Assembly (NCBI RefSeq): GCF_002917105.1
Contig: NZ_PQFZ01000001.1
Span: 496,001 to 560,000, forward strand
Source of the DNA: Allobosea psychrotolerans
Lineage (GTDB): Bacteria > Pseudomonadota > Alphaproteobacteria > Rhizobiales > Beijerinckiaceae
Reading direction: 5' to 3'
Length of the DNA: 64,000 nucleotides
Position numbers and translations under genes: made by a program. Positions 1 to 64,000 of the stretch are shown here, in pieces. Under the pieces are notes generated by a model, which saw only the letters and a list, made by a program, of their open reading frames with translations, was not told where the DNA came from and made no database searches. How positions within the stretch are numbered: position 1 is the first letter of the stretch; each line of letters begins with the position of its first letter.

Positions 1-167
1 TGCAGCCTTTCTCGGTGACGCAGGTCGTGCGCGCCTCCGACATTCCCAATCGCGGCCCCAAGGTCGACGCCATCGGCCGCAAGCTCGAGGATCTCGGGCT
101 GGGCCTGCCGACCGAGACCCCCAGAGATCGCAAGGCGAGTGCAACGACGCCTGGAGGCCGGCCATGA
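1..167 (+). CDS. ftsL: Cell division protein FtsL, C-terminal part (5' end outside window)
   Basis: Reading frame entering from the left edge and ending with TGA at 165-167, which overlaps the ATG of ftsI. The visible ~54 residues contain a TQVVRASDIPNRGPKVDAIG stretch followed by KLEDLGLGLPTETPR, which resembles the C-terminus of alphaproteobacterial FtsL. FtsL is a small bitopic protein that works with FtsB and FtsQ to activate septal peptidoglycan synthesis. Its place directly before ftsI fits. The membrane anchor and coiled coil lie outside the window, so the name rests on the tail and on position. Confidence 0.75.
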   Translation, partial: QPFSVTQVVRASDIPNRGPKVDAIGRKLEDLGLGLPTETPRDRKASATTPGGRP

Positions 168-1924
168 GCGTTGAGACGACCTCCGAGCCTGGCGCCGAGG
201 CGCCGCCGCCGGCACGCCGGCTCTTCAGCTTCCTGCGCGACGTCTTCCGCATGAGCGGCGAGAAGAGCCAGCCGCGCGTCGGCCTGGTGATCCTCGCCTT
301 CTCCGCGCTGTTCCTCGCCATCACCGGTCGCCTCGTCATGCTGGCGACGCTGCCCGGAGAGCAGGTCGGCCTGCGCCGGGCCACCGCGAATGCGATCTCC
401 GCCGCGCGGCCCGATATCCTCGACCGCAACGGCGTGGTCCTGGCGACCGATATCAGGACGGTTTCAGTCTTCGCCGAGCCGCGAAATATTCTCGACAAGG
501 ACGAGGCGACGGAGCTGCTGACCGCCGTCCTGCCCGACCTCGACGCCAAGGAACTGCGCGAGAAGCTCGGCACCAAGAAGGGCTTCGTCTGGGTCAAGCG
601 CGAGATCACGCCGCGCCAGCAGGCGGAGGTCCACCGGCTTGGCATTCCTGGCGTCGGCTTCGTGCCCGAGAACAAGCGCGTCTATCCCAACGGGCCGGCA
701 GCCGCCCATGTGCTGGGCTTCGCCAGCGTCGACAATGTCGGCATCGCCGGCATCGAGAAATACATCGACACGCAGGGCCTGCAGGACCTGTACGGGGCAG
801 GGCTCGCGACGCAAGCCTCCGACCTGAAGCCGGTGACGCTCTCGGTCGATCTGCGCGTCCAGCACCTGCTGCGCGACGAGTTGGTCAAGGGCATGGAGCG
901 GTTCAAGGCGATCGCCGCCGCTGGCGCCATCCTGGACGTCAACACCGGCGAGGTGCTGGGGCTGGTTTCGCTGCCGGATTTCGACCCGGGCAATCCGGTC
1001 GATGCGCTCGAGAAGGACCGGATCAACCGGATGAATGTCGGCGTCTACGAGATGGGCTCGACCTTCAAGGCGCTGACCATCGCGATGGCGCTGGATTCAG
1101 GCAAGGCCAACATCAATTCGAGCTACTCGACCGCGGGCGGAATGATGCGCTTCGGCCGGCAGGTCATCAAGGAATACCATGGCACGGGGCGCACGCTGAC
1201 GGTGCCGGAGGTGTTCGTGCATTCGTCGAACATGGGTTCGATCAAGATGGCGCTCTCCGTCGGCGTCGAGGGCCACAAGGCCTTCCTGAAGAAGATGATG
1301 CAGCTCGACCGGATGACGACGGAGCTGCCCGAGAGCGCCGCTCCGATCGTTCCGAGCCGCTGGGGCGAGATCAATACGGCGACGATCGCATTCGGTCACG
1401 GGCTCGCGGTCGCACCGATCCAGGCGATGGCGGCGGTGGGTGCGCTGGTCAATGGCGGCACCTTCATCACTCCGACCTTCCTGAAGCGTTCCGAAGAGGA
1501 CGCAAAGAAGACCGGTGTGCGCGTGATCAAGCCGGAGACCTCGGAGGCGATGCGCTTCATCATGCGCCTCAACGGCGAGAAAGGCTCGGCCCGCAAGGCC
1601 GACATCCCCGGCTATTTCGTCGGCGGCAAGACCGGGACGGCCGAAAAGGTCATCAACGGGCGCTATGCCAAGAACCGCAACTTCACCACCTTCACGGCGA
1701 TTACGCCCTCCGACAAGCCGCGCTTCCTCTTTCTTGCGATCTATGACGAACCCAAGGGCTATGCCGAGAGCGGCGGCTATTCGACGGCTGCATGGAACGC
1801 CGGCGTCACCACCGGCAAGCTCATCGAGCGCGCCGCGCCGATCCTCGGCCTGGCGCCGCGCTTCGACCCTCCGACCGCGCCGTTTCCGCTGATGGCGAAG
1901 CTCGGCGCCTGGGGCAGTCGCTGA
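164..1924 (+). CDS. ftsI: Peptidoglycan D,D-transpeptidase FtsI (PBP3)
   Basis: Class B penicillin-binding protein of 586 residues, the septum-specific transpeptidase that crosslinks glycan strands made by FtsW. One N-terminal membrane anchor (about residues 39-62) follows a short cytoplasmic tail. The three transpeptidase motifs are present: STFK with the nucleophile Ser299 and Lys302, SSN at 354-356, and KTGT at 489-492. Length is normal for the family. The start overlaps the ftsL stop (ATGA), which implies translational coupling. It is followed by a 200-bp gap with palindromic repeats before murE. Confidence 0.97.
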   Translation: MSVETTSEPGAEAPPPARRLFSFLRDVFRMSGEKSQPRVGLVILAFSALFLAITGRLVMLATLPGEQVGLRRATANAISAARPDILDRNGVVLATDIRTVSVFAEPRNILDKDEATELLTAVLPDLDAKELREKLGTKKGFVWVKREITPRQQAEVHRLGIPGVGFVPENKRVYPNGPAAAHVLGFASVDNVGIAGIEKYIDTQGLQDLYGAGLATQASDLKPVTLSVDLRVQHLLRDELVKGMERFKAIAAAGAILDVNTGEVLGLVSLPDFDPGNPVDALEKDRINRMNVGVYEMGSTFKALTIAMALDSGKANINSSYSTAGGMMRFGRQVIKEYHGTGRTLTVPEVFVHSSNMGSIKMALSVGVEGHKAFLKKMMQLDRMTTELPESAAPIVPSRWGEINTATIAFGHGLAVAPIQAMAAVGALVNGGTFITPTFLKRSEEDAKKTGVRVIKPETSEAMRFIMRLNGEKGSARKADIPGYFVGGKTGTAEKVINGRYAKNRNFTTFTAITPSDKPRFLFLAIYDEPKGYAESGGYSTAAWNAGVTTGKLIERAAPILGLAPRFDPPTAPFPLMAKLGAWGSR

Positions 1925-1976
1925 GGCGGTGTCGTGATCTTCTCGGTGTCCATCGCCAGCCGTCGGAAACACGACC

Positions 1977-2080
1977 GTCATTCCGGACAAGCGGTGAAGC
2001 CGCGCCGATCCGGAATCCATCGTAGAGCGCTGCGTGCTACGATGGATTCCGGGCCTCCGCTTCGCTGCGCCCGGAATGAC
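1977..2080. repeat. Cluster of palindromic extragenic (REP-like) units between ftsI and murE
   Basis: Three overlapping inverted repeats built on ATTCCGG. (1) ATTCCGGA 1980-1987 with TCCGGAAT 2009-2016. (2) CCGGAATCCATCGTAG 2010-2025 with its perfect complement 2037-2052, an 11-nt loop. (3) ATTCCGGGC 2046-2054 with GCCCGGAAT 2069-2077. Such ATTCCGGG...CCCGGAAT units are common between genes in Hyphomicrobiales (general knowledge). The rest of the 199-bp gap shows no gene; the longer in-frame upstream extension of murE runs through this repeat and is not likely to be coding. Confidence 0.75.
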
Positions 2081-2123
2081 GGCGGTAGGAAATCAAGGAT
2101 GTGCCCGTGATCCTGGTCTGCGC

Positions 2124-3581
2124 ATGAGCACGCTCTCCTTCACGCTCGATCAGCTTTTCCCCGAAGCCTTTCCCTCAGACAGGGATCGCAGCGTAACGGG
2201 CGTCGCCTTCGACAGCCGCACGGTTGCGCCCGGCGCGGTCTTCGTCGCGCTCGCCGGGGCCAAGGCTGATGGCGCGCGCTTCATCGCGGACGCGGTCGCG
2301 CGCGGTGCGACCGCCATCGTCTCGGGCCAGCCCAGGCCGGGCGATCTCGATGGCGCGATCGCCTTTGCGCAGGTCGAGGATCCGCGCCTGGCCCTGTCTC
2401 TGGCCGCGGCGGTCGTCCATCCGCGCCAGCCCGCAACCATCGTCGCGGTAACGGGCACGAGCGGCAAATCCTCGGTCGCCGACTTCACGCGCCAGATCTT
2501 CCAGGCGCTCGGCCATGAGGCGGCGAGCCTCGGCACGGTCGGCATCGTCACTTCCAAGGGCTCGAAATACGGCTCGCTGACGACGCCCGATCCGCTGTCG
2601 CTGCACGCCTCGCTCGACAAGCTCGCCGGTGAGGGCATAACGCATCTGGCGATGGAGGCCTCCTCGCATGGGCTCGACCAGCGTCGGCTCGACGGCGTGC
2701 GGCTGAAGGCTGGTGGCTTCCTCAATCTCGGCCGCGACCATCTCGACTATCACCCGACCGTCGAAGACTATCTCGACGCCAAGCTTCGGCTCTGGGACTT
2801 GCTGCCGAAAGGCGCCCCGGTCGTGATCAACCGTGACGAGCCCTATGCGGAGCAAGCCGCCGCTGCGGCGCAGCGTGGCGGGCATCCGCTCATAGGCGTC
2901 GGCCGCAAGGGCGAGACGTTGCGGCTCGTGGATGTTCGCCGGGACGGCTTCGCGCAACGCCTGGTCGTGTCCTTCGACGGCGGCACGACGACCCTCGACC
3001 TACCCCTGGTCGGCGACTACATGGCCGGTAATGCGCTCGTCGCCGCGGGGCTCGCCATTGCCACGGGGGAGATTGTGCCGGCGGCGCTGAGCGCTCTCAT
3101 GGAGTTGCGTGGCGTGCCGGGCCGCCTGGAACGCGTCGGCGAGGTGCGCGGCGGCCTCGTACTCGTCGATTACGCACACAAACCCGATGCACTCTTGGCG
3201 GCCCTGACGACGTTGCGAGGCTACGCCAGCGGCAGGCTGATCTGCGTCTTCGGCTGCGGTGGCGACCGTGACAGGGGGAAACGCCCGCTGATGGGCCAGA
3301 TCGCCGCGGAAAAGGCCGACATTGCCATCGTGACCGACGACAATCCCCGCAGCGAGGATCCGGCCGCGATCCGCGCCCAAATCATGGCAGCGTCGCCGCG
3401 GTTGCGGGAGATCGGCGACCGGGCGGAGGCCATTCGCCACGCTGTCGGCTTGCTGGATGCCGGCGATGTCCTCGTCGTAGCCGGAAAAGGCCATGAAACC
3501 GGCCAGATCATCGGCGACCGGACATTGCCGTTCTCGGATCAGGACGTAGTGCGGGCGGCGATTGCGGAGATGGATCAATGA
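2124..3581 (+). CDS. murE: UDP-MurNAc-L-Ala-D-Glu:meso-diaminopimelate ligase MurE
   Basis: Mur ligase of 485 residues that adds the third stem amino acid to UDP-MurNAc-dipeptide in the cytoplasm. The ATP-binding loop TGTSGKS lies at residues 110-116 (Lys115). The motif DNPR at 406-409 is typical of enzymes choosing meso-diaminopimelate rather than lysine. Start taken at the ATG at 2124 (MSTLSFTL): an upstream in-frame start at 2034 would put about 30 extra residues through the palindromic repeat. It overlaps murF by 4 bp (ATGA), so the two are probably co-translated. Confidence 0.96.
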   Translation: MSTLSFTLDQLFPEAFPSDRDRSVTGVAFDSRTVAPGAVFVALAGAKADGARFIADAVARGATAIVSGQPRPGDLDGAIAFAQVEDPRLALSLAAAVVHPRQPATIVAVTGTSGKSSVADFTRQIFQALGHEAASLGTVGIVTSKGSKYGSLTTPDPLSLHASLDKLAGEGITHLAMEASSHGLDQRRLDGVRLKAGGFLNLGRDHLDYHPTVEDYLDAKLRLWDLLPKGAPVVINRDEPYAEQAAAAAQRGGHPLIGVGRKGETLRLVDVRRDGFAQRLVVSFDGGTTTLDLPLVGDYMAGNALVAAGLAIATGEIVPAALSALMELRGVPGRLERVGEVRGGLVLVDYAHKPDALLAALTTLRGYASGRLICVFGCGGDRDRGKRPLMGQIAAEKADIAIVTDDNPRSEDPAAIRAQIMAASPRLREIGDRAEAIRHAVGLLDAGDVLVVAGKGHETGQIIGDRTLPFSDQDVVRAAIAEMDQ

Positions 3582-5002
3582 GCGCGCCCTTGTGGAGCGG
3601 AGACAGCCTGGTCGCGGCCATGGGGGCGCGGCTTGCCGGGGCAATGCCGGCCGCCGTGACCGGGGCCTCGATCGACACCCGCACGCTGGAGCCGGGCGAG
3701 GCCTTCTTCGCCATCCAGGGGGAGGCGCGCGACGGCCATGAATTCGTTGCCGGGGCGCTTGCGAAAGGCGCGGCGCTGGCGGTGATCGATGAAGCGCATG
3801 CTGCAAGATTCAGCGGCGAGGGGCCTTACGCCGTGGTGCCCGACGTGCTGCGGGCGATGGAACAGGCCGGTGCGGCGCGCCGGGCCGAACTCGAGGCCCA
3901 GGTCGTCGCGGTGACGGGCTCAGTCGGCAAGACCGGCACCAAGGAGGCGCTGCGGCTCGTCCTGTCGCGCCAGGGCAAGACCCACGCGCCGGTTGCCTCC
4001 TACAACAATCACTGGGGCGTGCCGCTGACTTTATGTCGTACTCCCCGCGACGTGGCCTATGCGGTCTACGAGATCGGCATGAGCAACCCTGGCGAAATCC
4101 TGCCGCTGGCCCGGCTCGTGCGCCCGCATGTCGCGATCATCACGACGATCCAGCCGGTGCATCTGGCGGCTTTCGCCTCGCTCGAAGGCATCGCCGAGGA
4201 AAAGGCCTCGGTGTTCTGGGCCCTGGAGCCCGGCGGCACCGCCATCATCAACGCCGACATCCCGCAGACCGAGCTTTTGCGCAGTCTCGCCAAGGCCGGC
4301 CCGGCCGGACGCATCATCAGCTTCGGCGAGAGCATGGACGCCGATGTCAGGCTGGTTTCCTGCGCGCTGAAGCCCGATGTCTCAACGGTGGACGCCATCG
4401 TGATGGGCCAGCCGGTCACCTATCGGCTCGGCAGCCCGGGCAAGCATATCGTGCTGAATTCGCTCGCGGTTCTCGCCGCCGTCACGGCGCTTGGCGCCGA
4501 TCTCGCTTTGGCGGCGCTGGCACTGGGCGATCTCAAGCCACCGGTCGGACGCGGCGCAAGGCAGATCCTGCAAGGGCCGGGCGGGGCCTTCGCGCTGATC
4601 GACGAGAGCTATAACGGCAACCCGGCCTCGATGCGGGCGGCGATCGAGAATCTCGGCCGCATGCCGGTTTCCGGGCGTGGCCGGCGTGTCGCCGTGCTGG
4701 GCGACATGCTGGAACTCGGGCCGAGCGGGCCCGACCTTCACAAAGGCCTGGCCGAGGTCGTCCTCGGCAATGGCGTCGACAAGGTTTTCGCTTGTGGTCC
4801 ATTGATGCGTGGGCTCTACGACAGCTTGCCATCCACCCTCAGGGGTGCTTATGCCGCCCAGTCGAGCGGGCTTGAGCCGCTCGTACTGGATGCGATCAGG
4901 GCCGGAGACGTCGTCACGGTCAAGGGGTCGCTGGGTTCGCGCATGGGGCCGATCGTGAAGGCGATCATGGCGCGTTTCCCGACCCTGCAGGCCGATGAAT
5001 AG
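3578..5002 (+). CDS. murF: UDP-MurNAc-tripeptide:D-Ala-D-Ala ligase MurF
   Basis: Third-domain architecture of Mur ligases: an N-terminal UDP-substrate domain, a central ATPase with TGSVGKT (Lys118), and a C-terminal domain containing DESYNGNP, a MurF hallmark. It completes the cytoplasmic pentapeptide precursor by adding D-Ala-D-Ala made by Ddl, which is encoded ~10 kb downstream. 474 residues, the usual length. It starts inside the murE stop and is followed after 19 bp by mraY. Confidence 0.96.
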   Translation: MSAPLWSGDSLVAAMGARLAGAMPAAVTGASIDTRTLEPGEAFFAIQGEARDGHEFVAGALAKGAALAVIDEAHAARFSGEGPYAVVPDVLRAMEQAGAARRAELEAQVVAVTGSVGKTGTKEALRLVLSRQGKTHAPVASYNNHWGVPLTLCRTPRDVAYAVYEIGMSNPGEILPLARLVRPHVAIITTIQPVHLAAFASLEGIAEEKASVFWALEPGGTAIINADIPQTELLRSLAKAGPAGRIISFGESMDADVRLVSCALKPDVSTVDAIVMGQPVTYRLGSPGKHIVLNSLAVLAAVTALGADLALAALALGDLKPPVGRGARQILQGPGGAFALIDESYNGNPASMRAAIENLGRMPVSGRGRRVAVLGDMLELGPSGPDLHKGLAEVVLGNGVDKVFACGPLMRGLYDSLPSTLRGAYAAQSSGLEPLVLDAIRAGDVVTVKGSLGSRMGPIVKAIMARFPTLQADE

Positions 5003-5021
5003 AACAAGAGACTGAAAACCG

Positions 5022-6104
5022 ATGCTCGTCTGGCTCGCCGATTTCTCCGGCACGTTCCCGATCCTGAACGTGTTCCGCTACATTACATTCCGCGCAGGCG
5101 GCGCGACCGCGACTGCCTTGCTCGTCGTTTTCTTCTTTGGTCCGGCCGCGATCTCCTGGCTGCGCATCAAGCAAGGCAAGGGCCAGCCGATCCGCAGCGA
5201 CGGGCCGGAATCCCATCTCGCCAAGCGCGGCACGCCGACCATGGGCGGGCTGATGATCCTGGCCGGGCTGTTCGCCGCGACGCTGCTCTGGGGCAATCTG
5301 CGCAATCCTTACGTCTGGATCGTCCTCGGGGTCACCGCGAGCTATGGCGCCATCGGCTTCTACGACGATTTCCTGAAGGTCACGAAGCAGTCCCACAAGG
5401 GCTTCTCCGGCAGGGCGCGCATCGCGCTCGAGGTGGTGATCGCGGTGATCGCCTGCACCTTCATCATGCAGACGCAGCCGCAGGCGATCTCGTCGAGCTT
5501 CGCCATGCCCTTCCTCAAGGAAGCGATCATCCCGCTTGGCATCCTGTTCCCGCTGGTCACCGCCTTCGTCGTGGTGGGCGCTGGCAATTCGGTGAACCTG
5601 ACCGACGGGCTCGACGGGCTCGCCATCGTGCCGGTGATGATCGCGGCCGGCACCTTCGGTTTCATTGCCTATCTCGCCGGTAACGCCATCTTCGCCAACT
5701 ACCTGCAGATCCATCATGTACCAGGCGTCGGCGAGCTCGCCGTGATCTGCGGCGCGATGATGGGGGCGGGGCTCGGCTTCCTCTGGTTCAATGCGCCGCC
5801 GGCGCAAATCTTCATGGGCGACACCGGCTCGCTCGGCCTGGGCGGCATGCTCGGCACCATCGCGGTCGCGATCAAGCACGAGGTCGTGCTCGCCATCGTC
5901 GGTGGCCTGTTCGTGGTCGAGGCGCTCTCGGTCATCATCCAGGTCGCGGTGTTCAAGCGCACCGGCAAGCGCGTCTTCCTGATGGCGCCGATCCACCACC
6001 ATTTCGAGAAGCTGGGCTGGACCGAGCCGCAAGTGGTGATCCGCTTCTGGATCATCTCGGTGGTGCTGGCGCTGGTCGGTCTCTCCACGCTCAAGCTGCG
6101 CTGA
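5022..6104 (+). CDS. mraY: Phospho-MurNAc-pentapeptide transferase MraY
   Basis: Polytopic membrane enzyme of 360 residues that transfers phospho-MurNAc-pentapeptide to undecaprenyl phosphate, giving lipid I. About ten hydrophobic helices are visible. Family signatures include GTPTMGG near residue 70, the acidic YDDFLK loop, the [10 protein letters not shown] stretch near residue 195, and MAPIHHHFE near the C-terminus (the HHH motif). It lies between murF and murD, with 2 bp to murD. Confidence 0.97.
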
Positions 6105-6106
6105 TC

Positions 6107-7537
6107 ATGACGCCCCTCACCGTTTTCAAAGGCAAGCGCCTGGCTCTGTTCGGGCTTGGCGGCTCGGGGCTGGCGACGGCGCGCGCCCTGAAGGCGGGCG
6201 GGGCGGAGGTCGCGGCCTGGGACGACAACCAGGCGAGCCGCGACAAGGCCGCGGTCGAGGGCATCGCGATTGTCGATCTCGCCCTGGCGGACTGGGCGGG
6301 TTTCGCGGCGTTCGTCCTGTCGCCGGGCGTGCCCCTGACCCACCCGCAGCCGCATTGGACGGTCGAGAAGGCTGGGGCCGCCGGGGTCGAGATCATCGGC
6401 GACGTCGAGTTGTTCTTCCGCGAGCGGGAGGCGATCGCACCCGCCGCGCCGGTCGTCTGCATCACCGGAACCAATGGCAAGTCGACGACGACGGCGCTGA
6501 TTGCGCATGTGCTGCGCCAGGCCGGCCGCGACGTGCAGATGGGCGGCAATATCGGCACGGCCGTACTGGCGCTGGAGCCGCCGGCACAAGGCCGCATCCA
6601 TGTCATCGAATGCTCGAGCTACCAGGTCGACCTCGCGCCCTCGCTGGCACCGACAGTCGGCATCCAGATGAATCTGACGCCGGACCATCTCGACCGGCAT
6701 GGCACCTTCGAGAACTACGGCGCGATCAAGGAGCGCCTCGTCGCCCAGTCCGACATCGCAGTGATTGGGGTCGATGACGAGCCGTCCAAGCAGATGGCGC
6801 GACGCCGCGCGGCCTCCGGCCGGCCGCTGGTCAAGATCAGCGGCGAGCAGCCGCTGGACGAGGGCGTCTTCGCCGGCATCACGGCCAATGCCGGCAAGCT
6901 CGACACCCGCATCGTCCAGGTCAGGGGCGGCAGGCCGAAGGTCGTGGCGAACCTCGCCGGCATCGGCAGCTTACGCGGCTCGCACAATGCCCAGAACGCG
7001 GCGGCGGCATTCGCCGCCTGTTTCGCGCTGGGACTGAGCGCCGAGGAGATTGCGGCGGGCTTCAAGACCTATCCGGGCCTGGCCCACCGCATGGAGGAGA
7101 TCGGCCGGGTCGGCCGGGTCGTCTTCATCAATGATTCCAAGGCGACCAACGCCGATTCCACCGAGAAGGCACTGACCTCCTTCCGCGACATCTTCTGGAT
7201 TTTGGGCGGCAAGGCGAAGGAGGGCGGCATCGAGAGCCTGACGCGCTACTTCCCCAACATCGCCAAGGCCTATCTCATCGGCGCGGCGAGCGATCTTTTC
7301 GCGGCGACCTTCGATCAGGACGGTCGCGTCGTTTACGAGCGCAACGGCACGCTCGATGTCGCGGTCGCCGCCGCGGCCCGCGATGCGCAGGCTCAGCCCG
7401 GTGAGGGCGAGATCGCGGTGCTGCTCTCGCCGGCTTGCGCCTCCTTCGACCAGTTCCCGAATTTCGAGGTGCGCGGCGACGCCTTCCGCGCGCTGGTCAA
7501 GGCGCTACCGGGTTTTGTGCCGTTCGGGGCGGGCTAG
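6107..7537 (+). CDS. murD: UDP-MurNAc-L-alanine:D-glutamate ligase MurD
   Basis: Mur ligase of 476 residues that adds D-Glu to UDP-MurNAc-L-Ala. The N-terminus has a Rossmann-like [13 protein letters not shown], then the ATP loop [10 protein letters not shown] (Lys125). Further family stretches are [15 protein letters not shown] and [11 protein letters not shown]. The last residues include [12 protein letters not shown], a MurD hallmark. In most relatives ftsW follows directly; here two opposite-strand genes intervene, so murD is the last gene of its transcription block. Confidence 0.97.
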
Positions 7538-7553
7538 CCCGGGACAACCGGGC
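7537..7553. terminator. Hairpin between convergent murD and the GGDEF gene
   Basis: Perfect 6-bp stem GCCCGG (7537-7542) / CCGGGC (7548-7553) with a 5-nt loop, in the 25-bp gap between convergent genes. No clear T-run follows on either side, so it is only a candidate for stopping transcription from both directions. Confidence 0.35.
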
Positions 7554-7562
7554 GTTCACGCA

Positions 7563-8690
7563 TCACACTGCGGCGGGCTGCCCTGCTGCCGAGGAGATGC
7601 TGTATCGTCCGCGCCCGGCCTCCTTGGCCGCGTAGAGTTCGCGATCGGCCTTTTGCAGGAGCGCATCGGGCTCGTCGCCGGGTGGCCTGCAAATCGTGAC
7701 GCCGACGCTCACTCCGACCCGGATTTCGCGCCCGTCGATGATGACCGGCGCGGCTATGGTCTCGACCAGGCGCTGAGCCAGGACGCAGGCCTCGGCCTGC
7801 TCCGTGAGCGGCGTCTGAATCAGCGCAAACTCGTCTCCGCTCAATCGCGCGACGATGTCCGACGACCGGGACGCCGCCTTCAATCGCAGGGCGATCTGGC
7901 GCAGGAGTTCGTCGCCGGCGGCATGACCCAGGGTGTCGTTGACCGCCTTGAAGTGATCGAGGTCGAGATAGAGAACCGCGAAGCTCTGGCTGTAGCGCCG
8001 GCTCCGGTCGCACTCCTCCTGCAGGCGCTGGCGGAAAAGGGCGCGGTTGGGCAGCAGGGTCAGATCGTCATGCAAGGCCTGCCGCGCCAATTCGCGATGG
8101 GCGACGATCCGGTCGAGGATGGTCATGTGCAGGTGCGAGATCATCTCGAAGCCGATGACCAGATAGGCGATCAGCATGACCGCCATCAGGAGGTGCTCGG
8201 GCTCGGCATTGACCAGGCTCGCGACGATCGGCGGGGCCAGCGTCAGGACAAGCTGGATACGGGCGATCATCGGCCGAACGGCGACGCGAATGATCATCCC
8301 GCAGGGATAGGCGACCAGCACGGTCGCGATCAGCAATTGCGCCGAAGCCTCACCGGTCAGGAAGACATAGGCGGCGACGCCGCCCAGCAGCGCGCAAAAT
8401 GCGAAGCCCCCGAGGGCATAGCGGCGCTCCCACCGCCGGGCCTGTTCGGCGCTCTGGATCCTGGGCCTGGCCCGCCGATACGCAACCGTGATCAGGACGC
8501 GCCCGGTCGTGACGATCGCAGCCGCGATGCCGGCCGCCGCGACGATCTGATCCTCGTATAGGGCCGAACTCATCCACGCTGCCGCGGCCAGAGCGATGCC
8601 GACGGTGACAACGGAGGCCAAGGACGTGAACATGATGTCGACGAGCTCGGGCAGGACATTGTCCGGGGCTCGGGCGGGCGCTGTCGTCAT
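7563..8690 (-). CDS. Membrane-anchored GGDEF protein (probable diguanylate cyclase)
   Basis: Protein of 375 residues. The N-terminal ~190 residues hold about six hydrophobic helices, a likely membrane sensor; then comes a complete GGDEF domain (about residues 200-365). Substrate-site stretches are DLDHFKAVNDTLGHAAGD and LSGDEFAL. The signature is SGDEF rather than GGDEF, a variant found in active cyclases. I see no clear RxxD inhibitory site just before it. It would make cyclic di-GMP. It lies inside the dcw cluster on the opposite strand, between murD and ftsW. A GGAGACAGG sequence precedes the ATG. Confidence 0.88.
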   Translation of the reverse strand: MTTAPARAPDNVLPELVDIMFTSLASVVTVGIALAAAAWMSSALYEDQIVAAAGIAAAIVTTGRVLITVAYRRARPRIQSAEQARRWERRYALGGFAFCALLGGVAAYVFLTGEASAQLLIATVLVAYPCGMIIRVAVRPMIARIQLVLTLAPPIVASLVNAEPEHLLMAVMLIAYLVIGFEMISHLHMTILDRIVAHRELARQALHDDLTLLPNRALFRQRLQEECDRSRRYSQSFAVLYLDLDHFKAVNDTLGHAAGDELLRQIALRLKAASRSSDIVARLSGDEFALIQTPLTEQAEACVLAQRLVETIAAPVIIDGREIRVGVSVGVTICRPPGDEPDALLQKADRELYAAKEAGRGRYSISSAAGQPAAV

Positions 8691-8773
8691 GAACCTGTCT
8701 CCGTGCGTGCAGGTAGCATGGAGGGCTTAACTGAAGTTGTCTCGCGGAACTCGCATTCTGCCGGCGTCCGGCT

Positions 8774-9271
8774 CTAGGAAACATCGAAGCCGGGGCGAAA
8801 GGAGACTTCGCCTTTCGGTGCTGGCCCTCGGAATGTCAGGAACTGCAGATAGCCGGGCAGGATATTGCCGTAGTGGAGGTCGGAAGCGCTCTCGAAGCCG
8901 AAGCGAGAGTAGTAGGCGGGGCTGCCGAGCAGGATGCAGCCGGCTGCCTTCATCGCCCTGAGTCTGCCGAGACCATCGTGAATCAAAGCCTGGCCGATGC
9001 CCTTGCGTTGCTGGGCAGGCCGGACGGAGACCGGTCCCAGCCCATGCCAGTCGCCTGCTTCGCCGTTGATCCTGACCGGCGAAAAGGCGACGTGGCCGAC
9101 GATCTCGCCATTCCGGCGTGCAATGAGCGAGAGGGTCAGCGCCCCTGCCGCCCGCAAGGCGTCGACGATCCTGGCCTCGGTCTGCTGGCTGAAGGGCATG
9201 CCCTTGAAGGCCTCATCCGTCAGCTGATGGATCGCCAGCGCGTCTTCGAGGCGTTCTTGCTCGATCGGCAT
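8774..9271 (-). CDS. GNAT family N-acetyltransferase (YhbS-like)
   Basis: Single GNAT domain of 165 residues. The acetyl-CoA binding motif A is VRPAQQRKGIGQAL (Q-x-x-G-x-G type), preceded by GLGPVS and followed by CILLGSPAYYSRFGFE, the pattern of the YhbS subgroup. Substrate unknown. Start chosen at the ATG at 9271 because a GAGGGAGG sequence sits 6 bp before it; an ATG further upstream (9334) lies inside the CtrA-like site. It is on the minus strand between the GGDEF gene and ftsW and diverges from ftsW. Confidence 0.85.
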   Translation of the reverse strand: MPIEQERLEDALAIHQLTDEAFKGMPFSQQTEARIVDALRAAGALTLSLIARRNGEIVGHVAFSPVRINGEAGDWHGLGPVSVRPAQQRKGIGQALIHDGLGRLRAMKAAGCILLGSPAYYSRFGFESASDLHYGNILPGYLQFLTFRGPAPKGEVSFRPGFDVS

Positions 9272-9326
9272 AGGGGCCTCCCTCGTGGTTCCTGTGAGCG
9301 TCGGCACTGCCCTCGGAATCAAACGC

Positions 9327-9342
9327 TTAACCATTCATTGAC
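9327..9342. promoter_or_regulatory. CtrA-like site upstream of ftsW
   Basis: TTAACCATTCATTGAC: a TTAAC half-site, exact 7-nt spacing between TTAA and TTGA, then a second half with one mismatch. The CtrA consensus is TTAA-N7-TTAA(C). It lies 57 bp upstream of the ftsW ATG and 55 bp from the GNAT start, so it could act on either gene. Confidence 0.5.
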
Positions 9343-9398
9343 AGAGTGATTCGGAAACGAGGCGCATTTCTGCGCCGTGCTCGATCTTGGAGCCAAGC

Positions 9399-10532
9399 AT
9401 GGTCTCTCGCGCGGAACCCAGTCTCAGCGGCCGCTGGTGGTGGTCGATCGACCGCCTCATCCTCAGCGCTCTCGTGGCGCTGATGGTGTCGGGCGTCGTC
9501 TTGCTGATGGCAGGGGGGCCGCCGGTCTCGGAACGGCTCGGGCTCTCGACCTTCCATTTCGTCAACCGCCAGGCGGTCTATCTGCTGGTCGCGCTGACCG
9601 TCGTCATCGCCGTCTCGTTCATGACGCCGCGCCAGGTCCGGCGCTCGGCCTTGCTGCTCTTCGTGGTCTCTCTCGCCATGGTGGTGGCGACGCTTTATCT
9701 CGGCGTCGAGGTCAAGGGCGCACGGCGCTGGCTGACCATGGGGCCTCTGGGCTCGGTGCAGCCTTCCGAATTCCTCAAGCCAGCCTTCGTCGTGCTTGCG
9801 GCCTGGGCCTTCGCCGAGGGCACGCGCCGGCCCGACCTGCCGGGCACGATCATGGCCTTCCTGCTGCTGCCATTGACGATCGTGCCGCTCGTGCTGCAGC
9901 CCGATTTCGGCCAGACCATGCTGATCACGCTGGTCTGGGCCGGGCTGTTCTTCGTCGCCGGCCTGCACTGGTTCTGGGTGCTGGGACTGGGCGGAGCCGG
10001 CGCCTTCGGCATCCTGGTCGCCTATCAGCTCGTGCCGCATGTCCGCGCCCGCATCGAGCGCTTCATGGACAAGGGCTCGGGCGACACCTTCCAGGTCGAC
10101 ACCGCGCTGGAGAGCTTCGCGCAGGGCGGCTGGTTCGGTAAAGGGCCGGGCGAGGGCACCGTGAAGCGCATCCTGCCCGACGCGCATACCGACTTCATCT
10201 TCGCCGTCACGGCGGAGGAGTTCGGCATCATCGTCTGCATCGCGCTGGTCATGCTGTTTGCCTTGATCGTGCTGCGCGCGCTGTTCGTGGCGCAGAAGGC
10301 CGAAGATCCCTTCGTGCGCCTGGCGACGACGGGCCTCTCGCTGCTCTTCGGCATCCAGGCGGCGATCAACATGATGGTCAATCTGCACATGATGCCGGCC
10401 AAGGGCATGACGCTGCCCTTCATCTCCTATGGCGGCTCGTCACTGATCTCGCTGGCGATCGGCACCGGCTTCCTGCTCGCCTTGACGCGCAAGCGCCCGC
10501 GCGCCGTCGATCTCGGCGCATTCAGGCGCTGA
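9399..10532 (+). CDS. ftsW: Lipid II polymerase FtsW (septal SEDS glycosyltransferase)
   Basis: SEDS-family membrane protein of 377 residues with about ten helices. Characteristic stretches are GARRWL (residues ~105-110), QPSEFLKP, QPDFGQT (with the catalytic-type Asp region), the large periplasmic loop, and FISYGGSSLI near the C-terminus. With FtsI it polymerises and crosslinks septal peptidoglycan. Start set at ATG 9399 because GGAG lies 6 bp before it; a TTG at 9387 is an alternative. murG follows after 5 bp. Confidence 0.96.
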   Translation: MVSRAEPSLSGRWWWSIDRLILSALVALMVSGVVLLMAGGPPVSERLGLSTFHFVNRQAVYLLVALTVVIAVSFMTPRQVRRSALLLFVVSLAMVVATLYLGVEVKGARRWLTMGPLGSVQPSEFLKPAFVVLAAWAFAEGTRRPDLPGTIMAFLLLPLTIVPLVLQPDFGQTMLITLVWAGLFFVAGLHWFWVLGLGGAGAFGILVAYQLVPHVRARIERFMDKGSGDTFQVDTALESFAQGGWFGKGPGEGTVKRILPDAHTDFIFAVTAEEFGIIVCIALVMLFALIVLRALFVAQKAEDPFVRLATTGLSLLFGIQAAINMMVNLHMMPAKGMTLPFISYGGSSLISLAIGTGFLLALTRKRPRAVDLGAFRR

Positions 10533-10537
10533 CCGCG

Positions 10538-11647
10538 ATGGCAAGGGAGATGGCAGCAAGGGACCTGCTCGTCGTGCTGGCCGCCGGAGGGACCGGCGGT
10601 CATCTCTTTCCGGCCGAGGCGCTGAGCCATGCGCTGCATGCGCAAGGCGCGCGCGTCGTGCTGATGACCGATACGCGCGCCGCCGAATATGCCGGCAATT
10701 TCCCTGCCGAAGCGGTGCATGCCGTCCAGGCGGCGACGCCGTCGGGCCGCTCGCCCTTGAAGATGGCAGGCGCATTGCTGACGCTCGCAAAGGGTGTTTT
10801 CGCGGCGCGACGGATCGTCAAGGAACTCAGACCGGCGATCGTCGTCGGCTTCGGCGGCTATCCGACGGTCCCTCCGGTGCTTGGCGCCTCGCTTGCGGGC
10901 GCCAGGACACTGATCCACGAGCAGAACGCCGTGATCGGCCGCGCCAATCGTTTCCTGGCCGGTAGAGCCGACGTCATCGCGACGGGCTTCGCCGAGGTCG
11001 GCGGGCTGTCGGCCTCGGCCAAGGCGAAATGCATCCAGGTCGGCAATCCGGTGCGTCCGGCCGTGATCGAGGCGGCCTCGCCCTATGCCGCCCCCGGCGA
11101 CGGCATGCTCAATCTGCTTGTCTTCGGCGGCAGCCAGGGCGCCCGGATCATGGCCGACATCGTGCCGCCGGCGGTCCAGTTGCTGACCGAGGCCGAGCGC
11201 GCGCGCCTGACGGTGACCCAGCAGGCCCGGCCGGAGGATGACGAGCGGGTGCGCCGCATCTATGCGAGCGCCGGGGTCAAGGCCGAGATTGCGCCCTTCT
11301 TCAAGGATCTGCCGGCACGCATGGCGGCCGCGCAACTCGTCATCGGGCGCGCCGGGGCCTCGACCGTGGCCGAGCTGACCGTGATCGGCCGGCCGGCGAT
11401 CCTCGTGCCGCTGCCGGGCGCGCTCGACCAAGACCAGGCAGCCAACGCCGCCGTGCTCGAGCGTGCCGGTGGCGCGATCCGCGTGTTGCAATCCGATTTC
11501 ACCCCGAGACGGCTGGCGAGCGAGCTCTCCGGTTTGCTCGCCGATCCCAACCGCTTGACGGCGATGGCGGCAAACGCCAAGAGCGCTGGCATTCCCGATG
11601 CAGCCGATCGGCTCGCCCGCCTCGTCATCGACGCCGCTGCGTCCTAG
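10538..11647 (+). CDS. murG: UDP-GlcNAc:lipid I N-acetylglucosaminyltransferase MurG
   Basis: GT28 glycosyltransferase of 369 residues that converts lipid I to lipid II at the inner face of the membrane. The N-terminal loop [12 protein letters not shown] (about residues 15-26) is the first glycine-rich loop. Also present are [28 protein letters not shown] and the donor-site region [11 protein letters not shown]. All are diagnostic. murC follows after 19 bp with its own ribosome-binding site. Confidence 0.97.
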
Positions 11648-11666
11648 TCTCCACAGGAGTTCCCCG

Positions 11667-13070
11667 ATGAAGCTGCCGCCAAAGCTCGGCTCCATCCATT
11701 TCGTCGGCATCGGCGGCATCGGCATGTCCGGTATCGCCGAGGTGCTGCACAATCTCGGCTACAAGGTGCAGGGCTCGGACGCCGCCGACGGCGCCAACGT
11801 CAAGCGGCTTGCCGACAAGGGCATCAAGACCTTCGTCGGCCACAAGGCCGAGAATCTCGGCGAGGCCGAGGTCGTCGTGGTCTCCACTGCGATCAAGCGC
11901 GACAATCCGGAGCTCATCGCCGCGCGCGAGCAGCGCCTGCCGGTGGTGCGCCGTGCCGAAATGCTGGCCGAACTGATGCGCCTGAAGAGCTGCGTCGCCA
12001 TCGCCGGTACCCATGGCAAGACGACCACGACCTCGCTCGTCGCGACGCTGCTGGAGAAGGGAGGGCTCGACCCGACCGTGATCAATGGCGGCATCATCAA
12101 CGCCTACGGCACCAATGCCCGCATGGGCGAGAGCGACTGGATGGTGGTCGAGGCCGACGAGTCGGACGGCACCTTCCTGAAGCTGCCGGCCGATATCGCT
12201 GTCATCACCAATATCGACCCTGAGCATCTCGACCATTTCGGCACCTTCGACGCGATCAAGGCGGCCTTTCGCAGCTTCGTCGAGAACCTGCCCTTCTACG
12301 GTTTCGCGGTGATGTGCATCGACCATCCGACCGTGCAGGGGCTGGTCGGTCAGATCGAGGATCGCCGCGTCGTCACCTATGGCGAGAATCCGCAGGCCGA
12401 TTTCCGGCTGATCGATATCGACCTCACCGGCGGCCAGGCCAAGTTCACGCTCCTGATCCGCGACCGCAAGCGCGGCCGCGACGAGGTCGTGCGTGACCTG
12501 ATCATGCCGATGCCGGGCCACCACAATGCGCTCAACGCGACGGCGGCGATCGCGGTCGCCTATGATCTCGGCATCCCGGTCGAGAGCATCCGTGCGGCTC
12601 TCGCCGGCTTTGGCGGGGTCAAGCGGCGCTTCACCAAGACCGGCGAATGGAACGGCGCGCTGATCTTCGACGATTACGGCCACCACCCGGTCGAGATCGC
12701 CGCCGTGCTCAAGGCGGCGCGCGCCTCGACCAAGAGCAAGGTGATCGCCGTGGTGCAGCCGCATCGCTACACCCGGCTCTCCAGCCTGTTCGACGATTTC
12801 GCCGCCTGCTTCAACGACGCCGACACGGTGATCGTGGCCGAGACCTATGCGGCGGGCGAGACGCCGATCGCAGGGGCCGACCGCGATTCGCTGGTCTCCG
12901 GCATCAAGGCGCGCGGCCACCGCCACGCGCTGGCGCTGGAAGGCCCTGACAAGCTTGCCGGCATGATCGCCGAGATCGCCGGGCCGGGCGACTATGTCGT
13001 GCTCCTGGGCGCCGGCAACATCACGCAATGGGCCTATGCGCTGCCGGGAGAGCTGGCGGCGTTGGGTTGA
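11667..13070 (+). CDS. murC: UDP-N-acetylmuramate:L-alanine ligase MurC
   Basis: First Mur ligase of the stem-peptide pathway, 467 residues. N-terminal [18 protein letters not shown] is the MurC Rossmann loop, followed by the ATP loop GTHGKTTTT (Lys118), [11 protein letters not shown], the [11 protein letters not shown] metal/ATP region, and QPHRYTR. Start placed at ATG 11667, which has CAGGAG 7 bp upstream; a longer in-frame start at 11598 would overlap the murG 3' end. A stretch of repeats and a broken gene follows before murB. Confidence 0.97.
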
Positions 13071-13097
13071 ACCGCGACGGTTGACCCTTCTCCCCCA

Positions 13098-13162
13098 TCA
13101 AAGTCGGCGGTTGCCGACTTTGACACTTTGGGTTGCCCCATCTCTGGCAAGCCCGAGATGGG
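13098..13162. repeat. Double-hairpin extragenic repeat, copy 1
   Basis: Two hairpins in tandem. The first has perfect 11-bp arms TCAAAGTCGGC (13098-13108) and GCCGACTTTGA (13113-13123) with a 4-nt loop. The second has arms CCCATCTC (13137-13144) and GAGATGGG (13155-13162). The linker CCGACTTTGACACTTTG recurs exactly, inverted, at about 49990-50014, so this is a dispersed family; further copies lie at 49773-49835 and 49959-50016. Confidence 0.75.
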
Positions 13163-13163
13163 C

Positions 13164-13204
13164 GGGAGAAGGTGGCCGGCGAAGCCGGTCGGATGAGGGA
13201 AGTC
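13164..13204. repeat. Left arm of inverted repeat flanking the DUF559 relic
   Basis: GGGAGAAGGTGGCCGGCGAA begins a ~40-bp block ending GGATGAGGGAAGTC. Its reverse complement, with two one-base differences, occurs at 13567-13609 on the other side of the DUF559 reading frame. The same family recurs as an inverted pair at 38861-38904 and 38952-38988. Confidence 0.8.
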
Positions 13205-13206
13205 AG

Positions 13207-13628
13207 GTGCTGGAGCGAAAGAACTCGCCCGAAACGCTCGACTTCGCCCGCCGGCAGCGCGGGCAGCCGATCCGGGCGGAAACGGCGTCTTGGCAAGCAG
13301 TCCGAAGCCGTCGATTCCACGGCCTCAAATTCAAGCGACAAGCAGCGATCTGGCCGTCATAGCGGATTTCTGCTGCTTCGAGCACAGGCTCGTGGTCGAA
13401 CTGGACGGCGAACCCCACCTGACGGACGAGGCGAGACTCAGAGTCGCTTCTCGCGACGCCTGGCTCAAGCGCGAAGGCTATAAGGTCTTGCGCTTTCCGA
13501 ATGAGCGCGTGCTAGGAAACCTCGAATTCGTTTTGCGCGAGATCGCCGCCAGGACCGGTCTCGCCGGACTTCCCTCATCCGACCCGGCTTCGCCGGGCCA
13601 CCTTCTCCCCCGAGGGGAGAAGGGTTAG
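13207..13628 (+). pseudogene. Frameshifted DUF559 (Vsr-like endonuclease-fold) gene
   Basis: The family N-terminus reads from a GTG at 13207 in one frame (ERKNSPETLDFARR, then RRFHGLKFKRQ) and stops at 13360. The family C-terminus continues in the next frame as VIADFCCFEHRLVVELDGE, then [19 protein letters not shown]. Joining the frames near 13354 restores a normal ~120-residue DUF559 protein, so one base has been lost there (or misread). DUF559 proteins have an endonuclease-like fold related to Vsr, but their role is not established. The last ~15 codons run into the right-hand inverted repeat. It sits between murC and murB, where most relatives have no gene. Confidence 0.8.
13567..13609. repeat. 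Right arm of inverted repeat flanking the DUF559 relic
   Basis: Block beginning GACTTCCCTCATCC and ending CCACCTTCTCCC; near-perfect reverse complement of 13164-13204. It overlaps the 3' end of the DUF559 frame and carries its own internal hairpin, CCCGGC / GCCGGG. A short CTCCCC-CGAGGGGAG hairpin follows at about 13605-13619. Confidence 0.8.
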
Positions 13629-13641
13629 CGCGGCGCTTCCC

Positions 13642-14574
13642 ATGACCTTCCCCGACATCACCTCCGCCATCCGTGCCTCGGCTCCCGATCTGCGCGGCCG
13701 GCTCCTGCCCAATCACGACATGTCCGGCCTGACCTGGTTCCGCGTCGGCGGGCCGGCGCAGGCGCTGTTCACGCCGGCGGATGAGGAGGATCTGGCTCAG
13801 CTGCTGGCGCACTTGCCGGCCGAGATCCCCGTCACGGTGGTCGGGCTCGGGTCGAACCTGATCGTGCGCGATGGCGGTATTCCCGGCGTCGTGATCCGGC
13901 TCGGGGGCAAGGCCTTCGGCGAGATTTCGTTGGAGGCGGGCGACCGCCTGCGGGCCGGTACCGCCGTGCCCGACGTCAAGGTCGCGCGCGCGGCGGCCGA
14001 CGCCTCGCTCGACGGGCTTGCCTTCTATCGCGGCATTCCCGGCTGCATCGGCGGGGCGCTGCGCATGAATGCCGGCGCCCATGGCGGCGAGACGACCGAT
14101 GTGCTGGTCGAGGCGCGCGGCGTCACCCGCAAGGGCGAGATCGTCACGCTGAGCCATGCCGATATGGGCTTCACCTACCGCAACAGCGCGGCCGAGACCC
14201 ATGAGATCATCTTCACTTCGGCGCTGTTTCAGGGCCGGCCGGGCGATCAGGCGGCGATCTTCGCCGAGATGGACCGGGTCACGGCAGCGCGCGAGGCAGC
14301 CCAGCCGATCAAGGAACGCACCGGCGGCTCGACCTTCAAGAACCCGCAAGGCGGCAAGGCCTGGCAATTGATCGATGCGGCCGGCTGCCGCGGCCTGCGC
14401 ATCGGCGGGGCGCAGGTCTCGGAGATGCACTGCAACTTCCTGATCAACACCGGCGGCGCGACAGCGGCCGATATCGAGGGCCTCGGCGAAGAGGTGCGGC
14501 GCCGGGTGAAGCAGAACTCCGGCTTCGAACTGCAATGGGAGATCAAGCGGCTCGGCGTGGCGAGCCAGCATTAG
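13642..14574 (+). CDS. murB: UDP-N-acetylenolpyruvoylglucosamine reductase MurB
   Basis: FAD-dependent enzyme of 310 residues that makes UDP-MurNAc from the enolpyruvyl product of MurA. FAD-domain signatures are [12 protein letters not shown] (about residues 70-81) and [29 protein letters not shown] near residue 230 holds the catalytic serine of the family. The C-terminal domain ends with [14 protein letters not shown], typical of the alphaproteobacterial type. It follows the repeat-rich DUF559 interval. Confidence 0.96.
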
Positions 14575-14598
14575 CTCCTGCCGCCGGCCCCCTATCTC

Positions 14599-14614
14599 TT
14601 AACGCCGCATTAAC
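14599..14614. promoter_or_regulatory. CtrA box upstream of ddl-ftsQAZ
   Basis: TTAACGCCGCATTAAC is an exact TTAA-N7-TTAAC, the full consensus for the cell-cycle regulator CtrA. It lies in the 74-bp murB-ddl gap, 35 bp before the ddl ATG, where it could overlap a promoter. CtrA is known to control ftsQA and ftsZ in Caulobacter; the link here is inferred from the motif and its place. Confidence 0.7.
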
Positions 14615-14648
14615 CATGATGGGTCGAGGTTCGCCGTAACAGGGAGCC

Positions 14649-15572
14649 ATGACCGCGATGACCAGACACGTCGCAGTGCTGATGGGCGGATGGTCCGTCG
14701 AGCGGGAGGTCAGCCTCAGCAGCGGCACGGCCTGCGCCAAGGCGCTGGAGAGCGTCGGCTTCCGCGTCACGCGCATCGATGTGCAGCGCGACATCGCCCA
14801 GGTGCTCGCCGATCTGCGCCCCGATGTCGCCTTCAACGCGCTGCATGGCCGCTTCGGCGAAGATGGCCTGATTCAAGGCGTGCTCGAGATTCTGCGTATC
14901 CCCTACACACATTCGGGCGTGCTCGCCTCGGCGCTTGCGATTCGCAAGGACAAGGCGAAGCTCGTTGCTGCGGCGGCCGGCGTGCCGGTGGCGCATGGAA
15001 TCGTGGTTTCGCGCTTCGAGGCGGCGAAAGAACACGTTCTGCAGCCGCCTTACGTGCTCAAGCCGATCAATGAAGGCTCGTCCGTCGGCGTCGTGATCGT
15101 CAAGCAGGGCCGCGAGCACCCCCCGCAAGAAATCGCCCGCGAGGACTGGCCCTGCGGCGATACGCTGTTGGCTGAAAGCTTCATCAGGGGGCGCGAGCTG
15201 ACCTGCGCCGTCATGGGAGGCAAGTCGCTGGGCGTGACCGAGATCCGGGCCTCGACCGGGGAGTTCTACGACTACGATGCGAAATACACGAAAGGTGGTT
15301 CGATCCACATCTGCCCGGCTCAAATTTTACCAAAAATTTACCAGCAGATCGAAGAGTGTGCGTTAACGGCGCATCAAGCAATCGGGTGCCGGGGCGTTAG
15401 CAGGTCTGACTTCCGCTATGACGACGAGACCGACACTCTCGTCTGGCTGGAAGTCAACACGCAGCCCGGCATGACCGAAACGAGCTTGGTGCCCGAATTG
15501 GCCGCCCATGCGGGCATGAACTTCGGTGAACTCGTCAAATGGATGGTGGAGGACGCCTCCCTCGATCGGTGA
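14649..15572 (+). CDS. ddl: D-alanine:D-alanine ligase
   Basis: ATP-grasp ligase of 307 residues supplying D-Ala-D-Ala to MurF. N-terminal [19 protein letters not shown] is the family signature, then [24 protein letters not shown] and the C-terminal metal-binding [19 protein letters not shown] lies just before the ATG. Near codon 225 there is an AT-rich patch (about 15318-15350) with rare codons such as TTA, odd in this GC-rich gene. The stop overlaps the likely ftsQ start. Confidence 0.96.
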
Positions 15573-16504
15573 ATGCGGTGATGGCGTCAGCCACCTCCCG
15601 CTTGCCGGTCCCTGCCGCCGGGCCGCAACTCCTCGTCGGGGAACGGTCTGGGCGCTGGCTGCGCCGCTCGCGGCGCAGTGCGGTCGCGGTGCCTCTGGCG
15701 CAGCGCCTGCCGCGCCGCATCGGCACCTGGCTTGCACTCGGTTTCCTGAGCCTGAGCATCGGCGCGGGCAGCGTGCTGGGCGGCCATGTCGAAGCCTTGC
15801 GCCAGGCCTATGGCGAGCCGCACCACATGCTGGCCCGGCTGGTCGGGCTCGGCATCGACCGCGTCACGATCTCGGGCCTCACGGAGTTGTCCGAGGCCGA
15901 GGTCCTGGTCGCGGCAGGAATCGATCCGAAGATCTCGCTCGCCTTCTTCGATGCCGACCAGGCCCGCAAGCTCCTGGAGGCGACGCCGCTGATTCGCGAG
16001 GCGACGGTCCGCAAGCTCTATCCGGGCGAGATCTTGATCACGCTGGTCGAGCGCGAGCCTTACGCGCTCTGGCAAGTCAAAGGCGACCTGTTCGTGATCG
16101 CTGCCGACGGCACGGTGATCGACAAGATGGATGACGGACGCTTCGCGCATCTGCCGCTCGTCGTTGGGCCCGGCGCCAATCTGCGCGCGGCCGAGTATAT
16201 CGCGCTGCGCGGCGAGGCCGGGCCGCTGGCGCCGCATATCCGGGCTGCGACGCTCGTCTCCGGGCGCCGCTGGACACTCAAGCTCGACAACGGAATGGAT
16301 GTGCGCCTGCCCGAGATTCAGCCCGGTGTCGCGGTGAAGCGGCTCGCCGGGCTCGAAAGCGATTTCCGCGTGCTCGACAAGGATCTGCTCGCGATCGACC
16401 TGCGCCAGCCCGACCGGGTGGTGATGCGATTGTCGGAAGAGGCGGCCAGCGCCCGCGCAGAACAGCTCAAGAGCAAGACCAAGAAGAAGGGAGGCGAAGC
16501 ATGA
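15569..16504 (+). CDS. ftsQ: Cell division protein FtsQ
   Basis: Bitopic division protein: a basic N-terminal tail, one membrane helix ([19 protein letters not shown]), then a POTRA domain ([23 protein letters not shown]) and the FtsQ beta domain with [11 protein letters not shown]. It bridges FtsL/FtsB to early divisome proteins. The start is uncertain: GTG 15569 overlaps the ddl stop (GTGA) and is preferred; ATG 15539 and ATG 15581 are in the same frame. The end overlaps the ftsA start by 4 bp, and the C-terminus is Lys-rich. Confidence 0.9.
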
Positions 16505-17826
16505 ATCTGACCTCCCAGGGCCTGACGCCGCGGATGCGGCCCTTGTCGTCGCGCAAGAGCGCGACCTTGTCGATTCTGGACATCGGCACCAGCAAGGTCG
16601 TTTGCCTGATCGCCGAACTGAACCCGGCTGAGGCCAATGAACGGCTGCGCGGTCGCACCCATGTCGCGCGCATCATCGGCATCGGCCATCAGCGTTCGCT
16701 CGGCCTCAAGGGCGGGGCGATCATCGATCTCGAAAGCGCCGAGCGGGCGATTCGCGCGGCCGTCGACGCGGCAGAGCGCATGGCCAAGGTCGAGGTCCAA
16801 TCGGTCATCGTCAACCTGACCGGCGGCCGGCTCGGCTCCCAGCATTACGCGGCGGGCGTCGATCTGCGCGCCGGCGCGGTCGGCGACAGCGACGTCAAGC
16901 GCGTGCTGGCAGCGGCGGCGATGCATGCGCTCAAGCCCGGCAAGGCCGTCCTCCACGCCCTTCCCACCGGTTATGCGCTCGACGGTTCCCCCGGCGTGCT
17001 CGATCCGCGCGGCCTGATCGGCGGCAAGCTCTCGGTCGACATGCATGTCGTCGCCAGCGAAGCCTCGGCTGCGCGCAATGTCATGCTCGCAGTCGAGCGT
17101 TGCCATCTTGAGGTCGAGGCGGTCGTCGCGACGCCTTACGCGTCCGGCCTTTCCGTGCTGGTCGATGACGAGGCCGAGATGGGCGTCGTCGTGGTCGATA
17201 TGGGCGGCGGCACGACGAGCCTCGGCGTCTTCTCCGGCGGCCATCTGATGCATGCCGATGCGATCGCTGTCGGCGGCAACCACATCACCATGGACGTGGC
17301 GCGCGGGCTCTCCACCCGTGTCTCGGCGGCCGAGCGGCTGAAGACGCTACACGGCTCGGCGATCTCCAGCGCCTCGGACGAGCGCGACATGATTTCGGTG
17401 CCGCAGGTCGATGACGACGAGCGCGACATGCCCAACCACCTCGCCAAGTCGCATCTGGTGCGGATCATCAAGCCGCGCGTCGAGGAGATCCTCGAGCTGG
17501 TACGTGACAGGCTCAGCAATGCCGGCTTCTCCGCCCAGGCGGGACGCCGCGTCGTGCTGACCGGCGGCGCCTGCCAGCTCACCGGCCTGCCGGAGGCGGC
17601 GCGCCGCATCCTCGGCGGTCAGGTCCGCACCGGCCGGCCGCTCGGCATCAAGGGCTTGCCGGAAGCGGGCAAGGGACCGGCCTTCGCGGCGGCTGTCGGG
17701 CTCTTGGTCTATCCGCAGGTGGCGCATGTCGAGCATTTCGAGCCGCGCGCCAGCTCGGCTTATTTCGCCACGGGAACGGACGGGTATTTCTCCCGCGTCG
17801 GCCGGTGGCTGAAGGAAAGTTTCTAA
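16501..17826 (+). CDS. ftsA: Cell division protein FtsA (actin-like)
   Basis: Actin-like ATPase of 441 residues that tethers FtsZ filaments to the membrane. ATPase motifs are LDIGTSKVVCLIAEL (phosphate 1), VVVDMGGGTTSLGVF (phosphate 2) and VVLTGGACQLTGL (adenosine). The last residues, GYFSRVGRWLKESF, form the amphipathic membrane-targeting helix expected of FtsA. It overlaps ftsQ by 4 bp and lies 104 bp before ftsZ. Confidence 0.97.
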   Translation: MNLTSQGLTPRMRPLSSRKSATLSILDIGTSKVVCLIAELNPAEANERLRGRTHVARIIGIGHQRSLGLKGGAIIDLESAERAIRAAVDAAERMAKVEVQSVIVNLTGGRLGSQHYAAGVDLRAGAVGDSDVKRVLAAAAMHALKPGKAVLHALPTGYALDGSPGVLDPRGLIGGKLSVDMHVVASEASAARNVMLAVERCHLEVEAVVATPYASGLSVLVDDEAEMGVVVVDMGGGTTSLGVFSGGHLMHADAIAVGGNHITMDVARGLSTRVSAAERLKTLHGSAISSASDERDMISVPQVDDDERDMPNHLAKSHLVRIIKPRVEEILELVRDRLSNAGFSAQAGRRVVLTGGACQLTGLPEAARRILGGQVRTGRPLGIKGLPEAGKGPAFAAAVGLLVYPQVAHVEHFEPRASSAYFATGTDGYFSRVGRWLKESF

Positions 17827-17834
17827 GGGGTAAC

Positions 17835-17864
17835 GGCGCGCCGGGGCGTTTTTCCGGCGGCGCC
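17835..17864 (+). promoter_or_regulatory. GC-rich hairpin in the ftsA-ftsZ leader
   Basis: GGCGCGCCGG (17835-17844) can pair with CCGGCGGCGCC (17854-17864) with one bulged base; the loop holds five T residues. It lies directly after the ftsA stop, 67 bp before ftsZ. It may attenuate read-through or protect a processed ftsZ transcript; no function can be read from sequence alone. Confidence 0.35.
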
Positions 17865-17930
17865 AAGTGTCAATCGTAGCAATCGGGACGGCTCCCGCCA
17901 GGCGCCGGACAAGGATCAAAAGAGGCAACC

Positions 17931-19625
17931 ATGGCGATGAATCTGCAAGCCCCGGACATCCGGGAACTCAAGCCCCGGATCACGGTGTTCGGTGTTGGTG
18001 GAGCCGGCGGCAACGCCGTGAACAACATGATCGAGGCCGGTCTCGACGGCGTCGATTTCGTGGTCGCCAACACGGACGCCCAGGCGCTGGCGCTCAGCCG
18101 CGCCTCGCGCATCATCCAGATGGGCCTGCAGGTCACCGAAGGTCTCGGCGCCGGCTCGCAGCCTGAGGTCGGGCGCGCGGCGGCCGAAGAGGTCATCGAC
18201 GAGATCCGCGACCACCTGGCGGGCGCGCATATGGTCTTCATCACCGCCGGCATGGGCGGCGGCACCGGCACGGGCGCGGCTCCCGCGATCGCCCGCGTCG
18301 CCCGCGACATGGGCATCCTCACCGTTGGCGTCGTCACCAAGCCGTTCCAGTTCGAGGGCCACCGCCGCATGCGCATGGCGGAAGCCGGCATCGGCGAGCT
18401 GAACGAGGCGGTCGACACGCTGATCGTGATCCCGAATCAGAACCTGTTCCGTGTCGCCAACGAGACCACCGGCTTCGCCGACGCCTTCGGCATGGCCGAC
18501 CAGGTGCTCTATTCCGGCGTCGCCTGCATCACCGACCTGATGGTGCGTCCGGGCCTGATCAACCTCGACTTCGCAGACGTGCGCGCCGTGATGCGCGGCA
18601 TGGGCAAGGCGATGATGGGCACCGGCGAGGCGCAGGGCGAGAAGCGCGCTCTGTCGGCCGCTCAGGCTGCGATCAACAACCCGCTGCTCGACGATGTCTC
18701 GATGAAGGGCGCGCGCGGTCTGCTGATCTCGATCACCGGCGGGCGCGACATGAAGCTCTATGAGGTCGACGAAGCCGCTACCCGTATCCGTGAGGAGGTC
18801 GATTCCGAGGCCAACATCATCGTCGGCGCGACCTTCGACGAATCACTTGAAGGCATCGTGCGGGTCTCGGTCGTGGCGACCGGCATCGACAAGCCGGTCA
18901 CCACCCAGGCCGAGATGGACGAGACTGAGGCCCGCATCGCCCAGGTCGCCGAGCGTCTGAAGGCGGAAGCCCGCCTGCGCAGCACCAGCGCCCCGGTGCG
19001 CGGCTTCACGCCGCCGCCGGCGCCCGAGCCTGTCATGGATCTGCGCATGCCGCAGCAGGCCGAGCCGCTGCGCGCCCCGGCGCCCGCGCCGATCAACGAG
19101 GACATCCATATCGAGCCGGTCCAGCCGCGCGCGATGATGCCGGCGGCCCCGGCTCCCGAGCCGATGTTGTCGGTCCCGCAACAGGCCATGCCGGAGAGCA
19201 GCTTCATTCCGCCGTCCCCGGAGCGCGCCGTGATCCGCCCGACGCGGATGCCCCGCATCGAGGATCTGCCGGTGCCGGCGCAGAACCAGATCGCGGCCCA
19301 GCGTGGCGCGCAGTCGGCTCCCCCGCCGCCGAACTCCGCCGACCAGAAGCGGATGTCGCTGATGCAGCGCCTGGCCTCGGTCGGCTTCGGCCGCAAGGAG
19401 GATGAGGCTCAGGAGCCGCAGGCTCCGCTGCGCCAGGCTCCGCAGCCCCCCGCTGCGGCGCCCGCGCCGAGCGCGGCCCATGCCGAGTATATGCGCCGTC
19501 CGCCGCAGCCGGCCGCGCGCCCGGCGCAGGGTCAGCTCGACCAGATGGGTCGCGCCGCCCCGAATCGCAGCAGCGAGGAAGACCAGCTGGAAATCCCCGC
19601 ATTCCTGCGCCGCCAGGCGAATTGA
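17931..19625 (+). CDS. ftsZ: Cell division protein FtsZ (tubulin-like GTPase)
   Basis: 564 residues, long for FtsZ (E. coli 383). GTPase core: [16 protein letters not shown] at about residue 20, the tubulin signature [10 protein letters not shown] at about 107, and the synergy-loop stretch [11 protein letters not shown] at about 206. After residue ~320 comes a ~220-residue Pro/Ala/Gln-rich disordered linker, then a conserved terminal peptide ([12 protein letters not shown]) that binds FtsA and other partners. Long linkers are usual in Hyphomicrobiales. AAAAGAGGC precedes the ATG at a normal distance. Confidence 0.98.
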
Positions 19626-19652
19626 CCCGGGGGTAGTTCTTCCCCCTCTGTA

Positions 19653-19688
19653 ACAAAGCCCGGTGCGCTGCAGCGAACCGGGCTTTGT
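19653..19688 (+). terminator. Probable intrinsic terminator after ftsZ
   Basis: Perfect 12-bp inverted repeat ACAAAGCCCGGT (19653-19664) / ACCGGGCTTTGT (19677-19688) with a 12-nt loop. It begins 28 bp after the ftsZ stop and its descending arm ends in TTTGTT. It would separate ftsZ from lpxC. Confidence 0.7.
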
Positions 19689-19776
19689 TCATGTCTGGAA
19701 AACCATATTTATCAACGGGATGATCAGCTTTTCCTGGCTTTGTGAGAGCTGTAACACAGCGAAAGAAAGCGTGATT

Positions 19777-19804
19777 TTGTCACCCTGTCCGAAGCGCTTA
19801 TGTT
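19777..19804 (+). promoter_or_regulatory. Candidate sigma-70-type promoter for lpxC
   Basis: TTGTCA (19777-19782), 16 bp, then TATGTT (19799-19804), in the AT-richer ~250-bp gap between the ftsZ terminator and lpxC. The gap has no supported gene: a 63-codon frame there looks random and Cys-rich. The promoter call is by eye only. Confidence 0.3.
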
Positions 19805-19936
19805 GCATCTGCACTAACGGGGACATCGACGCAGGACTTCGGTCACAGGGTTGATGTCCGAGGCATCGCAGCGACGGTCGGTTCGGGAGCCATGTCAGGC
19901 TCCGCCACGTTCCCGGCGATCAGGATTGGATACCAG

Positions 19937-20887
19937 ATGAGCTTCGATCGGCAGACGACACTGCGCGCCCCCGTGACCTTGACCGGGATCGGCGTGCACT
20001 CCGGAGCACCCGCCACCATTTGCCTGAAGCCTTCCAGCGCCAATTCGGGCGTAGTCTTCCTGCGCAAGGGGCTCGATGCCGAGCCGGCGCAATTGATCCA
20101 CGCCAAGCACACCAAGGTCAGCGCCACCGAGCTTTGCACCGTGGTCGGTGACAAGGCTTCGGCTTCGGTCGCGACCATCGAACATCTGATGTCGGCCTGC
20201 TCCGGTCTCGGCCTCGACAATGTGCTCGTCGAGATCGACGGCCCCGAGATGCCGATCATGGACGGCAGCGCCGCCGAATTCGTCAACGCGATCGAGTCGG
20301 CGGGCGTCACGACGCTGCAGGCTGCCCGGCGCTATCTCAAGATCCTGCAGCCGGTGCGCATCGAGCATGGCCGCGCCTTCGCCGAATTGCTTCCGTCGGA
20401 TCGGGACGGCTTCCGCCTCGATGTCGAGATCGATTTCGACACCACCGTGATCGGCCGCCAGCGCAAGGTCTTCGATCTTGAGCCGGTGGCTTACGCCCGC
20501 GAGATCTCCCGCGCGCGGACCTTCGGCTTCATGCGCGATGTCGAGCAGCTTTGGAAAGCAGGCTTTGCGCTGGGTGCCTCGCTCGACAACACGGTCGCGA
20601 TCGGCGAGGACAAGGTCATCAATCCCGAGGGCCTGCGCTATGCCGACGAGTTCGTGCGCCACAAGGTGCTGGACGCGATCGGCGATCTCGCGCTTGCCGG
20701 CTATCCGATCCAGGGTGAGTTCCGCTCCTATTGCGGTGGCCATCGCATGAATGTCCGCATTCTGGAGGCGCTGTTCGCCGACCGCGCCAATTACGCGATC
20801 GTCGAGGCCGAGCCGGTTTACGCCGCTCCGCGTGCGGTCCAGATGGCGGCGGCCGCGCCGGCCGCCTTCGCGCCGGATTTGCACTGA
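19937..20887 (+). CDS. lpxC: UDP-3-O-acyl-N-acetylglucosamine deacetylase LpxC
   Basis: Zinc deacetylase for the committed step of lipid A synthesis, 316 residues from ATG 19937 (MSFDRQTTLRAPVTL), which matches the usual LpxC N-terminus. An upstream ATG at 19892 has a poor distance to GGGAG. Zinc ligand regions are TIEHLMSA, and RHKVLDAIGDLAL with His and Asp; GGHRMN holds the catalytic histidine. LpxC commonly follows ftsZ in proteobacteria. Confidence 0.96.
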   Translation: MSFDRQTTLRAPVTLTGIGVHSGAPATICLKPSSANSGVVFLRKGLDAEPAQLIHAKHTKVSATELCTVVGDKASASVATIEHLMSACSGLGLDNVLVEIDGPEMPIMDGSAAEFVNAIESAGVTTLQAARRYLKILQPVRIEHGRAFAELLPSDRDGFRLDVEIDFDTTVIGRQRKVFDLEPVAYAREISRARTFGFMRDVEQLWKAGFALGASLDNTVAIGEDKVINPEGLRYADEFVRHKVLDAIGDLALAGYPIQGEFRSYCGGHRMNVRILEALFADRANYAIVEAEPVYAAPRAVQMAAAAPAAFAPDLH

Positions 20888-21083
20888 CGCGCGCCGCGAA
20901 GACGCGTTAGCGCCTTCCATTCGCCTGCTTTCTGTCGAATGTACGCAGCTGGAATCGGCTCGCAGCGGATGTTATCGCGGAGCGGCTGGTTCCGCGCCGC
21001 TATCGCTGCTCGTCCGGACGTTCCGGATCATGCGCCTCGTTTTCGACGGTGGCGCGCGGGCGGCGTCTGAGGTAAGGCATGCT

Positions 21084-21100
21084 TCCCCATTGAATGGGGA
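21084..21100 (+). promoter_or_regulatory. Hairpin in the bamD 5' leader
   Basis: Perfect 7-bp stem TCCCCAT (21084-21090) / ATGGGGA (21094-21100) with a TGA loop, 9 bp before the AGAGGA ribosome-binding site of bamD. The 235-bp lpxC-bamD gap holds nothing else I recognise. It could affect translation or mRNA stability. Confidence 0.35.
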
Positions 21101-21122
21101 CGATCGAAAGAGGACAGACGAC

Positions 21123-22037
21123 GTGAGCGTCAAGCGGCTGACCATTCCGACAATCCATCGCGCCGGATCGATGCGCAGCAGCACGGGGCTTGCTCTTGGT
21201 GTCGCCCTGATGCTCGGCGGCTGCGATACGCTGTCGAACATGAATCCCTTCGACAAGCCCGAGGTCTACAAGCCCGAGGTCGTCGCCGAGGTTCCCGCCG
21301 ACAGGCTCTATAATGAGGGCCTGGCGCGGATGCAGAACGGCGACAGCGAGGGCGCGACGAAGAAATTCGGCGAGATCGACAAGAACGCGCCGTTCTCGCC
21401 TTATGCGAAGAAGGGCCTGATCCTGTCCGCCTATACGAATTACCAGGCGAGCAAATGGGACGACGCGATCACCGCCTCGAAGCGCTTCATCGCGCAGAAC
21501 CCGGCGAGCCCTGACGCTGCCTATGCGCAGTACCTGATGGCGATGTCCTATTATAACCAGATTCCGGACGCGACGCGCGACCAGGAGCGGACGGAGAAGG
21601 CGATCGCCGCCTTTGACGAGCTGCTGCAGAAATACCCGAAGTCCGAATATGTCACCGATGCCAAGGAGAAGATCCTTGTTGCGCGCGACCAGCTCGCGGG
21701 CAAGGAGATGAATGTCGGGCGCTTCTATCTGGAGAAGCGCAACTATACCGGCGCCGTGAACCGCTTCCGCGACGTCATCACCAAGTACCAGACCACGCGC
21801 CATGTCGAGGAGGCGCTGATGCGCCTGACCGAGGCCTATATGGCGCTGGGCATCACCAATGAGGCGCAGACGGCGGCGGCCGTGCTCGGGCATAACTTCC
21901 CCGACAGCCCCTGGTACAAGGACGCCTATGTGCTGCTCGAGAGCGGCGGGCTGGCTCCGCGAGAGGATCGCGGCTCCTATATCAGCCGCGCCTTCCAGGG
22001 CTTCAGCAAGGCGGTCGTCAGCCTGAACCCGTTCTAG
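21123..22037 (+). CDS. bamD: Outer membrane assembly lipoprotein BamD
   Basis: Component of the BAM complex that folds beta-barrel proteins into the outer membrane. The signal peptide ends in a lipobox LGGC with Cys34, then KPEVYKPEVV and a TPR-rich domain with the family repeats ADRLYNEGLARMQNGD, YAQYLMAMSYYNQIPD (with DQERTEKA) and YPKSEYVTDA. 304 residues from GTG 21123, which has AGAGGA 8 bp upstream; ATG 21171 is an alternative and still keeps a signal peptide. In-frame sequence further upstream shows no protein-like features. Confidence 0.94.
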   Translation: MSVKRLTIPTIHRAGSMRSSTGLALGVALMLGGCDTLSNMNPFDKPEVYKPEVVAEVPADRLYNEGLARMQNGDSEGATKKFGEIDKNAPFSPYAKKGLILSAYTNYQASKWDDAITASKRFIAQNPASPDAAYAQYLMAMSYYNQIPDATRDQERTEKAIAAFDELLQKYPKSEYVTDAKEKILVARDQLAGKEMNVGRFYLEKRNYTGAVNRFRDVITKYQTTRHVEEALMRLTEAYMALGITNEAQTAAAVLGHNFPDSPWYKDAYVLLESGGLAPREDRGSYISRAFQGFSKAVVSLNPF

Positions 22038-22140
22038 AGCGTCTTCGAGCGAAGTGGGTACCGGTTCGCGTGAAGAGAACGCGTCGAAACGAAAAGATGG
22101 GACAATCTCCGGTCCAATCGGATCGGACCTTGCCCTAGAT
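22037..22140 (+). repeat. ~100-bp dispersed extragenic repeat, copy A
   Basis: Begins AGAGCGTCTTCGAGCGAAGT and continues through a GGTTCGCGTGAAGA...AACGCGT core, a GATCGGACC region and a final CCCTAG. Copies B (33963-34060) and C (52553-52655) have the same order of blocks on the opposite strand. The 158-bp bamD-recN gap consists mostly of this repeat. Confidence 0.8.
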
Positions 22141-22196
22141 CGAATGCATGAGGGTTTTCCGCGCATGCCCCGCTTTCTGAGCCTGCGCTAAGCGCC

Positions 22197-23882
22197 ATGC
22201 TGGCGCAGCTCTCGATACGCGACATCGTCCTGATCGACCGGCTCGATCTGAGCTTCGGCGAGGGTTTGAGCGTGCTGACCGGCGAGACCGGCGCCGGCAA
22301 GTCGATCGTGCTCGATGCCTTCGCGCTCGCTTTGGGCGGGCGCGGCGATGGCGGGCTCGTGCGCCATGGCGAGGCGCAAGGACAGGTCGGAGCGGTTTTC
22401 GACTTGCCGATGCAGCACCCGGCGCGGCTCCTGGCGCAGGCGCAGGAAATCGACACCGATGGCGACCTGATCCTGCGGCGGGTGCAATATGCGGACGGGC
22501 GCACGCGCGCTTTCGTCAACGACCAGCCGGTCAGCGTCCAGATCCTGCGGATGATCGGTGCGGCCATCGTCGAGATCCACGGCCAGCATGACGACCGCGC
22601 CCTGACCGACCCGGCGCAGCACCGCCTCATCCTCGACGGTTTCGGCGGGCTGGAAAGCCAGTCTATGGCCGTGGCAGAAGCCAGCGAGACGCTGAAGCGT
22701 GCGCGCCAGGCCTTGCAGGCGCAGCGCATCCGCGTCGAGGCCGCGCGCAAGGAGGCCGATTTCCTGCGCCATGCGGTTCAGGAACTCGGCAAGCTCGCAC
22801 CCCAGCCCGGCGAGGAAGACAGCCTCGCGGCAACCCGGCAAGGCATGATGCAGGCGGAGAAGGTCGCGCGCGACCTGATCGACGCGCATGAGGCCGTGGG
22901 CGGACAGGGCTCCCCGGTGCCGGCGCTCGCCGCCGTGCTGCGCCGTCTGGAGCGCCGTGCGACGCAGGCGCCGGACCTGATCGATCCGTCGCTCGCAGCG
23001 CTCAACACCGCGCTCGTCGCGCTGGAGGAGGCGTCCGAGACGCTGGCAGCGGCGATGCGCGCGGCCGAATACGATCCGCGCGAGCAGGAACGCGTCGAGG
23101 AGCGCCTGTTTGCCTTGCGCGCCGCCGCGCGCAAATACGACGTGCCTGTCGACGGCCTGGTCGTGCTCGCCGAGAGCATGGCTGCCGATCTCGCGGCGCT
23201 CGACGAGAGCGAGACCTCGCTCGGCCGGCTCGAGACGGAGTTGCGCGAGGCCGAGGCTGCCTTCATCAAACTGGCGAAGGCCCTGTCGGCAGAGCGCAAG
23301 CAGGCTGCGGCAAGGCTCGACGGCGCGGTCAGGGCCGAATTGCCGCCATTGAAGCTGGAGCGGGCGCGCTTCATCACCCAGATCGATTCGGACGAGACGG
23401 CGCGCGGGCCCGAAGGCTTCGACCGCGTCGAGTTCTGGGTCGAGACCAATCCCGGCACGCGGCCGGGCCCGATGATGAAGGTCGCTTCCGGCGGTGAGCT
23501 GTCGCGCTTCATGCTGGCGCTGAAGGTGGTACTGGCCGAGCGCGGCTCGGCCCCCACCCTGGTCTTCGACGAAATCGACACCGGTGTCGGCGGCGCGGTC
23601 GCGGATGCGATCGGCGAGCGCCTGGCGCGGCTCGCGCAAAAGGTCCAGGTCATCTCGGTGACCCATGCGCCGCAGGTCGCGGCCAAGGCCGGGCAGCATT
23701 TCCTGATCGCCAAATCGGCGCTCGACGGGGACAGCGCCTCGCGCACCGTCACCCGCGTCTCGGCGCTGGCCGATCAGGCGCGGCGCGAGGAGATCGCCCG
23801 CATGCTGGCGGGGGCAAGCGTCACCGAAGAGGCGAGGGCGGCGGCTGGTCGCTTGCTGAACGCCGCGGTCGCGCGAGCCTGA
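22197..23882 (+). CDS. recN: DNA repair protein RecN
   Basis: SMC-like ATPase of 561 residues acting in double-strand break repair. N-terminal Walker A GETGAGKSIVLDA (about residues 28-40) follows LSIRDIVLIDRLDLSF. The middle ~300 residues are coiled coil. The C-terminal half has the ABC signature ASGGELSRFMLALK, Walker B PTLVFDEIDTGVGGAVA and VTHAPQVAA. All RecN hallmarks are intact. No clear LexA box is visible in the short upstream gap, which is filled by a repeat. Confidence 0.96.
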   Translation: MLAQLSIRDIVLIDRLDLSFGEGLSVLTGETGAGKSIVLDAFALALGGRGDGGLVRHGEAQGQVGAVFDLPMQHPARLLAQAQEIDTDGDLILRRVQYADGRTRAFVNDQPVSVQILRMIGAAIVEIHGQHDDRALTDPAQHRLILDGFGGLESQSMAVAEASETLKRARQALQAQRIRVEAARKEADFLRHAVQELGKLAPQPGEEDSLAATRQGMMQAEKVARDLIDAHEAVGGQGSPVPALAAVLRRLERRATQAPDLIDPSLAALNTALVALEEASETLAAAMRAAEYDPREQERVEERLFALRAAARKYDVPVDGLVVLAESMAADLAALDESETSLGRLETELREAEAAFIKLAKALSAERKQAAARLDGAVRAELPPLKLERARFITQIDSDETARGPEGFDRVEFWVETNPGTRPGPMMKVASGGELSRFMLALKVVLAERGSAPTLVFDEIDTGVGGAVADAIGERLARLAQKVQVISVTHAPQVAAKAGQHFLIAKSALDGDSASRTVTRVSALADQARREEIARMLAGASVTEEARAAAGRLLNAAVARA

Positions 23883-23885
23883 TTA

Positions 23886-23983
23886 CAGCATCTGATCGAA
23901 TTCGATATTCGGTCAGATGCTGCAGAGCTTTGATTTTGCATCGGCTTGTCCCGAAAGCCGGTTTCCACTTTTCGGGCCGATGC
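23886..23983. repeat. Two palindromic extragenic units between recN and the ABC-F gene
   Basis: CAGCATCTGA (23886-23895) pairs perfectly with TCAGATGCTG (23913-23922). Next, GCATCGGC (23938-23945) pairs with GCCGATGC (23976-23983), with inner complementarity around TCCCGAAA / TTTTCGGG. This second unit closely resembles an extragenic element common in Hyphomicrobiales. It fills the convergent gap and may serve as a two-way terminator. Confidence 0.7.
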
Positions 23984-23984
23984 T

Positions 23985-25607
23985 CTAGCTGCGCAGGCCC
24001 GGCGCTTCCTGACCCGTGCGCGCGACATATTCCGTATATCCGCCGCCATAGGCATGCACGCCCTCGGGCGTCAGCTCCAGCAAACGGTTCGACAGGGCCG
24101 CCAGGAAGTGGCGGTCGTGGCTGACGAACAGCATGGTGCCCTCATATTGCGCGAGCGCCGTGATCAGCATCTCCTTGGTGGCGATGTCGAGATGGTTGGT
24201 CGGCTCGTCCAGCACCAGGAAATTCGGCGGGTCATAGAGCATCTTCGCCATGACGAGGCGCGCCTTCTCGCCGCCTGAGAGCACCCGGCAGCGCTTCTCG
24301 ACATCGTCGCCGGAGAAGCCGAAGCAGCCGGCGAGAGCCCTGAGCGAGCCCTGTCCGGCCTGGGGAAAGCTGTCCTCCAGCGATTCGAACACGGTCCGGT
24401 CGCCGTCCAGCACCTCCATGGCGTGCTGGGCGAAATAGCCCAGCTTGATGCTGCCGCCGAGCGCGACCGTGCCATTATCCGGTTGGGTGGCGCCCGTCAC
24501 CAGCTTCAACAGCGTCGATTTTCCGGCGCCGTTGACGCCCATCACGCACCAGCGCTCCTTGCGGCGCACCTGGAAGTCGAGCCCCTCATAGATGCTGCGG
24601 CTGCCATAGGCTTTGTGCACGTTCTTGAGCGTGACGACGTCCTCGCCGGAGCGCGGCGCCGGCTGGAACTCGAAGGACACCGTCTGGCGACGCTTGGGCG
24701 GCTCGACCCGGTCGATCTTCTCGAGCTTCTTCACCCGGCTCTGGACCTGGGCCGCGTGCGAGGCGCGCGCCTTGAAGCGCTCGATGAAGTTGATCTCCTT
24801 GGCGAGCATCGCCTGCTGGCGCTCGAACTGGGCCTGCTGCTGCTTCTCGGCGAGTGCGCGCTGCTCCTGGTAGAACTCGTAATTGCCGGAATAGGCGGTC
24901 AGCGAACCGCCATCGATCTCGACCACCTTGTTGACGATCCGGTTCATGAATTCGCGATCATGCGAGGTCATCAGCAGCGCGCCGTCATAGCCCTTCAGGA
25001 ACTCCTCCAGCCAGATCAGGCTCTCCAGGTCGAGATGGTTGCTCGGCTCGTCGAGCAGCATCGCGTCGGGCCGCATCAGCAGGATGCGGGCGAGCGCGAC
25101 GCGCATCTTCCAGCCGCCCGAGAGCGCGCCGACATCGCCGTCCATCATCTCCTGGCTGAAGCCCAGCCCTGCCAGCACCTCGCGCGCCCGGCCGTCGAGC
25201 GCATAGCCGTCGAGCTCCTCGAAGCGGCCCTGGACCTCGCCATAGCGCATGATGATGTCATCCATCTCCTCAGCGCGGTCGGGATCGCCCATGGCGGCCT
25301 CCAGCTCGCGCAATTCGGCGGCGACACTGCTCACCGGGCCCGCCCCGTCCATGACGGCGGAGACGGCGCTGACGCCCTTCATGTCACCGACATCCTGGCT
25401 GAAATAGCCGATGGTCACGCCGCGATCGACGCCGACCTGCCCTTCATCGGGCTGCTCCTGCCCGGTGATCATCCGGAACAAGGTGGTCTTGCCCGCGCCA
25501 TTGGGGCCGACCAGGCCGACCTTCTCCCCCTTCTGGAGGGCCGCCGAGGCCTCGATGAAGACGATCTGCTGACCGTTCTGCTTGCTGATGTTTTCGAGGC
25601 GGATCAT
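23985..25607 (-). CDS. ABC-F family ATPase (YbiT-like)
   Basis: Protein of 540 residues with two ABC ATPase domains and no membrane segment, the ABC-F layout; these proteins act on ribosomes. Domain 1 has GPNGAGKTTLFRM, LSGGWKMRVALA and MLLDEPSNHLDL; domain 2 has GVNGAGKSTLLKL, LSGGEKARLVMA and LVLDEPTNHLDI. A ~80-residue charged linker between them (FIERFKARASHAAQVQSR) is the P-site tRNA interaction motif region. Start at ATG 25607 (MIRLENISK); the reading frame extends further upstream without conserved sequence. YbiT is the closest E. coli type by linker and length. Confidence 0.9.
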   Translation of the reverse strand: MIRLENISKQNGQQIVFIEASAALQKGEKVGLVGPNGAGKTTLFRMITGQEQPDEGQVGVDRGVTIGYFSQDVGDMKGVSAVSAVMDGAGPVSSVAAELRELEAAMGDPDRAEEMDDIIMRYGEVQGRFEELDGYALDGRAREVLAGLGFSQEMMDGDVGALSGGWKMRVALARILLMRPDAMLLDEPSNHLDLESLIWLEEFLKGYDGALLMTSHDREFMNRIVNKVVEIDGGSLTAYSGNYEFYQEQRALAEKQQQAQFERQQAMLAKEINFIERFKARASHAAQVQSRVKKLEKIDRVEPPKRRQTVSFEFQPAPRSGEDVVTLKNVHKAYGSRSIYEGLDFQVRRKERWCVMGVNGAGKSTLLKLVTGATQPDNGTVALGGSIKLGYFAQHAMEVLDGDRTVFESLEDSFPQAGQGSLRALAGCFGFSGDDVEKRCRVLSGGEKARLVMAKMLYDPPNFLVLDEPTNHLDIATKEMLITALAQYEGTMLFVSHDRHFLAALSNRLLELTPEGVHAYGGGYTEYVARTGQEAPGLRS

Positions 25608-25861
25608 GCGTGCACGGAACCTGGGGAAGGGGATTTCCCGCGCCCTTACGCCATGGGGGCCGTCTGCGGAAGAGCGGGCGGGCAAATCAGGTGGTGGTGG
25701 CCGCGTCATCCACCCCCTCCATTCCCTTTTGCCGCGATCTGCTTTATGAGCCCATTTCAATCGATGGCTGCGGACTGGCTGCATTTGCGCGCCGCGCCGC
25801 TCATCGCCCGAATTCCTGCGCCGTTTCCTGATCTGCGCCGTAACCCTAGGCACGACACCTC

Positions 25862-27949
25862 ATGTCCTTTCTTCCTACGAGCCCGCCGCTCGCGCGTGCG
25901 CTCGCCGAACGCAACTATTCCGATCCGACGCCGGTGCAGAACGCCGTACTCGAGGACGCCGCGGCCGGGCGCGATCTGCTCGTCTCGTCGCAGACCGGCT
26001 CCGGCAAGACGGTGGCCTATGGCCTCGCCATCGCCACGACCCTGCTCGGCGAGGCGGAAGCCTTCGGCCGCGCCGGCAAGCCGCTGGCGCTGATCATCGC
26101 GCCGACGCGCGAATTGGCGCTGCAGGTCCAGCGCGAGCTCGCCTGGCTCTACAAATACGCCAATGCCCGCGTCATCGCCTGCGTCGGCGGCATGGACCCG
26201 CGCCGCGAGGCCGCGCTACTCGATGAAGGCGCCCATATCGTCGTGGGCACACCCGGCCGCCTGCGCGACCATATCGAGCGGCATCGCCTCGATGTTTCCG
26301 CGCTCAAGGCCGTCGTGCTCGACGAGGCCGACGAGATGCTCGATCTCGGCTTCCGCGACGATCTCGAATTCATCTTGAAGACGACGCCGGCCGAGCGTCA
26401 GAGCCTGCTGTTCTCGGCGACGCTGCCCAAGGCGATCATCCAGCTCGCGACCAACTACCAGCGCAATGCGCTGCGCATCGAGGTCACCGGCGGCTCGCGC
26501 GGCCATGCCGATATCGAATATCGCGCCATCCGAGTCTATCCGAAGGAGGCCGAACTCGCAGTCGTCAACCTGCTGCGCTTCCATGATTCGCCGTGCTCGC
26601 TCGTGTTCTGCAACACCCGCAACGCCGTGCGCCATCTCGAGGCGATCCTGCTGGAGCGCGGCTTCTCGGCCGTGGCGCTCTCGGGCGAGCTCAGCCAGAG
26701 CGAGCGCAATTCGGCGCTGCAGGCGCTGCGTGACGGGCGGGCGCGGGTCTGCGTCGCGACCGACGTCGCAGCACGCGGCATCGATCTGCCGGGCCTGACG
26801 CTGGTCATCCACGCCGAACTGCCCAACGATCCCGAGGTCATGCAGCATCGCTCGGGTCGCACCGGCCGTGCCGGCAACAAGGGCACGAGCGTCCTGCTGG
26901 TGCCGGTGTCGCGCCGCCGCAAGGCCGAGATGCTGATCGCCGAGGCAAAGGTCGAGGCGGTCTGGGCCGGGCCGCCGACGGCCGAAGAGATCCGCGCGCT
27001 CGACCAGCAGCGGCTGTTGAGCGATCCGCTGTTGACCGGAGAGGCCGACGAGGACGACGCCGCCATGGTCGAGGCGCTGCTGGCGGGACGGTCGCCACAG
27101 GAGATCGCGGCCGCGCTGGTGCGGGTCTACCGTTCGCGCCTGCCGGGGGCCGAAGAGGTCGGGGATCCGAATTTTCAACGCGATTCACGGCCGATCCGTT
27201 CGCGCGAGGAATATGCGCCACGCGAGGGTGGCCGGTTCGGCGAAGGCCGCGAGGATAGTCCGCGCGGCGAGGGGCCGCGCAAGGCCGGCCCGCGTGGCAA
27301 CACCGTGTGGTTCGTTCTGAATATTGGTCGCAAGGACGGCGCCGACCCGCGCCAATTGCTGCCGATGCTGTGCCGCCGCGGCAAGATCACGCGTGACGAG
27401 GTCGGTGCGATCCGGATCTTCGACAAGGAGACCAAGGTCGAGATCGACGCCGATGTCGCCGAGCGCTTCTACGAGCTGGCGAAAGCCGTCGACCGCGACA
27501 AGATCGTGATCCAGCCTGTCACCGGCGAGGAGGAACGGCGCCCCGCGAAGCCTTTCGCGGAGAAGGCTTCGCATGCGCCTTCGGCGTATGCGCGCCCTGA
27601 GCGCGATGCAGACCGCGCGCCTGCCAGGGCTTATGAGAAGAAGCCCTACGAGAAGAAGCCCTATGAGCGAAAGCCCTATGAGGGCGGCGAGAAAAAGCCC
27701 TATGAGGGCAAGAAGAAGGCCTATGAGGGCAAGGGCAAGCCGTTCGGCGCGGCCAAGCCCTATGATCCGGTTCGCAGCGACCGGGATGCGCTGTCCGACC
27801 CCAATGTCTCGTTCAGGTCGGGTCCGAAGCCCTATGCCGGCAAGCCGGGCGGCGCGAAGCCCTTTGCCGGGAACAAGCCGGGCTTCGGCGGCAAGCCTGC
27901 GGGCAAGCCCTTCAAGGGCAAGAAGCCTGGCCGCGACGACCGCGGCTGA
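25862..27949 (+). CDS. DEAD-box RNA helicase with DbpA-type RNA-binding domain
   Basis: Protein of 695 residues. Helicase core: Q-motif region (SDPTPVQNAVLEDA), motif I SQTGSGKT, Ia PTRELALQVQ, II DEAD in VLDEADEMLDLG, III SATLP, then CNTRN, VATDVAARGID and HRSGRTGRAG. After a charged linker comes an RRM-like DbpA domain (about residues 480-555, VWFVLNIGRKDGADPRQLLP). The tail of ~110 residues is a basic Lys/Pro/Tyr/Gly-rich repeat region, probably disordered and RNA-binding. It resembles DeaD/CsdA, involved in ribosome assembly or cold adaptation; the exact role is inferred. Confidence 0.92.
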   Translation: MSFLPTSPPLARALAERNYSDPTPVQNAVLEDAAAGRDLLVSSQTGSGKTVAYGLAIATTLLGEAEAFGRAGKPLALIIAPTRELALQVQRELAWLYKYANARVIACVGGMDPRREAALLDEGAHIVVGTPGRLRDHIERHRLDVSALKAVVLDEADEMLDLGFRDDLEFILKTTPAERQSLLFSATLPKAIIQLATNYQRNALRIEVTGGSRGHADIEYRAIRVYPKEAELAVVNLLRFHDSPCSLVFCNTRNAVRHLEAILLERGFSAVALSGELSQSERNSALQALRDGRARVCVATDVAARGIDLPGLTLVIHAELPNDPEVMQHRSGRTGRAGNKGTSVLLVPVSRRRKAEMLIAEAKVEAVWAGPPTAEEIRALDQQRLLSDPLLTGEADEDDAAMVEALLAGRSPQEIAAALVRVYRSRLPGAEEVGDPNFQRDSRPIRSREEYAPREGGRFGEGREDSPRGEGPRKAGPRGNTVWFVLNIGRKDGADPRQLLPMLCRRGKITRDEVGAIRIFDKETKVEIDADVAERFYELAKAVDRDKIVIQPVTGEEERRPAKPFAEKASHAPSAYARPERDADRAPARAYEKKPYEKKPYERKPYEGGEKKPYEGKKKAYEGKGKPFGAAKPYDPVRSDRDALSDPNVSFRSGPKPYAGKPGGAKPFAGNKPGFGGKPAGKPFKGKKPGRDDRG
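27636..27750 (+). repeat. Tandem repeats coding the helicase tail (K-K-P-Y-E units)
   Basis: Units of 12-15 bp built on AAGAAGCCCTATGAG are repeated about six times with substitutions and insertions, coding EKKPY / ERKPY / EGKKKAY. Such tracts change length by slippage, so the tail may vary between strains. Confidence 0.75.
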
Positions 27950-27988
27950 TCGCTGCCCGACCGGGTCTCCCCTGTCTTGCCTCGGCTC

Positions 27989-28063
27989 TCAGCGCAGGCC
28001 GAGGAAGGACAGGATCGCCAGGACGATCACGATCAGGCCGACGATATAGATGATGTTGTTCAT
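27989..28063 (-). CDS. 24-residue single-helix membrane microprotein
   Basis: Short frame coding MNNIIYIVGLIVIVLAILSF, then LGLR and a stop. Almost the whole protein is one hydrophobic helix with a short polar N-terminus and a C-terminal Arg. Similar ~24-residue proteins are often annotated in Hyphomicrobiales, to my knowledge without a function. GGGGC lies 5 bp before the ATG. The 3' end lies in an inverted repeat (CCTCGGC 27980-27986 / GCCGAGG 27998-28004) that may terminate both this gene and the convergent helicase gene. Confidence 0.6.
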   Translation of the reverse strand: MNNIIYIVGLIVIVLAILSFLGLR

Positions 28064-28260
28064 GGTAGCCCCGGTTCCGGGCGGGCTACGCCAGCCCGCG
28101 TGAAGAGTGCGTCACGATTTGCGTGACGCGAAGTGAACCGGGTTCGCTGGCAAAGGTTCCTGGATCGCGGCGCAGTTGCGAGCCTGAGCCGCGTGCTGCA
28201 GTCTCAAATGCCGGGGGAGCCGGATCGCTCCGGCTCCCATATCGCGCGTCATCGTCGTGA

Positions 28261-28560
28261 TCAGCGGCAGCGCGTCACGGGGCGCTCGACATAGCCGAGG
28301 CCGGGGACGAAGCGCGTCCGCAGCACGGTGTAGCAGCCGCCATAATAGCCGCCGGCATAGATCGGGCGGCCCCAGCCGCGATGACCCCAACGGCCGTGGC
28401 CTCCGCCGAAATGACCGAAATGGCCGTGATGACCGTGGCCGCCATGCCAACCAGGTGCCGCCTGGGCGGCGGAGGCGGTGGCGAGCGAGCCGCCGATCAG
28501 GGCGCCAGCGCCCAGGACGAAGGCGGTGGCGAGGCCGGCGACGGTGGTGCGAGTGGTCAT
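28261..28560 (-). CDS. Small secreted Gly/His-rich protein
   Basis: 99 residues starting MTTRTTVAGLATAFVLGAGA, a Sec signal peptide with probable cleavage after SAAQA. The mature part has a His/Gly-rich stretch (HGGHGHHGHFGHFGGG), then WGRPIYAGGYYGG and two cysteines in GGCYTVLRTRFVPGLG and VTRCR. GGGAGA lies 5 bp before the start at 28560. It may bind metal or act in the periplasm; this is inference from composition only. Proteins of this kind are frequent in Bosea-like genomes. Confidence 0.65.
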   Translation of the reverse strand: MTTRTTVAGLATAFVLGAGALIGGSLATASAAQAAPGWHGGHGHHGHFGHFGGGHGRWGHRGWGRPIYAGGYYGGCYTVLRTRFVPGLGYVERPVTRCR

Positions 28561-28867
28561 GATCGTCTCCCTTGGACTTTTGGAAAGAGCCGCACCATGC
28601 AGCTCCATGCCCATTGGTCGCGGGAGCGAGCGGGAAGGTTCAAAGCGATCGCGAATATTTTCTCGGGCGGGCGAGGGTGCGCGTGGCTGGATCAAGTCCC
28701 GCGCGGCTTGAACCGTCAATGCGAGGTGCTCGAGCCATGAGGCAATCCAGAAGGGCTCGCTTTACGCGTTCTGGATTGTTCGCCGCGCTCTCAATAGCGG
28801 TGCGGAGTGCTTATATACATACGGACCGTTTGTATGTAGGGTTTGCGCGGAGCGAGAGGTGTATTCC
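28561..28867. other. 307-bp divergent intergenic region with stem-loop and operator
   Basis: Separates the secreted-protein gene (minus) from the TetR gene (plus). It contains a perfect 10-bp inverted repeat CAATCCAGAA (28743-28752) / TTCTGGATTG (28769-28778), and the TetR operator described separately. A TTATAT at 28811 just before the operator could be a -10 element, but I cannot place a convincing -35. No gene seen. Confidence 0.5.
28816..28838. promoter_or_regulatory. Palindromic operator of the adjacent TetR/AcrR regulator
   Basis: Perfect 7-bp arms TACATAC (28816-28822) and GTATGTA (28832-28838) around a 9-bp centre, 29 bp before the preferred tetR start. The shape and the TACATAC half-site resemble AcrR/TtgR-type operators. 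Autoregulation of the TetR-hydrolase pair is inferred. Confidence 0.65.
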
Positions 28868-29512
28868 GTGCGAAGAACCAAAGAGCAGGCTGCGGAGACG
28901 CGGCAGACGATCCTGCGGGCGGCGGAAGCGCTGTTCCTGCAGCGCGGTTTTGAGGCGTGTTCGCTGGACGAGATCGCCGTCGCCGCCGGCGTCTCGCGCG
29001 GAGCCGTCCATTTCCATTTCCACAACAAGCTCGGACTGCTCTTCGCGATGCGGGACGAGATCATCCAGCCGATGCAGCAGCTCGCCCGGCGCCTGACGGC
29101 GGATTCGGCGCTCGCGCCGCTCGAGGCATTCGGCGATCTGGTCGCGACGACATTCACCGAGCTTCAAGGCGACGCCGCGAAGCGGCGCCTCCTCGCGTTG
29201 CTCAAGGTGATCGACGTCAACGGCGCGCCCGACGATGTCGGCAATATGCGCCATTTCCGCCAGCAGATCCGCGCGTCCTTGATGGGCATATGCGAGGCCG
29301 CGCAGCGCAGCGGCGCCCTGGCGCAGCCCTGGACGGCGCGCTCCGCCGCGCTTGCGCTCTATGCCATGCTGGATGGCCTGATCACGGAGTGGCTGATCGA
29401 GGAGGTCGAGCTCGCGCTCATGCCCGAAGGCGGGGCGATCATTCGCAGCTTCCTGACATCCTTGACGACGCCGGGACGGGGCATGCCGGTCGCGGAGCGG
29501 GCGGCACGATGA
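28868..29512 (+). CDS. TetR/AcrR family transcriptional regulator
   Basis: 214 residues from GTG 28868 (RRTKEQAAETRQTIL), with GAGAGG about 8 bp upstream; GTG 28859 is also possible. The N-terminal HTH is complete: AAEALFLQRGFEACSLDEIA then VSRGAVHFHFHNK. The C-terminal ligand domain resembles AcrR/TtgR regulators of multidrug pumps. No pump gene is nearby: the gene overlaps a lipoprotein hydrolase gene by 4 bp, the likely co-transcribed target. Confidence 0.88.
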   Translation: MRRTKEQAAETRQTILRAAEALFLQRGFEACSLDEIAVAAGVSRGAVHFHFHNKLGLLFAMRDEIIQPMQQLARRLTADSALAPLEAFGDLVATTFTELQGDAAKRRLLALLKVIDVNGAPDDVGNMRHFRQQIRASLMGICEAAQRSGALAQPWTARSAALALYAMLDGLITEWLIEEVELALMPEGGAIIRSFLTSLTTPGRGMPVAERAAR

Positions 29513-30708
29513 TGATGGGCTCTCCCAACCGCCTGGCGTTAGCGCTCTGCCTGCTGCTGGGAGCCTGCGCGACGCAGCCGTCGAAAATCCTCGAGCCGGT
29601 CGCCGTCTCCGTGCCAGGCGCGAGCCGGGTCGACATGCTTGTCGCCACCACGCGCAAACCGGCGAGCGACCCAGGGGAGCTCTTCACCGGGGAACGGGCG
29701 ACGGCGATCTCATTGACGAATATCGTGGTCTCCATCCCGCCCGACAGCAATCGCAAAGTCGGGGAAATCCAGTGGCCCGGCCGGTCGCCGGGCAATCCGC
29801 AGACCGATTTCGTCACGCTTCAGGTCAAGCCGGTTCCGTCGACCAGCGCGGCCATGGACTGGTATCGCAATCGTGGTTCGAAGCGCCGGCTACTCGTCTT
29901 CGTGCACGGCTTCAACAATACCTATTCCGACGCCGTCTATCGCTTCGCCCAGATTTCCCATGATGCGGGCATCGACGCCTCTCCGGTCCTGTTCACCTGG
30001 CCCTCGCGCGCCAGCGTTTTCGACTATGTCTACGACAAGGAGAGCACGAATTTTTCCCGCAACGCGCTGGAGGAGTTGCTGCGGGAGGCCGCCAAGAGCC
30101 CCGATGTCGGCGAGGTGACGATCCTGGCACATTCGATGGGAAGCTGGCTCGCCACCGAAGCGCTGCGCGGCATCGCGCTGCGCGACAAGGCTATCTCCGC
30201 CAAGATCCGGAACGTCGTGCTCGCCTCGCCGGACATCGATGTCGACGTGTTTCGCCGCCAGATCATCGAAATGGGCCCGAAGCGGCCGCATTTTACGATC
30301 TTCTCCTCCCGCAACGATCGCGCTTTGGCCTTGTCGCGCTGGCTTTCAGGCGATGTCGACCGCGTCGGCGCAGCGGATATGCGGCCCTATGCGGCTGAGC
30401 TCGCCACGCTCGGCATCTCGATCATCGACACCTCGGACGTGAAGGCTGGCGATCCGCTGGCGCACAACACCTTCGCCGACAGCCCCGAGATGGTGCGGGT
30501 GCTGGGGCAGCGCCTGTCCGGCCAATCGCTGGCGGGCGGCGAGGCCAGCCTGGCCGACCGAGTGGGGATGGCGGCGCTGGGCGGCGCACGCGTTGCCGGA
30601 GCTGCTGTTGCCGCTCCCGTCGCGGTGATAAGACAGGCAGCTAGCCGCGAATTCCTACAGCAGTTCGAAGCGGCCGCCAGGCCAGGTGCAAGAACGCTGG
30701 ACTACTGA
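29509..30708 (+). CDS. Lipoprotein alpha/beta hydrolase (DUF900 type)
   Basis: 399 residues. A signal peptide ends with a lipobox LLLGAC (Cys20), so the protein is probably lipid-anchored in the envelope. The hydrolase domain has VFVHGFNNTYSDAVYRFAQI (oxyanion region), the nucleophile elbow AHSMGSW (G/A-H-S-x-G), a likely acid in NDRALALSRW and His in LAHNTF near the C-terminus. This matches DUF900 (VirJ/EsteR-like) hydrolases, whose substrates are mostly unknown. Three ATG codons in a row at 29509-29517 overlap the tetR stop, implying co-expression. Confidence 0.85.
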   Translation: MMMGSPNRLALALCLLLGACATQPSKILEPVAVSVPGASRVDMLVATTRKPASDPGELFTGERATAISLTNIVVSIPPDSNRKVGEIQWPGRSPGNPQTDFVTLQVKPVPSTSAAMDWYRNRGSKRRLLVFVHGFNNTYSDAVYRFAQISHDAGIDASPVLFTWPSRASVFDYVYDKESTNFSRNALEELLREAAKSPDVGEVTILAHSMGSWLATEALRGIALRDKAISAKIRNVVLASPDIDVDVFRRQIIEMGPKRPHFTIFSSRNDRALALSRWLSGDVDRVGAADMRPYAAELATLGISIIDTSDVKAGDPLAHNTFADSPEMVRVLGQRLSGQSLAGGEASLADRVGMAALGGARVAGAAVAAPVAVIRQAASREFLQQFEAAARPGARTLDY

Positions 30709-30775
30709 CGTGCTCAGGCGGCGCTCGCTCCGGCAGGCGCCGCAGTCAGCGTGGCCGGGACGGAAGGCCTGCCGA

Positions 30776-31585
30776 TCAAGCCTCGACGACCTTGCGGTAG
30801 AGATGCCAGGTCGCGTGGCCGAGCACCGGCATGACCACGACCAGGCCGACCAGCACGGGCAGGCAGCCGAGCACCAGAAGCCCGGTGATCATCAACCCCC
30901 AATACATCATCACGCGCGGATTGGCCTCGACGGCGGCGATCGAGGTCTTGATCGCGGTCGGCGCGTCGACTCCCTTGTCGATGATCAGCGGGAAGGACAC
31001 CACCGAGATCGAGAAGGCGAGGATTGCAAAGAGCAGGCCGAGCGAATTGCCGACGATCATCATCACCCAGCCGTCGAAGGTGGTGAAGACCGCGCGCAGG
31101 AAGTCCGGCGTCGAGACGTCGGGCGGCAGGCCGAGCAGGCCGCGATAGATGAACCAGGCGGCAAACAGCCAGGCGATGAAGAGGCCGGTGAGCATCGCAC
31201 CGAGCAGGAGAATCTGGCCGATCGAGGGCGATCTCAGGATGCCGAAGGCATGGTTCCAGGAGGAATCCATGCCGAGCTCGCGCCTGCGGCTGACCTCGTA
31301 GAGGCCGATCGCGGCGAAGGGGCCGAGCAAGGCGAAGCCGCCGAGCAGCGGGAAAAGCAGCGGGAAGATGTTGTAGGTCACGGTGAGCTGCGCGATCATC
31401 ACGCCGGCGATCGGATAGATCAGCGCGATGAAGACGAGATGGCTCGGCTGCGCCTTGAAATCCTCCCAGCCGCGCAGGAGCGCGTCGTGAAGGTCGCGGG
31501 TTGTGATGATGTTGATCTTCGGTTCGGCGTGTTGCGCCGCGAGGCGCGTACCGGCATCGGGCACTGTGCCGTCGAGGTTTGCCAT
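30776..31585 (-). CDS. DUF2189 multi-spanning membrane protein
   Basis: 269 residues with about six hydrophobic helices after a polar N-terminus of ~40 residues. Family-like stretches are DALLRGWEDFKAQPSHLVFI, GPFAAIGLYEVSRRRELG and FPLIIDKGVDAPTAIKTSI, ending with a GHATWHLYRK tail. Function unknown. Start at ATG 31585; the frame continues upstream without conserved sequence. It is convergent with the hydrolase and divergent from ligA. Confidence 0.85.
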   Translation of the reverse strand: MANLDGTVPDAGTRLAAQHAEPKINIITTRDLHDALLRGWEDFKAQPSHLVFIALIYPIAGVMIAQLTVTYNIFPLLFPLLGGFALLGPFAAIGLYEVSRRRELGMDSSWNHAFGILRSPSIGQILLLGAMLTGLFIAWLFAAWFIYRGLLGLPPDVSTPDFLRAVFTTFDGWVMMIVGNSLGLLFAILAFSISVVSFPLIIDKGVDAPTAIKTSIAAVEANPRVMMYWGLMITGLLVLGCLPVLVGLVVVMPVLGHATWHLYRKVVEA

Positions 31586-31798
31586 GGCGTTTCTCCCGGT
31601 TCTGGCCCGGTTCGCTTGCGGCAATCGACGCCATCCTTGGGTCAACGGCCTGCAGGCGTCGAGCTTCCAATTCCCAGCCCCGGCATTATACGCGCGAACG
31701 GGCGCTTTGTCGCATGCATGCCGAACACGAAAGCGGGACGCAGAGTCGAGGCTCCGCCGGCTCCTGCCCTTTCTCGTCACAGGCATCTCGCCTAATGA

Positions 31799-33961
<2,163 letters not shown>

Positions 33962-33962
33962 A

Positions 33963-34113
33963 GTGCGTCCCGATCCAGTTGGATCGCTCAATTGCTCTAT
34001 CTTTTTGTTCTGACGCGTTGTCTTCACGCGAACCCGCATCCACTTCGCTCGAAAACGCGCGAGAGCAGGATGCGAAAACGTGGGCACCGGTTTTTCGCGT
34101 TGATCCTGCTCTC
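33963..34113 (-). repeat. ~100-bp dispersed repeat, copy B, plus an adjoining palindrome
   Basis: 33963-34060 is copy B of the repeat seen at 22037-22140; read on the minus strand it begins GCGCGTTTTCGAGCGAAGTG. It is joined to a cruciform-forming unit: GAGAGCAGGAT (34061-34071) / ATCCTGCTCTC (34103-34113), with inner arms GCGAAAA / TTTTCGC around 34073-34099. The 173-bp gap after ligA holds only these elements. Confidence 0.8.
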
Positions 34114-34134
34114 GCTCCTGGATGAGAGACGGAT

Positions 34135-34407
34135 TCAGTGGCGATGATAGCGTCTGTGGTGGCGATGGCGATGCGAAACGCCGGTCCTTTGCGGAATGCC
34201 GACGACGCCCTTGACGCCCCCCACCACGCCGCCGGCAACGCCGCCGACGACCGCGCCTGCAGCGCCGCCGACCGGGCCGGCCGCCTGGTTGCCGACGCGT
34301 GCGCCTTCAGCCGCGCCGCGCGGAATGCCCTGCGCGCTCGCGCTGAGGGGAAGGGCCAGGAGCGCCAGCGCGGCTGCGCCGGCCAGGGCGATATGTTTGA
34401 TTGTCAT
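34135..34407 (-). CDS. Small secreted Gly-rich protein with His/Arg tail
   Basis: 90 residues. A Sec signal peptide (MTIKHIALAGAAALALLALP, cleavage probably after SASAQ) is followed by a glycine-valine repeat (GAVVGGVAGGVVGGVKGVVG) and a tail HRHRHHRRYHRH. The glycine-zipper pattern suggests insertion into or association with membranes, but I know no function. Start at ATG 34407, consistent with the signal peptide; no strong ribosome-binding site. Confidence 0.6.
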   Translation of the reverse strand: MTIKHIALAGAAALALLALPLSASAQGIPRGAAEGARVGNQAAGPVGGAAGAVVGGVAGGVVGGVKGVVGIPQRTGVSHRHRHHRRYHRH

Positions 34408-34612
34408 GATGAATATCCGTTCGCATGGGCCGCAACGCCGGCTTTCGGGCGCTCGGCGGTCCCAAACAGAACCGGGACAACTCGTCATTGTTCCGCTCGG
34501 GTTGACGCATCACTGCGATGCCGGAGGTGATGTCGCCGGTTATTCTGTCGAGCTCGGATCGCCGCTCCAAGCTCGCAAGCTGAACGCACAGGGGGCGGGT
34601 GGCGTCACGCGG

Positions 34613-35605
34613 TCAGTTGCCCGCGCTCGGCCGCGTCGCTCCGTTCTGCCCGTGGGCACTGTCTGCCCGGACATGGCTCGGAGCCGTGCCGATGACGCGC
34701 TTGAAGGCGCGGCTGAAGGAGGCTTCCGATTCATAGCCGAGACGCCGGGCCACGACCGAGATCTTGAGCTTGTCGCCGGCGAGCCATTGCCGGGCCTGAT
34801 GCATGCGCATCTGCGCGACATAGCGGGCCGGCGTCTCGCCGACGACGCTGGCGAAGCGCTCGGCGAAGGCGGAGCGCGAGGCGCCCATCAGCCTGGCCAG
34901 CGAAGCGACCGTCCAGTCGCGCTCCGGGTCGAGATGGATCGCCGCCAGAACCTTGCCGACATCGGGGCAGCGCGCCGCCGCGATCCAGCCCGTGGCGTCG
35001 CCGCAACCGCTCTCGACCCAGGAGCGGATGATGCTGGCCGCCAGCACATCGGCGAGTCGCGCCAGGATGCCGCCGGCGCCGACCCGGTCCATCGCCACTT
35101 CGCGGGCCATTGCCTCCAGGAGATGCGGGATGCCCGACTCGCTCGTCGCCAGATCGCACATCCGCATCAGCTCGGGCATCATCCGCAGCAAGGGGTGGGC
35201 GCTGTCGACATTGAAAGTCATGCTGCCGCTGAAGAGCAAGGTGGCCTCGCCGTCTCCGCCGCCCTTGAGATCGAAGATGTTGCCGCAAACCTTCTGGACT
35301 TCGCAGCTTCCCAGCGGAAAGGCCTCGACATCCGGCGCACTGGCGAGCACATGCTCGGCCCCGCGCGGGAACAGCAGCGCGTCGCCCTCGCGCAATGCGA
35401 TCCATTCCTTCGCAGGCGTCAGCAGCCAGCAGCCGCGCTTGCCGATGAAATAGAAGCGCGCAGCCTTCTGGGCGGGAAGGGCGATGGCCCAGGGCTGCGC
35501 CATCTGGCAGCGGCCATATTCGACGCCATCGAGCCGCAGACCCCGCAACATCTCGCTCAACGGGTCGTTCGCAGGCGCAACAGTTTTGGACGAATGGTCA
35601 AGCAT
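34613..35605 (-). CDS. AraC family regulator (cupin sensor plus HTH)
   Basis: 330 residues. The N-terminal ~190 residues are a cupin-like AraC_binding domain (AQPWAIALPAQKAARFYFI, then GDALLFPRGAEHVL). The C-terminal ~100 residues are the double HTH: WTVASLARLMGASRSAFAERF and ISVVARRLGYESEASFSRAF. Start at ATG 35605. It diverges from an MFS exporter gene with a 68-bp gap, the usual arrangement for a regulator and its efflux target, so control of that gene is inferred. Confidence 0.88.
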   Translation of the reverse strand: MLDHSSKTVAPANDPLSEMLRGLRLDGVEYGRCQMAQPWAIALPAQKAARFYFIGKRGCWLLTPAKEWIALREGDALLFPRGAEHVLASAPDVEAFPLGSCEVQKVCGNIFDLKGGGDGEATLLFSGSMTFNVDSAHPLLRMMPELMRMCDLATSESGIPHLLEAMAREVAMDRVGAGGILARLADVLAASIIRSWVESGCGDATGWIAAARCPDVGKVLAAIHLDPERDWTVASLARLMGASRSAFAERFASVVGETPARYVAQMRMHQARQWLAGDKLKISVVARRLGYESEASFSRAFKRVIGTAPSHVRADSAHGQNGATRPSAGN

Positions 35606-35673
35606 TGTGGAGAAACTAGCATGGAAGCTCCAGGCGGTCACGCCCATCTTGCGGCAACCCTTTGGAGACAGCC

Positions 35674-36891
35674 ATGTCCGAATCCGCCACTGCCGTCGCA
35701 ACCCTGCCATTCGATTCCCCGGCCGATGCCGATGAGCAAAGCCCGGCCTGGGCCGCGATTGTCTCGCTCACCCTCGGCGTTTTCGGCCTGGTCACGGCCG
35801 AATTCCTGCCCGCCAGCCTGCTGACGCCGATGGCGGCCGATATCGGTGTCTCCGACGGCGCCGCCGGACAGACGGTGACCGCGACTGCCGTGGTCGCCAT
35901 CTTCGCCGCGCTCTTCACCTCGATCCTGACGCGCGGGCTCGACCGTCGCCACGTGATCTGGGGCTTCACCGTCCTGCTGGTGCTGTCCAACATCCTTGCC
36001 GCACTCTCCGACGGCCTCGCCACGCTTTTGGCGGCCCGCGTGCTGCTGGGCATCGGGCTCGGCGGCTTCTGGTCGATGATGGCGGCAACCGCGATGCGGC
36101 TGGTGCCGGAGCGCGCGCTGCCGCGCGCCATGTCGATCATCTTCACCGGCGTCTCCTTCGCGACGGTCAGCGCCGCGCCGGTCGGCGCCTATCTCGGCGA
36201 CCTGCTCGGCTGGCGCTCGGTCTTCGCGATCGGGGCCGTGGTCGGGATCCTCGCCCTCATCGCCCAGCTCGTCACCATGCCGCGCCTGCCGCCTTTGGCG
36301 GCCGCGCAGCTCGGGACGCTGTTCGCATTGATGCGGCGCGGCAATGTGCGGCTCGTCCTGGCGACGGTTCTCATCGTGATCTCGGGCCATTTCGCCGGCT
36401 TCACCTATGTCCGCCCCTTCCTCGAGCAGGTGCCGCGGCTTTCGGTCGAGACGATCTCGCTCGTGCTCCTGGCCTATGGAGTCGGCGGCTTCTTCGGCAA
36501 TTTCGCAGGCGCCGCGATCGTCGAGCGCAGCGCGCCCGCCGCAGTGATCTTCGGCGCCCTGCTCGCCGCAACGACGGCGGCGGCGCTCGTCGCCTTCGGC
36601 GGCAGCCTTTGGGTCGCGGCCGGCGCGGTCGCGCTCTGGGGCTTTGCCTTCGGTGCGCTGCCGGTCGGCCTCCAGACCTGGATGGTGCGTGTCGCGCCGG
36701 ACCAGGCGGAGGCCGTGGGTGGTTTGCTGGTCGCGGCTTTCCAGGTCGCGATCGCCAGCGGCGCCGTTCTCGGCGGGGTTCTGGTCGACCATTTCGGCGC
36801 CACGGGCGCGACCGGCTATTGCGCCCTGGCGACCCTGGCGGGGGCGCTTCTCGTCGCCTTCGCCGGGCGCGGCGAGGTGAAGCCGGCCTGA
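35674..36891 (+). CDS. MFS transporter, DHA1-type exporter (NepI/YdeA-like)
   Basis: 405 residues, about twelve hydrophobic helices in two halves. The N-terminal half has VTAEFLPASLLTPMAADIG, typical of DHA1 drug or sugar exporters; RGLDRRHVIWG is the motif A loop and ARVLLGIGLGGFWS the motif B helix. It probably exports a small molecule such as a drug, nucleoside or sugar; the substrate is unknown. GGAG lies 6 bp before ATG 35674. Likely controlled by the divergent AraC regulator. Confidence 0.88.
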   Translation: MSESATAVATLPFDSPADADEQSPAWAAIVSLTLGVFGLVTAEFLPASLLTPMAADIGVSDGAAGQTVTATAVVAIFAALFTSILTRGLDRRHVIWGFTVLLVLSNILAALSDGLATLLAARVLLGIGLGGFWSMMAATAMRLVPERALPRAMSIIFTGVSFATVSAAPVGAYLGDLLGWRSVFAIGAVVGILALIAQLVTMPRLPPLAAAQLGTLFALMRRGNVRLVLATVLIVISGHFAGFTYVRPFLEQVPRLSVETISLVLLAYGVGGFFGNFAGAAIVERSAPAAVIFGALLAATTAAALVAFGGSLWVAAGAVALWGFAFGALPVGLQTWMVRVAPDQAEAVGGLLVAAFQVAIASGAVLGGVLVDHFGATGATGYCALATLAGALLVAFAGRGEVKPA

Positions 36892-36949
36892 TCGGCTTCA
36901 TCACTTTTCTTCAAGACAGGGCGGGGCGGTTCCGGTCTAAACTCGCCCC

Positions 36950-37813
36950 ATGGAACTGATCAGCCAGGGACAGGCCTTGTCGGCATCGCCGTTGCGAGCG
37001 GAGGAGAGGGCGCACCTCTTCACCGCTGCGCGCTTTGGCGCGCTCGAGTTCCTCGCCGCGACCTTCCGCACCCATGCCTATGCGCCGCATGCGCACGACA
37101 CTTACGCGATCGGGACGATCGAGACCGGTTGCGAGGTCTGGCATGCACGCGGCCGCAAGCTCTATGCCGGGGCGGGCGATATCGTGATGAACCACCCGCT
37201 CGACGTCCATGACGGCGCGCCGAGCGAGGGCGGCTACCGCTACCGGATGAGCTATCCGACGATCGGGCTGATGCAGGAGCTGGCCGCCTCGCTGACGGGG
37301 CATGACGGCATCGGCACGCCGTTCTTCCGCGAGCCCGTGGTGCATGATCCCGTCGGAGCGGCGTTGTTCAGCGCGGCGCACCAATTGCTGGAGGAGGGCG
37401 GCGACGCGCTCGCCGGCGAGGAGGGGCTGGTGCGCGCCTACGCCCATTTCCTCGGCCACCACGCCAATCTCGCCGTGCGCGATGTCGGGCAGGAGACCGG
37501 TCCGGTCGCGATCGTCAAGGCGTTGATCGAGGCACGCCATGGCGAGGATCTCTCGCTTGCGGAGCTCGCCCGGGCCGCGCGGTTGCCGCGCCATCACCTG
37601 ATCCGTGCCTTCCGGCGCGAAACCGGGCTCACGCCCCATGCCTGGCTGATCGATGTCCGCGTCCGGCGCGCCCGCGACCGGTTGCGCCGCGGCGAGACGC
37701 CGGGCGATGTCGCAGCGGCGACCGGCTTCTGCGACCAGGCCCATCTGACCCGAGCCTTCAAGGCGCGCTATGGCGTGACGCCGGGCGTCCTGCGCTCCGC
37801 CCATCTCTCCTGA
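36950..37813 (+). CDS. AraC family regulator next to azlCD
   Basis: 287 residues. N-terminal cupin-type AraC_binding domain (AYAPHAHDTYAIGTIETGCE, then AGDIVMNHPLDVHDG) with a His-rich ligand-site pattern, and a C-terminal HTH pair (LSLAELARAARLPRHHLIRA and DVAAATGFCDQAHLTRAFKA). It lies 14 bp upstream of azlC on the same strand, so it is likely in one transcript with the exporter it controls. Confidence 0.88.
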   Translation: MELISQGQALSASPLRAEERAHLFTAARFGALEFLAATFRTHAYAPHAHDTYAIGTIETGCEVWHARGRKLYAGAGDIVMNHPLDVHDGAPSEGGYRYRMSYPTIGLMQELAASLTGHDGIGTPFFREPVVHDPVGAALFSAAHQLLEEGGDALAGEEGLVRAYAHFLGHHANLAVRDVGQETGPVAIVKALIEARHGEDLSLAELARAARLPRHHLIRAFRRETGLTPHAWLIDVRVRRARDRLRRGETPGDVAAATGFCDQAHLTRAFKARYGVTPGVLRSAHLS

Positions 37814-37827
37814 CCTTTAAGCGCCCC

Positions 37828-38538
37828 ATGTCATCAGCTCTCGACGACGCCCGCACGGGCTTTTCCGACGTCTGGCCAGCCATGCTGGCGGCTGCGCCCT
37901 TCGCCCTGCTGTTTGGCGCGCTCGCGGCAGGCAAGGGCCTGTCGCCGTTCGAGGTTTTCCTGATGAGCGCGCTCGTCTTCGCAGGCGGGGCCCAGTTCGC
38001 CGCCGTCGAATTATGGGCGACGCCGGCTCCGGTCGCGGCGCTGATCTTCTCGACACTCCTGATCAATGCCCGCCATGTGCTGATGGGCACCTCGCTGGTG
38101 CCCAAGCTCGATGGCTTTGCGTCATGGCAGAAATGGCTCGGTCTGGCCTATATGGCCGATGAGAACTGGGCCCTGGCCGAGAAGCGGGCGCGTACGCATA
38201 GCCTGACGCCGGGCTATTGGTTCGGCATGCTGATCCCCTTCGTCGCCTGCTGGCTGATGATGACGACGCTTGGGGCCATCGTCGGCCCGGCATTGGGAGA
38301 TCCGCGACGCTTCGGCGCGGATTTCGCCTTCACCGCCATCTTCATCGCGTTGACGGCCGCCTTCTGGAAGGGGCGCGTGACGGCCTGGACCGTGGGTGCG
38401 GCTGGTATCGCCTCGGCCCTGACCTATCGCCTTGCCGGGCCGCCCTGGCATGTGCTGGCCGGCGCGCTTTGCGGGCTTGCCGCGGCGTGGCTCGCGGCCG
38501 GCGGCGACGCAGTGGTCGCGACCGAGGAGGCGGCATGA
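37828..38538 (+). CDS. azlC: AzlC family branched-chain amino acid exporter, large subunit
   Basis: 236 residues with about seven helices. Signature regions are PFALLFGALAAGKGLSPFE, LVFAGGAQFAAVELW and LINARHVLMG, all AzlC/YgaZ hallmarks. With AzlD it forms an inner-membrane exporter of branched-chain or related amino acids. It overlaps azlD by 4 bp. Confidence 0.92.
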   Translation: MSSALDDARTGFSDVWPAMLAAAPFALLFGALAAGKGLSPFEVFLMSALVFAGGAQFAAVELWATPAPVAALIFSTLLINARHVLMGTSLVPKLDGFASWQKWLGLAYMADENWALAEKRARTHSLTPGYWFGMLIPFVACWLMMTTLGAIVGPALGDPRRFGADFAFTAIFIALTAAFWKGRVTAWTVGAAGIASALTYRLAGPPWHVLAGALCGLAAAWLAAGGDAVVATEEAA

Positions 38539-38837
38539 TGGCGTTCGACAGCCTCAATCTTCTCGCCATCCTCGGCATGGCCGTGGTGACCTATGCGACA
38601 CGGGTGGCGGGGCTGGCGCTGGCTGGCCGGTTCGACCTGTCGCCGCGCGCCCAGGCTGCTTTTGACGCGATTCCACCGGCTGTCCTGATCGCCGTGATCG
38701 CGCCGAGCGCGCTCGCGACCGGCTGGCCCGAGACGGCTGCGGCCGCCGTGACGGCGCTGGCTGCGACGCGGCTGCCCTTCCTGGCCGTGGTGGTGGTCGG
38801 GGTGATGGCGGTGGTGGGGCTCAGGGCGCTGACATAG
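38535..38837 (+). CDS. azlD: AzlD family exporter, small subunit
   Basis: 100 residues, four hydrophobic helices, with TYATRVAGLAL and DAIPPAVLIAVIAPSAL, the AzlD pattern (YgaH-like). The ATG at 38535 lies in the azlC stop (ATGA); a second ATG follows at once. Partner of the preceding AzlC. Confidence 0.9.
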   Translation: MMAFDSLNLLAILGMAVVTYATRVAGLALAGRFDLSPRAQAAFDAIPPAVLIAVIAPSALATGWPETAAAAVTALAATRLPFLAVVVVGVMAVVGLRALT

Positions 38838-38860
38838 CGCGCTCGCCCCTTCTCGTCATG

Positions 38861-38988
38861 CGGGAGAAGGTGGATCGGCGAAGCCGAGACGGATGAGGGG
38901 GCGCTCGACGGCGACCGTTTAGCCTTATGAAAACCAGCCGGAGAGGGCACGGCGCCCCCTCATCCGGCGCTGCGCGCCACCTTCTCCC
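38861..38988. repeat. Inverted pair of CTTCTCCC/GGATGAGGG extragenic repeats
   Basis: CGGGAGAAGGTGG...GGATGAGGGGGCGC (38861-38904) faces its complement GCGCCCCCTCATCC...CCACCTTCTCCC (38952-38988), with ~47 bp between. Same family as the pair around the DUF559 relic, but with no gene between the arms. It fills most of the convergent azlD-aminopeptidase gap and may act as a terminator. Confidence 0.75.
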
Positions 38989-39010
38989 ACGAGGGGAGAA
39001 GGGAAGGTTC

Positions 39011-40843
39011 TCACAGCGGCAGGCACGCCTTTTCCAGCCACGCCTTCGCCTCGCCCTCGACCAGCGGGGCGAGCTTGCTCCAGACTTGTGCGTGATAGGC
39101 GTCGATCCAGGCGATCTCGCCGGCGTCGAGCAGCTTCACATCGATCAGGGCGCGCTCATAGGGCGCCCAGGTGATGGTCTCGAAGCCGTAGATGGTGCGG
39201 TCACCGCCAGGAATGATGCGCTCCTCGACCACGATCAGGTTCTCGATACGGATGCCGTATTCGCCCTGCTTGTAGTAGCCCGGCTCATTCGAGAGGATCA
39301 TGCCCGGCTCCAATGGCGTGGTGCCGAGCTTGGAGAGGCGCTGCGGCCCCTCATGCACCGAGAGATAGCTGCCGACGCCATGGCCCGTGCCGTGGTCGAA
39401 ATCGAGGCCGGCCTGCCAGAGCGGCAACCGCGCCAGCGCATCGAGCTGCGCGCCCGAGGTGCCCTTGACGAAGACGACGCGCGAGATTGCGAGATGGCCC
39501 TTGAGCACGCGGGTGTAGCGGTCGCGCATCTCGTCGGTGGGCTCGCCCACGGCCATGGTGCGGGTGATGTCGGTGGTGCCGTCCTCATATTGCCCGCCGG
39601 AATCGACCAGGAGGATGCCGGGCTCGATCCTGCGGTTGCTGGCCTCGCTCACGCGGTAATGCGGCAAGGCGGCATTGGGGCCGGCGCCGGCGATGGTGGT
39701 GAAGGAAACGTCCTTGAGCAGACCGGTCTTGATGCGCTCGGCTTCGAGCGCGGCGACGGCGTCGATCTCGGTCAAGCCGCCCTTCGGCGCTTCGCGCGCC
39801 AGCCATGCGAGATAGCGTGCGACCGCTGCGCCGTCGCGCAGATGGGCATCGCGCGCGCCTTTCAGCTCCGCCTCGTTCTTGCGCGCCTTCATCAGCGCGA
39901 TCGGGTCGGCGCCGGCATCGGGTATGCCGCCGGCCTCGGCGATCAGCGTCGCGAGCGCGGAGGCTGCGGTCGCCGAGTCGAGCCGGACCCTGGCCTTGGC
40001 CGCGCCCAGCGCGTTGAGCTGTGTTTCCAGCGCCGCGGGAGGTGCGATCTCGCCGACTGCGCCGATGGCGTCGCCGGCCTCGTTCGTCACCTTTTCGGGC
40101 GCCAGGAAGACCGTCGGCCGGCCCTCGCGCGGTACGATGGCATATCCCAGCGGCAGCGGGGTGTGCTCGACGTCGCCGCCGCGGATGTTGAAGGTCCAGG
40201 CCAGCGCATGCGGGTCCGAGACCACGAGCGCATCGACCCTGGCCTTGGCGAGAGCCTCCTGGATGCGGGCGAGCTTGCTCGCCGTGCTCTCCCCGGCGAA
40301 ATCGGCGCGATGCGCCTCGACCGGAGCGGCGGGCGGGGCAGGGCGATCGCTCCAGAGCGCGTCGATCGGGTTCGCCTTGAGCGCGACCAACGTGCCGCCG
40401 GCCGCCGCGACCGCCTTCTCCAGCTTGGCGACGCCGTCGACGGTGTGGAGCCAAGGGTCGTAACCGAGCTTGTTCCCTGCCGGCAGATTGGTCTCGATCC
40501 AGCGCTCCAGCGGCATCTCCTCCATCCTCGTCGGCGTGACGATGGCAGTGTCGGTCTGCTCGGCGGACTGGATGGTGTAGCGGCCGTCGACGATCAGCGC
40601 CGCCTTATCGGCCAGCACGATGGCGTTGCCGGCCGAGCCGGTGAAGCCCGTCAGCCAGGCGAGGCGGGCCATATGCGCCGGGACGTATTCGCCCTGATGC
40701 TCGTCGGCGCGCGGGATGATGAAGCCGTCCAGCCCTTGCGCCGCGAGCGCGCCGCGCAGAGCGGCAACCCTGGGGGCGACCTGGGAGGGATCGCTCGGTT
40801 CCGAGAAGGACTGGAAGCGGCAGGCGGCGGGCGATTCGGTCAT
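39011..40843 (-). CDS. Xaa-Pro aminopeptidase (M24B, aminopeptidase P family)
   Basis: 610 residues from ATG 40843, the long form with two N-terminal creatinase-type domains (FIIPRADEHQGEYVP, LTGFTGSAGNAIVL) and a C-terminal pita-bread metalloprotease domain. Metal ligand regions are LVDSGGQYEDGTTDITRT (two Asp), GTGHGVGSYLSVHEGP (His), MILSNEPGYY and GIRIENLIVV (Glu). It removes N-terminal residues before proline. ATG codons at 40873 and 40915 are in frame, so the N-terminus is uncertain. Confidence 0.93.
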   Translation of the reverse strand: MTESPAACRFQSFSEPSDPSQVAPRVAALRGALAAQGLDGFIIPRADEHQGEYVPAHMARLAWLTGFTGSAGNAIVLADKAALIVDGRYTIQSAEQTDTAIVTPTRMEEMPLERWIETNLPAGNKLGYDPWLHTVDGVAKLEKAVAAAGGTLVALKANPIDALWSDRPAPPAAPVEAHRADFAGESTASKLARIQEALAKARVDALVVSDPHALAWTFNIRGGDVEHTPLPLGYAIVPREGRPTVFLAPEKVTNEAGDAIGAVGEIAPPAALETQLNALGAAKARVRLDSATAASALATLIAEAGGIPDAGADPIALMKARKNEAELKGARDAHLRDGAAVARYLAWLAREAPKGGLTEIDAVAALEAERIKTGLLKDVSFTTIAGAGPNAALPHYRVSEASNRRIEPGILLVDSGGQYEDGTTDITRTMAVGEPTDEMRDRYTRVLKGHLAISRVVFVKGTSGAQLDALARLPLWQAGLDFDHGTGHGVGSYLSVHEGPQRLSKLGTTPLEPGMILSNEPGYYKQGEYGIRIENLIVVEERIIPGGDRTIYGFETITWAPYERALIDVKLLDAGEIAWIDAYHAQVWSKLAPLVEGEAKAWLEKACLPL

Positions 40844-41145
40844 GGCGGGTCCGGAAGCGGTGGTTTGGGCCATGGTCGCGGCTCGAGCCTGCGAAAGCCA
40901 GCGCAAAAGCGGCATTCAGCTGTGCTTTCTCCGCAGGCCATGGCGGCCTCGCGATTGAGCTTACTGCCTCTTTGTTATGCGAAAAACGCGATCGTTAACG
41001 AAACAAGGCCAAGTGCATGCATTCTGTGCATATCTCGCATCTGCGAAATCCCCTTTTCGCAAGTGCGAAGAAGGCCCACTTTAGTCGCATAAGAGAACGA
41101 GGAAGCGACCGGGACTGTCCTTCGTTTGAATGAGGAGATGGACCT
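40844..41145. other. 302-bp divergent region with overlapping palindromes
   Basis: Between the aminopeptidase (minus) and two tiny proteins (plus). At 41042-41061, TGCGAAA and TTTCGCA form 7-bp arms with a 6-bp centre. The right arm overlaps a second palindrome, TTCGCAAGTGCGAA (41056-41069). A single TTAAC half-site lies near 40996. The overlapping sites end 76 bp before the small-gene start and look like binding sites for a dimeric regulator. No gene seen. Confidence 0.5.
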
Positions 41146-41376
41146 GTGACCTATGTGATGAACAACACCGCCGTTCTGCCCGCTTCCGAGGCCGCCGCAC
41201 CGAGCAGCCCGAGCTTCTGGCAGCGGCTCTTCGCGGCGCTGATCGAGAGCCGCCGTCGTTCCGCCGCCCGTGAGCTGCGTGCGCGTTCCTACCTGATCAA
41301 CGAGGCCGAGATCGTTCTGGGCGGTTTTCCGCAGACCGCTCTCAGCGACGACGCCAAGCTGCCTTTCAACCGCTGA
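41146..41376 (+). CDS. Small conserved-looking basic protein, 76 residues
   Basis: Starts at GTG with GAGGAG 8 bp upstream, a strong ribosome-binding site. The N-terminal ~25 residues are Ala/Pro/Ser-rich; the rest is charged and helical (FWQRLFAALIESRRRSAARE, LRARSYLINEAEIVLGGFP) and ends KLPFNR. No signal peptide or membrane helix. The Arg-rich amphipathic helix loosely recalls DUF1127 proteins, but I do not assign it. It precedes another small frame by 58 bp on the same strand. Confidence 0.65.
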   Translation: MTYVMNNTAVLPASEAAAPSSPSFWQRLFAALIESRRRSAARELRARSYLINEAEIVLGGFPQTALSDDAKLPFNR

Positions 41377-41434
41377 TCCCAGCAATCCCTGATCTCACGC
41401 GCCGGTTTCGCGCCGCGCTGCGCAACATTGGACA

Positions 41435-41569
41435 ATGACCATGATCGCCATCGTCAAGCACGTCTATGAGTGGGCCATCGACACGGCCAAGTTCACCGCC
41501 GCCGTCTGGCACGATGCCCGCTCGATGCAGGCTGAAGCCGAGGCCAAGTACGGCCATATGGGCTTCTGA
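41435..41569 (+). CDS. 44-residue small protein downstream
   Basis: Reads MTMIAIVKHVYEWAIDTAKF, then TAAVWHDARSMQAEAEAKYG and HMGF, stop. It is one amphipathic helix with aromatic and charged residues and codon use like its neighbours. ATG at 41435, or 41441; the ribosome-binding site (TTGGA) is weak. It follows the 76-residue protein and may share its transcript. Function unknown. Confidence 0.55.
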   Translation: MTMIAIVKHVYEWAIDTAKFTAAVWHDARSMQAEAEAKYGHMGF

Positions 41570-41705
41570 ACGGGAAGGGCGCTCCTTCTGCTATGCCGGC
41601 CGCCTGACGTGGCGCGCTGCGCTTCCGGTGCTCACGGACAAAAGTCCGCTCCGCTCCGGTTCTCGAACGCCACGCCATGCGACTCAGCCTGGCGAAGGAT
41701 CGCTG

Positions 41706-41720
41706 CCCGGACGTTCCGGG
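41706..41720. terminator. Hairpin between the small genes and prmA
   Basis: CCCGGA (41706-41711) / TCCGGG (41715-41720) with a CGT loop, followed on the plus strand by TAATTTAT. It lies between convergent genes, so it could end transcription of the small genes. The 172-bp gap shows no other feature. Confidence 0.4.
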
Positions 41721-41741
41721 TAATTTATAGGGTTGCTCGAT

Positions 41742-42689
41742 TTATCGAAGGTGGCGTGGCCTGGGGGCTGCGCCGCCTTTTTTCATCACCAGCGTCGCCC
41801 AGCCCTCGCGCAGCGACTGGCGGGCGAGATAGAGCCCCTGATGCCGGTAGGTCGAGACGACGCCGGCGACATCCATCGCCAGCAGGCCCGACAGGATTAC
41901 CGTACCGTCGCCGGAGAGGGCACGGGCGATCGAAGGCGCCAGGCGCTTCAGCGGGCCGGCCAGGATATTGGCGAAGATGAGGTCGAAATGGCCCGGCCGG
42001 TTCGCCTTGGCATGGCGCAGGCCCGGAGCGACATAGAGGTCGAGCCCGTGCGGGGCGTGGTTGACGCGGGCATTATGCGCCGCGACCTCGACCGCGACGA
42101 GGTCGATATCGCCGGCGACGACCTTGCGCTTGATCTGCTTGGCCAGCGCCAGCGCCAGGATCCCGGTGCCGGTGCCGACATCGATGGCGTTGCGCGGCCG
42201 GCGCTGCTTCAGTTCGGCGTCGAGCGCCAGGAGGCAGCCCGCAGTGGTGCCGTGATGGCCGGTGCCGAAGGCGAGCGCGGCCGGAATCTCGATGCCGACA
42301 TCGTTGATGCGCACCGCGTCGCGATCATGCTCGCCATGGACGAGGACGCGGCCCGCACGCACGGGCTTGAGGCCGTCGAGACTGGCTGCGACCCAGTCCT
42401 GCTGGTTCACGGTCGCGAAGGGCGTGCTGTCGATGACGTCGCCGACGATCGGCCGCAGCATGTCGCGCACGGCCTCTTCGTCCGGGTGGGTGGCGAAATA
42501 GATCTCGACCTTCCAGGGTGCGTTCAGCGAGAGCGTGGTGACGCCGCTTTCGATCTCGAAGGCGGAGATCGCGGTTTCGGTCGGGTCGAAGACCTCGCCC
42601 AGGAGTTCCGTCAGCGCGCGCGCCTTCTCGCCGCTGGTGGAGAGTTCGAGGACGGTCGCGACCGTCGATGGCAGGAGACCTTCACGCAT
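41742..42689 (-). CDS. prmA: Ribosomal protein L11 methyltransferase PrmA
   Basis: 315 residues from ATG 42689. The N-terminal domain that recognises L11 (~110 residues) precedes a class I SAM methyltransferase: FGTGHHGTTAGCLLAL, then AIDVGTGTGILALALAK (motif I), a GDID acidic loop, and FDLIFANILAGPLKRL, the NxxxxP-type PrmA hallmark. It trimethylates ribosomal protein L11. It is followed 62 bp away by the SDR gene on the same strand. Confidence 0.93.
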   Translation of the reverse strand: MREGLLPSTVATVLELSTSGEKARALTELLGEVFDPTETAISAFEIESGVTTLSLNAPWKVEIYFATHPDEEAVRDMLRPIVGDVIDSTPFATVNQQDWVAASLDGLKPVRAGRVLVHGEHDRDAVRINDVGIEIPAALAFGTGHHGTTAGCLLALDAELKQRRPRNAIDVGTGTGILALALAKQIKRKVVAGDIDLVAVEVAAHNARVNHAPHGLDLYVAPGLRHAKANRPGHFDLIFANILAGPLKRLAPSIARALSGDGTVILSGLLAMDVAGVVSTYRHQGLYLARQSLREGWATLVMKKGGAAPRPRHLR

Positions 42690-42751
42690 GGCAGCGCGAT
42701 AGCAGCCCGCGCGCCGCTTGTCATGCGGCACGGCGCGCGGCGCTTCTCGTC

Positions 42752-43507
42752 TCAATGCAGGCCGTTCACCATGGCGAAGACACCGGCGAGATTGCCGTTC
42801 TCGGCGGCAAAGCGCAGCGGCTTGCAGCGCTCGACGATGACCTCCTGGGTGTCGGCTTGCGTCTCCAGGATCGTCATGACCTCGGCGATGAAGTCGGCCA
42901 GGGGCATCGCCATCGGATCGACCGCCTGTTCGGGCCCGCGCAGCTCGGTCTGGACGTAAGGCGGGGCAAGCTCGATGACTTGGGTCGAGGTGCCCGCAAG
43001 CTGCTCCCGCAGCGCCATCGAATAGGAATGTATCGCCGCCTTGGTGGCGCTGTAGGTCGGTGTCACCACCATGGGCACGAACGCCAGTCCCGAGCTCACG
43101 GTCATCACGGTCGATTTCGGCTGCTTCAGCAGATGCGGCAGCAGGGCTGCGGTCAGCCGGATCGGCCCGAGCAGGTTGGTGACGACGGTCTCCTCGGCGA
43201 TGGCGAGGTGGTCCTCCGTCGCGGTAACGTCTTCGTCCTTCATGATGCCGGCATTGTTGATGACGACGTTCAGGGCAGGGAAGCGCTCGATGGCGTCACG
43301 AGCGAAGGCCGCTATGTCCGCCTTGTCCTGGATGTCGAGCACGATCGACCCCATCCCCGGATTGGCTGCGGTGACCTCGTCGAGCAATTGCTCGCGGCGG
43401 CCGGAGATGACGACCTGGTTACCCCTGGCGTGCAGAGCCTCGGCGAGCGCGCGGCCGATGCCCGAGCCGCCGCCGGTGATGAGGATGGTGTTGCCTGTGA
43501 TGTTCAT
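42752..43507 (-). CDS. Short-chain dehydrogenase/reductase (DltE-like)
   Basis: 251 residues. The cofactor loop TGGGSGIGRALAEAL (about residues 10-24), NNAGIM, the catalytic Ser in VSSGLAFVP and Tyr/Lys in YSATKAAIHSYS are intact, and SGRREQLL after strand 2 suggests NADP(H). Substrate unknown. Start at ATG 43507 with GAAAGGA upstream; 6 more codons are possible. It diverges from an HxlR regulator, probably its controller. Confidence 0.88.
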   Translation of the reverse strand: MNITGNTILITGGGSGIGRALAEALHARGNQVVISGRREQLLDEVTAANPGMGSIVLDIQDKADIAAFARDAIERFPALNVVINNAGIMKDEDVTATEDHLAIAEETVVTNLLGPIRLTAALLPHLLKQPKSTVMTVSSGLAFVPMVVTPTYSATKAAIHSYSMALREQLAGTSTQVIELAPPYVQTELRGPEQAVDPMAMPLADFIAEVMTILETQADTQEVIVERCKPLRFAAENGNLAGVFAMVNGLH

Positions 43508-43584
43508 CGCCAAGTCCTTTCGCAAATGCGCCTTTCATGGTTGCGCGGACAAGAGCTAGGCGCGATGCTCTCTAAACGAAAGAA

Positions 43585-43615
43585 GGCACCCAAAAGTTCT
43601 ATAGGCACCAAAAGG
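43585..43615. promoter_or_regulatory. Direct repeat, candidate HxlR operator
   Basis: GGCACCCAAAAG (43585-43596) and GGCACCAAAAGG (43604-43615), starts 19 bp apart, directly before the hxlR ATG at 43626 and in the SDR-hxlR divergent gap. It could let a dimer bind one face of the DNA. By-eye assignment. Confidence 0.4.
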
Positions 43616-43625
43616 AGAGTGTCGG

Positions 43626-44045
43626 ATGCAGGTGATACGCGATGCGGTTGCTGCCATGCAGGAGCAGGGCCGACTCTCCCATCCCGAGGTCAGCCCGGCG
43701 GTCGAGGCGCTGGTGCGCGACGTGATCGCTCAGGTCGCGGACAAATGGACGATGCTGATCCTGGAGGCGCTGGAGGAGCACGGTACGCTGCGCTTCACCC
43801 AGATCGGTCGGATCGTCGGCGGCATCAGCCAGAAGATGCTGACCAAGACGGTGCGCCAGATGGAATGCGACGGGCTGATCACGCGCAAGGTCCATCCCGT
43901 GATCCCGCCGCATGTCGACTACACGCAGACCGAACTCGGCCGCGAGCTGACGGCGGCGTTCTGCGGGGTCTGGGTCTGGGCCGAGACCTATTACGCGCAG
44001 GTGGAGGCGGCGCGAGCGGCATTCAAGGCGCGGGAGGGGCGGTGA
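43626..44045 (+). CDS. HxlR family transcriptional regulator
   Basis: 139 residues, a winged HTH of the HxlR/DUF24 group: DKWTMLILEALEEHGTLRFT, QIGRIVGGISQKMLTKTVRQ, MECDGLITRKVHPVIPPHVD and YTQTELGREL are the family pattern. No N-terminal Cys that would suggest redox sensing of the HypR/YodB type. GGAGAG lies 6 bp before the ATG. Divergent from the SDR gene, the likely target. Confidence 0.9.
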   Translation: MQVIRDAVAAMQEQGRLSHPEVSPAVEALVRDVIAQVADKWTMLILEALEEHGTLRFTQIGRIVGGISQKMLTKTVRQMECDGLITRKVHPVIPPHVDYTQTELGRELTAAFCGVWVWAETYYAQVEAARAAFKAREGR

Positions 44046-44116
44046 AGTGATGTGCGACTGCGTGTGCTGCCATGAGGCGGAGGCGTAGCCCTGAACAGGC
44101 CGGCCGAGCGCCTGCC

Positions 44117-44302
44117 CACCCCGCCTTCTGCATGAAGCTATCCGGCACCATCTTCCACCCAGCCTAGCGGAGCCCAAGCCGAATTCGATGTGCGGGCACC
44201 AGCATCAAGGGCTGATGAGCCGGTCGATTTGGCGGCGAGCTCGCCTTCGACCGGCATCGGGCCGCGCTGCCGGCCGGCGCCGAAACCGCTGCCGGCGCCA
44301 CC
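44117..44302 (-). pseudogene. Remnant of a second uvrD/pcrA 3' end
   Basis: On the minus strand this segment reads GFGAGRQRGPMPVEGELAAK, STGSSALDAGAR, then a gap, then KMVPDSFMQKAGW. The real uvrD C-terminus (45580-45810) reads GFGGGRQRGPMLIEGELTAK, STGSSAYDAGAR ... KMVLDSFVQKAG. About 45 bases coding the core of the C-terminal Tudor domain are lost, the frame is broken, and the stop codon TCA (minus-strand complement) is CCA. It is thus a diverged, decayed duplicate of the last ~75 codons of uvrD, lying 1.3 kb from it on the far side of the TetR/membrane-protein genes. The remaining bases of the 44046-44316 gap show no gene. Confidence 0.85.
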
Positions 44303-44316
44303 CTAACTCGCGGAGC

Positions 44317-44802
44317 TCAGACGGCGGCCTTGCCGTCTTTGCGCAGGTGGATGATCTGCGCGGTCAATCCGATGACGAGTGCAGCAAGAATGCTCGCCTG
44401 GACTCCGAGAAGCAGCGGCGAATGCAGGTCAGTGACGAAGGGGTGCCCCTCGGGGACGCGGCGGAGGATTTCGGTTGCGGTGGGCACCATGAGCAGGAAT
44501 GCGGTGAGGCTCAGTGCAATGGTCTCGACATAGATCGCGACGTGCCCCGGAACCGGCAATCGGCCGACAGCGTAGCCCGTGACCAGCAGCAGCAGCGTCG
44601 CTGCCCCGACGCCGTAGCTGACCGGCGCGTGAGCGACGAGGAAGACCGTCGCGCCACCGATCAGCATCGAGACGAAATAGACGGCGCCCGCCTTCGAGCG
44701 AGGCAGGATCCGGCCGTGAATCGCGAACATGTATGCCGCTGCCGGAATGGCCGGCAGGCTGCCCAGCGTATGCACCCAGCCGAGCGGAGAAATGCCAAAC
44801 AT
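44317..44802 (-). CDS. Four-helix membrane protein of unknown function
   Basis: 161 residues from ATG 44802 (MFGISPLGWVHTLGSLPAIP), which has AAAGGAC at normal distance. Four hydrophobic helices: about residues 8-28, 38-58, 63-83 and 88-108, with a fifth near the C-terminus (ILAALVIGLTAQII) before a basic tail. I do not recognise a family with confidence. Neighbour of the TetR gene on the same strand; an operator-like palindrome precedes it at 44881. Confidence 0.7.
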   Translation of the reverse strand: MFGISPLGWVHTLGSLPAIPAAAYMFAIHGRILPRSKAGAVYFVSMLIGGATVFLVAHAPVSYGVGAATLLLLVTGYAVGRLPVPGHVAIYVETIALSLTAFLLMVPTATEILRRVPEGHPFVTDLHSPLLLGVQASILAALVIGLTAQIIHLRKDGKAAV

Positions 44803-44880
44803 CAGAAGTGTCCTTTCATCGGGGTCGAGATTGCCCATGCGCTGCAACGAGACAGCGTCGGGTCGTCAAGAATTGGCTAT

Positions 44881-44897
44881 CTACTAGTTGGTAGGTA
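44881..44897. promoter_or_regulatory. TetR operator 2, before the membrane-protein gene
   Basis: CTACTAGTTGGTAGGTA. The core CTAC-N6-GTAG is palindromic, and CTACTAGT-x-GGTAGGT is shared with the site at 45529 (one mismatch over 16). It lies 78 bp upstream of the 44802 start, in the 132-bp gap after tetR. Confidence 0.65.
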
Positions 44898-44934
44898 TTG
44901 CGACCCTGGCTTGCCCCCTTCCGGAGAGACCGCT

Positions 44935-45519
44935 TCAGTGTCGGGTGGCGAGGCGCTCCAGGAGCGGGTGGGTGATGACCCCGAACATCTTGGCATCCCC
45001 ATAGGCGCGGGCCGAGAGCATCGCGCCGTGGACGCTGGCCATGAAGGCTTCCGCTTCGGCCTTAGCCGTGCCGGTAAAGTGCAAGCTGCCTTGCCGTGCG
45101 CCGCTTTCGAGAACCGAGCTCAGCCAGGCGGAGAGCGTCCTGAAATGGGCGCGCACCTCCAGGATGACCTCCTCAGGAAGGACCGGAATCTGGCTTGCCA
45201 GCAGAGCGCAGACGCAGAACGGGGCGCTGGCGTCGGCGATGCAGGCTTGCCAATAGCTCACATAGGCGCGCAGCCGATCGGCAGGATTGGTGAACTGGCG
45301 TTCCAGATGGGCAAGCCCTGCCTCGGCCTCTTCCCGATATCGGGCAATGAGCGTGCGCACGAGGTCCGACTTGCTGGGAAAATGGTGGTGAATGCTCGCG
45401 TTTCTGATGCCGACGACCTTTGCGATGTCGGCGTAGCTGAAGCCGTTATAGCCGCCCTCGATCAAGAGGGAGCGAGCGCAGCGCAGGATTTCATCAGAGG
45501 TTGTCGAGGGGCCAGCCAT
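44935..45519 (-). CDS. TetR family transcriptional regulator
   Basis: 194 residues. N-terminal HTH: ILRCARSLLIEGGYNGFSYA, DIAKVVGIRNASIHHHFPSK, complete and typical of the TetR subgroup with an IHHHF recognition helix. The C-terminal domain has three cysteines close together (CIADASAPFCVCALLA), which could sense electrophiles or metals, though this is inference. Operator-like palindromes stand before this gene and before the next gene on the strand. It lies between uvrD and the membrane-protein gene, within the cassette bracketed by uvrD ends. Confidence 0.9.
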   Translation of the reverse strand: MAGPSTTSDEILRCARSLLIEGGYNGFSYADIAKVVGIRNASIHHHFPSKSDLVRTLIARYREEAEAGLAHLERQFTNPADRLRAYVSYWQACIADASAPFCVCALLASQIPVLPEEVILEVRAHFRTLSAWLSSVLESGARQGSLHFTGTAKAEAEAFMASVHGAMLSARAYGDAKMFGVITHPLLERLATRH

Positions 45520-45528
45520 ATCTGCGTA

Positions 45529-45544
45529 TACCTACTAGTAGGTA
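45529..45544. promoter_or_regulatory. TetR operator 1, before tetR
   Basis: TACCTACTAGTAGGTA, a perfect 16-bp palindrome ending 10 bp before the tetR ATG (minus strand). Its core recurs at 44881. Strong candidate for autorepression. Confidence 0.75.
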
Positions 45545-45579
45545 GGTTGTCAAGGCGGGGAGGCCCGTGGCCCAGGGCT

Positions 45580-47964
45580 TCACCCCGCCTTCTGCACGAA
45601 ACTGTCCAGCACCATCTTCCGCCCGGCCTTGTCGAAATCCACCGTCAGCTTGTTGCCGTCGACGCTGGCGACGGAACCGGGGCCGAATTTGACGTGGAAG
45701 ACGCGAGCGCCGGCGTCATAGGCCGATGAGCCGGTCGATTTCGCGGTGAGTTCGCCTTCGATCAGCATCGGGCCGCGCTGCCGGCCGCCGCCGAAACCGC
45801 CTGAGCCGAAACCGCGTCCGCCGCTGTCTGAGAAGCCCGAGCCGCCGCCCGAGCCGGTCTTGGCCTTGTTCTCCTGGGCGCGCTGCCAGCCCGGCGTGTT
45901 GTAGCTCGAGCCGAAGCTCTCCATGCGGTCGAAGCGCGAGGCGCCGTAGCCGCCCTGGCTGTAGTTGGAGGCAGCCTGGACGACCTCGACATGCTCTTCC
46001 GGCAATTCGTCGATGAAGCGGCTGGGCAGGCTGGATTGCCAGAGGCCATGGATCCGGCGGTTCGAAGCGAAATAGAGTTTGAGCCGCTTGCGGGCGCGGG
46101 TCAGGCCGACATGGGCGAGGCGGCGCTCTTCTTCCAGCCCGGCGCGGCCGCTCTCATCGAGCGCGCGCTGATTGGGGAAGAGGCCTTCCTCCCAGCCGGG
46201 CAGGAAGACGGTGTCGAACTCCAGCCCCTTGGCGCCGTGCAGCGTCATGATCGAGACGCGCTCGGCGGTTTCGCCGGAATCGGCGTCCATCACCAGCGAG
46301 ACGTGCTCGAGGAAGGCCGGAAGGTCGGGGAATTCGTCGAGCGAGCGCACGAGCTCCTTGAGGTTTTCGAGCCGGCCGGCAGCATCGGCCGAGCGGTCCT
46401 TCTGCCACATCTCGGTATAGCCCGACTCCTCCAGCACGAGCTCGGCGAGCTCGCCCTGGGGCATGTGCTCGGCCCTGGCCGACCAGCGGCCAAACGCCTC
46501 GACCAGCTCGCGCAAGGCGGTTCTGGCCTTGGGCTTCAATTCGTCGCTCTCGACCACCATGCGGGCCGATTGCAGCAGCGAGACCTGGGACGCGCGGGCG
46601 TGGTTGTGCAGGATCTGGATGGTGGCGTCGCCGAGGCCGCGCTTGGGCACATTGACGATGCGCTCGAAGGCGAGGTCGTCGGTCGGCGAGACGACGCAGC
46701 GCAGATAGGCCATGGCGTCGCGGATCTCGGCGCGCTCGTAGAAGCGCGGGCCGCCGATGACGCGATAGGGCAGGCCGAGATGGACGAAGCGGTCCTCGAT
46801 CTCGCGCATCTGCGCCGAGATGCGCACCAGGATCGCGATCTCGGAGAGGTTATGGCCGTTGCGCTGCAGGCTCTCGATCTCGTCGCCGATCAGCCTGGCC
46901 TCTTCCTGGCTGTCCCAGGCGCCGGTGATGGTGACCTTCTCGCCCTCGACATCCTCGGTACGCAGCGTCTTGCCGAGCCGGCCCTCATTGCGGGCGATCA
47001 GCTTGGAGGCGGTGGCGAGGATATGCCCGGTCGAGCGGTAATTGCGCTCCAGCCGGACGACCGTGGCGCCGGGAAAATCGTGCTCGAAGCGCAGGATGTT
47101 GTCGACCTCGGCGCCGCGCCAGCCATAGATCGACTGGTCGTCGTCGCCGACGCAGGCGATGTTGCGCCGGCCCTGGGCGAGCAGCCGCAGCCAGAGATAC
47201 TGGGCGGTGTTGGTGTCCTGATACTCGTCGACCAGGATGTAGCGGAAGCGCTCGTGATAGGTTGCGAGCACGTCGGGATTGTCGCGGAACAGCGTCAGGC
47301 AGTGCAGCAAGAGGTCGCCGAAATCGACGGCGTTCAGCGTCTTCAGGCGCTCCTGATAGGCGAGGTAGAGCGCGCCGCCCTTGCCATTGGCGAAGACGGC
47401 GGCCTCGCCCGGCGGGACATCCTTGGGGGCGAGGCCGCGATTCTTCCACGAGTCGATGAAGCCCGCCAGCATGCGGCCCGGCCAGCGCTTCTCGTCGATA
47501 TCGGCGGCCGCGATCACCTGCTTCATCAGGCGGATCTGGTCGTCGGTGTCGAGGATGGTGAAATCCGAGCGCAGGCCAAGCAGTTCGGCATGGCGGCGCA
47601 GCAGCTTGGCCGAGATCGAGTGAAAGGTGCCGAGCCACGGCATGCCCTCGGCGACCGGGCCGACGAGATGGGCGATGCGCTCCTTCATCTCGCGCGCCGC
47701 CTTGTTGGTGAAGGTCACCGACAGGATCTGCGAGGGGAAGGCGCGGTTGGTGGCAATGAGATGGGCGATGCGGGTGGTCAGCACGCGCGTCTTGCCGGTG
47801 CCGGCGCCGGCCAGCACGAGAACGGGGCCGTCCGTCGCCTCGACGGCGAGGCGCTGCTCCGGGTTCAGGCCCGCGAGATAGCCGGCGGCGGGAGCCGCCG
47901 CGGCGCGCGCGGCGAGACCACCGGGGCGGGGCAAGGGGGCGGAGGTGGCGTTGTGGTCGGACAA
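45580..47964 (-). CDS. uvrD: ATP-dependent DNA helicase UvrD/PcrA
   Basis: SF1A helicase of 794 residues. Motifs in order: Q-motif LNPEQRLAVEATDGPV, I AGAGTGKTRVLTTRIA, Ia SVTFTNKAAREMKER, II VDEYQDTN, III GDDDQSIYGWRGA, IV RLERNYRS, V MTLHGAKGLEFDTVF and VI VGLTRARKRL. The C-terminal part is a Gly/Ser-rich linker and a Tudor-like domain (GARVFHVKFGPGSVASVDG). It unwinds DNA in excision and mismatch repair and removes RecA filaments. A diverged second copy of its last ~75 codons lies at 44117-44302. Confidence 0.96.
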   Translation of the reverse strand: MSDHNATSAPLPRPGGLAARAAAAPAAGYLAGLNPEQRLAVEATDGPVLVLAGAGTGKTRVLTTRIAHLIATNRAFPSQILSVTFTNKAAREMKERIAHLVGPVAEGMPWLGTFHSISAKLLRRHAELLGLRSDFTILDTDDQIRLMKQVIAAADIDEKRWPGRMLAGFIDSWKNRGLAPKDVPPGEAAVFANGKGGALYLAYQERLKTLNAVDFGDLLLHCLTLFRDNPDVLATYHERFRYILVDEYQDTNTAQYLWLRLLAQGRRNIACVGDDDQSIYGWRGAEVDNILRFEHDFPGATVVRLERNYRSTGHILATASKLIARNEGRLGKTLRTEDVEGEKVTITGAWDSQEEARLIGDEIESLQRNGHNLSEIAILVRISAQMREIEDRFVHLGLPYRVIGGPRFYERAEIRDAMAYLRCVVSPTDDLAFERIVNVPKRGLGDATIQILHNHARASQVSLLQSARMVVESDELKPKARTALRELVEAFGRWSARAEHMPQGELAELVLEESGYTEMWQKDRSADAAGRLENLKELVRSLDEFPDLPAFLEHVSLVMDADSGETAERVSIMTLHGAKGLEFDTVFLPGWEEGLFPNQRALDESGRAGLEEERRLAHVGLTRARKRLKLYFASNRRIHGLWQSSLPSRFIDELPEEHVEVVQAASNYSQGGYGASRFDRMESFGSSYNTPGWQRAQENKAKTGSGGGSGFSDSGGRGFGSGGFGGGRQRGPMLIEGELTAKSTGSSAYDAGARVFHVKFGPGSVASVDGNKLTVDFDKAGRKMVLDSFVQKAG

Positions 47965-48085
47965 GGGGCGCAGTGCTCGATCGTGATTCGTTCTGGCGTC
48001 AATATAGGGTGTCGTGCGGCGGATTGCTGGACAAGACGGATGGGCGTTGAATGCACCGTCGAATCCTTAGTCAGGATGCGTGCCG

Positions 48086-49741
48086 ATGACCATGGACACC
48101 ACCCCCCGCTATTCCACCTATGAGGTCACGAACCAGGCCCCGCCACTGACCGATTACGACGCCTTCGCGGCCGATCCGGTGCTGCAGGCGGCGATATCGG
48201 CCTTTGGAGCGAGTTGGGCCATGGACCGCCTGCACGAGACCGGGCGTTGCGTCGGCTCAGCCCAGGTGCAGGAGCTGGCGCGGCTCGCCAACCGCTTCAC
48301 GCCGGAGGCGCGCACGCATGATCGCTTCGGCAACCGCATCGACCAGATCGCCTTCCATCCCGCTTGGCACGAGTTGATGGGCCTGACCATCGGCCAGGAG
48401 ACGCATGCCCTATGCTGGAACCGGCCGGGGCCGGGCGCGCAGGTCGCGCGCGCAGCGCTGCAATATCTCTGGTACGGCGCGGAAAGCGGCGTCTGCTGCC
48501 CGATCAGCATGACCTATTCGGCGATCCCGATCCTGAAGCAGGATGCGGCGCGCTGGGCGGAATGGGGTGCGCTCATCACCTCCAACGCCTATGACAGCCG
48601 GCAAGGGCCGGCCGCGACCAAAACCGGCGCGACCGTCGGCATGGCGATGACGGAGACGCAAGGCGGCTCGGATCTGCGCCAGACGCAGGCGCTCGCCAGG
48701 GACAATGGCGACGGTACGCATTCGCTGTTCGGGCAGAAATGGTTCTTCTCCGTCCCGCATTCCGACGTCTTCCTGACGCTGGCGCGCACGGGGGAGGGCG
48801 TCTCCTGCTTCGTCGTGGCGGGCTGGCTGCCATCGGGCGAGCGCAACGGCATCGCGATCCAGCGGCTCAAGGAGAAATGCGGCAACCGCTCCAACGCCTC
48901 CGCGGAAATCGAGTTTCGCGGCGCGATCGGGCACATGCTCGGCGAGCCGGGGCGGGGCCTGCGGACAGGGCTTGCAATGAACCACAACACCAGGCTCGAC
49001 ATCGCCGCGGCCTCTGCCGGGCTGATGCGACAGGCGGTGGCGCAGGCGGCGCATCACTGCGCTCACCGGCATGCTTTCCAGCGGGCGCTGATCGACCAGC
49101 CGATCATGCAGAACGTCCTCGCCGACCTCGCCATCGAGGCGGAGGCTGCGGCCTGGCTCGCCTTTCGGCTGTTTGCGGCGGTGGACCGGCAGGAGAGTTC
49201 GGAGAGCGAGCGGTTACTCGCGCGGATCGGCGCGCCGATCGCGAAATACTGGGTTGCGAAGCGCACGCCGGCCGTCCTCGCCGAGGCGCTGGAATGCCAT
49301 GGCGGCAATGGCTTCATCGAAGAGCACGCGATGGCGCGGCATTATCGCGAGGCGCCGCTGAACTCGATCTGGGAGGGTTCGGGCAACGTCATCTGCCTCG
49401 ACGTGCTGCGTTCGTTGGAGCGGGAGCCAGGTGCGCTGCCGGCGCTGCTGGACGAATTGCGTGCCGCCAAGGGCGCCGATCGGCGCTACGACGCGGCGCT
49501 CGCCGCGCTGGACAGTGCGCTGCCCGATCTCGTCCGGCAGGAAGGCCAGGCGCGGCGGCTGGTCGAGCGATTGGCGCTGTTGCTGCAGGCGTCATTGCTG
49601 CTGCGCCATGCAGCGCATGAGGTCGCGGACGCCTTCATCGCCAGCCGGCTGGATGGCGGCTGGTCAGGGCATTTCGGCGATCTGCCGATGGGCATGGATG
49701 CAGCGAGCCTGGCGCGGCGGGCGGTGCCGGTTCTCAGTTAA
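48086..49741 (+). CDS. aidB: AidB-like acyl-CoA dehydrogenase
   Basis: 551 residues, close to E. coli AidB (541). Flavoprotein pattern: CPISMTYSAIPIL, AMTETQGGSDLRQTQALA, FFSVPHSDVFL, GNRSNASAEIEF and NSIWEGSGNVICLDVLR, each matching AidB-type rather than ordinary acyl-CoA dehydrogenases. AidB binds DNA and is induced by alkylation; its catalytic role is unclear. No Ada gene is nearby. ATG 48086 preferred with AGGA at 9 bp; GTG 48080 is also in frame. Confidence 0.9.
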   Translation: MTMDTTPRYSTYEVTNQAPPLTDYDAFAADPVLQAAISAFGASWAMDRLHETGRCVGSAQVQELARLANRFTPEARTHDRFGNRIDQIAFHPAWHELMGLTIGQETHALCWNRPGPGAQVARAALQYLWYGAESGVCCPISMTYSAIPILKQDAARWAEWGALITSNAYDSRQGPAATKTGATVGMAMTETQGGSDLRQTQALARDNGDGTHSLFGQKWFFSVPHSDVFLTLARTGEGVSCFVVAGWLPSGERNGIAIQRLKEKCGNRSNASAEIEFRGAIGHMLGEPGRGLRTGLAMNHNTRLDIAAASAGLMRQAVAQAAHHCAHRHAFQRALIDQPIMQNVLADLAIEAEAAAWLAFRLFAAVDRQESSESERLLARIGAPIAKYWVAKRTPAVLAEALECHGGNGFIEEHAMARHYREAPLNSIWEGSGNVICLDVLRSLEREPGALPALLDELRAAKGADRRYDAALAALDSALPDLVRQEGQARRLVERLALLLQASLLLRHAAHEVADAFIASRLDGGWSGHFGDLPMGMDAASLARRAVPVLS

Positions 49742-49751
49742 GGCGCGGGTA

Positions 49752-50041
49752 GCGCGGGGAACCCTCTCCCATCCAAGTCGGATGTTTCCGACTTGGAACA
49801 CTATGCATGCCAATCTCGGGCAAGCCCGAGATTGGAGGGAGAGGGCAGGGTGAGGGGCAGGCCGTCAGACGCTTTGGCCGTGATCTGACCGCAGCCACGC
49901 CGTGAGGTTGTAGCTTCGCTGGTCCAGGGGCCGACACCTCACCCCTGCCCCTCTCACTGAACTCGGGCCTGCCCGAGTTCAGCACTCAAAGTGTCAAAGT
50001 CGGGTAGACCCGACTTCGATGCAGGAGAGGGGTTCCCCGCG
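49752..50041. repeat. Inverted pair of double-hairpin repeats (copies 2 and 3)
   Basis: Outer arms GCGCGGGGAACCCTCTCC (49752-49769) and its complement near 50023-50041 enclose two modules. Copy 2: CCAAGTCGGA (49773-49782) / TCCGACTTGG (49787-49796), then CCAATCTCGGGC (49810-49821) / GCCCGAGATTGG (49824-49835). Copy 3, inverted: GAACTCGGGC (49959-49968) / GCCCGAGTTC (49971-49980), then AAGTCGGG (49997-50004) / CCCGACTT (50009-50016). Inner arms read GGGCAGGGTGAGGGG / CACCTCACCCCTGCCC. This accounts for the whole 316-bp convergent gap between aidB and msrB; no gene. Confidence 0.8.
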
Positions 50042-50057
50042 CCCTTTTCGGATAGAC

Positions 50058-50498
50058 TCACCCCTCCGCCGGCACGAAATCCATCGCCACGCCGTTCATG
50101 CAGTAGCGCAAGCCCGTCGGAGGCGGGCCGTCGGGGAAGACATGGCCGAGATGGCCGCCGCAGCGGGCGCAATGCACCTCGGTGCGCGTCATCATGAAGC
50201 TGCCGTCCTGGCTCGTGCCGACTGCGCCTTCGAGCGGCTGGTCGAAGCTCGGCCAGCCGGTGCCGCTCTCGAATTTGGTGCCGGCCTTGAACAGCGGGTT
50301 GCCGCAACCGGCGCAGGTGAAGGTTCCAGCGCGCTTCTCGTAGTTCAGCGCGCAGGAGCCGGCGCGCTCGGTGCCATGGCCGCGCAGCACGCGGTATTGC
50401 TCGGGGCTGAGCTTCGCCCGCCATTCAGCGTCGGTCAGCGTGACCTCGAAGGTCTCGGTTTGCGTCGTTTCGCCGCCGAACATGCTCATCAGGCCCAT
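50058..50498 (-). CDS. msrB: Peptide-methionine (R)-S-oxide reductase MsrB
   Basis: 146 residues. Two zinc-binding CxxC pairs (FTCAGCGNPLF and HCARCGGHLGHVF) and the catalytic Cys in LRYCMNGVAMDF, with the GTGWPSF substrate-site motif. It reduces methionine-R-sulfoxide in oxidised proteins; no signal peptide, so cytoplasmic. AAAGGAAG precedes the ATG at 50498. Confidence 0.95.
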   Translation of the reverse strand: MGLMSMFGGETTQTETFEVTLTDAEWRAKLSPEQYRVLRGHGTERAGSCALNYEKRAGTFTCAGCGNPLFKAGTKFESGTGWPSFDQPLEGAVGTSQDGSFMMTRTEVHCARCGGHLGHVFPDGPPPTGLRYCMNGVAMDFVPAEG

Positions 50499-50655
50499 AT
50501 CCGTCTTCCTTTCGTCGCGAGGCGCGATCCATCGCCCCTACTCGTTCGACGAGCAATATGGCGATTATGGCGCGGAATTCAGCCCGGCGCGATCTCAAAC
50601 ATGGTCACGATGTCGTCGGTCTCCGCCGCCGTTTCCTGGCTGGCGGCTCCCGGCG

Positions 50656-51732
50656 TCAGGCATTGTCGCCGGCAATCGCGGCGATGACCGCATCGGTGAC
50701 CTGCCGCGTCGTCGCCTTGCCGCCGAGATCCGGTGTGTGGAAGCTCGCATCGGCTGTGACGCGTTCGATCGCGCGCATCAGCCTGGCCGAGGCGGCCGGT
50801 TCGCCGAGATGGTCGAGCATCATCGTTGCGGTCCAGAAGGTGCCGATCGGGTTGGCGATGCCTTGGCCTGCGATGTCGAAAGCCGAACCATGGATCGGCT
50901 CGAACATCGAGGGGAAGGCGCGTTCTGGGTTGAGGTTGGCGGTCGGTGCGATGCCGAGAGAGCCGGCGAGCGCGGCGGCGAGATCCGACAGAATGTCGGC
51001 GTGGAGGTTGGTCGCGACGATGGTGTCGATGCTCTGCGGCTTGATCACCATCCGCATGGTCATGGCGTCGACCAGCATCTTGTCCCAGGTAACATCGGGA
51101 AACTCGGCCGCGACCTCGGCTGCGATCTCGTCCCACATCACCATGGCGTGGCGCTGGGCGTTCGATTTGGTGACGACGGTGAGCAGCTTACGTGGCCGCG
51201 ACCGGGCGAGGCGGAAGGCATAGCGGATGATGCGGGCGACGCCCGAGCGCGTCATCATCGAAACATCGGTCGCGACCTCCTCCGGGAAGCCCTTATGCAC
51301 GCGCCCGCCGACGCCGGCATATTCGCCCTCCGAATTTTCGCGAACGATCACCCAGTCGAGTTCGGGGCCGGATACCGAGCGCAGCGGCGACGTGATGCCG
51401 GGCAGCACGCGGGTCGGCCGGACATTGGCGTATTGGTCGAAGGGTTGGCAGATCGCGAGCCGCAGCCCCCAGAGCGTGACATGGTCGGGCACGTCGGGCG
51501 CACCAACCGCGCCGAAGAAGATCGCGTCATGGCCCTTGATCTGCTCGCGGCCATCCTCCGGCATCATCAGCCCGGTGCGCTTGTAGTAATCCGAGCCCCA
51601 GTCGAAATGGTCGAACGCGAAGTCGAAGGAGCCGTCGCGTGCGGCCAGGGCCTGCAGCACCTCGATGCCGGCCGCGATGACCTCGACGCCGATGCCGTCT
51701 CCGGGGATCGCCGCGATCCTGTACGTCTTCAT
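50656..51732 (-). CDS. Tartrate / D-malate dehydrogenase family protein
   Basis: 358 residues, a beta-decarboxylating dehydrogenase of the isocitrate/isopropylmalate superfamily. AAIPGDGIGVEV is the N-terminal signature, FDQYANVRPTRV and VIVRENSEGEYAGVGGRVH bind substrate, and ATNLHADILSDLAAAL with PSMFEPIHGSAFDIAG bind metal and NAD. The pattern matches TtuC/DmlA proteins acting on tartrate or D-malate rather than LeuB. It diverges from a GntR regulator and lies near a Bug solute-binding protein, which suggests use of a C4 acid. Confidence 0.88.
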   Translation of the reverse strand: MKTYRIAAIPGDGIGVEVIAAGIEVLQALAARDGSFDFAFDHFDWGSDYYKRTGLMMPEDGREQIKGHDAIFFGAVGAPDVPDHVTLWGLRLAICQPFDQYANVRPTRVLPGITSPLRSVSGPELDWVIVRENSEGEYAGVGGRVHKGFPEEVATDVSMMTRSGVARIIRYAFRLARSRPRKLLTVVTKSNAQRHAMVMWDEIAAEVAAEFPDVTWDKMLVDAMTMRMVIKPQSIDTIVATNLHADILSDLAAALAGSLGIAPTANLNPERAFPSMFEPIHGSAFDIAGQGIANPIGTFWTATMMLDHLGEPAASARLMRAIERVTADASFHTPDLGGKATTRQVTDAVIAAIAGDNA

Positions 51733-51807
51733 GATGCCGCCTCAGTTCCGATGTGAGCTGCGTGTCTTTGCGGCTCAAGCCACCTGCGAGTCAACATTGC
51801 ATTGCAG

Positions 51808-51819
51808 CTTCCATGGAAG
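51808..51819. promoter_or_regulatory. Palindrome in the dehydrogenase-GntR divergent gap
   Basis: CTTCCATGGAAG, perfect 12-bp palindrome at the middle of the 116-bp gap between the two divergent genes, 29 bp before the gntR start. Candidate operator of the GntR/FCD regulator for both genes. Confidence 0.45.
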
Positions 51820-51848
51820 ATGTTACGCTACCGGGAACGGAGGGCGGA

Positions 51849-52553
51849 ATGCAGGCTGGCTTGAAGACGATCGATCAGGCGAATGACCGGGCGCCGAGCC
51901 TCGTCGACAGCGCCTATGCCGCGCTGAAACAAGCCATTCGCGAGAGCGTTTTCGCGCCGGGCTACCAGGCTTCGGCCGGCGAGCTGGCCTTGCGCCTCGG
52001 CGTCAGCCGCACGCCGGTGCATGAGGCGGCGCTCAGACTCCAGGAGGAGGGGCTTGTCCGCATCGTCCCGAAGCGCGGCATCCTGATCTGCGCGCTGGCG
52101 CCCGACGATATCCGCGAGATCTACGAGGTGCTGATCGCGATCGAGGCGAGCGCGGCTGAGCTCGCGGCTGGGCTTCCGGACGCCGAGCGGCGGCTGATGG
52201 CGCAGGATCTGGCGCGCGAGACCGACGCCATGGCGCGAGCGCTGGACGCAGGCGATCTCGCCGATTGGGGGCGAGCCGACGAGGCCTTCCACCGCATCCT
52301 GGTCGAGCGCTGCGGCAACAGCCGGTTCGTGCGCATCATCCAGACCGTGAACGACCAGTCGCATCGCGCCCGCACGCTGACTTTGCGCTTGCGTCCGCGC
52401 CTGCCGATTTCGACTGAGGAGCACCGCGCCATGATCGACGCCATTCGCGACGGCGTGCCCGAGCTGGCTCGCGAGGCGGCCCGCCAGCACCGCGTCAGGG
52501 CGCGCGGCGAATTGCTGCCGCTGATCGAGAGCATCGGCCTGCGCCATCTCTAG
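51849..52553 (+). CDS. GntR family regulator, FCD (FadR) type
   Basis: 234 residues from ATG 51849, which has CGGAGGG about 6 bp upstream; in-frame ATGs at 51813 and 51753 would run through the palindrome. The winged HTH (LKQAIRESVFAPGYQASAGE, LALRLGVSRTPVHEAALRLQ, EEGLVRIVPKRGI) is complete. The C-terminal FCD helical domain has the metal-site pattern of Asp in DEAFHRILVERCGN and His in EEHRAMIDAI. It probably responds to a carboxylic acid and controls the divergent dehydrogenase and perhaps the downstream solute-binding protein. Confidence 0.88.
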   Translation: MQAGLKTIDQANDRAPSLVDSAYAALKQAIRESVFAPGYQASAGELALRLGVSRTPVHEAALRLQEEGLVRIVPKRGILICALAPDDIREIYEVLIAIEASAAELAAGLPDAERRLMAQDLARETDAMARALDAGDLADWGRADEAFHRILVERCGNSRFVRIIQTVNDQSHRARTLTLRLRPRLPISTEEHRAMIDAIRDGVPELAREAARQHRVRARGELLPLIESIGLRHL

Positions 52554-52655
52554 GGCGGTTGCCGATCCGGTTTGATCGTTCAATCGCCCTAGCTCTTCGT
52601 TTCAACGCATTGTCTTCGCGCGAGCCGTAACTCCTTCGCTCGAAAACGCTCTGGA
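52553..52655 (-). repeat. ~100-bp dispersed extragenic repeat, copy C
   Basis: Read on the minus strand it begins AGAGCGTTTTCGAGCGAAGG and ends CCGGATCGGCAACCGCCCT, the same order of blocks as the copies at 22037 and 33963. It fills most of the 159-bp gap between gntR and the solute-binding protein gene. Confidence 0.75.
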
Positions 52656-52712
52656 CCACCGCATCAGACCTGAAGACCGCGACGAACGCGGCTATCACCT
52701 GGGAGGACATCC

Positions 52713-53681
52713 ATGCGACGCCTGCTCCTGGCCGCCTTGGCCGCATTCTCGCTTGCCGCTGCGCCTGCGCTTGGCCAAGCCTATCCCTCGCGTTCGATCG
52801 CCCTGATCGTGCCCTTCGCGGCAGGCGGCCCGACCGACATCATCGCCCGTATCGTCGGCGAGCATATGGGCCGCACGCTGGGACAATCGGTCATCGTCGA
52901 GAATGTCGCAGGCGCCGGCGGCACGACCGGCTCGCTGCGCGTCGCGAGAGCCGCTCCCGATGGCTACACCATCATGATGGGCAATCTCGGCACGCATTCG
53001 GCCTCGGTCGGGCTCTATCCCAATCTTGCTTATGATCCGCGCATCGACTTTGCTCCGGTGATCAACGCGGCCGGCACGCCGATGCTGGTCGCGGCGCATA
53101 AGGACTTTCCGGCCAATACGCTGCAGGAGTTCGTCGCGCTGCTGAAGGCCAATCCGGACAAGTACAATTACGGGCATGGCGGCATCGGCTCGACCTCGCA
53201 TCTGACCTGCGTCTATTTCCATCATCTGATCAAGGCGCCGGTGCAGCAGGTGCCGTTCCGCGGCTCCGGCCCGGCGATGAACGCGCTGATCGCAAAACAG
53301 CTCGACTATGTCTGCGACCAGACCGTCGGGATCGTGCCGCAGCTCACCAATCTCAAGACCTATGTGGTGGCGACGCCGAAACGGCTGGAGGTCGCCAAGG
53401 ACGTGCCGACGAGCGCGGAGGCCGGCCTGCCGGAATTCCAGGCGGTCGGCTGGAACGCGATCTTCGCGCCGAAGGAAACGCCGCGCGAGATCGTCGACAA
53501 GCTCAACGCAGCCGGCCGCGCAGCGCTGGCGGATGCGGGCGTGCGCGCCCGGCTGCTCGAGCTCGGCTGCGAGATTCCAGACGAGGCCGGGCAGAGCTCG
53601 GCAGCGCTCGGCGCCCATGTCCGCGCCGAGGTCGACAAATGGACGCCGGTGATCAAGGCGGCCGGCGTCACCGCGCAGTAG
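52713..53681 (+). CDS. Bug/TctC family tripartite tricarboxylate transporter solute-binding protein
   Basis: 322 residues. Signal peptide MRRLLLAALAAFSLAAAPAL with cleavage after LGQA, then YPSRSIALIVPFAAGGPTDI, the Bug N-terminus, and VENVAGAGGTTGS, the ligand-site loop. It is a periplasmic receptor for a small carboxylate. The membrane partners TctA and TctB are not in the window, so it is an orphan receptor, common for Bug proteins. GGGAGGA precedes the ATG. Possibly part of the regulon of the upstream GntR. Confidence 0.9.
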   Translation: MRRLLLAALAAFSLAAAPALGQAYPSRSIALIVPFAAGGPTDIIARIVGEHMGRTLGQSVIVENVAGAGGTTGSLRVARAAPDGYTIMMGNLGTHSASVGLYPNLAYDPRIDFAPVINAAGTPMLVAAHKDFPANTLQEFVALLKANPDKYNYGHGGIGSTSHLTCVYFHHLIKAPVQQVPFRGSGPAMNALIAKQLDYVCDQTVGIVPQLTNLKTYVVATPKRLEVAKDVPTSAEAGLPEFQAVGWNAIFAPKETPREIVDKLNAAGRAALADAGVRARLLELGCEIPDEAGQSSAALGAHVRAEVDKWTPVIKAAGVTAQ

Positions 53682-53685
53682 AGGC

Positions 53686-53703
53686 ACGTCACCCAACCGT
53701 CAC
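53686..53703 (+). promoter_or_regulatory. Candidate Pho box upstream of btaAB
   Basis: ACGTCAC-CCAA-CCGTCAC: two 7-bp direct repeats spaced by 4, the spacing of the PhoB consensus CTGTCAT-N4-CTGTCAT, sharing GTCA in each half. It lies 55 bp before btaA, and betaine-lipid genes are known PhoB targets in rhizobia. Confidence 0.5.
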
Positions 53704-53758
53704 GCGACTCCTCTAGTCGGCTCGCCATCACCATGGGCCGACCAAGGGGCTTCAGACG

Positions 53759-55009
53759 ATGCAGACGGCGCGCGCGGTTCGGCGAGAGACGGCATCGGGG
53801 CTGACCTCGGCGGTCCATCGCAACAAGCCGCTCTCGAAGGCGGGCGTGCTGGAACGCATGTTCACGCTCGCCTTTTCCGGCCTGGTCTATCCACAGATCT
53901 GGGAAGACCCGGTCGTCGACATGGCGGCGCTGCAGCTCAAGCCCAGCGACCATGTCGTCGCCATCGCTTCGGGCTCCTGCAACATTCTGTCCTATCTCGC
54001 CGACGACCCTGGCCGGATCAGCGCGATCGATCTCAACGGCGCTCATATCGCGCTCGGCAAGCTCAAGCTCGCCGCCTTCGCGCGGATGCAGGGCCATGAC
54101 GAGGTGCTGCGCTTCTTCGGGCAGGCGCAGTCGCGCAGCAATGTCGCGTTCTACGACAGCGAGATCGCGCCGCATCTCGACCCGGTTTCGCGCGCCTATT
54201 GGGAGGGGCGCGGCCTGAACGGACGGCGCCGCATCAATCTCTTCGCGCGCAATTTCTATCGCTACGGCCTGCTCGGCCGCTTCATCGGGGCGGGCCATCT
54301 GCTGGGGCGCACGCTCGGCTGCGATCCGCGCATCATGCTCAAGGCGCGAAGCATGGACGAGCAGCGTGTGCTGTTCGACAGGCATCTAGCGCCGGTCTTC
54401 GACAAGCGACTGGTGCGCTGGCTGGTGCGCCAGCCGGCCTCGCTCTACGGGCTTGGTATCCCGCCGGCGCAATACAAGGCGCTGGCCGCCGATGGCGATG
54501 ACGGCATTCGCGGCGTGCTGCGCCACCGGCTGGAGCGGCTCGCCTGCGGCTTCGATCTCAAGACCAACTATTTCGCCCGCCAGGCCTTCGGGCGCGGCTA
54601 TGAGCCTGGACCGGATGCGGCCCTGCCGCCTTATCTGCAGCGCGGGAATTTCGCCGCCGTGAAGGCGCGGGCGGACCGCGTCGCCTATCACCAGAGCGCG
54701 ATCACGGCCTTCCTGGAGCGCCAGCCGGCCGAGAGCTGCGACGCCTATGTGCTGCTCGATGCGCAGGACTGGATGAACGACGCCGATCTCACTGCGCTCT
54801 GGTCGCAGATCACGCGTACAGCCAGACCCGGCGCGCGGGTGATCTTCCGCACGGCGGCCGACGAGCGCCTGCTGCCCGGCCGCGTGCCGGATGCGATCCT
54901 CGGCCAATGGCATTATCAGGAGGCGCGCAGCCGCGAGCTCGGGGCGCAGGACCGCTCCTCGATCTATGGCGCGTTCCACCTCTATGTCCTGCCGGAGCGC
55001 GTCGCGTGA
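53759..55009 (+). CDS. btaA: S-adenosylmethionine:diacylglycerol 3-amino-3-carboxypropyltransferase BtaA
   Basis: 416 residues, DUF3419. It makes diacylglyceryl-homoserine, the first step of the phosphorus-free betaine lipid DGTS. Family features: FSGLVYPQIWEDPVVDMAAL near residue 45, AIASGSCNILSYLADDPGRI (SAM-binding loop), AIDLNGAHIALGKLKLAAFA, and late LLDAQDWMNDADLTALW and HLYVLPERVA. The stop overlaps the btaB start, so the two enzymes are co-translated. Confidence 0.93.
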   Translation: MQTARAVRRETASGLTSAVHRNKPLSKAGVLERMFTLAFSGLVYPQIWEDPVVDMAALQLKPSDHVVAIASGSCNILSYLADDPGRISAIDLNGAHIALGKLKLAAFARMQGHDEVLRFFGQAQSRSNVAFYDSEIAPHLDPVSRAYWEGRGLNGRRRINLFARNFYRYGLLGRFIGAGHLLGRTLGCDPRIMLKARSMDEQRVLFDRHLAPVFDKRLVRWLVRQPASLYGLGIPPAQYKALAADGDDGIRGVLRHRLERLACGFDLKTNYFARQAFGRGYEPGPDAALPPYLQRGNFAAVKARADRVAYHQSAITAFLERQPAESCDAYVLLDAQDWMNDADLTALWSQITRTARPGARVIFRTAADERLLPGRVPDAILGQWHYQEARSRELGAQDRSSIYGAFHLYVLPERVA

Positions 55010-55674
55010 GGCTCGACCTGCCGCACGGCGAGGCGGCCGGGCTGATGGACGCGATGTATCGGCATCAGCGCCACATCTACGACGCCAGCCGCAAATTCTA
55101 TCTGCTCGGTCGCGACGAACTCATCGCCGGGCTGGCGCCGCCCGCGGGCGGCAGCATCCTGGAAGTGGGCTGCGGCACCGGGCGCAACCTGATCAAGATC
55201 GCGCAGGCCTATCCCGGCCGGCCCTGTTATGGGCTCGATGTCTCCTCCGAGATGCTGGCGACGGCGCGGCAGGCCGTGGCGCGGGCAGGCCTGTCCGACC
55301 GGATCCATCTGGCGCAGGCCGATGCCACGGCATTCGATGCGCAGGCCTTGTTCGGGCAGGCGGGTTTTGAGCGGATCGTGATCTCCTATGCGCTCTCGAT
55401 GATCCCGCCCTGGCAGGGCGTGGTGCGGCAGGCGTTGCGCTCGCTGACGCCGCATGGCGAATTGCACATCGTCGATTTCGGCAATCAGGCGGGCCTGGCC
55501 ACGCCGTTCAGGGCGGTGCTCAATCGCTGGCTCGCGCTGTTCCATGTCACGCCGCGCGGCGACCTAGCTACGGTGCTGGGTGAGATCGCGCAGGCTGAAC
55601 GCGCAGTGGCGAAAACCACGCCACTCTATCGCGGTTATGCCGTGCAGGCGGTGGCGCGGCGGCGCCCGAGCTAG
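55006..55674 (+). CDS. btaB: Diacylglyceryl-homoserine N-methyltransferase BtaB
   Basis: 222 residues from GTG 55006 inside the btaA stop (GTGA). Class I SAM methyltransferase: ILEVGCGTGRNLIKIAQAYP (motif I), GLDVSSEMLATA, and LHIVDFGNQAGL. It begins MDAMYRHQRHIYDASRKFYL, the BtaB N-terminal pattern. It trimethylates the BtaA product to DGTS. Gene order btaA-btaB and their overlap support the assignment. Confidence 0.92.
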   Translation: MRLDLPHGEAAGLMDAMYRHQRHIYDASRKFYLLGRDELIAGLAPPAGGSILEVGCGTGRNLIKIAQAYPGRPCYGLDVSSEMLATARQAVARAGLSDRIHLAQADATAFDAQALFGQAGFERIVISYALSMIPPWQGVVRQALRSLTPHGELHIVDFGNQAGLATPFRAVLNRWLALFHVTPRGDLATVLGEIAQAERAVAKTTPLYRGYAVQAVARRRPS

Positions 55675-55704
55675 TTCGGGTTGGATTGACGGTATGGTTC
55701 CGGC

Positions 55705-56265
55705 TCAATGCCGGGTTTCTGTCTCGCGTTCGCCGGTCATGCCCTCGACCGTGATCGCCGTGCGCTTGGGCATGCCGATGATCCGGCCGATCGTGGCGGG
55801 CAGCGGCATCATGCTGTGGGAGGCCTTCATCAGCGCGAGATTGGCCAGGATGTCGGGCGGGAAGGGCGTGACCTTGCGGCTCGTCATGTCGACATGCAGC
55901 GAGAGGTTCTCGCTGGTGGCGGCGAGCCAGCCTTCATGGGCGTGGCGCATTTCGAGATAGTAGTGCAGCCGCTTGTCGTCGAAGGCGATGAGTTGCGCCG
56001 TGACGCGGACCTGGTCGCCCTCGGTCAGTTCGCGCTTGTAGAGGACATGGCATTCGGCCGCGAAGCAGGAGGCGTGGCGCGTCTCGAGATAGTTCTGGTT
56101 CAGCCCGACGAGCGAGAACACCTCGTCGACAGCCCTGTCGAACAGCACATGATAATAGGCCATGGTGAGATGGCCGTTATAGTCGATCCATTGCGGCTCG
56201 ACCCGCATGGCCGACGAGACGAAGGGTGCGAAGAACAGCGCGGGAGCGCGGATATTGTCTTTCAC
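55705..56265 (-). CDS. Acyl-CoA thioesterase, hot-dog fold
   Basis: 186 residues, one 4HBT-type hot-dog domain. VEPQWIDYNGHLTMAYYHVL holds the Asp/Asn-Gly-His active-site pattern, followed by a helix VFSLVGLNQNYLETRHASCF and the beta core. It resembles the thioesterases linked to carnitine/betaine catabolism, but its CoA substrate is not known. Convergent with btaB. Confidence 0.85.
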   Translation of the reverse strand: MKDNIRAPALFFAPFVSSAMRVEPQWIDYNGHLTMAYYHVLFDRAVDEVFSLVGLNQNYLETRHASCFAAECHVLYKRELTEGDQVRVTAQLIAFDDKRLHYYLEMRHAHEGWLAATSENLSLHVDMTSRKVTPFPPDILANLALMKASHSMMPLPATIGRIIGMPKRTAITVEGMTGERETETRH

Positions 56266-56506
56266 GGTCGCCCTCCCTACTCAACGCCACACCGACGGTG
56301 CCGGTCCGTCCGCGACATGTAGATGATGATCAATCCGCAACCGCGTCATTGCGGCTGCCCATTCCGTGTCGGCATGGTCTACTATGCACCAATCCTGTTT
56401 GCCGTCAGCCCGGCGGTGAGGCAAGAGAGCAGTCTTCGCCATGCTGGTGTCGAGATCGTGACCATCTGCGAAACCGAATAGTTCCAAGTCTAAGCGCTAG
56501 AACCGG

Positions 56507-57955
56507 ATGTTGACAATGAGCTTGCCCGCCGCTGCCCTTCATGACGCCCCCGCTTCAGCCGCAACGCTGCCGCCCTCGCCCGAGGCCGTCGCGGCCGTGA
56601 CGCGCGCCCTGGCGGCCTCTTTCGGCAACCGCCTCGTCACCAGCCTGGCGGTGCGCCAGCAGCATGGCCATACGCTGACCTGGATCCCGAACCAGCCGCC
56701 CGATGCCGTCGTGTTTCCGCAGAGCACGGAAGAGGTGGCCGAGATCGTCAAGCTCTGCGGTGCCCATGGCGTGCCGGTCATCGCGTTTGGCACCGGGACC
56801 TCGCTGGAAGGCCATGTCAACGCGCCTTTTGGCGGCGTCTGCATCGATATGAGCCAGATGAAGCGGATCATCGCCGTCCATGGCGAGGATCTCGACTGCG
56901 TGGTCGAGGCCGGCGTGACCCGCAAGGAATTGAACGAGAACCTGCGCGATCAGGGCCTGTTCTTCCCGATCGACCCCGGCGCCGACGCCTCGATCGGCGG
57001 CATGGCGGCGACGCGGGCCTCGGGTACCAACGCCGTGCGCTACGGCACGATGAAGGACAATGTCCTGGCGCTGACTGCCGTGATGGCCGACGGCTCGATC
57101 GTGAAGACCTCGACGCGGGCACGGAAAACCTCGGCCGGCTACGACCTCACCCGCCTTCTGGTCGGTTCGGAAGGCACGCTCGGCATCATCACCGAGGTCA
57201 CGCTGAAGCTGCACGGCATTCCCGAGGCGATCTCGGCCGGCGTCTGCCCGTTTCCCTCGGTCAAGGCGGCTTGCGACGCGACCATCGTCACGATCCAGTC
57301 CGGCCTGCCGGTGGCGCGCATCGAGCTGCTCGACGATGTGATGATCCGCGGCGTCAACCTGCACTCCAAGCTCGGCCTGCCCGAAACCACCATGCTCTTC
57401 GTCGAGTTCCACGGCTCGGAAGCCGGCGTGAAGGAGCAGGCGGAGCGTTTCGGCGAGATCGCGGCCGAATATGGCGGCGGACCGTTCGACTGGGCGACCA
57501 AGGCCGAGGACCGCTCGAGACTCTGGCAGGCTCGCCACGATGCCTATTGGGCTGCCAAGGCGTTGCGGCCGGGCTTCGATTCCGTTGCCACTGATGTCTG
57601 CGTGCCGATCTCGCGACTGGCTGAATGCGTCGAGGAGACCAAGCGCGACATCGACGCCATGGGCCTGATCGCGCCGATCGCCGGTCATGTCGGCGACGGC
57701 AATTTCCACACCCAGCCGATCGTCGACCTGAACGATCCCGAGGAGGTCGCCCGCAGCCAGGGCTTCATCGACCGCCTGGTCAAGCGCGCGCTCGCCATGG
57801 GCGGCACCTGCACCGGCGAGCATGGCGTCGGCCAGAAGAAGATCAAATATCTCGAGGCCGAGCATGGTGCGCCGGCGCTTGCGGTGATGCGGACACTGAA
57901 GCGCTCGCTCGACCCGCAGAACATCCTCAACCCGGGCAAGATCATCGCGCTATGA
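56507..57955 (+). CDS. FAD-binding oxidase, D-lactate dehydrogenase (LDHD) type
   Basis: 482 residues. N-terminal VAO-type FAD domain: PDAVVFPQSTEEVAEIVKLC, VIAFGTGTSLEGHVNAPFGG, DPGADASIGGMAATRASGTN, VGSEGTLGIITEVTLKL. The C-terminal domain has GHVGDGNFH and TGEHGVGQKK, the metal/substrate site of the GlcD/LDHD group. It would oxidise D-lactate or another 2-hydroxy acid, passing electrons to a quinone or cytochrome. Start ATG 56507 or 56516. The 241-bp gap before it shows no gene I can support. Confidence 0.9.
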   Translation: MLTMSLPAAALHDAPASAATLPPSPEAVAAVTRALAASFGNRLVTSLAVRQQHGHTLTWIPNQPPDAVVFPQSTEEVAEIVKLCGAHGVPVIAFGTGTSLEGHVNAPFGGVCIDMSQMKRIIAVHGEDLDCVVEAGVTRKELNENLRDQGLFFPIDPGADASIGGMAATRASGTNAVRYGTMKDNVLALTAVMADGSIVKTSTRARKTSAGYDLTRLLVGSEGTLGIITEVTLKLHGIPEAISAGVCPFPSVKAACDATIVTIQSGLPVARIELLDDVMIRGVNLHSKLGLPETTMLFVEFHGSEAGVKEQAERFGEIAAEYGGGPFDWATKAEDRSRLWQARHDAYWAAKALRPGFDSVATDVCVPISRLAECVEETKRDIDAMGLIAPIAGHVGDGNFHTQPIVDLNDPEEVARSQGFIDRLVKRALAMGGTCTGEHGVGQKKIKYLEAEHGAPALAVMRTLKRSLDPQNILNPGKIIAL

Positions 57956-58077
57956 GGCGTCGTGGCCGTGCGCGGCTGCTTCCCGGGAACGAAATGTCGT
58001 GATCTTGCCGCGACGTAACGGCATGATCGCGAGGCCTGACATGCCTGGACCGGAAACGACGAGGACACAGCCCGCCG

Positions 58078-61000
58078 TTGCGTGAGACTCTGACAGTCCT
58101 GGCCGGCCTGCTCGTGCTGGCGCTGCTTGCCGCCTTGATCGGACCGGGCTTCGTCGACTGGCGAGGCTACCGGCCGCAGATCGAGGCGCGGCTGAGCTCT
58201 GTGCTCGGCGTCGAGACGCGCGTCGCCGGCGGCATCGGCTTGCGCTTGTTGCCGTCGCCCCGCCTGACCCTGGGCGATGTCCGGGTCGGCGGTGCCCCCG
58301 ATGCTGCGAGCTCGGTCGCCGTCGAGCAGTTGACCGTCGAGCTGGCGCTGTCGGCCCTGGTGCGCGGCGATTTCCGCTTCGCCGACGCGCAGGCCGAGGG
58401 CGCGACGCTCTCCATCGTCGTCGACGAGGCGGGAGCCATCCGCCTCCCGGCAAGCGCGGGTGGCGGCCTGCCGGCGCATACCAGCCTCGACAAGCTCAGC
58501 ATCCGGCGTTCGGCACTGATCTGGCGCGATGCCGGCAAGGCGCCGGTGACGTTGATGCCCGTCGCGGCCGAAGTCTCCGCCGTCAGCCTCGCCGGACCCT
58601 GGCGGATCGAGGGCGAAGTCGCGGGCTCGTCGCTGCGCATCACCACTGGCGCGATCGAGCCCGATGGCCGCCTGCGCGCCAAGGCCTCGATCACGGGCGA
58701 CGCCATTCAGATCGGCTTCGACGGCAATTTCCTGCTCCCTGCGGTTCAGGACGGCGTCAGTGCAGGGCTGGAGGGAGCCTTCACGCTGGCGCCTGGTGGC
58801 GCGCTCAGCCTGGCCGGGCGCGTCAGCGGCGGCAGCAAGCAGCTCGACCTCGCCGGCCTGGTGCTCGACATTGGCGGCGGCGCGGCGCGGCTCGAAGGCG
58901 AGGGCCAGTTTTTTCCGGCGGGCGGAACAGGCTCGCTGGCGCTCAGGGCGCGCCGGCTCGATCTCGATGCGCTGACGAAGGCACTCTCCGAACGCGCCGG
59001 TTTCGAGCACGCGCTCCACGCGCTGCCTGGCCCGTTCGACATCAGCCTCGATCTCGACCAGTTGATCTGGCGCGGCGAGGATTTCTCGGCTTTCGGGCTG
59101 CGCGGGCGGCTCGATGAAGGCGGCCTGAGCGGCGCTGCCGCTTCCGTCCGGGTTGCAGGCGCCCTGGTGGGGGCGACCGGGGCTGCGGATGCCAAGGGCA
59201 TTGCCGGCCGCCTCAACCTCAAGGCCGAGGATTCCCGCCGTGTCGCGCTCGTGCTCGCACGGGCCGGGCTCGATCCGGCCCTGGCCGACCTCGTTGCGGG
59301 GCTGGGCCAGATCGACGCCGAGGCGGTGGGCGCCTGGGATGGCGGGCGGGTCGCGTTCGAGCGGCTCTTGGTGACGGGCTCGTCGGGCCTCAGGCTGGAG
59401 GGCTCCGGCGATATCGTGGCCGAGCGCCTGGCGGCGAAGCTCGCGCTCAATGGTCTCGACCTCAACATGCTGCCTCCGGCCGAGAGTTTGGCGGGGCTTG
59501 TCGGCGGGCGCGATCTCGCGCTCGATCTCGCCTTGAGCAATGCCCGCTTCCGCAATGCGCCTGCAGGCTCGGCCAGTCTCGATCTGCGCCGCGACGGCGC
59601 GGTCTGGCGGCTCAGCCGGCTTGCGATCGAAGGCTTCGGCGGCGTCGCGGTCACGGGCTCGGGCGCGTTGCTGGCCGAAGGCGGCGAGATCTCGGGCCGC
59701 ATCCGTGCCCCTCGCTTCGAGACATTGGCCGCACTCGCCGGCCCGCTGCTGCCGGACGTGGCCCGGCAGGCGCTGGCGCGCGCCGGCGACGGGCTCTCCC
59801 GGCTGGATGCGAGCTTTCGCCTGACGCGCTCGGCCGGGGGGGAGACCGGGATCGCAGCCGAGGGTATGGCACAGGCCGGCGCGCTTGCCCTCGATGGCCG
59901 GATCGATCCATCCGGCGCATGGCGTAAAGCCGGCTTGCGCTTCGACATGAGCGACCGGCGCCAGGTCTTCGCGGCGCTGGGTCTGCCCGCGCCGCAGCTC
60001 GGTGGTCCCGGACGTTTCACCCTGGAGCAGCAGCCCGGCCGCCTGATGGGTTCGCTCGCGGGGCCCGGCCTTTCGCTGGTGCTGGAAGGCGAGGGTGGCA
60101 ATGCCGCGCGGTTGAGCCTGCAGGCGGACCGTCCCGGCCAGATCCTGCCCGAAGGTCCCGCGCGATTGATGCCGGATGGGTTGTTCGATGCGAGCGGTCG
60201 CGTCGGCTTCACCGCTGACGGCGTCGCGCTCGACGATCTCGTCGCCAATCTCGGCGGCGTCAATGCCAAGGGGGCTCTCGTCCTGGCGCGCGATGGCGGG
60301 TTGTCGGGCCGGCTGTCGCTGCCGGGCCTGGATCTGCGCGCCCTGCTCGGCGGCGCGCTGGGTGCAAGCCCGGCGCCGCCGGGCTCGACCTGGTCGACCG
60401 TCCGTTTTGGGCCTGTCGTCGGGCTCGGCGATCTCAAGCTTGCGATCGAGGCCACCTCGCTCGTTGCGAGCGACGCCGTCATGTTGCGCGACGCCCGCTT
60501 CACACTCCAGGCCGACCGCGACGGGGCGAGCATCGAGGATTTGAGCGGGGCCTATGGCGGCGGCACCCTGTCGGGCCGCGTCGCGTTGCGCCGCGAGGGC
60601 GGGCTGGCGCAGCTTTCGGGCCGTATCGGGCTGACGCAGCTCGATCTCGCCGCGCTGACGCATGGTGCGCTCGGCGGCAAGCTGTCCGGTCAGGTCGAGG
60701 CCGGCGGCTCCGGCGAAAGCCCGGCGCGGTTGATCGCCGGGCTCGGCGGCACCGGCTCCGTGACGCTGATCGGCGCCAGCCTGTCGCGCTTCGACCCGGC
60801 AGCCTATGCGCGCGTCATTGCCGCAACGGGCGAGGACGCCTCCGAGAGCGAGACGGCGCGATTGCAGGGCCGTCTGGGCGAGGCGCTCGACAGTGGCGCC
60901 TGGGCGCTCGGGGATGTGACCTTGCCCTTCACGCTGGCCGGCGGGCTCGCGCGGCTGCAGCCATTCAGCTTCGAGCGCAGCGGCCTGCGCGCGGAGGCGA

Positions 61001-61680
61001 CTGGCCTCATCGACCTGCGCGCCCTGAGCGCCGATCTGCGCTTGGGCCTGCGGCCGCTTGGAGGCTTGCCGAAGGGCTGGCCGAGCGACGCGCCGCAGAT
61101 CGGCGTCGCCTGGCGCGGGCCGCTCTCGGCGTTGCAGCGCGAGACCGATGTCGGGGCGCTGTCCAATGCGGTCGCAGCCCGTGCCCTGGCGCGCGAGATC
61201 GAGCGCGTCGAAGCCTTCGAGGCCGATGCGCGTGAGCGCGCGGCGAATTCGCGGCGGCTTCGAGCGGAGCGCGAGATGCGCGAGAACGAGCGCAAGCTCA
61301 ACGAGTTCATCAAGGCTGAGGAGGAGCGCAAGCTCGCCGAGGAGAAGCGGGCGGAGGAGGCAAAGCGCTTGGAGGAGCTGCGTCGCCTGGCCGAAGAGAA
61401 GAAGGCCGAGGACAGCAAACGAGCCGAACAGGCCCGGCAGGAGCAGGAGGCGCGCGGCCGGTCCGAGGCCGAGGAGCGCGCCCGAGCGGCCGCGGCCCGC
61501 GGAGCCTCGCAACCGCAACAGCCCGGCCCGCTCGTGCTGCCCGGTGCGCCGCGCGCCAGTTTCCCGGAACCCGATCTTCAGCCGGCAAGGCCGGGCGGCT
61601 CGGTGCCGCCGCCCCTGCCGCCTCCGATGGCGATCGAATCCGTGCCGCGTCCGCTTTCGCGCAGCGTCCAGCCAAACTGA
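58078..61680 (+). CDS. AsmA-like large envelope protein with C-terminal coiled coil
   Basis: 1200 residues. An N-terminal membrane helix (LTVLAGLLVLALLAALIGP) is followed by DWRGYRPQIEARLSSVLG, the AsmA N-terminal pattern, then a very long beta-rich region and the AsmA_2 domain (about residues 800-1030). These proteins form bridge-like grooves thought to move phospholipids to the outer membrane. The last ~170 residues differ: a Glu/Lys/Arg-rich coiled coil (ERKLNEFIKAEEERKLAEEK) and a Pro-rich tail. Start TTG 58078 (RETLTVLAG) is preferred, with GAGGA upstream. Confidence 0.88.
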   Translation: MRETLTVLAGLLVLALLAALIGPGFVDWRGYRPQIEARLSSVLGVETRVAGGIGLRLLPSPRLTLGDVRVGGAPDAASSVAVEQLTVELALSALVRGDFRFADAQAEGATLSIVVDEAGAIRLPASAGGGLPAHTSLDKLSIRRSALIWRDAGKAPVTLMPVAAEVSAVSLAGPWRIEGEVAGSSLRITTGAIEPDGRLRAKASITGDAIQIGFDGNFLLPAVQDGVSAGLEGAFTLAPGGALSLAGRVSGGSKQLDLAGLVLDIGGGAARLEGEGQFFPAGGTGSLALRARRLDLDALTKALSERAGFEHALHALPGPFDISLDLDQLIWRGEDFSAFGLRGRLDEGGLSGAAASVRVAGALVGATGAADAKGIAGRLNLKAEDSRRVALVLARAGLDPALADLVAGLGQIDAEAVGAWDGGRVAFERLLVTGSSGLRLEGSGDIVAERLAAKLALNGLDLNMLPPAESLAGLVGGRDLALDLALSNARFRNAPAGSASLDLRRDGAVWRLSRLAIEGFGGVAVTGSGALLAEGGEISGRIRAPRFETLAALAGPLLPDVARQALARAGDGLSRLDASFRLTRSAGGETGIAAEGMAQAGALALDGRIDPSGAWRKAGLRFDMSDRRQVFAALGLPAPQLGGPGRFTLEQQPGRLMGSLAGPGLSLVLEGEGGNAARLSLQADRPGQILPEGPARLMPDGLFDASGRVGFTADGVALDDLVANLGGVNAKGALVLARDGGLSGRLSLPGLDLRALLGGALGASPAPPGSTWSTVRFGPVVGLGDLKLAIEATSLVASDAVMLRDARFTLQADRDGASIEDLSGAYGGGTLSGRVALRREGGLAQLSGRIGLTQLDLAALTHGALGGKLSGQVEAGGSGESPARLIAGLGGTGSVTLIGASLSRFDPAAYARVIAATGEDASESETARLQGRLGEALDSGAWALGDVTLPFTLAGGLARLQPFSFERSGLRAEATGLIDLRALSADLRLGLRPLGGLPKGWPSDAPQIGVAWRGPLSALQRETDVGALSNAVAARALAREIERVEAFEADARERAANSRRLRAEREMRENERKLNEFIKAEEERKLAEEKRAEEAKRLEELRRLAEEKKAEDSKRAEQARQEQEARGRSEAEERARAAAARGASQPQQPGPLVLPGAPRASFPEPDLQPARPGGSVPPPLPPPMAIESVPRPLSRSVQPN

Positions 61681-61742
61681 TTCAAGTTCTTTGCAGCAAG
61701 TTCTTGGCAGAGTGATTCAAGTCGCTGGCGCTTTGATTCAAT
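61678..61742. repeat. Short direct repeats after asmA
   Basis: TGATTCAA occurs at 61678, 61713 and 61734, and CAAGTTCTT at 61683 and 61698. The first unit includes the asmA stop codon. Unknown role, perhaps recent local duplication. Confidence 0.5.
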
Positions 61743-61791
61743 AGGGCGCCGCAAGCCGCTGGGATTGCACCGCTTTTGTTTGTCGCGGCGC

Positions 61792-62016
61792 TTACGCGCC
61801 GGCGGCGAGCCGGCGGTAATGTGCGAGCACATGCAGCCGCAGTGCCGAAGAGAGGTTGTTGCCCTCGCGCCGGGAATCAATCTCGACGATCAGGGCTGCC
61901 ATCGTGCGCCCCTCGGCTGCCGCGATCTCCTTCAGGGCGGTCCAGAACGGATCCTCGAGCGAGACGCTCGTACGGTGGCCGGCAATGGAGAGCGAGTGCT
62001 TGCGCTCGCGGCTCAT
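61792..62016 (-). CDS. Ribbon-helix-helix domain protein (RHH_4 type)
   Basis: 74 residues. HRTSVSLEDPFWTALKEIAA forms the beta strand and first helix, and EGRTMAALIVEIDSRREGNN the second, the RHH_4 pattern. Likely a small DNA-binding protein; targets unknown. Its ATG overlaps the stop of the DUF4169 gene by 4 bp. In Hyphomicrobiales it is regularly found with fumC and sspB. Confidence 0.88.
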   Translation of the reverse strand: MSRERKHSLSIAGHRTSVSLEDPFWTALKEIAAAEGRTMAALIVEIDSRREGNNLSSALRLHVLAHYRRLAAGA

Positions 62017-62204
62017 CGCTTCGGGGCGTCGCCGTCGAGCCGGTGGCCGTCGAGTTCCCGGGTGGCCTTGTCGCGCTCGGCATCGCTCAGGCTGCGTTCG
62101 GCCTTGCTGCGGCCGAAGGTGATGCGGTTCTGCTGCGCCTGGTCCTCGGCGTCCTGCCGGGCGCGCTGCTTGCGCGCGCGACGGAGATTGATGATCTCGG
62201 CCAT
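62013..62204 (-). CDS. DUF4169 family small basic protein
   Basis: 63 residues, MAEIINLRRARKQRARQDAE and NRITFGRSKAERSLSDAERD are the family hallmarks. Charged, helical, no signal peptide; function unknown. Between fumC (14 bp upstream) and the RHH gene (4-bp overlap), so probably in one operon. Confidence 0.9.
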   Translation of the reverse strand: MAEIINLRRARKQRARQDAEDQAQQNRITFGRSKAERSLSDAERDKATRELDGHRLDGDAPKR

Positions 62205-62218
62205 GGCGCGCTCCGTGC

Positions 62219-63613
62219 TCAGGCCGGCCCGAGCATCAGCTCGGGTTTGACCGTTGCGTCGAATAATTCACCCGACACGCCGGCGCGCAAGGCTTCCTCG
62301 CGCAGGGTCGTGCCATTGTGATGGGCCGCCTTGGCGATGCCGGCGGCCTGATCGTAGCCGATGGCGGGCGCCAGCGCTGTGACCAGCATCAGCGAGCGTG
62401 AGAGCAACTCCGTCAGGCGGTGCTCATTGGCGACGATGCCTTCGACGCAATGGGCCTGGAAGCTCGCAGCCGCATCCGCCAGCAGCCGGACCGACTGCAG
62501 GAAGGCGCTGGCGATCACCGGCTTGAACACGTTCAGCTCGAAATGGCCCTGGCTCGCGGCGAAGCCGATCGTCGCCTGATTGCCATGGACTTGCGTCGCC
62601 ACCATGGTCAGCGCCTCGGCCTGGGTCGGGTTGACCTTGCCGGGCATGATCGAGGAGCCGGGCTCGTTCTCCGGCAGGCTGATCTCGCCAAGCCCCGAGC
62701 GTGGGCCGGAGCCCATCAGGCGGATGTCGTTGCCGATCTTGAACAGGTCCGACGCCAGCGCCGCGAGCGCGCCATGTGCTGCGGCCAGCGCGCCATGGCT
62801 CGCCAGGGCCTCGAACTTGTTGTCGGCGGTGCGGAAGGGCAGGCCGGTCAAGGCGGTGACTTCCTTGGCGAAGAGCACGGCGAAATCGTGATGGGTGTTG
62901 AGGCCGGTGCCGACAGCCGTACCGCCCTGCGCCAGCGCGTAGAGGCCACCGAGCGAGGCCTCGATGCGGCCGATGCCGAGATGTATCTGCGCGGCGTAGC
63001 CAGAGAATTCCTGGCCGAGCGTGACCGGCGTCGCATCCTGGAGATGGGTGCGGCCGATCTTGATCAGATCCTTGAAGGCCTCGGCCTTGGCCTGCAGCGC
63101 CTTTTCGAGGTTGCGCAGCGCCGGCAGCAGCAGTCGGGAGAGTTCGAGCACGGCAGCGATATGCATCGCGGTCGGGAAGCAGTCGTTGGAGGATTGGCCG
63201 CGATTGACGTGGTCATTGGGGTGGACCGGGCTCTTGGCGCCGAGACCAACGCCGAGCAACTCGTTGGCGCGGTTCGCCAGCACCTCGTTGACGTTCATAT
63301 TGGTCTGCGTGCCCGAGCCCGTCTGCCATACGACCAGCGGGAAATGCCCGTCGAACTTGCCACCGAGCGCCTCGTCGGCCGCCTGGCCGATCGCACCCGC
63401 GACACGCTGCTCGACCAGGCCGAGGCGCGCATTGACATGGGCGGCGGCCTTCTTGACCAGCACAAGTGCGTGGATGAGCGGCAGGGGCATGCGTTCACGC
63501 TCGCCGCCGATGCGGAAATTCTCAAGCGAGCGCTGCGTCTGAGCGCCCCAGTAACGATCGGCAGGCACGGCGATCGGCCCGAAGGAATCGGTTTCGGTGC
63601 GTGTCTCGGACAT
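62219..63613 (-). CDS. fumC: Class II fumarate hydratase FumC
   Basis: 464 residues, iron-free fumarase of the TCA cycle converting fumarate to malate. The superfamily signature [11 protein letters not shown] is intact; also [33 protein letters not shown] and [16 protein letters not shown]. It lies between sspB and the DUF4169 gene on the same strand. Confidence 0.97.
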
Positions 63614-63656
63614 GGGTCGCCGTCAGGTTTTCGGGTGGGTCAGATCTTCTTGTACG

Positions 63657-64000
63657 TCAGGTCTTCTTGCGGAAGGAATCGAGGCTGACGACCTGTGCGC
63701 TGCCGGCCTCTTCACTCTCATCCGCCTCGGCCTTCTTGGCGCTCGCCTTGCCGGAGGTCTTGGCGGGTTCGGCATCCCGCTCCGCGGGCTTGAGCTTGAG
63801 GGCGGGGACGCCGGCGGGCGTCACCTTGGCGGGCAGGGCGATGGGGGCGGGCGGGGAGACGCTCGGCTCGGAGCCGGCACCGCGCGGTGCCTTGCCTGCG
63901 CCTGGCGCATCGTCCTCGACAGCTGCACCTTCGACGGCGTCCTGCGCCTCGAATTTCAGGCCAAACTGCACGGAAGGGTCGAAGAATGTCGTGATCGCGT
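63657..64000 (-). CDS. sspB: SspB-like ClpXP adaptor, C-terminal part (5' end outside window)
   Basis: The frame runs off the right edge. It begins AITTFFDPSVQFGLKFE, the end of the SspB substrate-binding domain in alphaproteobacteria, then an Ala/Pro/Lys-rich disordered linker, and ends VVSLDSFRKKT, a typical ClpX-tethering tail. SspB delivers ssrA-tagged proteins to ClpXP. Next to fumC, as in relatives. The GTG near 63971 is internal, not the start. Confidence 0.88.
   Translation of the reverse strand, partial: AITTFFDPSVQFGLKFEAQDAVEGAAVEDDAPGAGKAPRGAGSEPSVSPPAPIALPAKVTPAGVPALKLKPAERDAEPAKTSGKASAKKAEADESEEAGSAQVVSLDSFRKKT

Follow-up and report, generated by a model that had tools for sequence, protein, structure and literature searches.

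The DNA in and around ddl, the D-alanine--D-alanine ligase gene of the dcw cluster, appears to carry two separate elements in Allobosea psychrotolerans: a CtrA box in front of the gene, which would govern ddl, and an older control element within its coding sequence, which would serve ftsQAZ. We give this reading, as judged from sequence, a probability of roughly two in three. CtrA bound at 14599-14614 would govern transcription of ddl, probably by activating it, its site overlapping the -35 region of a promoter with a start shortly upstream of the gene; the box would persist only as long as ddl does, and would be characteristic mainly of the genus Bosea. The ftsQAZ genes would have a control element of their own at 15326-15393, inside ddl, that is older than the box and outlives ddl. 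CtrA most likely reads this block too, by way of lower-affinity TTTACC half-sites, and ddl and ftsQAZ would thereby be timed separately. The presence and conservation of the two elements, the loss of the box together with ddl and the retention of the block were computed, and from these we infer promoter activity, the direction of regulation, the binder and the cell-cycle timing. Below, 'the window' is the whole stretch of 64,000 nucleotides that was analysed; its features are collected in Table 1.

Table 1. Features of the window, and the genomes in which the cluster ddl has decayed
Feature	Position or genomes	Strand	Basis
One-mismatch box TTAACCATTCATTGAC before ftsW, with GANTC on both sides	9327..9342	+	box in 12/12 relatives
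murB	13642..14574	+	ORF, Pfam
Predicted CtrA box TTAAC-N6-TTAAC (full TTAA-N7-TTAAC) before ddl, TTAACGCCGCATTAAC	14599..14614	+	exact match; 10/10 box columns invariant in 50/50 core Bosea
GAGGTTCG, partly conserved, 27-34 bases past box start; candidate -10 if start is at about 14638	14626..14633	+	column 29 G 46/50, column 31 T 42/50
GGGAG, likely ddl ribosome-binding site	14642..14646	+	sequence; inference
ddl (D-alanine--D-alanine ligase); start may be 14658	14649..15572	+	Pfam PF07478/PF01820; NCBIfam NF002378, 401.9 bits
Conserved block embedded in ddl, candidate ftsQAZ control element/promoter	15326..15393	+	kept in ddl-dead genomes; synonymous conservation; GC3 trough
TTTACC-N5-TTTACC, 11-bp direct repeat (OmpR/CtrA-type geometry) in block	15326..15342	+	single exact copy in genome
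TTGATGCGCCGTTAAC, one-mismatch CtrA box in block	15362..15377	-	pattern scan
ftsQ, overlapping ddl end; start per ORF finder	15539..16504	+	ORF, Pfam
ftsA	16501..17826	+	ORF, Pfam
ftsZ	17931..19625	+	ORF, Pfam
ddl-dead genomes (L126-L133)	G008, G014, G018, G020, G037, G047, G049, G064		each with distant second Ddl

The preliminary description of this DNA had reported an exact TTAA-N7-TTAAC shortly before ddl, and a pattern scan of the 64-kb window confirms it: the box lies between murB and ddl, with 34 bases between its end and the first in-frame ATG of ddl (14649). A second ATG, nine bases further on at 14658, is the start used in many relatives. Exact TTAA-N7-TTAA occurs once in the window, against 0.02 occurrences expected from shuffled sequence. 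When one mismatch to TTAA-N7-TTAAC is allowed there are three places (four rows of the scan, the ddl box scoring on both strands) against 0.20 expected, and all three are inside the dcw cluster, namely before ftsW, before ddl and within ddl. Pfam confirms the identity of the cluster genes ftsW, murG, murC, murB, ddl, ftsQ, ftsA and ftsZ; the closest named match of the ddl gene is that of Bosea sp. OK403 (98% identical).

Conservation in relatives had been proposed as one check on the site, and here the box holds up well, its half-sites and spacing being kept where the flanks have diverged. The cluster was compared in 67 genomes of the genus Bosea, the window's own included; 50 of these have an intact cluster ddl and are called the core, and core counts again include the window's own genome. 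Every core genome has exactly one TTAA-N7-TTAA in the compared stretch, always in the form TTAAC-N6-TTAAC and always starting 47-54 bp before the position aligned with 14649 of the window. The ten half-site columns are invariant in 50/50 genomes, and they are followed by C and then A in 49/50 each; the consensus among relatives reads TTAAC-N5-R-TTAACCA. Pairwise identity is 33% in the upstream flank and 53% in the interior of the box, as against 100% in the ten box columns. Where the comparison is limited to 25 genomes with flank identity below 50%, all 10 box columns are invariant and none of 68 flank columns is. The gap between murB and ddl is 1.6-2.3 kb in 15 of the 37 core genomes with murB in the compared stretch, and the box remains beside ddl. 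An outer clade of eight genomes, whose ddl is 73-78% identical, has a one-mismatch box in all seven members that can be assessed; in the eighth (G045) just 25 bp of sequence precede ddl.

According to excerpts of PMC4287350, the 5' base of a full CtrA box in Caulobacter is found close to the -35 region; for ctrA P2 it is at -39. By that rule, transcription of ddl would start near 14638, leaving a leader of about 11 bases that includes the GGGAG; such a start fits the range of 14620-14645 in which the first description had expected one. The same Caulobacter geometry (PMC4287350, in excerpt) is the ground for proposing GAGGTTCG as a putative -10 element. A search for sigma-70-like promoters around the box and the block (14400-15700) found none. 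Two other ways of reading the site were considered and dropped. CTATCT at 14592 might have been a -10 element repressed by CtrA; columns -7 to -2 are variable in relatives. The box might also have been an inverted repeat, GGTTAAC-N5-GTTAACC, as it appears in several relatives; the G before the first TTAAC is found in only 36/50 core genomes, whereas the TTAAC direct repeat is invariant.

The genome encodes CtrA itself: one protein scores 424.8 bits with NF045991 ('response regulator transcription factor CtrA'; cut-off 350), and its top match in the PDB is CtrA chain 4qpj. The ChpT and GcrA families are also matched. Genome-wide, TTAA-N7-TTAA is found at 27 places in 6.39 Mb. Pairs of TTAA at gaps of 2-20 bases occur at 100 places, and the same 27 have a gap of exactly seven (binomial P 1e-12 against an equal share of 1/19); a heuristic ORF call places 25 of the 27 between genes. 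Ten protein pieces from neighbours of these boxes were submitted to Pfam, most neighbours of the 27 boxes being outside that set: five scored above the cut-off, as a Fis-type HTH_8, a flagellar rod protein, FlgD, an FtsK membrane region and a response regulator, one had a TarH match below the cut-off and four had no match. It should be noted that some neighbours of the genome-wide boxes do not look like cell-cycle genes. Since the box is conserved in 50/50 core genomes, CtrA is encoded and other boxes stand at flagellar genes and ftsK, the sequence at 14599-14614 very probably serves ddl as a CtrA site.

Of the other one-mismatch places, that before ftsW could be compared in 12 relatives whose ftsW upstream region was available. 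In this region (9310-9370 of the window) GANTC precedes the box in 12/12 relatives and follows it in 11/12, and it seems likely from the sequence that ftsW receives input from CtrA plus CcrM/GcrA. No GANTC is present at 14572-14660 of the window. In the outer Bosea clade (L135-L141), GATTC stands 13-52 bp before the aligned ddl start, and it is also found shortly before ddl at several Rhizobium and Methylocystis loci; where GATTC precedes ddl, a CcrM-linked ddl promoter is possible.

The evidence on the relation between the box and ftsQAZ comes from genomes that have lost ddl. Nine Bosea genomes lack a full-length cluster ddl, their best match being a second, distant Ddl elsewhere that is 35-37% identical; a second, distant Ddl (38%) is also present in the window's genome, at G000:C3:173873-174649. 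In eight of the nine, a stretch of 303-996 bp between murB and an intact ftsQ contains a decayed ddl. The ninth, G046, was not judged, its contig ending within ftsQ. A nucleotide tree of FtsQ+FtsA places the eight at four points among the intact genomes (L130; L126/L127/L128/L131/L132; L129; L133), with local supports of 0.81-1.0 at the separating nodes, which implies at least four losses of ddl within Bosea if the gene was never regained. No box with up to one mismatch lies between murB and the block in any of the eight readable ddl-dead genomes; ftsQ and ftsA are intact in all of them, and ftsZ is present as far as the compared sequence reaches. The block has a different fate. All eight genomes match the window exactly in the runs 15326-15358, 15360-15381 and 15385-15393 of the block, which make up 64 of its 68 columns, and mean identity in 22-bp windows beside it falls to 0.75 and 0.61. 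The single base that separates the first run from the second is absent from five of the eight and differs in three. The minus-strand TTGATGCGCCGTTAAC is present in 8/8.

In intact genes, too, the block is unusual. It spans 68 bp, lies 146-213 bp before the called start of ftsQ (15539), and consists of TTTACC-N5-TTTACC followed 20 bases later by TTAAC. A DNA search finds the 85-bp stretch around it in 66 of the 67 Bosea genomes, the exception being G046. Each of the other genomes has one copy, and G025 has a second, partial one of 32 bp (G025:C23:543063-543094), 88% identical to part of the block. Of the 21 codons 225-245, 19 (all but 228 and 233, which vary) show 100% synonymous identity across the 50 core genomes; the 21 include two TTA leucine codons in a gene whose mean GC3 is 0.81, and several of them specify another amino acid in a minority of core genomes. 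Constraint on the DNA is thus independent of the Ddl protein, as seen both in the eight of eight ddl-dead remnants and in the computed synonymous recoding given below.

A wider comparison indicates that the block is not confined to Bosea. Of 80 named loci, 15 are core Bosea, 27 are other Hyphomicrobiales (assigned by title and rank, two being titled only Proteobacteria) and 21 are other Alphaproteobacteria, C. crescentus itself not being among these; the 17 outside the class were excluded from the comparison of GC3 and TTTACC. The gene-wide minimum of GC3 falls at the block in the core (0.23), in the outer clade (0.30) and in the 27 other Hyphomicrobiales (0.21), and no such minimum is seen there in the 21 other Alphaproteobacteria. 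At the aligned ddl codons, TTTACC is found in 27/27 named Hyphomicrobiales as against 0/21 other Alphaproteobacteria. A draw made evenly across the order provided 121 genomes under 52 family labels, 114 of them with ddl at E 1e-60; without the seven lacking ddl at that threshold and the window's own genome, 113 remain for counting. TTTACC occupies the aligned synonymous codons in 78 of these 113 ddl genes, against 10.1 expected when each gene is recoded by its own synonymous codon usage (400 runs, maximum 20), and is absent from the site in 35/113. The GC3 minimum of the draw is again at the block (0.31), the lowest window starting outside the region having 0.49. The looser repeat THHACC-N5-TTTACC is found in 50/50 core, 8/8 outer, 18/27 other named Hyphomicrobiales and 67/113 genomes of the draw.

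The exact CtrA box, by comparison, occurs within 250 bp upstream of ddl in 3/113 order members, two of the 113 having less than 250 bp of upstream sequence (210 and 117). At the loci L255, L266 and L274 the exact box TTAATGCAGCGTTAAC stands 90-94 bp before the aligned ddl start, possibly as an independent gain. By this distribution the box before ddl is largely a feature of Bosea, and the inner element, which would be older, belongs to the order Hyphomicrobiales.

Some lineages of the order have no ddl at E 1e-60. In G101 and G178, which are of one genus, TTTACC-N5-TTTACC and a following GTTAACG stand before ftsQ, and a weak remnant of ddl is detected in G178 only. Four of the lineages without ddl outside Bosea can be assessed, and three of them (G116/G153, G132 and G174) have no exact repeat before ftsQ. 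By eye, G116 and G153, also of one genus and with no ddl match, have GTAACC-N5-TTTAC[C/G], then 19 bases and GTTAAT, a Bosea-like layout; G132 and G174 have no such repeat before ftsQ. The sequence of G180 begins inside ftsA and is not assessable.

It is less clear what reads the block. Its plus-strand repeat departs from the canonical CtrA full box by two mismatches and TTGATGCGCCGTTAAC by one, while the repeat has the 6-bp half-sites at 11-bp spacing of an OmpR-family-type site. CtrA is the most likely binder, by analogy, since the repeat itself fails the CtrA consensus. The relaxed pattern TTHACC-N5-TTHACC occurs at 10 places in the genome, against three for a reversed control; these include the regions upstream of flgI and minC, both named by Pfam, and one before a gene that is FlgB-like by sequence (no Pfam match). 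A porin gene, which does not belong to division, also has TTTACC-N5-TTAACC, 283 bp upstream. Thirty minC loci were examined, out of 55 genomes with a match, and TTTAC[CG]-N5-TTAACC is present in 30/30 of them (26 TTTACC, four TTTACG), about 55 bp before the start. Excerpts of PMC4433202 state that CtrA represses minCD directly in S. meliloti. Given these minC boxes and minCD being a direct CtrA target there, either of TTTACC and TTAACC seems able to take the place of the other where CtrA is concerned, which favours CtrA as the reader of the block. Among the literature matches listed for TTTACC and CtrA (the best 20 of 1,336) there is only unrelated work. A second motif at minC, AAAATTTACCAAG, touches the start codon in 27/30 Bosea loci (L334-L363), with AAAATTAACCAAG in two loci and AAAATTCACCAAG in one; by eye, AAAATTTACCAAG resembles AAAATTTACCA of the ddl block.

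That the block is instead read by another regulator of the OmpR family, such as ChvI/BvrR or CenR, or by some other factor, is a real possibility, although not the one that we favour. Direct repeats about 10 bp apart are common sites of OmpR-family regulators (PMC9275681, in excerpt), and Trans_reg_C has 23 matches in the genome. Brucella BvrR ChIP-seq, in the part of PMC9491525 available, lists one site each at ftsQ and ftsA, and excerpts of PMC9275681 describe enrichment of R. sphaeroides CenR upstream of ddlA, ftsW and mraZ, at which its motif is missing and which the authors consider a possible artefact. Against this, the published motifs are absent from 15316-15400, whether as the CenR site TGA-N8-TGA, the Caulobacter ChvI site TTGC-N3-GCAA or TGTCA as one BvrR box (for ChvI and BvrR the scan covered these two forms alone), and TTTACC is paired with TTAACC before minC and flgI. 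Patterns for NtrX, DnaA and SciP gave no match in the block. That conservation of the block has a coding or RNA reason, be it the Ddl protein, translation pausing or a small RNA, and has nothing to do with ftsQ, we regard as improbable. The block does lie within a coding gene, and in intact genomes the amino acids encoded also hold part of it fixed; but it persists where ddl no longer codes, even with one position missing or changed, the constraint sits in synonymous positions, and a search of 13400-18000 against Rfam gave no match at E values up to 1.

The preliminary description had placed the timing of septum formation at the upstream box rather than inside ddl. A strong form of that view, in which CtrA acts on the entire ddl-ftsQAZ operon mainly through the box and timing owes nothing to any sequence inside ddl, would accord with the conservation of the box throughout the core and with the overlap of ddl and ftsQ, which makes cotranscription possible. 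It is nevertheless unlikely, because eight of eight readable ddl-dead genomes are without the box and have intact ftsQ and ftsA, because the exact box is rare in the order, and because a more constrained element lies inside ddl. CtrA control of ddl thus stands as very probable, and the timing of the septum through the box loses its support, since the conserved, ddl-independent element before ftsQ lies inside the gene: it is the inner element that is kept when ddl dies, and the box that is lost. Read-through from the box may still contribute to ftsQAZ transcription, given the overlap of ddl and ftsQ. As for the notion that the box is a chance occurrence or an AT-rich promoter feature and no CtrA site, the small number expected in the window, the invariance of its columns despite diverged flanks and the genome-wide enrichment of the seven-base gap leave it with very little to commend it.

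Our preferred reading, a CtrA box for ddl and an inner element for ftsQAZ, can be extended to the order, although this is more tentative and we would put it at slightly below even odds. Throughout the Hyphomicrobiales, ftsQAZ would be controlled by an element in synonymous positions of ddl, with selection protecting the element and not the enzyme; CtrA would read relaxed TTTACC half-sites that are shared with minC, setting ftsQAZ and minCD together, and Bosea would later have added the canonical box for ddl. If this is true, a dispensable ddl decays while the control block within it stays intact, and some lineages have the block alone before ftsQ. The Bosea remnants would be a clear example of a pseudogene in which the single well-preserved part is the likely control element of the neighbouring gene. 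The ddl-internal element is a precise target that can be tested across an order: synonymous changes can break it and leave the Ddl protein untouched, so that supply of the enzyme is separable from expression of the divisome. For the route by which CtrA acts on division outside Caulobacter, the literature offers more than one answer, excerpts pointing to minCD in Sinorhizobium (PMC4433202) and to ftsAKQZ in Hyphomonas (PMC7200025).

A prior description of the box or of the ddl-internal element is possible. In the open literature searched, as represented by excerpts of PMC9275681, PMC4433202, PMC2877005, PMC7200025, PMC3616915, PMC9491525, PMC9022086, PMC4287350, PMC10538546, PMC9731502 and PMC10659215, and with most subscription work outside that scope, there is no description of a CtrA box before ddl or of an order-wide element inside it.

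The known systems provide some context. As far as the excerpts go, the upstream box resembles the CtrA full boxes of Caulobacter (PMC4287350) and Hyphomonas (PMC7200025) in sequence, in spacing, in its intergenic place just before a gene and in the presence of CtrA. In those organisms CtrA acts on division genes, namely ftsQ, ftsK and mipZ in Caulobacter (PMC4287350) and ftsAKQZ in Hyphomonas (PMC7200025). The Bosea box differs in standing before ddl and in being mainly a genus-level trait, and its function is a prediction from sequence. The block may be compared with the Caulobacter ftsQ promoter. As there, control of ftsQ would be set apart from the earlier dcw genes, with a CtrA-type regulator likely; on the other hand there is no sign of a shared element, TTTACC being absent from the aligned ddl codons in all 21 of the other Alphaproteobacteria (again without C. 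crescentus). The Caulobacter promoter has a start site with a CtrA motif and CtrA enrichment, according to excerpts of PMC4287350. CenKR of R. sphaeroides offers another parallel, being enriched at the promoters of mraZ, ftsW and ddlA and using a direct-repeat site (PMC9275681, in excerpt), but its TGA-N8-TGA is absent from the Bosea block. A likeness to S. meliloti is seen at minCD (PMC4433202, in excerpt), where Bosea minC has the conserved TTTAC[CG]-N5-TTAACC. The S. meliloti paper, in the part cited, contrasts the minCD route with the ftsQA route of Caulobacter; Bosea appears to have CtrA-like sites at both.
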